Shown: piece after piece, positions 1 to 32,126 of the stretch
How positions within the stretch are numbered: position 1 is the first letter of the stretch
How the letters are laid out: each line of letters starts with the position of its first letter
IMG/VR virus record: IMGVR_UViG_3300008050_000172
Coordinates: 1 to 32,126 of that record
Source: a virus
Length of the DNA: 32,126 nucleotides
Strand: one strand, 5' to 3'
Translations under genes and position numbers: made by a program
Notes under the pieces: model-generated
Told to the model about the DNA's origin: nothing
What the model saw: only the letters and a program-made list of their open reading frames with translations
Database searches by the model: none

Positions 1-804
1 ACGCTAAACGTGCCTCCCGGCATCGCTGCCCTCCCGGCTGCGGTGGCTGCTGTGCTTCCTGAATTGGCGAAGGCGCTTGAGAACGATATTGCGGCTCTCG
101 CGCAGCGGGAACTGAAAACGTCGCTGATCGAGTACCAGCAGGGGCTCAAGCTGTCTAACTTTCCGGTCAAGGCGACGGCGCTGAAGTCGAGCACCGTCAA
201 GTTCGCGACAATTAGCCTCGCAGGCTGGTTGGCGAACGCTGTTGAAACTGGGTGGGGCGGCGGCAACATGGTCCCTAGTTTTGTGAAGGGTCGCGGATTG
301 TCGCCTCCTGGCGGGAAGCGCGGGACATACGCGACAATTCGATTCAGGCATCAGAAGGGTAAAACTGCGGGGGTCGCTGGGATGCCGATGGGTAGCCTGG
401 AATCGAAGCGCGGCATGAACAAGCAGCAAGCCGCTCTGGTCGGTCGGAAGATCGGACGCGCTGCAAAGAACGACCTGACGAACAACGCGAGCGCCCCTGC
501 GCCTGGGAGCGGTAAATCTGCTCGATTGTCGTCTTCCGCAGCGTCCGGTATGGGCGCTATGACCATGAAGGGCTCTGCGCCGGGTGCAAAGCAGCACTCT
601 GGCTCGATCTACGGCGGCATGAGCAAGCGCGTTGACTCGGCAGGGACAAGCTACGAAACTTACCGCCGAGCGAGCATCCATGTGGCAGGCAAGTGGATTC
701 ATCCTGGGATCGACGGGCACCACTTCTTCGACAGGGCGCTCAAACGCTTCCCAGGACACGCTAGGCTGCTGATTAAGACGGCTGTGGACAATCTGAAGGT
801 CTGA
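1..804 (+). CDS. Putative neck / head-tail connector protein (HK97 gp10-like), 5' end uncertain
   Basis: The frame is open to the left edge. A GTG at position 10 could start a 264-residue protein, but the nine visible bases before it contain no ribosome-binding site, so the true start may lie outside the window. The C-terminus carries a tryptophan-His-Pro-Gly stretch (KWIHPGIDGHHFFDRALKRF) like the W-HPG-FF/L-AL pattern of HK97 gp10-type neck proteins, which sit between the portal ring and the tail. The middle is Gly/Ser/Lys-rich and looks poorly ordered. The gene stops 2 bases before the next one and precedes the terminator, sheath and tube genes, the usual place for a neck protein. The family assignment rests on one C-terminal motif and on position. 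Confidence 0.5.
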   Translation, partial: TLNVPPGIAALPAAVAAVLPELAKALENDIAALAQRELKTSLIEYQQGLKLSNFPVKATALKSSTVKFATISLAGWLANAVETGWGGGNMVPSFVKGRGLSPPGGKRGTYATIRFRHQKGKTAGVAGMPMGSLESKRGMNKQQAALVGRKIGRAAKNDLTNNASAPAPGSGKSARLSSSAASGMGAMTMKGSAPGAKQHSGSIYGGMSKRVDSAGTSYETYRRASIHVAGKWIHPGIDGHHFFDRALKRFPGHARLLIKTAVDNLKV

Positions 805-806
805 GA

Positions 807-1484
807 ATGAGCGCCAACGTCCCAGAGCAGCGTATTCGCCTTGTCCTCCAGCAGGGGGTAACGGCGATCAGTGGCGATGTGACGCTGCTAGACACCATTC
901 TGAGCGACCTGTCAGCGAGCGATCTGGCGGTGATCAAGGGGTATTGGACCGATCACCCGCCAACAGTGGTCAGCGGCTACGCACGCGCAGAGGGACCGTT
1001 CCCCTGCTGGGCGGTCACGTTGACCTCTGAGGAGATCACTCAGGACTACGTTGGAGTGGGGCAGCAGGCGACGTTTCTAGGCGGTCCTCCACCCACGACA
1101 GACTGCAAAAGCGGAACGGAGTTCAAGCGGCGGGTGACGGGTACTTACGGGATCACGATCTATGCCGAACACCCAGACGTTTGCGCCTGCTATTATCGTG
1201 TCGCTAGAAAGATAATGAACGTGGGTATGTGGCGTCTTCTTGAGGGTGGGTTGAATGAACCGACCCTCTCAGGAGCCGATCTAGCGCCAGATCCCAGGTA
1301 TTCACCAGAGAACTTGTTCGTTCGGCGGCTAACCGTCTCCACCGAATACGAGGAGGTTTGGGTCGATTCAGATGCGTTGGCGGTTGCTTTGATGACGACA
1401 ATCGAGGATTATCTAACCTGCGACGGCACCCTCAATATCTTCCATGAAGATTCCGGCGGCGGCGTCAAGCCGTATATCGAATAG
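807..1484 (+). CDS. Putative tail terminator / neck protein
   Basis: This 225-residue protein begins 2 bases after the preceding stop, with AG-rich sequence (GTCTGAGA) just upstream. No catalytic motif is visible. It is an alpha/beta protein with a mid-region pattern (YGITIYAEHPDVCACYY followed by a helical segment) and a later strand-rich part (LFVRRLTVSTEYEEVW), suited to a ring-forming tail completion protein. Its place between a neck-type gene and the sheath gene is where contractile phages encode the protein that caps the tail tube and joins it to the head. The call is mainly by synteny; another neck or head-completion protein is possible. Confidence 0.45.
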   Translation: MSANVPEQRIRLVLQQGVTAISGDVTLLDTILSDLSASDLAVIKGYWTDHPPTVVSGYARAEGPFPCWAVTLTSEEITQDYVGVGQQATFLGGPPPTTDCKSGTEFKRRVTGTYGITIYAEHPDVCACYYRVARKIMNVGMWRLLEGGLNEPTLSGADLAPDPRYSPENLFVRRLTVSTEYEEVWVDSDALAVALMTTIEDYLTCDGTLNIFHEDSGGGVKPYIE

Positions 1485-1507
1485 AAAGTCAAAGGGGAGA
1501 AGCCCAG

Positions 1508-1882
1508 ATGGCACCACCGAAGACGCGAAAGCGCAAAGCAGCATCCCCTTCTAGGGGCGACAGCCCGTCTGTGCCCTTCGTCCCCCCTCGCAAGAAGCGT
1601 AAGGCCGCACCTGGGCTAGGTGTGACCCACGCTGTTTCTTCGACCTCCAGAGGGCTTGAAACGACTGCGCGCTATGCAGGGCACACGAGTAAGCTCTTTC
1701 CGCACGGCGGCGCAGCGTTTGAGGTGTGGTGCAACGAGAAGGGGATCAATAGCCGCGAAAAGCGGTCCACCGAGGATTGGTCTGCCCTGCTTGAGGAGTT
1801 TGCCAATCGTCCCATTCACGGTCTTCGTCGCGGTGAAGCTGGCGGGAACCACCGGGCGAACGCTCGCGACTTGCGGAGTTAG
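1508..1882 (+). CDS. Small basic protein of unknown function upstream of the sheath gene
   Basis: I do not recognise this 124-residue protein. A good ribosome-binding site (AAGGGGAG) lies about 9 bases before the ATG. The first 35 residues are very rich in Lys, Arg and Pro (KTRKRKAA, PRKKRKAA), suggesting an unstructured nucleic-acid- or membrane-contacting tail. The remainder is more ordered, with a segment HTSKLFPHGGAAFEVWCNEK and a helix around WSALLEEFANRP. It ends 6 bases before the sheath start and probably belongs to the same transcript. A competing + frame overlaps (1656-1922), but this frame has the better ribosome-binding site and fits the spacing to both neighbours. Confidence 0.6.
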   Translation: MAPPKTRKRKAASPSRGDSPSVPFVPPRKKRKAAPGLGVTHAVSSTSRGLETTARYAGHTSKLFPHGGAAFEVWCNEKGINSREKRSTEDWSALLEEFANRPIHGLRRGEAGGNHRANARDLRS

Positions 1883-1888
1883 ACGACA

Positions 1889-4699
1889 ATGGCGACGACA
1901 ATCTATTTCAACTCTCGCGTAACAGCGATCCCAGGTTCGTACTCTGAGGTTGACGCGAGCGGGCTGGCTCAAGTTGGACTCGGCGCAACTGGGATTGTCG
2001 CCTTGATCGGAGAGGTCGAGGGTGGGGAACCCGGCGTTGTTCACAGGGTGTCGAACCCCGGCAAGATCGGCAAGATGTTCAAAGAGGGCGATCTACTTGA
2101 GGGTGGAACGATGCTCTTTGACCCGTCGAAAGACCCAGGCATCCCCGGCGGTGCTCAAGAGGTTATGTTCGTCAAGGTCAACCCCGCGACCCAGAGCACA
2201 TTGACCCTGGACGACGACGGCGGGAACCCTGCTCTCAAGTTGGCTAGCCGCGATTACGGCGCTTTCACTGAGCGCATCAACGTGGACGTTTCCAACGGCA
2301 GCGATCCAAACACGAAGGCGGTCCAGATCGGCTTCGATAGCGTCGTTGAGACTTTTGACAACATCGGCGCAGACGGCGTGGCGACAATCCAGTACACCGG
2401 GACCGCTGGCGTCGCAGATGTGTCGTTCACGCACAGTGGCGGGCTGACAGCCGCCGTCAGTGCGTCGTTCGCGGGCCGGGGGAATGAGCTTATCGGCACC
2501 ATCCCCAGCAACCCAGGACTGAACGGCGACCTTGCTCAGACCGCTAGCCTTGAAACAATGGAGATCACTAGCGACGGCACAGAAACGTCGCAGATCACGA
2601 TCTACGGGCTGGACGCTGGCGACAATCCGGTGTCTGACACAATCACACTGGGCGGCACCCCCGCCACCTATGTAAACGGCGTCCAGACGTTCAAGGCTGG
2701 CGGCGTCCTGGGGATCTACCTGCACGCTGCCCCCGGTGGCGCGACGTTTACCGTTCGGGGCAATACCACGAGCACCCCTGTGCTAGCCGCCACAGGTGGC
2801 GGTCAGCATTACGGGCTTTACGACTGGAGCAGTGATCCGCTTGAAGGCGGTGGGCCGATTAACGTCTGGACCGATGGTGCCAGTAATGCGTGGCTCCTGA
2901 TTATCGGGCAAAACGGCGGCGGTCCCTACATGGAAGCGGTTGAACTGGATGGCGTCAACCCAGTCACGACCTCAGAGGCAGGCTGGGTAGAGGTCAGCAT
3001 GTTCGCTCTCGGGGTGGTGGACGCCGCCCGAACCGTCAACTTCCAGTCGTACTGGTTTCAAGCGGGTCAGGCTCAATTGTCGTCTGATCACCCCGACGAC
3101 ACGACTCAGAAGGTCACGATCTACGGGATGGACGTTGCTGGCCCAGCAGTCCAGTCGGAGACAATTCAACTGAATGGGACTGCCCCCGTCACGACGACGG
3201 GTAGTTGGTCTGCGATCTACGGAGCGGAAATCGACGCGGTTACAGCCGGGAACATGAACGTCTTCGCGGGAACGTCGTCGCCGCAGCAGGTTCATCTTTT
3301 CGGCTTCACGCCAGGGCAGACCCGCAGGGGGCTCGTTACTGCTGATTACGTCTTGAACGCGACCACGCTTTCATGGACGCAAGATCCGACCCCTGGACCT
3401 CCGAATGTTGTAGCGATTTTGATTGGCACTGATAACACTGGCTCTGCCGCGATGGAACGGATCAGCGGCGCATCCGGCACGAGTTCGACTTCCTGGCGAA
3501 CAATCCAGACGATTGCGTGTGCGTTGACGCCAGACGGCATTGACATTCTTCCGGCCTACACACCGTTTACGTTGACTGAATCGACGTATCCCACTTTTGA
3601 GGACTGGGAGGTCTTCTTTGCCACACAGGCTGAGTGGACGCTGACGAAGCTGATGGTGACGCCCTCTGCGGATTACGACATTGAGGCGCTTGACGAGTTT
3701 GGAAGTCAGAGTGCGCTGGCCTCTGGTTACAGCATCCTCGACATTCTGACCGACATGGCTGCGGTCATTAACGCGGGAAGCAGCTTCGTCAGTGCAGAGA
3801 TCCTGGGAGCCGCGACAGGAGCCCCGGCGAATCTATCAACCGCGCAATATCTCAGCGGTGGCACGGAGGGCGCGACTTCGTTTGGCGACTGGCAAGATGC
3901 GCTGAACCTCCTCCGCGATTACCGCGTCAACACGGTGGTCCCGTTGACCAACGATACCGCCGTGCAGGCGGCGACAATCTCGCACTGCACCTATATGTGC
4001 GCGGCTGGACGCTCTGAGCGCGACTGTGTGCTCGGCGCGACTTCGGCAATCAACCTGTCCGATGCGAAGGCGCTTGCACTGAGTATGAACACGCGCCACG
4101 CAAGGCTGCTGATTCAGGACATTCAGCGGTTCAACACGAGCGGGACGAAGGAGCGGTTCGCACCTCCGTTTAGCGCGTGCATCGCAGCCGGAATGCAGGC
4201 GGGTAGCGAGGTCGGCACGAGCCTGACGTTCAAGTACCTAAACGTCCTCGACTTCTTCGGCAACGACGCGACCTACACCATTCAGGACGACGCCAACGAA
4301 CTGATTCAGGCAGGGCTCTGCATGATCGAGAAGAACCCAAATGTGGGCTTCCGGTGGCTCAGAAACGTGACCACCTACTTGATCGACAATAACCTTGCGT
4401 ACTGCGAGGCTTCGGTGAACGAAGCGGTGAACTACTCGGTCTACACGCTTCGGACGGCGCTTGAAGCGATTGTCGGCAAGAAGGGCTTTGCCGGGACAGT
4501 GACAGCAGCACAGGGCATCGCAATCTCGGTCCTGGGGCAGTTGGTCGGCGTGACAGCCATCGTCAGCTACAAGAACCTGACTATCGAATTGACTGGCGAC
4601 GTTATGACAATTGATGTGGAGATCGCCCCGGTCATTCCCGTCAACTTCATAAAGACGACAATCCATCTTGTTTCTGCCTCGTTTGAGGCTTCGACCTAG
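1889..4699 (+). CDS. Phage tail sheath protein with large inserted beta-domains
   Basis: This is the contractile sheath subunit that polymerises around the tail tube and shortens during DNA injection. The conserved C-terminal half is clear: the segment from YLSGGTEGATSFGDWQDAL, then a glycine-free helical/strand core, GVTAIVSYKN, and the final strand region ending ITIHLV-like, typical of sheath C-termini that donate strands to neighbours. At 936 residues it is far longer than a minimal sheath. The extra mass lies between about residues 150 and 600 and includes two similar domains starting near residue 235 (ITIYGLDAGDNPVSDTITL) and residue 406 (VTIYGMDVAGPAVQSETIQL), apparently a tandem duplication displayed on the tail surface. 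The ATG overlaps a CGACAAT motif (CGACAATGG), with a second copy at codons 3-5. The family call is firm; the role of the insertions is unknown. Confidence 0.9.
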   Translation: MATTIYFNSRVTAIPGSYSEVDASGLAQVGLGATGIVALIGEVEGGEPGVVHRVSNPGKIGKMFKEGDLLEGGTMLFDPSKDPGIPGGAQEVMFVKVNPATQSTLTLDDDGGNPALKLASRDYGAFTERINVDVSNGSDPNTKAVQIGFDSVVETFDNIGADGVATIQYTGTAGVADVSFTHSGGLTAAVSASFAGRGNELIGTIPSNPGLNGDLAQTASLETMEITSDGTETSQITIYGLDAGDNPVSDTITLGGTPATYVNGVQTFKAGGVLGIYLHAAPGGATFTVRGNTTSTPVLAATGGGQHYGLYDWSSDPLEGGGPINVWTDGASNAWLLIIGQNGGGPYMEAVELDGVNPVTTSEAGWVEVSMFALGVVDAARTVNFQSYWFQAGQAQLSSDHPDDTTQKVTIYGMDVAGPAVQSETIQLNGTAPVTTTGSWSAIYGAEIDAVTAGNMNVFAGTSSPQQVHLFGFTPGQTRRGLVTADYVLNATTLSWTQDPTPGPPNVVAILIGTDNTGSAAMERISGASGTSSTSWRTIQTIACALTPDGIDILPAYTPFTLTESTYPTFEDWEVFFATQAEWTLTKLMVTPSADYDIEALDEFGSQSALASGYSILDILTDMAAVINAGSSFVSAEILGAATGAPANLSTAQYLSGGTEGATSFGDWQDALNLLRDYRVNTVVPLTNDTAVQAATISHCTYMCAAGRSERDCVLGATSAINLSDAKALALSMNTRHARLLIQDIQRFNTSGTKERFAPPFSACIAAGMQAGSEVGTSLTFKYLNVLDFFGNDATYTIQDDANELIQAGLCMIEKNPNVGFRWLRNVTTYLIDNNLAYCEASVNEAVNYSVYTLRTALEAIVGKKGFAGTVTAAQGIAISVLGQLVGVTAIVSYKNLTIELTGDVMTIDVEIAPVIPVNFIKTTIHLVSASFEAST

Positions 4700-4718
4700 C
4701 ATGTGGGAGTAGACGACA

Positions 4719-5171
4719 ATGGCGACAGGCAACGTCCTTACTGGTGCGAGAGCACGATTTACGCTTGAAGGCACTCAGGTCGGCTACGCAACGGGTGTCA
4801 CGGTGCGGGAATCGATCACCTATGAGCCTGTGCAGACTCTCGACAACATTCAGGTGGTAGAGCACGCGCCCACTGGCTACGAATGTTCCATGACCGCCGA
4901 GCTTGTGCGGATCATCGGTTCGACTATCAAGTCGGAGGGCTGGTTCCCGAAGCAGGGGGTTTCTCCCGAGGACCATCTGTCGAACATCTTGTCGAGCGGC
5001 GAATTGACGGCGACAATCGAGGCTGACGCGAACATCGGCACGCCCCAGATTGTTATGAACGTCGAAGGCGTCAGGATCTCCGAGAGAAACATGAACGTCA
5101 CCGCACGAGGTATCGTTGGAACCAACGTGTCAATGGTCGCTATCAGGTGCCGGGACGAGAGCGACGCTTAA
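4719..5171 (+). CDS. Phage tail tube protein
   Basis: This 150-residue protein directly follows the sheath, as tube genes do. Its size and strand-rich composition match the Hcp/gp19-like fold whose hexamers stack to form the inner tube. Visible support includes an N-terminal ligand-like region (GARARFTLEGTQVGYATGVTV), a central helix segment, and a C-terminal strand pair (IVMNVEGVRISERNMNVTARG). The start lies 19 bases after the sheath stop, preceded by GGGAG about 9 bases upstream. As at the sheath gene, the ATG is embedded in the CGACAATGG word. The assignment rests on size, predicted fold and synteny. Confidence 0.8.
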   Translation: MATGNVLTGARARFTLEGTQVGYATGVTVRESITYEPVQTLDNIQVVEHAPTGYECSMTAELVRIIGSTIKSEGWFPKQGVSPEDHLSNILSSGELTATIEADANIGTPQIVMNVEGVRISERNMNVTARGIVGTNVSMVAIRCRDESDA

Positions 5172-5201
5172 ACATGAACCACCCGCTTGCATGGAGGCAA
5201 C

Positions 5202-5696
5202 ATGGCAGAGAACGCAGAATTGGGCAGCGCGGCTAGGAAGCGCAAGAAGGCAGCAGCACCGCCACCCCCTACCACATCAAAAACCGGGCTCAACGTCGTT
5301 ACGCCCCCCACACTCGCCCCTAGCGGTCCTGAGAAGGACCACGAAGGCAGCGGAGGGGTGTCAGCGGAGCATGAGTTCGATCTCGACTACACTGACGGGC
5401 GCGGCTACCACTGGGCGGGGCATTTCAAGAGTCACATTCTGAACATCAAGGAGCGAGCAGCCGTTGGCCTGACCCGCTCCAGACTAACAGCCAATACGCC
5501 TGCTCAAGTAGTTGACGCGGCTACCCTAAACCTGCTTGAAATGCAGGCGCATCTTGCGGTCGCACTGGAGGAAGCCCCTGAGTGGGCGTCTGATCTAGGC
5601 GAGCTTTACGATGTAGGGGTGGTGGCGGCTATCTACGGGGAGGTGGCCTCACATGAGGCTAGGTTTTGGGGAACAGGCGATGGAGAAGCACGCTGA
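5202..5696 (+). CDS. Putative tail assembly chaperone, upstream (G-like) frame
   Basis: This gene lies between the tube and tape measure genes and overlaps the next frame, the hallmark of tail assembly chaperone pairs (gpG/gpGT in lambda, E/E' in P2). The 164-residue product has a Lys/Arg and proline-rich N-terminus (residues 10-30), then a mainly helical domain (HILNIKERAAVGLTRSRL through LLEMQAHLAVALEEAPEW). I chose the ATG at 5202, preceded by GGAGG with a 4-base gap, over a TTG five codons upstream. The last 15 codons overlap the next frame, with a TTTT run near 5664 where a frame change could occur. The function is inferred from position and architecture. Confidence 0.65.
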   Translation: MAENAELGSAARKRKKAAAPPPPTTSKTGLNVVTPPTLAPSGPEKDHEGSGGVSAEHEFDLDYTDGRGYHWAGHFKSHILNIKERAAVGLTRSRLTANTPAQVVDAATLNLLEMQAHLAVALEEAPEWASDLGELYDVGVVAAIYGEVASHEARFWGTGDGEAR

Positions 5697-5993
5697 AAGG
5701 ATGCTGGCTGATCCGCTCTGGACTCTGAGGTGGATCTGGTACAAGCGCACGGGCTCGCCGCCAATCGAGTTTAGCGCGTTTACGCCCGCTGAGATCACGC
5801 CGTTCCTAGTAGGCATGGAGGACGCTTTGGACGCGAGCGATGGATTGTCGCCTACTCGCTGGGGTCCACCACGAACTCTGAACGCTCCATCTTCCTGGGA
5901 CGAGGCTGTTGTGACTGGTGATCCGCTGATCGATCACTGGGAACAGGAGATCGCGGCTGGGCGCACCCCTGACTTGAGTGCTGGGCTGGGCTG

Positions 5994-5994
<1 letters not shown>
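5653..5994 (+). CDS. Putative tail assembly chaperone, downstream (T-like) frame
   Basis: This frame is +1 relative to the previous gene and overlaps it by 44 bases. It may be translated as a fusion through ribosomal frameshifting, or start at ATG 5653 or at ATG 5680, the latter preceded by GGGGA about 8 bases upstream. The product of up to 113 residues contains a helical, Trp-rich segment (MLADPLWTLRWIWYKRTGSPP) followed by a Pro/Asp-rich tail. Its stop overlaps the tape measure ATG by one base (TGATG). In characterised phages this frame is made at a low ratio as a C-terminal extension that binds the tape measure protein. Which start is used is undecided. Confidence 0.6.
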
Positions 5995-7630
<1,636 letters not shown>

Positions 7631-7631
<1 letters not shown>

Positions 7632-9583
7632 TGGCTGAATCAACACTGCCTAACGAGTATGAGCATCTGGATGTCGTCGCCGAACGGCAGTCGGCAGCAG
7701 GAGCGGGGTCCGTTTCGCTCCAGCAGGGTCACTTTATCAAGGTGACTTTCTACCGATTCTACGATTGGCGAAAGGCAGCGGTCGATGGGCTGACTCAGGG
7801 CGAATCACAGGCGTTCATGGAGGGCAACGTGTCGCCTGCTGCTGTGCGAAACGTGGCGTTGCCCATGCACAGCAACACGAATATGTCGTCAACTGACACT
7901 TCCGCCCGCGCATGGAACGGGCAGGACGTAATTCCCGCGAGGGTCTACACCATGCACCCTGCGGATCAGTTGATCGCTCCCGGCGCAGCGGGTCGGACTG
8001 AACTGGTGGGCACAGTTACGAGGCTAACAACGTCGAAGCGTCTGGACTCGGCGGCTGGCACTTTCACAATGGACTCAAAGGTCTTTGGCGAGTGGGTTGG
8101 TGCTGACGAGCCAATCATGGGAAACGGCGGGCTGGGGTCTGATAACTCAATCCACAAGTATGTGGACGCTGGCGACTGGGTGGAGATCAACGTCGTTAGC
8201 TCGGACGAGCGCACAACGGCTATGGGAGAAAGCGAACGCACGATCATGGTCGGTAAGGTAGATGGCGTGTCGATCAGAAGTTCGACTAGCGGGTCAGGCG
8301 GCACAAACACGACAGTCACGATTCGGGGTCGCGACGGCGGGTCGGTGTTTGAAGACACTTCGCTCTATTTCAACCCGTATGATCCAGGGTTCAACAACCC
8401 GGTCGGCGTCGATATGGCGACAATGATTCACGACATTGGCGGCTCGCCTACCGAAATGGTCAAAGAGCTACTGGGGCTGGTCAGTAATCCAACGGCAATC
8501 TACGGCATGACTCCTGTGGTGCCAGACGGCGGGCTCTGGTTCGACGGGGTGGAGACTGCCGTGGAGTTTGGCGATGTTGTCAATTCCGACACCATGCACC
8601 CGACGCGGGGGGTCTACTTCGATCCTGGCCTATTGTCGCCTGGGCAGTACACCCCTCTGTGGCAGTTCGTCCAAAGCTACGGGAACCCACAGATGAACGA
8701 GGTGTGGGTGGACACCGATCCGACGAAGATCGGGCCTAACAACCACCCCCAAAGTGCGCCCCGCCGCCTCCACGTAATCATGCGGGAAAAGCCCTTCGTG
8801 AACGTGTTCGACGGCGAGGATAGCCCCTGGTTCGATATGGAGGCCCGTGCAGTCAATCTCAAGGAGGTCAAGAACGTCACCCTCTCGCGAGGAACCGACC
8901 GCTACAACCACATGACCCTGCTGGTCGAAATGCCAGCCACAATGAATCAAGATGTTTTCGCAATCTGCAAGCCGACCGTGAACTTTCACAGCGTCAAGCG
9001 GTACGGGCTCAAGAAGTTGGAGGTGTCCCTTCCGATTTATTCGCAGTACGAGGGCAAGGATCATGCGTCCCTTGTTGCCGAGCTTGCGGAATGGCGAGAT
9101 ATGTTCGTTTCGTGGAACGTGCTCAATCCGTACTACTGGGAGGGTACGTTCACCATCGCCGGGATACGCGGTGACCTTCAAGTGGGTCAGAAGGTGGTTG
9201 TCGAGGGCGGGCCGCTTCCGAACTTCCCAGACGGCCCACTGACTCCAGTCGGTGACGGCTACGTTCGGAACCCCTCGTGGAATGATCTTGCGGGGGTTGT
9301 GTCGCACAGCGTTCCAGGCACTTCGACCACCTTTTACATTGAGTCAGTAAGCCATTCATGGGGTGCAGGGCTCAGTCCCACGGCTGAAACCACGATTGTC
9401 GTCTCCCGTGGCTACCCCGAAGCTGACCGCCTGAAGCACATCAGAGCCCTCTATGGTCTTTGGAGCGATACGACAGATCCGGCGCTGGCGAACGTGGCAC
9501 GACCGCAGGCAACGAACATCTGGGGCAACACTGGCGCTGCTGGTGGACTGAATAGCAGCGTCCGCGACGGGGTGATCACATGA
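7631..9583 (+). CDS. Baseplate hub protein (gp27/gpD-like)
   Basis: This 650-residue protein occupies the hub position between the tape measure and the spike. The most telling segment is mid-protein: PLWQFVQSYGNPQMNEVWVD, then PRRLHVIMREKPF, an arrangement common to hub proteins that form a tube-like trimer under the tail tube. A later stretch (YWEGTFTIAGIRGDLQVGQK) looks like the barrel domain that continues the lumen, followed by a conserved-looking VSHSWGAGLSPTAETTIVVS ending. It overlaps the spike gene by 4 bases (ATGA). The hub usually trimerises and plugs onto the spike; that is known for the family and not shown here. Confidence 0.75.
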
Positions 9584-10572
9584 GCGAAAGGTTCAAACCG
9601 TTTCGCCGCCCGAACCAGTCGAAGGCTTACGCGCCTGGAGATCGTTCGACCTCGCCTGTCGCGTTGCAGCGCCTTCGACGCCGGATGCAGGGTAAGGGCG
9701 CTCGGTACTCAGATGGGTCGCTGATGCGTGGCTATGTGATTGCTGCCTACGCTCCTGACGATCCAGACGCATCTAGCAGCCCAGAGCGTGTGGGGCTGAC
9801 TGACAAGTTTTCGTCATGGCTCTTTGACATAGAGATCATGGAGGGGTCCACCCGAGGGGTGTTGAAGCGCGTGCCCATGCTCAACACGGCGTTTGGCATC
9901 ACAGACATGACACAGTGGGTGCCGAGGGCTGCGACAGTCGATGTGAAGACCGACAACACGCTCCTTCTTGAGTCTACGTCCGAGCAGACGGCGGGGGCGG
10001 TTCACGAGTCGGACGGCGACTGTGTGGTGGTTGCGTTCCTCGACAACGACTTGATGAAGCCGATCATCATCGGAACGCTGCCCCACCCCGAAACGACCCG
10101 ACAGATCAGCGTGCAGGACGATCCCCAGTACAAGTATCAAGCCATCGTTCGTGGGAACCTGATCGGGATTCAGGACGGCGGGCAGGTTGACATTGATATC
10201 ACCAACCAGACGACCGGAACCGTGGAGCAGGGTGGCACCGAAGAGGCGGCGTCGAATCCGGCGCTGGTAATCACCGCACCCGAGGCGACAATTACGATCA
10301 ATGATGATGGCGTGCAGATCGAACTGAGTGCCGGAAAGAAGACGACAATCGACGCGGGCAGTGGCGGCACTGTCGAGGCGATGCTCCACGAGTCGGCGTT
10401 CGCAGAGTTGTTCCCAGACCCCTACCTGTCGGAGGCGATTCCCATTCTGTCGGCGGCTGGTGCGATGTTCGGTTTGACTTGCCCGAACTTGATAGCGGCG
10501 TTGGCGATCCTAGCCAGCGGAACTACCACGACAGGCGCTAGCGTCGCTACAGCCGGGATTGAGAGCGACTGA
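9580..10572 (+). CDS. Baseplate spike protein (gpV/gp5-like, OB-fold and beta-helix)
   Basis: This is the central spike, likely the puncturing tip. Residues about 142-170 (GDCVVVAFLDNDLMKPIIIG followed by TLPHP) match the OB-fold signature of gpV/gp5-type spikes, where a Gly precedes the HP-like end. A strand-repeat region follows at about residues 230-265 (ATITINDDGVQIELSAGKKT), consistent with a short triple-stranded beta-helix. The C-terminal 60 residues are Ala/Leu/Ile-rich (ILSAAGAMFGLTCPNLIAAL), unusual for a sharp tip and perhaps a contact surface. No lysozyme domain is visible. It overlaps the hub by 4 bases. Confidence 0.75.
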   Translation: MSERFKPFRRPNQSKAYAPGDRSTSPVALQRLRRRMQGKGARYSDGSLMRGYVIAAYAPDDPDASSSPERVGLTDKFSSWLFDIEIMEGSTRGVLKRVPMLNTAFGITDMTQWVPRAATVDVKTDNTLLLESTSEQTAGAVHESDGDCVVVAFLDNDLMKPIIIGTLPHPETTRQISVQDDPQYKYQAIVRGNLIGIQDGGQVDIDITNQTTGTVEQGGTEEAASNPALVITAPEATITINDDGVQIELSAGKKTTIDAGSGGTVEAMLHESAFAELFPDPYLSEAIPILSAAGAMFGLTCPNLIAALAILASGTTTTGASVATAGIESD

Positions 10573-10573
10573 T

Positions 10574-10792
10574 ATGGCACTCGACGCGACGGTAATTCGG
10601 GACGCTCTGATCGCTTCAATTGAGGCGGGGATGGACCCTATCGACAAAGATCCAGTGACCAACCCAGATCTGGCCCAGCAGATCAACGAAGCGTTGTGGG
10701 GCGCGGTCGCTGATACGATTGTCGCCCAGCTTCAGGCGAACGCTGAAGTGGTAGATTCAGGCGGCTCACCGACTGGAGATAAGATCCAATGA
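10574..10792 (+). CDS. Small acidic protein of unknown function in the baseplate operon
   Basis: This 72-residue helical protein (ATVIRDALIASIEAGMDPID, then QQINEALWGAVADTIVAQLQ) is not recognised. The ATG at 10574 lies 1 base after the spike stop. A TTG five codons upstream in the same frame is a less likely start. The stop overlaps the next gene by 4 bases (ATGA), so it is translationally coupled within the baseplate cluster. Small helical proteins here in other phages are often spike or hub accessories, but no function can be assigned. Confidence 0.7.
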   Translation: MALDATVIRDALIASIEAGMDPIDKDPVTNPDLAQQINEALWGAVADTIVAQLQANAEVVDSGGSPTGDKIQ

Positions 10793-12645
10793 GCGCCCCA
10801 GGCTTGCCCCAGCCCGCTGTTACTAAACTTTGGCGACCTTTGGCTGGTGTTGCTCAAGGCTCCATCGCTCGTTTGATGGAGGAGGCGCGGCAGGCGATCT
10901 GGCAGGATTTTGCCTACACCCAGGAGGGCTTTTATGGGTTTTCGTTGCGAGGACCAACAGGGGTGGGCTCGACCCTATCCCCGAACCCGCTGGACCTTGC
11001 GACGCAATTCCTCTTTCCGGTGGGACCAATGTCCATCAGGCAGACGACTGAGTATCGGCAAACGATCACGCCGACGCTGGGGGGAATTGTCACCGAGGAG
11101 CGTGGAGTTGCGTGGAAAGAGATCGTGATCGAGGGCAATTTCGGATTGTCGCCAAAGATGGGGTTCGACAGCACGCCTGCCCTCGCATGTAATCCCACAG
11201 TAGGACCGCCAGCCATGCCGCCCTGGATGGCACCAATGTCAGGACCGAGGTGGACGCTTCGGATGATCAGGCACTTCTTTGACCGTTACGCGGTTATGAA
11301 GGCGAGGCCAGACGAGAACTACGCGACCCAGCTTGTCTGGCACAACTACAAGGACAACGAGCATCTGATTGTCGTCCCGATCAAGTTTGAGCTTAATCGG
11401 ACAGTGAACGACCGCATGATGTACCCCTTCACGATCACCATGAAGGCGATTGCGCCGACGACGCCGACGCCCCTGTTGCCTGTGCCGCCATCGGTTCAAG
11501 ATGTGCTCAACGGCATCCAGAACGGCGTCAGGGTTGCGCGGGCGGCGGTCAACGTCCTGACGAGCAGCGTGAACACCCTGACCGCTGCAATCGGGAGGAT
11601 TCGATCTGTTGTCGCCACGATTGATTCAGTGGTGGACGAGGCTGCAACAGCAATCGACGCTGCGACCACGCTCCTAGAGACGGGCCAGCGCCTTCCAGAT
11701 CTAGCTAACGCTTTCATGTCGTCCGCGACTGGCGTAGTCGAGAGTGCATTGGTGCTGGTGGACACTGCCGAAAACTTCCCGGCAGAATGGCGACAATCGC
11801 TTCGGCGCGTTGCGGATAGCTACGATGCGCTGGGGGCGCAGGCGACGTTTCAGGTGACGACGACAATTCAAGAGGGGATCACGAGTGCGAGGGCAAACGC
11901 CAGAGATACAGGGCTTATCGAGGGAAGCCCGACGACGGTGGGGAGCCCCGCCGCGATACAGGCGGCAGGAGCCGGGGCAACCCCCAGGCGATTCAACCAG
12001 TGGAGCGGCTGGCGACCCTACACCATTCAGGGAAGCGACAATCTACGGCTGATCGCCCTTCGGGAACTAGGATCGGCTGATGCCTGGTATCAGATCGCGG
12101 TCTACAACTCGTTAGGAGCCCCCTACATCAGCTACAGCGGCTTGCCGGGTACGGCGGGACCGGGCGACACAATTCTGATTCCAGCAGCTAACGCCGCGAA
12201 GAAGACGACGGCTGCGACGGCGCAGGACGGCACTAAGCCTGTTGATCTCTTTGGCACCAACCTGAAGTTGTATGAGACTGATGGGACACGCCCAGGACGC
12301 CCACAGGTAGACATTCGACTCGATCCGAAGACTGGCAAGGACGTTGCGATCATCGAGGGTATTCAGAACCTTGTGCAGGCGTGCCAGATGCGTTTGTGGA
12401 CGGAGCGGGGAACGTACCCTCTGGATCGCAACTTTGGTTGTCCGTTTGTGGTGGGCTATCCAAACGATGCGACAACGGTCCTCGCGCTCCGAGAGGCTGT
12501 GCGGGCTGGACTTTCTAACGACTCAAGGATTAGCCGCATGACGGGTATGACTGTGACCCAGGACGACGATACGCTTGAGCTTGAGGCAACGGTGGTCCCG
12601 GTGGGCACTGCTGAGAGCGTGACAGTTGGCCTGACGGTGGTGTAG
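10789..12645 (+). CDS. Baseplate protein with LysM-like and gp25-like (GPW) domains fused
   Basis: Three parts are visible in 618 residues. The N-terminal 235 residues are a baseplate-type domain (RQTTEYRQTITPTLGG, then VVPIKFELNRTVNDRMMYPF). Residues about 235-375 are long helices rich in Ala, Val and Thr. Residues about 409-463 form a LysM-like or tail-lectin-like module (YTIQGSDNLRLIALRELGSA, ending GPGDTILIP). The C-terminal ~110 residues match gp25/GPW wedge proteins (IRLDPKTGKDVAIIEGIQNL, then RLWTERGTYPLDRNFGCPF). In many phages these are separate genes, so this looks like a fusion that ties tube-end and wedge functions together. It lies between the spike and the J-like gene, as expected for the wedge. 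Confidence 0.75.
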   Translation: MSAPGLPQPAVTKLWRPLAGVAQGSIARLMEEARQAIWQDFAYTQEGFYGFSLRGPTGVGSTLSPNPLDLATQFLFPVGPMSIRQTTEYRQTITPTLGGIVTEERGVAWKEIVIEGNFGLSPKMGFDSTPALACNPTVGPPAMPPWMAPMSGPRWTLRMIRHFFDRYAVMKARPDENYATQLVWHNYKDNEHLIVVPIKFELNRTVNDRMMYPFTITMKAIAPTTPTPLLPVPPSVQDVLNGIQNGVRVARAAVNVLTSSVNTLTAAIGRIRSVVATIDSVVDEAATAIDAATTLLETGQRLPDLANAFMSSATGVVESALVLVDTAENFPAEWRQSLRRVADSYDALGAQATFQVTTTIQEGITSARANARDTGLIEGSPTTVGSPAAIQAAGAGATPRRFNQWSGWRPYTIQGSDNLRLIALRELGSADAWYQIAVYNSLGAPYISYSGLPGTAGPGDTILIPAANAAKKTTAATAQDGTKPVDLFGTNLKLYETDGTRPGRPQVDIRLDPKTGKDVAIIEGIQNLVQACQMRLWTERGTYPLDRNFGCPFVVGYPNDATTVLALREAVRAGLSNDSRISRMTGMTVTQDDDTLELEATVVPVGTAESVTVGLTVV

Positions 12646-12656
12646 GAAAGACGACA

Positions 12657-14171
12657 ATGGCACAGTTTGAACCCAGGACATTTCCCGACTTCTTTCAGCG
12701 AATGCTGAACCGTGTGGTTGCGCGAACGCCGCTTACCGATCTAGAGGTGGGCGGCGTGTTGACGACAATCGTGGGCGCGGTTGCTCGCGAGCTTGACGAT
12801 ATTTCGTATCAGATTGTCGCCTTGCAAGACTTGTGGGACGTAGACACTGCGACTGGCGAAGATCTTGACGCTCGGGCGGCTGACTGCAATCCCGACGAGA
12901 TCAAGCGAAAGGGCGCGGTTAGGGCGACCGGAACCGTCACGTTCAGCCGAGCGGACACCTCGTCCTCTGTGACGGTCCCGACTGGGACGCTGGTGGCGGT
13001 TGTTGGTGGCGAGCCCCTCTACAGGACGATTGTCGATGTGACTCTCGGGATCGGCGTGGCGACGAGCGCGGCTGTGGGCGTTGTCGCTGTGGTGGCTGGC
13101 ACTTCAGGCAACATCAGCGCAGGCACCGTGGGGCCTTTGACGGGAATCGCCGAAATTGTCGTCAACGTCGCCGGGATCGATACGGTGATCAACGACACTT
13201 CCTGCACAGGTGGGCAGGATCAAGAGACTGATCAGGAACTTCGCGAGCGCATCAAGTCCTACCTGCGCTCTCTGTCACGAGCTACGCCGGATGCGTTGAA
13301 GTTCGCCGTCCTGGGCGCGGCTGTTACGGGCTACGGACGGATTGTCGTCGCCGAAGTGGAGGAATTGCCGACGCCGAACTACGGGCAAGTCATTGTGTGG
13401 GTGGACGACGGCAACGGCACGACGGCGGTGGTTGACGACAATATCGGTAGTCGAGAGACTGTGATTGCGGTTGCGATAGGCGGCGAGGTTCGCCTGATGC
13501 TCGACCACATCGCGCTCGACTCGGCCATTTTGCCGATTGTCGTCTGGAAAGATCACCACGACTACGCCGGGGGCGGTGTCGATGCGGAGCACACGCTGAC
13601 TGAGGGCGTGGCTGGCGACCCGATAACGAGCTACGACTACAGCCTCAACTACGCGACGGGCAAGATCACCCTCAATCCAGGCGGGCCTAACAGCATCCCC
13701 GACGCGGCGACGAGTGCGGACGGTGTGGCTGGGCTCCAGAGCGGCGATGCGCTCTACGCTGAGTATGGCTGGTATCTGGGCCTGATCGAGGAGGCTCAGA
13801 GGATCATTGACGGCGACCCTAGCGACCGGGAGAACTACCCTGGTTACAGGGCGGCTGGCGTCTACGTCCGCGCACAAGCGCCTGTGGTCTTTTGGCAGAA
13901 CGTCGAAGCCGTGCTGGTCATGGACCCTGGCTATGACTCCACGACGGTCCTGGCAGCGGCTACAGGGGCGGTCGAGCAGTACATCAATTCGCTCTCAATC
14001 AACGGCGATGTGATCTTTTCCGAACTCATGCACGCTGTTCAGTCAATCGACGGCGTTTTCGACGTAACATTCGTCGTCCCCGACCAATTCTCGCCTGATC
14101 CGAACGTGCTGATTGGCGACGGCGAGTTGGCGCGAACATCAACCGCGTACATCACTCTGAGCGGAGCCTAG
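12657..14171 (+). CDS. Baseplate J-like wedge protein (gp6-like)
   Basis: This 504-residue protein has the baseplate-J pattern: an N-terminal helical region (FQRMLNRVVARTPLTDLEVG and ELDDISYQIVALQDLWDVDT), a strand domain with PTGTLVAV and a Gly-rich AGTSGNISAGTVGPL segment, then a QETDQELRERIKSYLRSLSR helix with a following ATPDALKFAVLGA stretch. J-like proteins dimerise to link wedges into the baseplate ring and trigger sheath contraction. The ATG lies in CGACAATGG with an AGGAAAG ribosome-binding site. Seven further CGACAAT motifs lie within the first 0.9 kb. Confidence in the family is high. Confidence 0.85.
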   Translation: MAQFEPRTFPDFFQRMLNRVVARTPLTDLEVGGVLTTIVGAVARELDDISYQIVALQDLWDVDTATGEDLDARAADCNPDEIKRKGAVRATGTVTFSRADTSSSVTVPTGTLVAVVGGEPLYRTIVDVTLGIGVATSAAVGVVAVVAGTSGNISAGTVGPLTGIAEIVVNVAGIDTVINDTSCTGGQDQETDQELRERIKSYLRSLSRATPDALKFAVLGAAVTGYGRIVVAEVEELPTPNYGQVIVWVDDGNGTTAVVDDNIGSRETVIAVAIGGEVRLMLDHIALDSAILPIVVWKDHHDYAGGGVDAEHTLTEGVAGDPITSYDYSLNYATGKITLNPGGPNSIPDAATSADGVAGLQSGDALYAEYGWYLGLIEEAQRIIDGDPSDRENYPGYRAAGVYVRAQAPVVFWQNVEAVLVMDPGYDSTTVLAAATGAVEQYINSLSINGDVIFSELMHAVQSIDGVFDVTFVVPDQFSPDPNVLIGDGELARTSTAYITLSGA

Positions 14172-14174
14172 ACT

Positions 14175-14537
14175 ATGAACAACCGCAAACATCCTGTCGA
14201 GTTTGAGGTCACTCTGAACAACGTAGGGACGAGCCCAGTCTCAAGCGCCTTCACTGTGCCCTTCGCTCCTCCTAACTTCGGGTGGATGTACCGGATGCGC
14301 GTTGAGGTGGATTCCGGCCCCGCAACTAAGGCGACAATCGAGTTGAAGGAGACGAGCGTGTCACCCGATTACGTCGTCAGCAAGTGGCCCGACTACGCGC
14401 TGCCTTTCGATGCTGCCGACGTTCCGGTGTCCTGGGGATCGGACACAGGGAGCACCGCTCTGGAGATTTCAGTCACAACAGACGACGCGGGAGCCACTAC
14501 TGTCCTGAATGTTTTCATGATCGCAGGGCAGATGTAG
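14175..14537 (+). CDS. Small beta-rich structural protein of unknown function
   Basis: This 120-residue protein starts 3 bases after the J-like gene. It appears all-beta (VEFEVTLNNVGTSPVSSAFT, then YRMRVEVDSGPATKATIELK, then STALEISVTTDDAGATTVLN), suggesting a compact jelly-roll or Ig-like domain of the outer baseplate or a fibre attachment piece. No motif identifies a family. It is followed after 2 bases by the large adhesin, so the two may work together. Confidence 0.65.
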   Translation: MNNRKHPVEFEVTLNNVGTSPVSSAFTVPFAPPNFGWMYRMRVEVDSGPATKATIELKETSVSPDYVVSKWPDYALPFDAADVPVSWGSDTGSTALEISVTTDDAGATTVLNVFMIAGQM

Positions 14538-14539
14538 AC

Positions 14540-16612
14540 ATGGCACGCGACACACCCGGCACATACTCAAAGTACCGTCTTCCGACAATGACGGGCCTAC
14601 CTGACCCCCCGCACGGGGACGAGTGCGATTGTCACTGTGTGACGGTCGAGAATCAGTATTCTCTGATGTTCAAGGGCTCGGCTACCTTCGTAGATCTTGA
14701 TCCAGCGTGGGGCGAGTTCGCGTTTGCCAACACGGACTTATGGTCAGTCAGCTTTTGGTACTACCACGACGACGAGCACTTCCATCCAGCCCAGGACGCG
14801 ATGGTCATATCGCGGACGGGCTACGATCCAGCCGATCCAAACACGACGGGTTGGTACATCTACGTTTCCAGTACGGGGGCCGTTTTCGCTGTGTTCCAAT
14901 CAGAGGACTACGGCGACGGCTCGGACGTTAATGGCCGGATCATCTGCCAGACGCTAGGCGGGGTGAACACTTCTCAGTGGCGTCACGTTGTTGTCGTCTA
15001 TGACGGGCTGATGGCGTTTGACTCGTTCAAGATCTACATCGACGGTAACCTAGCGTCCACTTCGTGCTCGGGGGTGGGGACGCTTCCTGCGACGACAATC
15101 CCCACCCAAAACGTGACGTTCACCATCGGCAAGGGTGTGGACTCTGGCGGCAACGACACAATGTTTGCGTTCAACCTGCTGGACGAGCCGCTGGTGTTCG
15201 CCAATGAGCTAGAGCAGGAAGACGTTGATTTCTTGTATGGGAGTTCGGTGGGAGATCCGGCGTTTCCGAGCGGGGGCTGTGTTCCAGGGCTGCTGGAGGC
15301 GAAGTCGTCGCCAACCTGCCCCGAAGGGCTCCTGCTGTGGTATCGGAACGGCGACGACCCTCTTGATGTTTTGAGCGTTGGCACGACGAACCTACAGGAC
15401 TGGGGACCGAACTCTCGGAACGGGACGCCTACAGGCTGGGCGACAAACGACTATTTCTACATCGGCTGTCCAGATCCGTGCAATTGCACTGGGATGGCGA
15501 GTAACCCCGTAGGAGGCCCGACAGGCTTGCCCGGTGGTTCGTGGGAGTGGGACTCAGCCACGGTTTCGATCTGCACTGTCGGCTGCAATACCGGGGTGAC
15601 GACGACAGACTCTAGCGGCTGGTCCTCAATGTCCCAGCCATCTGGCACGGCGTCAGCCGACGTTCAGTTCCTTCAGGTGCGGGATGCGGGGCGACCTACG
15701 CCTGTGGAGTGGCCCGGTACGGCGTCGCCCCCCGAAGCGATGCAGGAGCCTCCACTGGGGATCTACGGGTTCGCGAACACGAACTTCCTCGTCTGGCTGA
15801 AGAACGCGCAGGAGGTCATGGCGTTCCAGAACAAAACTTCGGGCGACAATTACTTCCTAGATCCCTCAGATGGAACGTGGACGGCGAAGACGAAGCACGC
15901 TCTTACGTCTACTGAATCGGTGGTGGCGGCTGCTTACTATGTGGGCGACGGCTCCATCGACTATGTGGCTGTGAAGACGCTCGGCAGCGGGGTCACAGAG
16001 CAGGCAGGCTGGGAACTTTACAACGCAGGTGCCGACACATGGACAGCCCACAACAACTACCCCGGCGCAGCGGACGGTGGAACGTGCGTGGCGGCGACCA
16101 GATCGACAGAGACAGTCGGGGCGAACGGCTTTATTCATGTGGGCTGTGGCGGCACCGACGACTATTACTCCTGGGATATCGCCGCTGGCACATGGTCGGT
16201 GGCACAGGCTACGCCGTCTGGGTCGCATGTGTTTATGCCGGGATCGTCAATGGCGGTTGACCCCTGGACTGGCGACTTGTGGGTGATCTTTTGGGAAGCC
16301 GATGCCCACCTACGCTGGGAGTTGTGGACGCTGGACCTAACGACCAAAGTCTGGACTCAGAAGGCGCTCCCGCCTGATGTGTTCGACGCTGAAGGCCAGC
16401 CCATGCACATCTGGAAGCCGAAGGACGCTACGTCAGGCAACGGCAAGTTCCTGCTCGCAGTGGCGTCAGAGGCGACAAGCAACTGGAACCTTTACGAGCC
16501 AGTCGGCGACGCATGGTTCACCTATCGCGTGGGGGTCGAGACAGGCAAAACTTCGTCACCCCGCTGGTACAAGACGGGGCATGTTGCAACGCTCATGTCA
16601 GATTCGGATTAG
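14540..16612 (+). CDS. Large adhesin / fibre protein with LamG-like and beta-propeller-like regions
   Basis: I start this at ATG 14540, two bases after the previous stop; an upstream extension of the frame overlaps the previous gene. The 690-residue product begins with a short Cys/His-rich piece (ECDCHCVTVENQYSLMFKGS) and then a laminin-G/concanavalin-like domain at about residues 45-225, with signature-like WSVSFWYYHDDEHF, SQWRHVVVVYDGLM and KIYIDGNLAST. The C-terminal ~350 residues contain spaced Trp-rich repeats (SWDIAAGTWSVAQATPSG, ELWTLDLTTKVWTQKALPP, WNLYEPVGDAWFTYRVG) resembling Kelch-type propeller blades. LamG domains often bind glycans, so host-surface recognition is a reasonable inference. 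Cysteine pairs around residues 250-330 may form disulfides. Binding specificity cannot be read from sequence. Confidence 0.6.
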   Translation: MARDTPGTYSKYRLPTMTGLPDPPHGDECDCHCVTVENQYSLMFKGSATFVDLDPAWGEFAFANTDLWSVSFWYYHDDEHFHPAQDAMVISRTGYDPADPNTTGWYIYVSSTGAVFAVFQSEDYGDGSDVNGRIICQTLGGVNTSQWRHVVVVYDGLMAFDSFKIYIDGNLASTSCSGVGTLPATTIPTQNVTFTIGKGVDSGGNDTMFAFNLLDEPLVFANELEQEDVDFLYGSSVGDPAFPSGGCVPGLLEAKSSPTCPEGLLLWYRNGDDPLDVLSVGTTNLQDWGPNSRNGTPTGWATNDYFYIGCPDPCNCTGMASNPVGGPTGLPGGSWEWDSATVSICTVGCNTGVTTTDSSGWSSMSQPSGTASADVQFLQVRDAGRPTPVEWPGTASPPEAMQEPPLGIYGFANTNFLVWLKNAQEVMAFQNKTSGDNYFLDPSDGTWTAKTKHALTSTESVVAAAYYVGDGSIDYVAVKTLGSGVTEQAGWELYNAGADTWTAHNNYPGAADGGTCVAATRSTETVGANGFIHVGCGGTDDYYSWDIAAGTWSVAQATPSGSHVFMPGSSMAVDPWTGDLWVIFWEADAHLRWELWTLDLTTKVWTQKALPPDVFDAEGQPMHIWKPKDATSGNGKFLLAVASEATSNWNLYEPVGDAWFTYRVGVETGKTSSPRWYKTGHVATLMSDSD

Positions 16613-16621
16613 GAGACTGGA

Positions 16622-17767
16622 ATGAAGCACGCGACACAACGCTGGGACTCAATAGTCGGCTGGCTTGAGCTTACAGCGGCAGGCCAGGGCGTCACGCCGC
16701 CAGCGGTCCCGACTTGCGCGGTTCAGCGCATCACGGATGGCATGTGGCTGAACAGTGGCAACACCACCTTTGATCAGGCATCCCCAGTCTATCGAAACAT
16801 GGTTGTGCATCCCCACACGACAGGGGTTTACACCTACGCGCTCGGAGCCGCCTCGATGGTTGATCCGGCGTCCGACGCTAACGCCGAGGGCGGCTATTTC
16901 TTCATAATGAAGGAGGCGTCGCTCTACGTCCTTGAGCACACCCTCGTCCATGCCACTAACAGCGCGTGGGACGAGCTTCGCGCCGATCACACCGCCGTTG
17001 GCAGCTTCGGCGAGTACGTCAACATCGACGTTACTCCGGTGGGCGTGGCGGCGGCGGTGTGGGATCGCGATCTTTCCGCTTATCCCACAGGCGACCAGAA
17101 GTTCGCCGGGGCGAGGCTCTGGACACAGGGCACGCTGGTCGGGTTGGAAGAAGGCGCAGACGACAGTCCCCGGCACGAGGCGAGCGATCCGTCTACGTCG
17201 TCACCGGACCCGACCGCTGGGAGGTTTTACGCGAGCACGGTCCCGACTCCTTCAGCCTCGACGGCGATTGCCTACAACGGACGCTGCGCGGTTATGCACC
17301 TGGGCTCGCCGGGTGCTGTTCGGAGCTACCCAGTCATTATCAACTCTCTGGGGACTGATGGAACTGGCGACTACTTCCAATTGGAACTTGAGAACGGCGA
17401 CCCCTTCGCTTTCTCGATTGTCGCCGCTCAAGACGAACTCGTTGTGCTCAATCGCTTGAGCGATCAGGGCGCGGTCACGCCTGCTGATGTGTGGGGCGAG
17501 GCGATGGCGTCCTACGCGGTGGATGGGACGTTCGGCAACGCTTTCCGAAGGATGCTTTCGATCCGACAGGAGAACATGCGGGTGGTCTACACCGCGTGGA
17601 ACGCGGCGAACGTGCCGACGAACGGCACGATCTACATCTACCCCAGCAAGTCTGCGATGGATGCCGACACGGGCGGCACGGGCGTGGGCTCGTTCGGTAG
17701 TTACACATTCTCGGCGAACTTCACTGACCTGAAGCCTGCCGAGTACACGAGCGGCAAGCTGACTTGA
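16622..17767 (+). CDS. Tail/baseplate peripheral protein, function unknown
   Basis: This 381-residue protein is preceded by TTAGGAGACTGGA, a good ribosome-binding site. It is strand-rich with no catalytic motif. Segments that stand out are VAAAVWDRDLSAYPTGDQKF and, near the C-terminus, VWGEAMASYAVDGTFGNAFR, which resemble each other in the VW-x(2-8)-Y-x-G pattern that I have seen in phage fibre-associated proteins. It sits between the adhesin and the I-like gene, so a role in the outer baseplate or fibre base is likely. Confidence 0.6.
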   Translation: MKHATQRWDSIVGWLELTAAGQGVTPPAVPTCAVQRITDGMWLNSGNTTFDQASPVYRNMVVHPHTTGVYTYALGAASMVDPASDANAEGGYFFIMKEASLYVLEHTLVHATNSAWDELRADHTAVGSFGEYVNIDVTPVGVAAAVWDRDLSAYPTGDQKFAGARLWTQGTLVGLEEGADDSPRHEASDPSTSSPDPTAGRFYASTVPTPSASTAIAYNGRCAVMHLGSPGAVRSYPVIINSLGTDGTGDYFQLELENGDPFAFSIVAAQDELVVLNRLSDQGAVTPADVWGEAMASYAVDGTFGNAFRRMLSIRQENMRVVYTAWNAANVPTNGTIYIYPSKSAMDADTGGTGVGSFGSYTFSANFTDLKPAEYTSGKLT

Positions 17768-17768
17768 T

Positions 17769-18308
17769 ATGGGCGTAGGCGCTACCGGATCGATCACCAC
17801 GACAGGTGGGCTGGAGGGGGCTCTGGGGCTCTCGACGGACGGTATTCTCTACGGTGCTACGGGGCTGGCAATTGTCGCCATCGACGTAGACAACGTGGGC
17901 GACGAGGGCGGCTGGCCTGTGGTTGGATCTGGCGTCTTCCCGACGCACATCGGCATGTACGTCTGGATTGTCGTTCCTGATGTGGAGGCTCCTGGCTATA
18001 CGTTGCGCCGATGCTTTAGCGGGGTCCACACTCAAGAGTGGGTGTGCTGGAGCACGACGGCATCCACATTGTCGTTTGTGGTGCCGCCCCTTCCGATCTC
18101 GCCCGCACACCCAGGCACCCCGCTCCCGTTCAACCCGTTCGATATCTACATTGAAACGACTGACGGTCTATTGTCGTCAACTGGCGCGGCCATGCTTCCG
18201 GTGGTTCACCGCACCTACACGACCAACCTTTACGGCGTTCGGACTACCTGCCCACCGCCTCGTGACGTTGGCCCCTATGGCATAGAGGGCGAGGACTACG
18301 GTGGGTAA
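17769..18308 (+). CDS. Structural protein of unknown function upstream of the I-like gene
   Basis: A 179-residue protein starting one base after the preceding stop. It is Gly, Pro and Val-rich and apparently beta-structured (ATGLAIVAIDVDNVGDEGGW; MYVWIVVPDVEAPGYTLRR). The C-terminus has a Cys-Pro-Pro-Pro segment (GVRTTCPPPRDVGPYG). The stop overlaps the next start by 8 bases. Four minus-oriented CGACAAT words lie inside it in three different reading contexts, coding IVA, IVV and LS. No family recognised. Confidence 0.65.
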   Translation: MGVGATGSITTTGGLEGALGLSTDGILYGATGLAIVAIDVDNVGDEGGWPVVGSGVFPTHIGMYVWIVVPDVEAPGYTLRRCFSGVHTQEWVCWSTTASTLSFVVPPLPISPAHPGTPLPFNPFDIYIETTDGLLSSTGAAMLPVVHRTYTTNLYGVRTTCPPPRDVGPYGIEGEDYGG

Positions 18309-19740
18309 CGAGGTCGGGCTCTACCGGGGCATCGTTTCGGCGATTGCGGACACGATGCTTGAGACAGCAGGGTTTCTGCTCGTGCGGGCGGTGGGGAGCC
18401 CCCAGGCAGGCGATCTGGAGCTAGAGGTGGACGGGCTTCATCGTTGGCCCCTGGCTGGAAAGTTCATTGTCGCTGGTGTCACCTACACCTACACGACTGC
18501 CACGGTGTCGCCGACGCTCAATCGACTAGAGGGGCTGACCCGCGAATACCAGGGGTCCACGGTCAGCGGCCTAGCCCAGGATCTACGCGAAGGCGACGTT
18601 GTGACCTACTGGGGTCGCGACCTGACCGATGTGGATCTCATTCGACAGTCATTCTTTCTGGAGACTGCGGAGGGATCTGATCTTGACTTGCTCGGAAGGA
18701 ACTACGGTGTAGCGCGTCTGAGAGGCATGACGGATACCGTCTATCGGAACCTCTTGAAGGTCATGCTCTACCTTGACGCGACGACAATGTGGGCGGTCGA
18801 GAAGGTGCTCGATGTGCTGGTTGGCGCTGGCAACTACGATCTGTGGGACACGCCAACCGACCCAGACGATCACCACATCGTGTTCGTGGACCTCTACCCG
18901 AATCCTTCCGACGTTTACAAGGGCAAGACGTTTCTGTGTGGGGCTGAACCGAAGGCTACGACGGGCACATATACGGCTGACGCGGACTTTCCCCCAGTCG
19001 CGGTTTACGGGGTCTATCAACGTCTGACTGACGACCCTTGCGCGGATCGACGTAGCGCGACGAACTACGCTCGTAGGGACTTCAACGGGTTCACGGACCC
19101 CGCAAGCCCCCAGTGGCTCCAGACGACAATGGTCACGTTCGACCCTTCGGACACAGGGAGGTCAGTGATCTTCTCGACTGGCGAGATCTGGCGTGTGGTT
19201 GCCGTACTCGGTCCCTACAGCGCAGAACTGGGCGTTCCGAGCGTGGCTGCGAACGTCTCGGTAGGGACGCCCGACGCCTTGACGGCGAAGTCGCCGATCT
19301 TCCGACCCTGGATGGAGGGGCACGGGATTCAGGTGACGACGAGTCTCCACGCGGGCAACTACCAGACGGCGACAATCGACACGGTGGTCAACGAGAGCAC
19401 TGCTCAATTGTCGTCAATGAGCGGGGGCGGCTGGGTGGCGTCCGAGACAGATCTCGTCTTTTCGGTGATCCCCGATTTCGGCACTATCCCGACGATCAAC
19501 TTCTCCCTATTTCGGGCGACAATCGCGGGAAGCACAATCACGACGGAAACGCCGATCCCCGGCGGCGATGTGTGGCTGGATTACGCGACAATTCCGTCTG
19601 CACAGGTGGTATATGACCACACCGTTGACGGGAACGACCAATACCCCTTCTATCTCTTTGACGACACATGGTTCGTTGACGAGATTCTTGACCTTATCCT
19701 CGCAGCGGGGGTTCACCCCGAAGTGAACCGATTGTACTGA
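18301..19740 (+). CDS. Baseplate I-like (tail protein I / gp7-like) protein
   Basis: The gene starts at GTG 18301, overlapping the previous gene. The 479-residue protein has a segment DLDLLGRNYGVARLRGMTDT followed by YRNLLKVMLYL and WAVEKVLDVLVGAGNYDLWD (about residues 127-185), the pattern of proteins placed next to J-like wedges (P2 gpI / YmfQ group): a Leu-Gly-x-x-x-Gly-hydrophobic turn and then a helix with Y-R-x-L-L. The rest is a long beta-rich extension. In the wedge complex this protein pairs with the J-like dimer and often carries the fibres; the next gene is indeed a fibre. Confidence 0.65.
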   Translation: MGNEVGLYRGIVSAIADTMLETAGFLLVRAVGSPQAGDLELEVDGLHRWPLAGKFIVAGVTYTYTTATVSPTLNRLEGLTREYQGSTVSGLAQDLREGDVVTYWGRDLTDVDLIRQSFFLETAEGSDLDLLGRNYGVARLRGMTDTVYRNLLKVMLYLDATTMWAVEKVLDVLVGAGNYDLWDTPTDPDDHHIVFVDLYPNPSDVYKGKTFLCGAEPKATTGTYTADADFPPVAVYGVYQRLTDDPCADRRSATNYARRDFNGFTDPASPQWLQTTMVTFDPSDTGRSVIFSTGEIWRVVAVLGPYSAELGVPSVAANVSVGTPDALTAKSPIFRPWMEGHGIQVTTSLHAGNYQTATIDTVVNESTAQLSSMSGGGWVASETDLVFSVIPDFGTIPTINFSLFRATIAGSTITTETPIPGGDVWLDYATIPSAQVVYDHTVDGNDQYPFYLFDDTWFVDEILDLILAAGVHPEVNRLY

Positions 19741-19745
19741 TGCAC

Positions 19746-19761
19746 GGAGGCGACAATCATG
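19746..19761 (+). promoter_or_regulatory. Ribosome-binding site plus CGACAAT motif plus ATG of the tail fibre gene
   Basis: GGAGG at 19746-19750 is followed immediately by CGACAAT (19751-19757), one C, then the ATG at 19759. The dispersed motif therefore fills the ribosome-binding-site-to-start spacer. The same sequence, GGAGG-CGACAAT-C, recurs at 29400-29412 before a GTG. Confidence 0.7.
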
Positions 19762-21381
19762 GCTGACGATCCAAAGGGAAGCAGGAACATCGTTCGGTTT
19801 GAGCCGAATGAGCGGGTTGACTTGCCCGATATGAAGTCGATGCAGGACAACGGGCGCTCAGAGAGCCGGATGCTGCTGCACAACTTCGTGTTTGGATTCG
19901 GGCCGACGATGGGCTTTCCGCAGCCTGCTGGCGCATCCCCTACGGAGTGGAGGACGATTTCGGAAGGCTGCACGAACCCAGGCATCCCCATGCTGGCTGC
20001 TGGGCTCCCCGCATCCACGACCAACCACTGGCGGGGAGGGCTGAACTCCTACTTCCATGTGAGCACAGCAGGCGCACCCGTGATTACCGTGAAGCGCAAC
20101 GCGCAAGAGGACGTTGGGGCACTCGGCGGCGGCGCTACGGCGACTGGCACCGCTGGGGTTGAACTGGACAGCGGTGAAATTGAGCAGGGCAGCGCAATCG
20201 GCTGCGAGGGCGACGACAGCCAGTCACAGGATATGACTGGAAAGCCAGCGGGTGACTACGGCATCTGGATCAAGACGACCTTTGACGCGGGGCAGGCGGG
20301 CACCCGGTTGTTTTGGAACGCCAATACCAGCGAAGAAGACACGCAGTCGATGGACACTCGGAAAGTCCCTGGCTGGAACATGGAGATCCAGACAGTCGCG
20401 GGCGGTGCGCCGTCAGACGGCTCGATTATGATCTACGTCTTTGAGTGGGACGGGGCTGCGATCAGCAACCCGAGCTACTGGCAGAACTTGATCTTTGAAG
20501 GGATCTACGGAAACACGGACCCCTACCCGTGGGGCTCTAGCTGGGGGCAGGATTCTTCGGTGGGCTCAGACGGGGCGGGCTATCGCTCCAACCACCGACA
20601 GAATAACGGGGTGAAGTGCTGGCAGGAGTGGTCTGCCGCACTTAGGAGCCAGCTACGCGATATCATCGGTGACGCCGAGGGCACGGGCTACTGGGGGTGG
20701 TGGACCCAGATCCCAGAGGCGGCTGGCACGGGCGGTGCACTGGCTGGTACTCGCGTCGATCTGACGGTTTGTCGCGACCACATTGACGACAATGTGAATC
20801 CACATGGCGCGAATACGACAATCGCCAACCTGATCTGTGACGCCATAACGACGCACACCACCGATACGGTCGATGTGCTCTTTAGCGGAGGTGCTGGAGC
20901 CCGCATTGTGGACCTGACCCAGGACGGCACAATTGTCTACGACACCAGCACCAATTCGACGCCAAAGATCAAGACAGGTCAAGTCCAGTTTATGCCGGGG
21001 CTCGGCAGTCTCACTCAAAGCCTAAACGACTGCAAGAGCCAGGATCTTTCCACGACGATCTTTGCGGCAGGGCGGTACAACGAAATGAACAACGGCACCC
21101 CGTCTATTGTTGGCGACCGATTCAATTTAGGTGCCGTCACTCGCCACTCTACGGGAGCCTACACGGTTGTATTTAAGCAGGCGCACCCGACAGGTGACTA
21201 TTGGCCTTCCGTGCAAGTGCTCAGTGGCGGTCTAGGCTACGTCGCCGTCATTGAGAGTGCGTCAATGGGGACTGGTGGCTTTGGCTTCTTGACCTTCGAC
21301 GCCATTACCGGAGCACAGAGCGACCCAGGAACAGGAGTCAACTCAGGGGTTGTGATTCAGGTCTTGTACGGGAGGTCTTGA
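19759..21381 (+). CDS. Tail fibre protein
   Basis: This 540-residue protein begins with a region typical of fibre bases (VRFEPNERVDLPDMKSMQDN), which probably attaches to the baseplate. The middle is Trp- and Gly-rich and beta-structured (WGSSWGQDSSVGSDGAGYRS). The C-terminal ~110 residues form a compact domain (FAAGRYNEMNNG, VTRHSTGAYTVVFKQAHPTG, ending VVIQVLYGRS) like C-terminal tip domains of phage fibres. It is last in the structural block and directly precedes the lysis-type genes. Receptor recognition is inferred. The stop is at 21379-21381, and a CGACAAT motif in - orientation begins in the last base of the stop codon. Confidence 0.7.
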   Translation: MADDPKGSRNIVRFEPNERVDLPDMKSMQDNGRSESRMLLHNFVFGFGPTMGFPQPAGASPTEWRTISEGCTNPGIPMLAAGLPASTTNHWRGGLNSYFHVSTAGAPVITVKRNAQEDVGALGGGATATGTAGVELDSGEIEQGSAIGCEGDDSQSQDMTGKPAGDYGIWIKTTFDAGQAGTRLFWNANTSEEDTQSMDTRKVPGWNMEIQTVAGGAPSDGSIMIYVFEWDGAAISNPSYWQNLIFEGIYGNTDPYPWGSSWGQDSSVGSDGAGYRSNHRQNNGVKCWQEWSAALRSQLRDIIGDAEGTGYWGWWTQIPEAAGTGGALAGTRVDLTVCRDHIDDNVNPHGANTTIANLICDAITTHTTDTVDVLFSGGAGARIVDLTQDGTIVYDTSTNSTPKIKTGQVQFMPGLGSLTQSLNDCKSQDLSTTIFAAGRYNEMNNGTPSIVGDRFNLGAVTRHSTGAYTVVFKQAHPTGDYWPSVQVLSGGLGYVAVIESASMGTGGFGFLTFDAITGAQSDPGTGVNSGVVIQVLYGRS

Positions 21382-21441
21382 TTGTCGCCCCAGCGGCAAC
21401 CGTGCTATGACCGCCTTCGACTCAATTAGGAGGAACTGAAT

Positions 21442-21690
21442 ATGGCACGATCATCTACTCGCCTGAAGCTGATGCTGGCTGGCATCATGGTCGCCGTCCT
21501 CAAGGAGGTTTTGGCTTCCAACGGGATCGAGCTTCCGAGCGACACCTACCTCTCGATCCAGGCGCTTGTCCTGGGACTGATGGGGCTCGACACGGTGCGA
21601 CCGCTCGGACGCGGCTACGCTAACCACGCCGACCACGCCCCCGAAGCTGCTGCTGACGAAGCTGCTGCCGACGAAGGCGCAGCCGAATGA
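21442..21690 (+). CDS. Small membrane protein, holin candidate
   Basis: This 82-residue protein has a strong ribosome-binding site (AGGAGG, 8 bases before the ATG). It has a basic N-terminus (RSSTRLK), a hydrophobic segment at about residues 10-24 (LMLAGIMVAVLKEVL) and a second near residues 38-50 (LSIQALVLGLMGL), and an Ala/Glu/Asp-rich C-terminal tail. Two short hydrophobic segments and position after the fibre gene suit a class II holin, but other small phage membrane proteins look similar. No endolysin gene is visible beside it. Confidence 0.5.
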   Translation: MARSSTRLKLMLAGIMVAVLKEVLASNGIELPSDTYLSIQALVLGLMGLDTVRPLGRGYANHADHAPEAAADEAAADEGAAE

Positions 21691-21869
21691 CTGCCCGCGC
21701 TAACCAGACCGTCTTGAGTGCGGTGTTTCTGATGGCGCTGGCGATGGCTGCGCTTGCCGCCTGTGGAAGCTGCGGCACCGACGAAGAGGCAGAGTCACCG
21801 ATTGTCGCCGACGACGACGACAGCGCCGGGGACGACGACGATTCGGCAGAGGCTCCCGCCAATCCCTGA
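21687..21869 (+). CDS. Small lipoprotein with lipobox and DDDDSA repeats
   Basis: The 60-residue product overlaps the previous gene by 4 bases. Residues 1-26 form a signal peptide (basic start TAR, hydrophobic core VLSAVFLMALAMAALA) ending in a lipobox, LAAC, so lipidation at Cys26 is predicted. The mature part is short and very acidic, with two DDDDSA units (ADDDDSAGDDDDSAEA). Location beside a holin-like gene suggests an outer-membrane spanin-like (Rz1-type) role, but Rz1 proteins are usually Pro-rich and this one is not. DDDDSA tracts are known to me from bacterial surface lipoproteins, so a host-derived or host-adapted exported protein is also possible. Confidence 0.6.
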   Translation: MTARANQTVLSAVFLMALAMAALAACGSCGTDEEAESPIVADDDDSAGDDDDSAEAPANP

Positions 21870-21931
21870 TTGGTTGACGACAATCGGACTTTTCTAGCCG
21901 CATCTGCATAGGCATCCCAGGAGGTGCCAGT

Positions 21932-22291
21932 GTGGATGCAGTTGGTTTGATACGTCGAGCGGTAGGAACTGACGACGGGTTCGTCGTTCGGGACGCGAGA
22001 AAACGTCGATTCGGGGTGGTATTTCTCGATCACATCGACACTGACGATTTCCGCAAGCTGACTGCTCGGACGCGGCTCGTCTACTTCGCCCTGCTGCCGT
22101 TCGTGGGCTCTGAGAGCCAGCAGGCATGGCCGAAGGTCCACAAGCTCGCGGGGATCGTAGGCTGCACATCACGCACGGTCTACAGGGCGCTAGCGGCCCT
22201 GGAAGACGCGGGCTACCTCCAGATCGGCAAGCTGGAGTTCAACAAAGCGCGGCGCGTGAATCTCTACACGCTGCTGGAGCCGCCAGCATGA
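21932..22291 (+). CDS. Winged-helix DNA-binding protein, replication/regulation type
   Basis: GTG 21932 follows AGGAGGT by 6 bases. The 119-residue protein has a winged-helix pattern: LTARTRLVYFALLPFVG (helix 1), then WPKVHKLAGIVGCTSRTVYR and ALAALEDAGYLQIGKL, the classical helix-turn-helix plus following wing of phage replication initiators and regulators that bind DNA as an 'E/Q-to-W' style organiser. It stands first in the replication block and overlaps the helicase gene by 4 bases. It could be a replisome organiser or a transcription factor; no target can be read here. Confidence 0.65.
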   Translation: MDAVGLIRRAVGTDDGFVVRDARKRRFGVVFLDHIDTDDFRKLTARTRLVYFALLPFVGSESQQAWPKVHKLAGIVGCTSRTVYRALAALEDAGYLQIGKLEFNKARRVNLYTLLEPPA

Positions 22292-23874
22292 CGGTACGGA
22301 TTGTCGTCAACAATGTGGTGTCGAAGCTGGAAGCCGACACCGCGACTCTCCGCACAGTGCGTCACCACGTTGCCTATCGCGAGCGGCAGATGCCGCCCAT
22401 CGAAGCCCAGAAGATCATCAAGGGTTTCTTCTCGGTCCATCGGAGGTACGGGGGCGCTGGGGATCTGGCTCGGCTGTTCGCGGACGGCGCGACCTGTACG
22501 CGGCTGGAAGATCTGGGGGTCACACAGGAGAGCCTGACCCGAGCCCAGTTTGAGAGCACGGTGCGACAGCGTGGGGTGTGGGACGGATGGGTTCGCCTTG
22601 TGGAAAGCGACGGGACGTTCCTGACGGGGCTGCTGGCCCATGTGGAGCGTGCTCTCGCCCTGCGAGCGGGTATCGACCGAAGCCAGATCGAGTGGGACGA
22701 CCAACGGGGGATGCCGCCCGCACGCCAGGAGTGCTGGGGTGATATCGACCTGTACGGCTATCAGAGCGCGGCTGTGGCTGCATTTCTGCGGGGAGGGCGC
22801 GGCGTGATTGATCTGCCGCCGAGGAGTGGGAAGACGCGAATCGCGGTTGCTGTGGCGGCAACGCTCGGCGTCCCGGCGCTCTACATCGCTCCCACCGTGG
22901 GGATCGTGGATCAGACCGTGCGGGTGTTTCAGGATCTCCTGCCAAACAAGACGACAATCGGGCTACACAGCGGATTGTCGTCTTCCGCGAAGAACCTGAG
23001 AGCGATCAACGCGGCGCACGTTGTTGTGACGACGCCGAAGACGGCGGCGAAAGTGCCGAACGTCCATAATCGGCTGCTGCTGATCATTGACGAGTTCCAC
23101 CATGCTGCTGCGAAGACATGGCAGGCGGCGAGCGCCGCTGCTGGCAACGCCTACTGGCGGCTGGGCCTGACAGGCACCCACTACCGGGCTGACGGGCGTG
23201 GGATGCTCATGGCGGGCGTGCTCGGGCGGTGCCTCTACAAGAGGACTGTGGGCGACATGGTGGCGCTGGGGAGACTTGTGCCTGCTCGGATCGCTATGCT
23301 GCGGATTCGCGGTGCCGTTGCCGCCACGGGCTATGACATTTATCGACAGGGCGTTGTGGAGAATGTGGAGCGCAATCGCGTGCTATCCGACGCGGCAAAC
23401 CTCCTTGTGGCGAGGGGTCGCCGTGTCCTCGTGCTGACTAAGGAGATCGAGCACGCCCACGGATTGTCGTCTTTGATCGAGGGCTCAGTTGCGGTGGACG
23501 GGCGGGACAACGAGCGGGTGGACAAGATGCTCGCTGCTTTGGCAGACGGACGGGTGCAAGCGGTGGTCGGAACTTCGGTGATCGGCGAGGGACGCGACGT
23601 ACCCGCCGCTGACGCCCTTGTGTACGCCAGCGGGGGGCAGAGCAAGGTCAAGGTGGTGCAGGACTACTTTCGGGCTCTGACAGCCTCAGACGGCAAGACG
23701 AGCGCCGTAGTAGTGGACGCCGCCGACACTCAGCACTCGACGCTGCTGGATCATGCCGCCAGACGACTCCAGCACTATCGCGGCGAGAAGGCGTTCGACG
23801 CCGAGGTCATGGAGGCCGGAAAGTTTCACAGTTGGCTTGACGACAATCGGACGTTTGAGGCTGACGACGCATAG
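22288..23874 (+). CDS. SF2 DNA helicase (UvsW-like)
   Basis: I start at ATG 22288, overlapping the previous stop by 4 bases; an upstream frame extension lacks support. The 528-residue protein carries SF2 helicase motifs: motif I PPRSGKT (177-183), motif Ia YIAPTVGIVDQT, motif II DEFH (268-271), motif III LGLTGT, and a motif V region VVGTSVIGEGRDVPAADALV. Motif VI, normally QxxGRxxR, appears as QDYFRALT: the Gln and the central Arg are kept, but the Gly and the final Arg are missing. UvsW-type enzymes unwind recombination and replication intermediates. Neighbouring DnaB-like and primase genes fit a replication/recombination role. Confidence 0.8.
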   Translation: MTVRIVVNNVVSKLEADTATLRTVRHHVAYRERQMPPIEAQKIIKGFFSVHRRYGGAGDLARLFADGATCTRLEDLGVTQESLTRAQFESTVRQRGVWDGWVRLVESDGTFLTGLLAHVERALALRAGIDRSQIEWDDQRGMPPARQECWGDIDLYGYQSAAVAAFLRGGRGVIDLPPRSGKTRIAVAVAATLGVPALYIAPTVGIVDQTVRVFQDLLPNKTTIGLHSGLSSSAKNLRAINAAHVVVTTPKTAAKVPNVHNRLLLIIDEFHHAAAKTWQAASAAAGNAYWRLGLTGTHYRADGRGMLMAGVLGRCLYKRTVGDMVALGRLVPARIAMLRIRGAVAATGYDIYRQGVVENVERNRVLSDAANLLVARGRRVLVLTKEIEHAHGLSSLIEGSVAVDGRDNERVDKMLAALADGRVQAVVGTSVIGEGRDVPAADALVYASGGQSKVKVVQDYFRALTASDGKTSAVVVDAADTQHSTLLDHAARRLQHYRGEKAFDAEVMEAGKFHSWLDDNRTFEADDA

Positions 23875-23910
23875 GCGTAGTAGACCAACCAACCCACTAG
23901 GAGGCGCGAC

Positions 23911-24393
23911 ATGCAGCCCAAAGCCTGGACCCGGCGTGTGAACGCCGAAACGATGGAGTTCCTGACCAAAGACCTACCGCTGGACGACGCGGAGGGCACG
24001 ACGGCTGAGTTGTTGACTCGCCTCTACGAAGTGGGCTGGCGAGGCCCCCAGGTTGCGCCAGCGATTGATCCACGAGGGACGAAGGTGCTGTGGCCTGCCG
24101 AGGACTCCGAAGGCATCCCGGTCCTGACTTCCGAGGGGCTGGCTCAGTGGTGGGAGGAGCGCGGTCACGAGTGGGTGCTCTTGCGTGCGGGTACTCTGGC
24201 GAGGGCGATGGCTGGCCCGCTGGCCCCCCTCCTTCAAGAAGTGCTCGCGGCCTATGAGGAGCAGTGCGAAGCCACGGGCGTCATTCCAATGCCGCCGTGG
24301 GCTGACTGGCGTGTGTTCGTGGGCGGCGAAAAGCCTGTGATCGACGCCAAACTCTTGCACGACAATCTCTCAAAGGGCGGGCAGGAGGGGTGA
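23911..24393 (+). CDS. Hypothetical protein in the replication block
   Basis: Not recognised. The ATG is preceded by GGAGG with a 4-base gap (AGGAGGCGACATG). The 160-residue product is Trp-rich with helical stretches (TTAELLTRLYEVGWRGPQVA; EGLAQWWEERGHEWVLLRAG; PLAPLLQEVLAAYEEQCEAT). No enzymatic motif. It overlaps the next gene by 4 bases and lies between two helicases, suggesting a replication accessory such as a helicase loader or a recombination mediator, without direct evidence. Confidence 0.65.
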   Translation: MQPKAWTRRVNAETMEFLTKDLPLDDAEGTTAELLTRLYEVGWRGPQVAPAIDPRGTKVLWPAEDSEGIPVLTSEGLAQWWEERGHEWVLLRAGTLARAMAGPLAPLLQEVLAAYEEQCEATGVIPMPPWADWRVFVGGEKPVIDAKLLHDNLSKGGQEG

Positions 24394-24920
24394 AAGCGCA
24401 CGAGCTATTGACCCTCTACAACCGCTTGACACAGCGGCTCTGTGGGCGACCTGGGACATTCCCGCTCTCCCATTCCGCCAACATGCTGAAGGTGGCTGGA
24501 GCCTTCTTGACCTGGGCGAAGCGGAACGAGGTGGACGCGAGACACTGGATCATCGCTCGTCACGACGCGATCCGCTGGTGTCGGCGCATCCCGCTCAAGG
24601 ATCTGCATCAGGTTGGTGACGAGTTCCGAGACAAGTATGACGGTTGGATGGTCGGGCGCATGGCGTCGATGGATCAGGAGGTCAGCGACCGCAAGGCGGT
24701 GGTGGACGACACAGACCGGGTAGCCGAACTGACCATGCTCGGCGAGGCGTGTAAGGCGGCGTTCGCCGCCGAACCAGAGGTCTGTCTAGGCTCTGCGACA
24801 GCCCTGACGGGTGGCTGGCACCCAGACAGTGAATGGTGCCAGCAGTGCCGGGTGTCTTCGGATTGTCGCCGCCTGCTGCCGCCCCGAACGGAGTGGAGAC
24901 GGTGCGATGCGCGGCGCTGA
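24390..24920 (+). CDS. Hypothetical protein with C-terminal Cys cluster
   Basis: GTG start at 24390, overlapping the previous gene by 4 bases, after a GGAGGG. The 176-residue product is helical in its N-terminal part (LLTLYNRLTQRLCGR; WIIARHDAIRWCRRIPLKDL). Near the C-terminus Cys132 and EWCQQCRVSSDCRRLL (Cys150, Cys153, Cys159) form a C-x17-C-x2-C-x5-C arrangement that may bind a metal such as zinc or an Fe-S cluster. Two Trp residues flank it. The gene overlaps the DnaB-like start by 14 bases. Helicase accessory or loader roles are possible. Confidence 0.6.
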   Translation: MKAHELLTLYNRLTQRLCGRPGTFPLSHSANMLKVAGAFLTWAKRNEVDARHWIIARHDAIRWCRRIPLKDLHQVGDEFRDKYDGWMVGRMASMDQEVSDRKAVVDDTDRVAELTMLGEACKAAFAAEPEVCLGSATALTGGWHPDSEWCQQCRVSSDCRRLLPPRTEWRRCDARR

Positions 24921-26268
24921 CGAGTTCGGACCACAATTTCAGCGTCAGCTTGTTCGGACGATGCTTGACGATCCTGGGCTCAAGGCGCTCGTTCGACGTT
25001 TCGTGTCGGCAGACCAACTCGGTTGGACGGACCCGGCAAGCCTCTGGGGCTGGCAGGTCATTGGCGAAGACGACAATCCGTCCATGCTCAAGCTACAGAC
25101 CGAGCTTCGGCGACTAGGCGACGACGACCCGGCGAGGGTGGGGGCAGCGGAGATTGTCGAGGCGACAATCGACGTTCGCGACAATGAGTACGTTCGCGAG
25201 AGCATCGTTGAATGGGCGCGACGCCAGACGTTCATGCTCGGCTTTTCTGAGGCGCGGGATGCGTGGAACGGCGGCGACCACGAGACAGCCATGAGTCTGA
25301 TGATGGGTCGGATCGAGGAAATGAGCACGATCCGGTTCGGGACGGCAGATCGCGGGTGGTTTTTTGAAGAACTGGGCGACAGGCAGCATCGTCGCCAGAC
25401 CGCTGAACGAAGCGCGGTGTCGCACCCCATCGGCATCGACAAGATCGACAGAGCGATGGACGGTGGATTGTCGCCCGGTCAGCTTGAAGTCGTCATGGCG
25501 TACAGCGGCATCGGCAAGACTTTCTGGTGCGTCCAGCGGGGATTCACCACAGCGAGGCGACGGAAGCGGTGTCTGCACTTCGTACTGGAGGGCGGTCGAG
25601 GCAAGACCGAGGATCGCTACGAAGCTCGCTTCGCTGACAGCCTGTATCGCGAGGTGAAGACCGGGAATCTCGACACGAAGGTCATGGCGATCATGCAGCG
25701 CGAGTATCGGCTGTTGAAGCAGAATCTCGTAGTCCGAGGGTTCGGGGATCTCGATTCCTGGCGAGCCACCTATGACGATGTGCTCGCCGAGGTCAAGGAA
25801 CTGAGATCAGCGCATGGGTGGGTGCCTGACCTGATTGTCGTTGACTACGGCGACCTGCTGTGGGCCGGGGTCGATGGCGAGTCTGAGTACCAGAGACAGA
25901 AGATCGCGTTTCGGCAACTCAAGGCTCTGAGCGAGCGGATCGAGTTCCGAGGCCACACCGGATACGCAGTGTGCTCGCCAACGCAGGCGCAGCGCCCCGA
26001 CAAGGGCGCTGACCGCAGAGAGCATGTGCTTCGGCCCCGCGACGTAGCCGACTGCTATGAAAAGGTCAGGGTCAGCGATGTGATCATCAGCCTCAATCGG
26101 ACTGAGAAGGAGAAAGAGCACGCCCTAGCGAGGGTCTATCTCGGGAAGTATCGGGACGCCGAGGATGGCGTGTGTGTTCGTGTTCGCACGGCGTACACGA
26201 AGGGCGCTTTCTCAGATCTCTCGGTCAAGGAGGAACCACCGCCCCCGCCCCCAGAGGACGACTTTTGA
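24907..26268 (+). CDS. DnaB-like replicative helicase
   Basis: The ATG at 24907 has GGAGA about 8 bases upstream; a longer reading of this frame lies inside the previous gene and is not favoured. The 453-residue protein has a RecA-type core: Walker A AYSGIGKT (198-205), where the usual first Gly of GxxxxGKT is Ala, and Walker B DLIVVDYGD (308-316). A helix just before the core (HPIGIDKIDRAMDGGLSPGQ) is the usual DnaB 'G-hG-L-G' leader. YAVCSPTQAQ at about residue 350 resembles DnaB motif H3 (the Q sensor), and DVIISLNRTEKEKEH is close to the H4 region. It unwinds the phage fork with the downstream primase. The N-terminal domain is short, and the C-terminus ends in a proline run plus DDF. Confidence 0.8.
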   Translation: MRGADEFGPQFQRQLVRTMLDDPGLKALVRRFVSADQLGWTDPASLWGWQVIGEDDNPSMLKLQTELRRLGDDDPARVGAAEIVEATIDVRDNEYVRESIVEWARRQTFMLGFSEARDAWNGGDHETAMSLMMGRIEEMSTIRFGTADRGWFFEELGDRQHRRQTAERSAVSHPIGIDKIDRAMDGGLSPGQLEVVMAYSGIGKTFWCVQRGFTTARRRKRCLHFVLEGGRGKTEDRYEARFADSLYREVKTGNLDTKVMAIMQREYRLLKQNLVVRGFGDLDSWRATYDDVLAEVKELRSAHGWVPDLIVVDYGDLLWAGVDGESEYQRQKIAFRQLKALSERIEFRGHTGYAVCSPTQAQRPDKGADRREHVLRPRDVADCYEKVRVSDVIISLNRTEKEKEHALARVYLGKYRDAEDGVCVRVRTAYTKGAFSDLSVKEEPPPPPPEDDF

Positions 26269-26294
26269 GGCGACAATCCCCGGCAGAGCTTCGC

Positions 26295-27332
26295 ATGGAC
26301 TTCCCGGCGTGGGTCGCCGGGAACCTGACGGTCGAGGAGCAGGCAGGCTCGGAGTGGACCTGTGTCTGCCCCGCGTGCGGCAAGCCGAAGCTGGCAGTCA
26401 ACGTCCGTAAGCGAGCGTTTCAATGCTGGATCTGCAAACTGTCCGGTCGGAACGCTGCGATGCTGGTGTCAGTCACACTGGCGCTCGATCCCCAGGAGGC
26501 GGCGGCGTACCTGTCCACTGGCGTCCTGGCGTTGGCAAACGAGCGCATAGACCCACTGGCGAAGCCGAAGGCGAAGCGGGGCATCCTGCCGAAGGCTCCG
26601 CTCCCGCCAGGGACGCAACCGCTTCAGGGCTCGGCGCTTCGGTACGCTGAGAAGCGGGGCATTCCAGCAGAGCACGCCCAGCTTTTCGGATTGTCGTCTA
26701 TTGCCGGGGATGGGCGCGGAACAACCGCAGACCGGATTCTGACAGGGAGGCTGCTGATTCCTGCATTCGATCTTCGACGGCGACTTGTCTACTGGACGGC
26801 GAGGGCTACGGACGACCACAAGATCAAGACGGTAAACCTGCCACGCGACGACAGGCATGAGGCGTGGGGATTGTCGCCAACGGAGGGGTGTGCTACTCGC
26901 TCGGAAGTGCTGGTTGGCATCCATTCTGTTTCGCCGGGAAGCCGGGTGATTGTGGTCGAGGGTCCACTAGATGCTGTGGTGGGCGGTCCCGGTTTTGTCG
27001 CCACGCTCGGGGCGTCCCTTTCGGTGGAGCAGGCGTTTTTGTTGGCGTCCTCTGGGGCGTCTGAGGCTGTGATCCTGTATGACCCTGACGAGGCTGGTGC
27101 AAAGGGCGCAAAGGCGGCTCTGGCCCGATTGTCGTCCTTCATGCCGACGCGAGTGGCGCAGTGTCCCGCCGGGACGGACCCGGCGGATCTCGGAAGGGCT
27201 GCGGCGTTGAAAGCAGCCGATAGCGGTTCGGAAGTAGAGGCGATCCCCGCGCTCGGGATCGCTCGACCACAACGGCGAGGGCGGCTGCGATCCACACCCC
27301 AGAGGCTAAAAGGGCTAAAAGGACTAAATTGA
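26295..27332 (+). CDS. DNA primase with zinc finger and TOPRIM domain
   Basis: A 345-residue protein. The N-terminal zinc finger has C-x2-C at residues 25-28 (CPAC) and C-x2-C at 44-47 (CWIC), 15 residues apart, like T7 and DnaG-type primases. The TOPRIM domain follows: SRVIVVEGPLDAV at about 215-230 with the catalytic Glu, and ILYDPDEAGAKGA at about 259-271 with the Asp pair. It reads a template to make RNA primers and would act with the DnaB-like helicase. I start at ATG 26295; an alternative TTG at 26265, 10 codons upstream, has a better ribosome-binding site (AGAGGA), so the start is uncertain. The stop overlaps the left arm of the terminator-like pair. Confidence 0.8.
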   Translation: MDFPAWVAGNLTVEEQAGSEWTCVCPACGKPKLAVNVRKRAFQCWICKLSGRNAAMLVSVTLALDPQEAAAYLSTGVLALANERIDPLAKPKAKRGILPKAPLPPGTQPLQGSALRYAEKRGIPAEHAQLFGLSSIAGDGRGTTADRILTGRLLIPAFDLRRRLVYWTARATDDHKIKTVNLPRDDRHEAWGLSPTEGCATRSEVLVGIHSVSPGSRVIVVEGPLDAVVGGPGFVATLGASLSVEQAFLLASSGASEAVILYDPDEAGAKGAKAALARLSSFMPTRVAQCPAGTDPADLGRAAALKAADSGSEVEAIPALGIARPQRRGRLRSTPQRLKGLKGLN

Positions 27333-27395
27333 CGACAATTGACGCCTAACTGGATTGTCGTTTTCTTTACCTAATTGAGCGGGAATGGTCCGTTC
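27329..27395 (+). promoter_or_regulatory. Intergenic element, copy 1
   Basis: This block is nearly repeated at 29476-29541. It comprises TTGACGACAAT, a 13-14 base spacer containing GACGCCTA, ATTGTCGTTTTCTTT, TAATTGAGC and a GGTCCG-containing end. The terminator-like pair occupies the first half. The shared second half (TAATTGAGC plus GGGA and GGTCCG) is not explained by a terminator and may be a promoter or operator for the next gene. No clear -35/-10 pair of sigma-70 type is seen. Confidence 0.5.
27332..27368 (+). terminator. Terminator-like inverted pair of CGACAAT motifs
   Basis: Arms ACGACAAT (27332-27339) and ATTGTCGT (27354-27361) are perfectly complementary with a 14-base loop, followed by TTTT-C-TTT (27361-27368). 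This has the shape of an intrinsic terminator right at the primase stop. The stem is only 8 bp and AT-biased, so termination strength may be modest. Confidence 0.55.
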
Positions 27396-27415
27396 ACCTT
27401 CGCATGGAGGCAGAA

Positions 27416-28219
27416 ATGACACGAACAATCACACACTTTGCGCTGGAGTGGGACAACGAGAGCGGGGGCGACGATCCTGTCGCCCTGACTCTGACATTTC
27501 ACGACGGCACATCCAAAACCTACAACTACCCCGACGATTGCATCGCCGAGCACGAGGACGACGAGGGGGGCTTGTATGAAGACTCTCCGACGCTCTTGTC
27601 TGCGGATATGCAGGACTGCGCGGCGGCTCTGACGGTCGGCTTCCCTGACGACGGAAACAGTGAAGACTGGTTCCGCGCATGGTTCCTGATCGATGCGTCG
27701 CTTCTCGACAATCGGGTAGCGGTGGCTCCACCCCCGACGACCGAAGCCATCGAGGAGGTCAGCGTTGACCTTTCAGGCGGTTCGGCAGACAACGACATGA
27801 CGGGAGCAGGCGAGGAACTTGCTGGCGATCTCTCAGGCGATCACGCCTCAGAGGTCGGCGAGACTTCCGAGGTGAAGACCGCGAAGAAGTCGCGCAAGAA
27901 GAAGCAGCGGGTCGGCAAGTTGCGCGAAGGCGCAGGCTGCAAGCAGCCCGACGAGGTGCATGGCTGGGAACCCGGTCGGCTCCTTTGCGTGACGAAGAAT
28001 CATCGAACGCACGGCGCAAAGCCGTGGGGTCGATGCGAATACCGCGTTCGCTGCAACGCTGATGGCAGCTACAAGCTGGAGTATTTCTCTGGCGCTCGGA
28101 AGGATCTGAAGCAGGGTGACAAGTGGGACACTGCCAGCACGATGTTCAAGGTGCTGCTGGGACTCCCGCCTGACACGATGCACCACAAAATGACGATCCG
28201 TCGCTACTTCAACCTGTAG
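27416..28219 (+). CDS. Hypothetical protein with acidic middle and basic linker
   Basis: I start at ATG 27416, where GGAGG lies 5 bases upstream (the ATG at 27404 is inside that ribosome-binding region). The 267-residue product has an N-terminal region (ITHFALEWDNESGGDDPVAL; TLTFHDGTSKTYNYPDD), an acidic Ser/Gly/Asp stretch with SVDLSGGSADNDMTGAGEEL, a very basic linker at about residues 158-172 (KKSRKKKQRVGKLR), and a compact C-terminal domain of about 95 residues with conserved-looking WEPGRLLCVTKNHRTHGAKP and Cys residues. Function unknown; the basic linker suggests nucleic-acid contact. Confidence 0.6.
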   Translation: MTRTITHFALEWDNESGGDDPVALTLTFHDGTSKTYNYPDDCIAEHEDDEGGLYEDSPTLLSADMQDCAAALTVGFPDDGNSEDWFRAWFLIDASLLDNRVAVAPPPTTEAIEEVSVDLSGGSADNDMTGAGEELAGDLSGDHASEVGETSEVKTAKKSRKKKQRVGKLREGAGCKQPDEVHGWEPGRLLCVTKNHRTHGAKPWGRCEYRVRCNADGSYKLEYFSGARKDLKQGDKWDTASTMFKVLLGLPPDTMHHKMTIRRYFNL

Positions 28220-28225
28220 GAGCAT

Positions 28226-28241
28226 CGCGCAATTCTGCGCG
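28226..28241 (+). other. Short GC hairpin
   Basis: Perfect 6-bp arms CGCGCA / TGCGCG with a 4-base loop ATTC, just 7 bases after the preceding stop codon. There is no T-tract, so it may be a stem in the message 3' end, not a terminator. Confidence 0.45.
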
Positions 28242-28259
28242 GACTCCGCACCAACCATC

Positions 28260-28291
28260 CCGCCCAGGCAGACGACAATCTGCCTGGGCGG
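28260..28291 (+). terminator. Strong 13-bp hairpin with CGACAA loop
   Basis: Arms CCGCCCAGGCAGA and TCTGCCTGGGCGG are perfectly complementary over 13 bp. The loop is CGACAA, so the dispersed motif CGACAAT sits at the hairpin tip. No T-tract follows, so it is not a standard intrinsic terminator; it could be an RNA processing or attenuation stem. It sits in the 95-base gap between two genes. Confidence 0.55.
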
Positions 28292-28314
28292 CTGTGCATT
28301 GGAGGCACAAACTC

Positions 28315-29400
28315 ATGGATGCTGATCGATTCTTTGCAATCAACAACGCCCCTGCGGACGCTCATGCGTTCCGCGTAACCCTCAACATTCTGCTGCATTC
28401 GCGCTGCTGCCCTGACGATCTCGCTGAGATCATCACGAAGCTGCGGGACGAGCACGCCTGGAACCGTCACAAGCTGACGACAATCGAAATGGAAAGCGTC
28501 TACGCCAACGTGGACGGCGATCTCTGCGCCGACGCCTGCGCTGAGTGGGACGTTGACACGAGCCGTATGCGCGACTGGGGCTTCCCCTGGTGGCGTAGCG
28601 ACCACACCGACTGGTGGGACGGCGAGCACCGTTCCGTCGATTGTCGCCTGTGTGGACACCGCGACAACCGCTATGAGTTCCCGCTGGTCAATCGGCTGAA
28701 CGGCAACGAGATCTGGACCGGAAGCACCTGCATCGTGAAGTACGGCGTGACCGTCGATGGCGAGGCGTGCGCGGAGACGGCTCTGACGAACCTGCGGAAG
28801 TGCATGGCTCAGTCGAAGAAGGCTCAGACACGCCACCAGTGGCGCGAGGAGCATCCCGACGCTGACGCCATGATGGAGCGGATTCGCGCTGCGATGCCGC
28901 TTGCGAACAGGCGGTACATCAACTGGAAGATTCGGAACGCGACCGACGAGGACGACAATCGGCTGCTGCCGCTCAATTTTGAGTCTCAGCGTCGTCTGCT
29001 CGCCCGCTGGGGTCGCGCTGCGATCAAGTATTTCGACAAGAACGGATACCTGACCCAGCAGCGCACCGACGAGCTTTACACGCGACTCGGTGACGAGTGG
29101 CTTCCTGGCAAGATGGTCTTCACGGCAGAGTCGTTGGTCAGCAACTACCGTGCCGCCGAGGACGCGAGTCAGGGTGGCAAGGCCCGAACGCGCTGGGACG
29201 AGTTCATTCGGCTTCACCCGAACATGAACGACTACCAGCGTCGTCAGATCAACTACTTCCGCGAGAACGGCTACACCTACGAAAGCCTGTACGAGCGCAA
29301 CCGGGCGCTCGTTGACGAGATTCGCGCACAGCACGCTGCCGCGAAGAACGGCGACGACGACAAGCCCCCCGCATCTACGGCAAAGGTGCCGTTCCTGTAG
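28315..29400 (+). CDS. Hypothetical protein with Cys/His cluster, zinc-ribbon-like
   Basis: The ATG at 28315 has GGAGG about 9 bases upstream (a GTG 7 codons earlier is in the same frame). The 361-residue product has DLCADACAEW (two Cys) near residues 70-77, and a segment CRLCGHRDNRYEF starting at Cys110-x2-Cys113, followed by LVNRLNGNEIWTGSTCIVKY with Cys139. The pattern C-x2-C-G-H ... N-x(4-6)-G-(S/T)-x-C-I is one I associate with unnamed phage and bacterial zinc-binding proteins. The C-terminal third is helical. No enzymatic motif is visible; a metal-binding structural role is likely. Confidence 0.6.
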   Translation: MDADRFFAINNAPADAHAFRVTLNILLHSRCCPDDLAEIITKLRDEHAWNRHKLTTIEMESVYANVDGDLCADACAEWDVDTSRMRDWGFPWWRSDHTDWWDGEHRSVDCRLCGHRDNRYEFPLVNRLNGNEIWTGSTCIVKYGVTVDGEACAETALTNLRKCMAQSKKAQTRHQWREEHPDADAMMERIRAAMPLANRRYINWKIRNATDEDDNRLLPLNFESQRRLLARWGRAAIKYFDKNGYLTQQRTDELYTRLGDEWLPGKMVFTAESLVSNYRAAEDASQGGKARTRWDEFIRLHPNMNDYQRRQINYFRENGYTYESLYERNRALVDEIRAQHAAAKNGDDDKPPASTAKVPFL

Positions 29401-29412
29401 GAGGCGACAATC

Positions 29413-29499
29413 GTGGATTCCCCCGATTCGGAATGTTCAGAAATGAATGTTTCGGGTCGGGGGCGTTCACAAACTTTGACGACAATGACGCCTAGCTAA
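29413..29499 (+). CDS. Possible 28-residue small ORF
   Basis: GTG 29413 is preceded by GGAGG (29400-29404) and the CGACAAT-C spacer, exactly as at the tail fibre gene. The frame runs 28 codons (product begins MDSPDSECSEMNVSGRGRSQ) to a TAA at 29497-29499, which lies inside the repeated intergenic block. No hydrophobic segment or motif. It could be a real small peptide or a chance frame after a copied translation signal. Confidence 0.3.
   Translation: MDSPDSECSEMNVSGRGRSQTLTTMTPS
29420..29463 (+). other. Inverted repeat CCCCCGA / TCGGGGG
   Basis: Seven-base arms at 29420-29426 and 29457-29463 flank 30 bases. It may form a stem in the non-coding message between two genes. There is no T-tract directly after it. 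Confidence 0.35.
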
Positions 29500-29541
29500 A
29501 TTGTCGTTTTCTTTGAGTAATTGAGCCGGGAGGTCCGGTTC
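29476..29541 (+). promoter_or_regulatory. Intergenic element, copy 2
   Basis: Near copy of the block at 27329-27395. Small insertions and deletions separate the copies, while the motif pair, the TTTTCTTT tract, TAATTGAGC and GGTCCG are kept. It precedes the AAA+ ATPase gene, as copy 1 precedes the gene at 27416. A promoter or operator function is inferred from placement and conservation. Confidence 0.5.
29479..29514 (+). terminator. Second terminator-like inverted pair of CGACAAT motifs
   Basis: Arms ACGACAAT (29479-29486) and ATTGTCGT (29500-29507), loop 13 bases, then TTTT-C-TTT. This has the same plan as the pair at 27332-27368, with the loop one base shorter and some changed positions. 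Confidence 0.55.
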
Positions 29542-29557
29542 GATTTCCGATACAATT

Positions 29558-29573
29558 GCGGGGTTCGCCCCGC
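29558..29573 (+). other. GC-rich UUCG-loop hairpin in the leader of the ATPase gene
   Basis: Arms GCGGGG and CCCCGC, loop TTCG, perfectly matched. It lies 20 bases before the ATG at 29593, between a TACAAT (29551-29556) and the GGAGG ribosome-binding site. It could stabilise the message 5' end or affect translation. Confidence 0.45.
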
Positions 29574-29592
29574 TAGTGCATGGAGGCACATC

Positions 29593-30660
29593 ATGGCAAT
29601 TCCAAAGCCAAAGACAGCAAAGACAAAGACCCGACGAACCAGCAAGGCTGGAGTCACATGGAAGCCCTTCGCCATTCCTGGCATCGACGTTCGCCTGTTC
29701 AAGGCGATTCACAAGGACGACGAGGGCGACGAGATCATCCCGTTCGGCGTTCCTACCATCGACCCGAATTACGTCTTCCGGCCCGAACTGGTCCGAGAGG
29801 TCGCCTGGGCCGTTTTCCCGCACGACAATCCGAAGCCGTATCACGCGGACGACTGGGCTCCGTGTCTGCTCGCTGGGCCGAAGGGCTCTGGCAAGACGAG
29901 CCTCGTGCTCCAGCTTGCTGCTCGCCTGAACATTCCGTGCTGGCGCGTCAATCTGAACGTGGGAACGTCTGTGCGGCACCTCAAGGGTCGCGTGGGCGCA
30001 GAGCCCGGTCGAACCGTCTTCATTCCTGGCGTCGTCACGGCGGCGATGGAGCAGGGCGGCTGGCTGGTGCTGGACGAGTTCAGTGCTGCGACCCCCCCGG
30101 TCGCTCTCTCGCTGTTCCCAGTGCTTGAGCCGACTGGTGCGGTCCTGCTGGAAGACGCGCAGCCCCCGCGCTACGTCCGTCGTCACCCGTCGTTTCGGGT
30201 GTTCGCCACGGACAACGTGCTGGGCTGCTCGATGGAGGCGGATCGCTTCTCCTACGCTGGTACGAACAGCGACATGAACGAGGCGCTGCTGGATCGGTTC
30301 GGCTCGTTCATCGAGGTGCCGTACATGGACAAGGCCACCGAAATGACCTGCGTGGCATCGAAGGTCGCAGATCTCGACGGCGACACGCTGGAAGGTCTGA
30401 TTCGGGTCGCGGATTCGGTACGACAATCGAGAGAGGTGTCCGGTGGATTCTCCACACGGATGCTGCTGGACTGGGCTCGCCGGGTGGCTGCTGGTCGCGT
30501 CAACGCGAAGGGCAAGCCAATGCCGGAAGCCGAGGACGACACGCACATTCTGAACGCCGCGCTGGGCGCGTTCCTCCGACGCCAGAAGTCGTCAGTGGAG
30601 CGCGATGCAATCATCGAGGTGATCCGGCGTGTGTTCGTCATTGACAACGCGGGTGCATGA
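29593..30660 (+). CDS. MoxR/CobS-type AAA+ ATPase
   Basis: The ATG at 29593 follows GGAGG by 6 bases. The 355-residue protein has a basic N-terminus (KPKTAKTKTRRTSKAG), Walker A GPKGSGKTS (95-103), Walker B WLVLDEF (157-163), sensor 1 FRVFATDN, and LLDRFGSFIEVPY near the sensor/arginine-finger region. This is the MoxR/CobS family, whose members in phages often sit next to a CobT-like partner, as here. Such ATPases remodel or activate target proteins, sometimes by metal insertion. The role in phage is not established. It overlaps the next gene by 4 bases. Confidence 0.8.
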   Translation: MAIPKPKTAKTKTRRTSKAGVTWKPFAIPGIDVRLFKAIHKDDEGDEIIPFGVPTIDPNYVFRPELVREVAWAVFPHDNPKPYHADDWAPCLLAGPKGSGKTSLVLQLAARLNIPCWRVNLNVGTSVRHLKGRVGAEPGRTVFIPGVVTAAMEQGGWLVLDEFSAATPPVALSLFPVLEPTGAVLLEDAQPPRYVRRHPSFRVFATDNVLGCSMEADRFSYAGTNSDMNEALLDRFGSFIEVPYMDKATEMTCVASKVADLDGDTLEGLIRVADSVRQSREVSGGFSTRMLLDWARRVAAGRVNAKGKPMPEAEDDTHILNAALGAFLRRQKSSVERDAIIEVIRRVFVIDNAGA

Positions 30661-31220
30661 TGCTGATCACAGCGGCAGAGGTCTGGCACCACAACAAGGA
30701 CGGGACTGACTTTGCGCTGATTGTCGCCAACAATACGAAGTCTGGATGCTGGTCAACCTTCGCGCTCAAGGGCGCGATGGATCACGACAAGTATGACTGG
30801 CTTCTTGCCATGCTGGAGAGGTGCGGCGACTTCAACGCGGACGCCACTCTGGAAGAGTTGGTCGGTGTCGGCTTCGATGCCCGCAACGGCGAGTTTGCGA
30901 TGGAGAAGGCTGCGATCAAACACGCTCGGCGGTTGCTGGGCAGCGTGACACGCGCTGCCCAGAACCCCGAGGGGTGGGAGCCAGCGAAGGGCTGGGAGCA
31001 GAAGTACAAAGGTGACTTGACGATGCAGGAGTATGACGAGCGTGCAGGCGTTCGGAAGCTCAAGAGCAAGGTCGAGAAGCTGGCGGCGGCTGTGGAAGAA
31101 GACGACAATCAGGATGCGTTCGGTGATTCGGACGACGATTTCGCGGCGCGACGAAGGCGAAAGCTGGAGTTGAAGCGCCGTCAACGAGAACTAGAGCAAG
31201 AAGCGCAAGGAGGCGCATGA
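30657..31220 (+). CDS. Hypothetical protein with C-terminal coiled coil, between the ATPase and CobT-like genes
   Basis: A 187-residue protein beginning within the previous stop (ATGA). The N-terminal part (ITAAEVWHHNKDGTDFALIV; STFALKGAMDHDKYDWLLAM) is mixed alpha/beta. Residues from about 130 are charged helix (RKLKSKVEKLAAAVEEDD and RRRRKLELKRRQRELEQE), a likely coiled coil with an acidic interruption. It overlaps the next gene by 4 bases. It may link the ATPase to its partner; no family recognised. Confidence 0.6.
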   Translation: MMLITAAEVWHHNKDGTDFALIVANNTKSGCWSTFALKGAMDHDKYDWLLAMLERCGDFNADATLEELVGVGFDARNGEFAMEKAAIKHARRLLGSVTRAAQNPEGWEPAKGWEQKYKGDLTMQEYDERAGVRKLKSKVEKLAAAVEEDDNQDAFGDSDDDFAARRRRKLELKRRQRELEQEAQGGA

Positions 31221-32126
31221 CCATGAATGTAAACATGACGATGCACGGAATGAACCTACAGTGGACGATGGAGAGGCTGGAAACGGCTTCCGAGAAGACG
31301 GCGAAGGCGCTTGTGCGTGACCCGTCGATCACGGTGGTGTCGCACGGGACAGACGCACACTACAACTTTGCAACGAAGACCCTGACGGTCCCGAGTTACG
31401 CGATCAGGGACGACCTGATTGAGGAGCATGTCTGGGCGTGGCGTGGGCTGCTCGATCACGAGTGCTCGCACGTTGCATACAGCGACGGCGACACCTACAA
31501 GCGGTTCGCCGCCGAGTGGGAAGCCGAGTTCGACACGAACGCCGCACGCCGTTGCATGAAGCTCTCAAACGTGTTTGAGGACTTCATGGTCGAGCGGAAG
31601 TGGTGCGAGGCCAACCCCGGCTCGGTGCGCCACCTGAAGGCGTGCACCGATCTCGTGATCCGCGAGACTGGCGGCGCGTTGGTGTGCGACCCGCACTACC
31701 AGCCCGAAGGCGCACCGAGCCCGGTTGGCTACTTTGGTGCGCTGATCCAGTCGATGCTTCGCGTGACGACCGGACACGTTGATATCGCTGATGTTCACCC
31801 TGAGATTGTCGCCTTGCTCGACTACATCGCGGACGAAATGGCGGTCGGCATGGTCGCTGAGAGTTCCGAGGAAGTGTGCGAGGCGGCTACGGCGGTCTGG
31901 CGCAAGCTCAAGGATCTCATGTCTGAGTCTGAGGAGAACAACGACGGCTTTGGCGATTGCGACGAGGGCGAGGCGGGTGATTCCACTTCGTCTTGCAAGC
32001 GCGAGGGCGGCGCTGGCGACTCCGACGAGGACGGCGACGCTGATGGCGACGCTGATGGCGACCCTGACGGCGAGGACGGCAGCGAAGGCGACAATTCGGA
32101 CGGAGAAGACGAAGGCGACGGAGAAG
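31217..32126 (+). CDS. CobT-like protein with HExxH metal-site motif (3' end outside window)
   Basis: The frame runs from ATG 31217, overlapping the preceding stop by 4 bases, to the window edge. AGGAGG is 3 bases before that ATG; a second ATG at 31223 has better 9-base spacing. About 303 residues are visible. LLDHECSHVAYSD contains HExxH (H81-E82-C-S-H85), and NVFEDFMVERKW (118-129) could supply a third ligand. From about residue 235 it becomes a very acidic tract of Asp/Gly/Glu/Ser repeats (DGDADGDADGDPDGEDG), as in CobT-type partners of CobS ATPases. The von Willebrand A domain expected in that family would lie beyond the window. Protease-like activity is possible but unproven. Confidence 0.7.
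   Translation, partial: MTMNVNMTMHGMNLQWTMERLETASEKTAKALVRDPSITVVSHGTDAHYNFATKTLTVPSYAIRDDLIEEHVWAWRGLLDHECSHVAYSDGDTYKRFAAEWEAEFDTNAARRCMKLSNVFEDFMVERKWCEANPGSVRHLKACTDLVIRETGGALVCDPHYQPEGAPSPVGYFGALIQSMLRVTTGHVDIADVHPEIVALLDYIADEMAVGMVAESSEEVCEAATAVWRKLKDLMSESEENNDGFGDCDEGEAGDSTSSCKREGGAGDSDEDGDADGDADGDPDGEDGSEGDNSDGEDEGDGE

Follow-up and report, generated by a model that had tools for sequence, protein, structure and literature searches.

Judged from its sequence, an inverted pair of the word CGACAAT next to a primase-like gene of an uncultured phage is the upstream part of an intergenic module of about 75 bp, which is repeated before certain genes in a group of phages. The first-pass annotation had read this pair as a transcription terminator. 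That is a tempting misreading, corrected here: two facing words followed by a T-tract do not by themselves make a terminator.

The word pair and its module

The window, the whole 32,126-nucleotide stretch analysed, is a 32-kb virus record (IMG/VR record IMGVR_UViG_3300008050_000172, positions 1-32,126). Its tail sheath, baseplate, helicase, DnaB-like, primase-like and MoxR-like genes identify it as a fragment of a contractile-tailed phage. The MoxR-like AAA ATPase and a CobT-like protein encoded downstream of it lie in window 29521-32125, and PHROGs labels the ATPase "porphyrin biosynthesis", as in cyanophages. No named phage relative was found at the DNA level for window positions 1-24000, and a search of genomes through the DnaB-like helicase found no prophage relative. 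Four IMG/VR relatives (G001, G002, G009 and G010) also bear the module. They come from uncultured phages, all contigs are partial, three relatives share one metagenome of origin, and their gene calls are simple ORF picks. Identical word spacing along their shared part makes G009 and G010 close kin. One relative encodes a 624-aa N6/N4 DNA methylase (L077:823-2694), and among the relatives there are also an SbcC/SbcD-like pair, a RecA and a type IB topoisomerase-like protein (L077:4994-7887; members of alignment A4).

The pair itself was described correctly. CGACAAT and its inverse ATTGTCG are exact matches with 14 bases between them, directly 3' of the stop codon of the primase-like ORF. A27332 and T27361 add the eighth Watson-Crick pair of the stem, and TTTTCTTT follows, its first T being already paired within that stem. 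As RNA, this element (W1) folds into 10 pairs including G-U at -11.3 kcal/mol (z = -3.7), a fold that 1 of 200 shuffles equalled. The stem is AT-rich, at about -8 to -11 kcal/mol, and the loop measures 14 nt by word spacing. A second homologous element, W2 (29480-29514), has an identical ATTGTCGTTTTCTTT and matches W1 at 84% over 68 bp. TTTTCTTT lies directly 3' of the stem in both, and the W2 loop of 13 nt stands at the upper limit of the terminator loop range (about 3-13 nt). Coordinates are collected in Table 1.

Table 1. Positions in the window of the module copies, their parts and other word-bearing or neighbouring features
Feature	Position	Strand	Evidence or remark
Inverted word pair, 22-bp spacing, in helicase gene	22952-22980		No T-tract; homologous pairs in three relatives
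Primase-like ORF	26172-27332	+	TOPRIM, zinc ribbon, phrog_47; stop codon 27330-27332 adjoins W1
Module copy W1, whole intergenic module	27324-27400	+	cmsearch model R1, 74.7 bits, E 3.9e-18; used in training
W1 left word CGACAAT	27333-27339	+	Exact match
W1 conserved "loop" TGACGCCTAACTGG	27340-27353	+	CGCYTAAC common to most other copies
W1 right word (ATTGTCG on +)	27354-27360	-	Exact match
TTTTCTTT in W1	27361-27368	+	TTTC core invariant among 11 aligned copies
W1 TGAG and downstream leader hairpin (hairpin 2)	27376-27396	+	Fold; compensatory changes, 4 pairs across copies
W1 Shine-Dalgarno-like GGAGG ahead of ATG 27416	27406-27410	+	Sequence
13-bp GC-rich hairpin, word (28273-28279) across loop	28260-28291		Intergenic, no T-tract, -29 kcal/mol with flanks
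Module copy W2, upstream of MoxR-like AAA ATPase gene	29471-29546	+	78.2 bits, E 4.1e-19
W2 left word	29480-29486	+	Exact match
W2 right word	29500-29506	-	Exact match
W2 TGAG and hairpin 2	29522-29542	+	Fold
GTGC-ATGGAG-GCAC, hairpin-bracketed Shine-Dalgarno before ATG 29593	29576-29589	+	

A covariance model, R1, located 13 copies of the module in five contigs, counting once the copy common to G009 and G010 and including G1d, which is weak and incomplete. The model was trained on eight copies, which match it by construction; copies outside the training set were found with E values of 2.5e-13, 5.5e-11, 1.4e-7, 1.7e-6 and 1.9e-5, and one weakly at 0.026. Each copy is organised around a block of about 50 bp, in the order word, CGCYTAAC, inverted word or its remnant, (T/G/C)TTTC(T/A/G)T, a variable stretch of about 7 bp, and TGA(G/A). 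A second hairpin lies 3' of the block, followed in most copies by a Shine-Dalgarno sequence. Copies sit just upstream of start codons, with GGAG(G) in between for most, and placement is orthologous in relatives: there too the module precedes the AAA ATPase gene and follows the primase gene. A broader module pattern also matched viral contigs L082 and L083, which lack dense words and were rejected as chance.

Alignment of 11 copies shows where the module is conserved. The loop core reaches 1.44 bits per position, the two words 1.44 and 1.48, and neither TTTC nor TGA varies. The reported stem behaves differently from hairpin 2. Among the first eight copies, no stem pair has changed on both sides and several are broken; among all 11, one copy has a compensating change and five have lost at least two of nine pairs. 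In the copy Qc both arms have changed in such a way that the stem is kept (CGACATT/GATGTCG). For hairpin 2, compensatory changes across copies affect four pairs, though its fold does not differ significantly from shuffles in roughly half of the copies. At the position corresponding to W1, only one word stands in G002, without a partner, and this relative keeps the TTTTCGTATA T-rich stretch, TGAG and hairpin 2. At its primase stop, G009 keeps the pair and not the T-tract.

The Shine-Dalgarno sequence can itself be bracketed by a small hairpin, typically GTGC-ATGGAG-GCAC. There are 24 bracketed cases in four contigs (the window, L043, L045 and L076), nearly all a few bases before a start codon, against a chance expectation of about two, estimated at 1 in 256 GGAGG sites. 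Arm variants (GCGC/GCGC, GAGC/GCTC and TTGC/GCAA) keep the pairing.

Candidate functions of the module

The module could well be a promoter/leader whose word copies are predicted protein-binding sites, a reading held with even confidence. The arms, loop, TTTC and TGAG are conserved at fixed spacing and stand before gene starts, a pattern that fits a block of roughly 50 bp (word, CGCYTAAC, the inverted word or what remains of it, TTTC(T/A)TT, about 7 bp, TGAG) that would be read by sequence, as double-stranded DNA. Such a block would most likely be a phage promoter with a transcript start near TGAG. The mRNA would then begin with hairpin 2, followed by the Shine-Dalgarno sequence, sometimes hairpin-bracketed. 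The word copies in the block would probably be occupied by a single DNA-binding factor, the same one that reads the dispersed copies, and minor termination may occur at the T-rich stretch of W1 and W2.

A plain sigma-70 promoter was set aside. Likeness to sigma-70 sites beats shuffles when summed over the 13 copies (p = 0.004), is weak in any single copy and reaches significance in the sum alone; in the window copies the best match is not where the promoter model would place it. The likeness is better in G010, where three copies read TTAACY-16-TACAAT. Neither a phage RNA polymerase nor a sigma factor turned up in the window and its relatives, all of them incomplete genomes. Besides these points, the promoter/leader reading has against it the copies in which hairpin 2 is not significant, the Qc stem kept by two-sided changes and the G1a copy, which scores as a terminator. 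Position alone does not decide between promoter and terminator, because in a compact genome a gene start usually lies near a gene end.

An intrinsic terminator, with the two words pairing as an RNA hairpin and TTTTCTTT as the point of transcript release behind the primase gene, appears unlikely. What stood of the original terminator claim is that the W1 hairpin folds better than shuffles and that a T-rich tract adjoins it, as it does in W2 and G1a; W1 also adjoins a stop codon, G009 likewise has a pair at the primase stop, and paired uptake words serve as terminators in Neisseria and Pasteurellaceae (PMC1852404). What did not stand is the maintenance that such a role would lead one to expect. 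The stem is lost or shortened in G1b, G1c, G2b, Qd and Qe, and the T-tract is weakened in M1, M2 and Qd. The stem is also AT-rich, with a loop of 13-14 nt where TransTermHP allows 3-13. By the d'Aubenton Carafa formula (tail weighting as cited in PMC1852404), 10 of 11 copies have scores that are negative or at the borderline: -0.7 for W1, -1.2 for W2 and -2 to -57 for eight of those in relatives, with +9.9 for G1a and 51.9 for a strong control. Moreover, a terminator needs neither the conserved loop nor the downstream block and leaves both unexplained.

The wider claim, that the word has been recruited for RNA structure, fails in the window by the refuting condition set in the first-pass annotation. 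In the window, convergent pairs with gaps of at most 30 bp number 4 against 2.0 expected from random placement of the 93 words (p = 0.15), so in general they are no more frequent than chance predicts. Pairs at 19-23 bp spacing number 3 against 0.33 (p = 0.005), and two of these three are W1 and W2. Across the window and relatives, 10 of 14 close convergent pairs lie inside predicted genes, without T-tracts, and the remaining four are module copies. Intragenic pairs of this kind, together with mostly negative copy scores, indicate that the word is not generally recruited for termination.

A combination, in which hairpin 1 ends upstream transcription and the downstream block starts the next unit, is likewise improbable. 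A terminator between co-directional genes only 83 bp apart would require a promoter behind it, both candidate parts are present in the module, and the G1a terminator score is positive; yet the copies have not all kept the terminator part, whereas they have kept the rest of the module. That two dispersed words came to lie close together by chance and have no joint function is very unlikely: close convergent pairs other than module copies come near expectation (10 against about 7.7, summed over five contigs), but full or near-full pairing recurs in homologous copies of different contigs, and a conserved module surrounds the words.

The dispersed word within and beyond the phage clade

Counting both strands, CGACAAT occurs 93 times in the 32 kb of the window, where shuffles give 4.2 +/- 1.7; its usual context is G(A/G)CGACAATC. 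Related IMG/VR contigs carry the word as densely or less so, with 30 copies in 10.5 kb, 82 in 22.9 kb, 137 in 63.5 kb, 49 in 40.5 kb, 27 in 23.9 kb and 18 in 5.8 kb. The phage group has dozens to more than 100 copies per contig, at about one per 280-900 bp. Strand bias is about 2:1 or more in G001, G009 and G010, whereas the window and G002 have nearly equal numbers on the two strands. Several gene starts are overlapped or adjoined by the word, at window positions 1884-1902, 4714, 12652 and 19751 (GACGACAATGG). It also spans the loop of a GC-rich intergenic hairpin (Table 1); at the equivalent place in G009 the hairpin is present and the word is absent.

Comparison of relatives shows that the word is kept for its DNA sequence. 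The first relative, at 57% nucleotide identity, retains 10 of 27 words at their positions, compared with 3.9% for 7-mers in general. A codon-level test compared the word with other 7-mers at sites where three orthologous residues are identical. The word was kept in 12 of 14 such sites between the window and G002, 7 of 8 against L003 and 2 of 2 against G010; other 7-mers were kept at 16%, 17.5% and 12%, respectively. Between G002 and G010 no word fell within an identical peptide. These comparisons are not fully independent, because the contigs share ancestry, and the counts are small, but the excess is large. By these sequence comparisons, the word is under DNA-level selection and is kept even where the protein would not need it.

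Searches beyond the clade covered hosts, viruses and literature. One exact inverted-pair pattern (given as 10 and as 20 bases), run over 84,980 prokaryote species, found no host with the word at phage-like density. It gave 17 single matches in unrelated genomes, about chance level, which argues against a sampled host sharing the word at that density. A host uptake sequence was rejected on these scattered single matches to one exact pattern in sampled hosts. Over the viral collection, the same pattern matched contigs of this clade only. A looser pattern, CGACAATN{6,24}ATTGTCGTTTT, matched 39 viral stretches, with the dense word only in clade contigs L008, L022 and L042; virus-wide terminator use of the word was rejected, since contigs outside the clade contain the word only a few times and their matches look unrelated or due to chance. 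The word is absent from 50 kb each of Bordetella phage PHB04 and Pseudomonas phage Touem01, the nearest named phages, and a literature search for it returned one unrelated match.

Most known cases of selected words scattered densely through a genome are bacterial: uptake sequences, Chi and HIP1. If the present findings hold, viruses too can keep up a signature throughout their genomes, here one that is retained at synonymous sites and that no sampled host genome showed at phage-like density. Tentatively, GRCGACAATC might be a "self" word of the phage clade, a DNA-level recognition signal at many sites within coding genes that is read by a putative phage factor, with the module as its regulatory use. 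Such a factor may act in recombination, packaging, DNA organisation, or methylation or protection of phage DNA. In that case the virus would have evolved an uptake-sequence-like signature for itself. A clade-specific word also raises a testable question: which protein reads it?

Comparison with known systems

The word resembles uptake sequences, stoperators and HIP1 in parts, and the full definition of none of them applies. HIP1 is linked to orphan methyltransferases in cyanobacteria (PMC4390886). Like HIP1, the present word is highly iterated, and one relative encodes an N6/N4 methylase; HIP1 differs in its palindromic sequence and in belonging to host genomes. Cluster A mycobacteriophage stoperators are 13 bp long, number up to about 30 per genome and lie mostly in one orientation to transcription (PMC6550527). 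Like them, the word forms dispersed, asymmetric sites in phage genomes, with a motif that typifies one phage clade. However, the word has far more copies, spans about 7-10 bp and occurs in both orientations in all contigs, with a bias of about 2:1 in G001, and no repressor was identified in the partial genomes.

The uptake-word analogy drawn in the first-pass annotation fits the dispersal of the word, which is short, asymmetric, dense, on both strands, mostly intragenic and partly in inverted pairs; for use as a terminator it does not hold up well. Turnover between relatives combined with retention at synonymous sites also agrees with the analogy. Of about 231 uptake-sequence hairpins in N. 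meningitidis, 3 lie within genes (PMC1852404, Table 4; the total is our sum), whereas close inverted pairs here are mostly intragenic, the reverse arrangement. Unlike DUS and USS, the word is phage-borne and denser, no host genome was found with it among the species scanned, and the T-tract is not maintained.

The module has its closest layout in the SAS/ESAS of cluster K mycobacteriophages. There, an imperfect inverted repeat with 17-bp arms and a spacer of mostly 4-13 bp is followed by SAS GGGATAGGAGCCC at the start site, conserved across subclusters, with function not established in that study (PMC3203893). Both systems consist of repeated modules just upstream of gene starts within a phage clade, in similar place and layout, and here too an inverted-repeat module stands immediately before start codons and is conserved at orthologous genes. 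By eye the consensus sequences differ, and the phages look unrelated. The present module also differs in having a second hairpin in between, shorter arms and an arm word that is dispersed through genes as well. SAS GGGATAGGAGCCC and GTGCATGGAGGCAC here both bracket a Shine-Dalgarno sequence with complementary arms, and the recurrence of the bracketed Shine-Dalgarno makes the parallel to cluster K SAS stronger.
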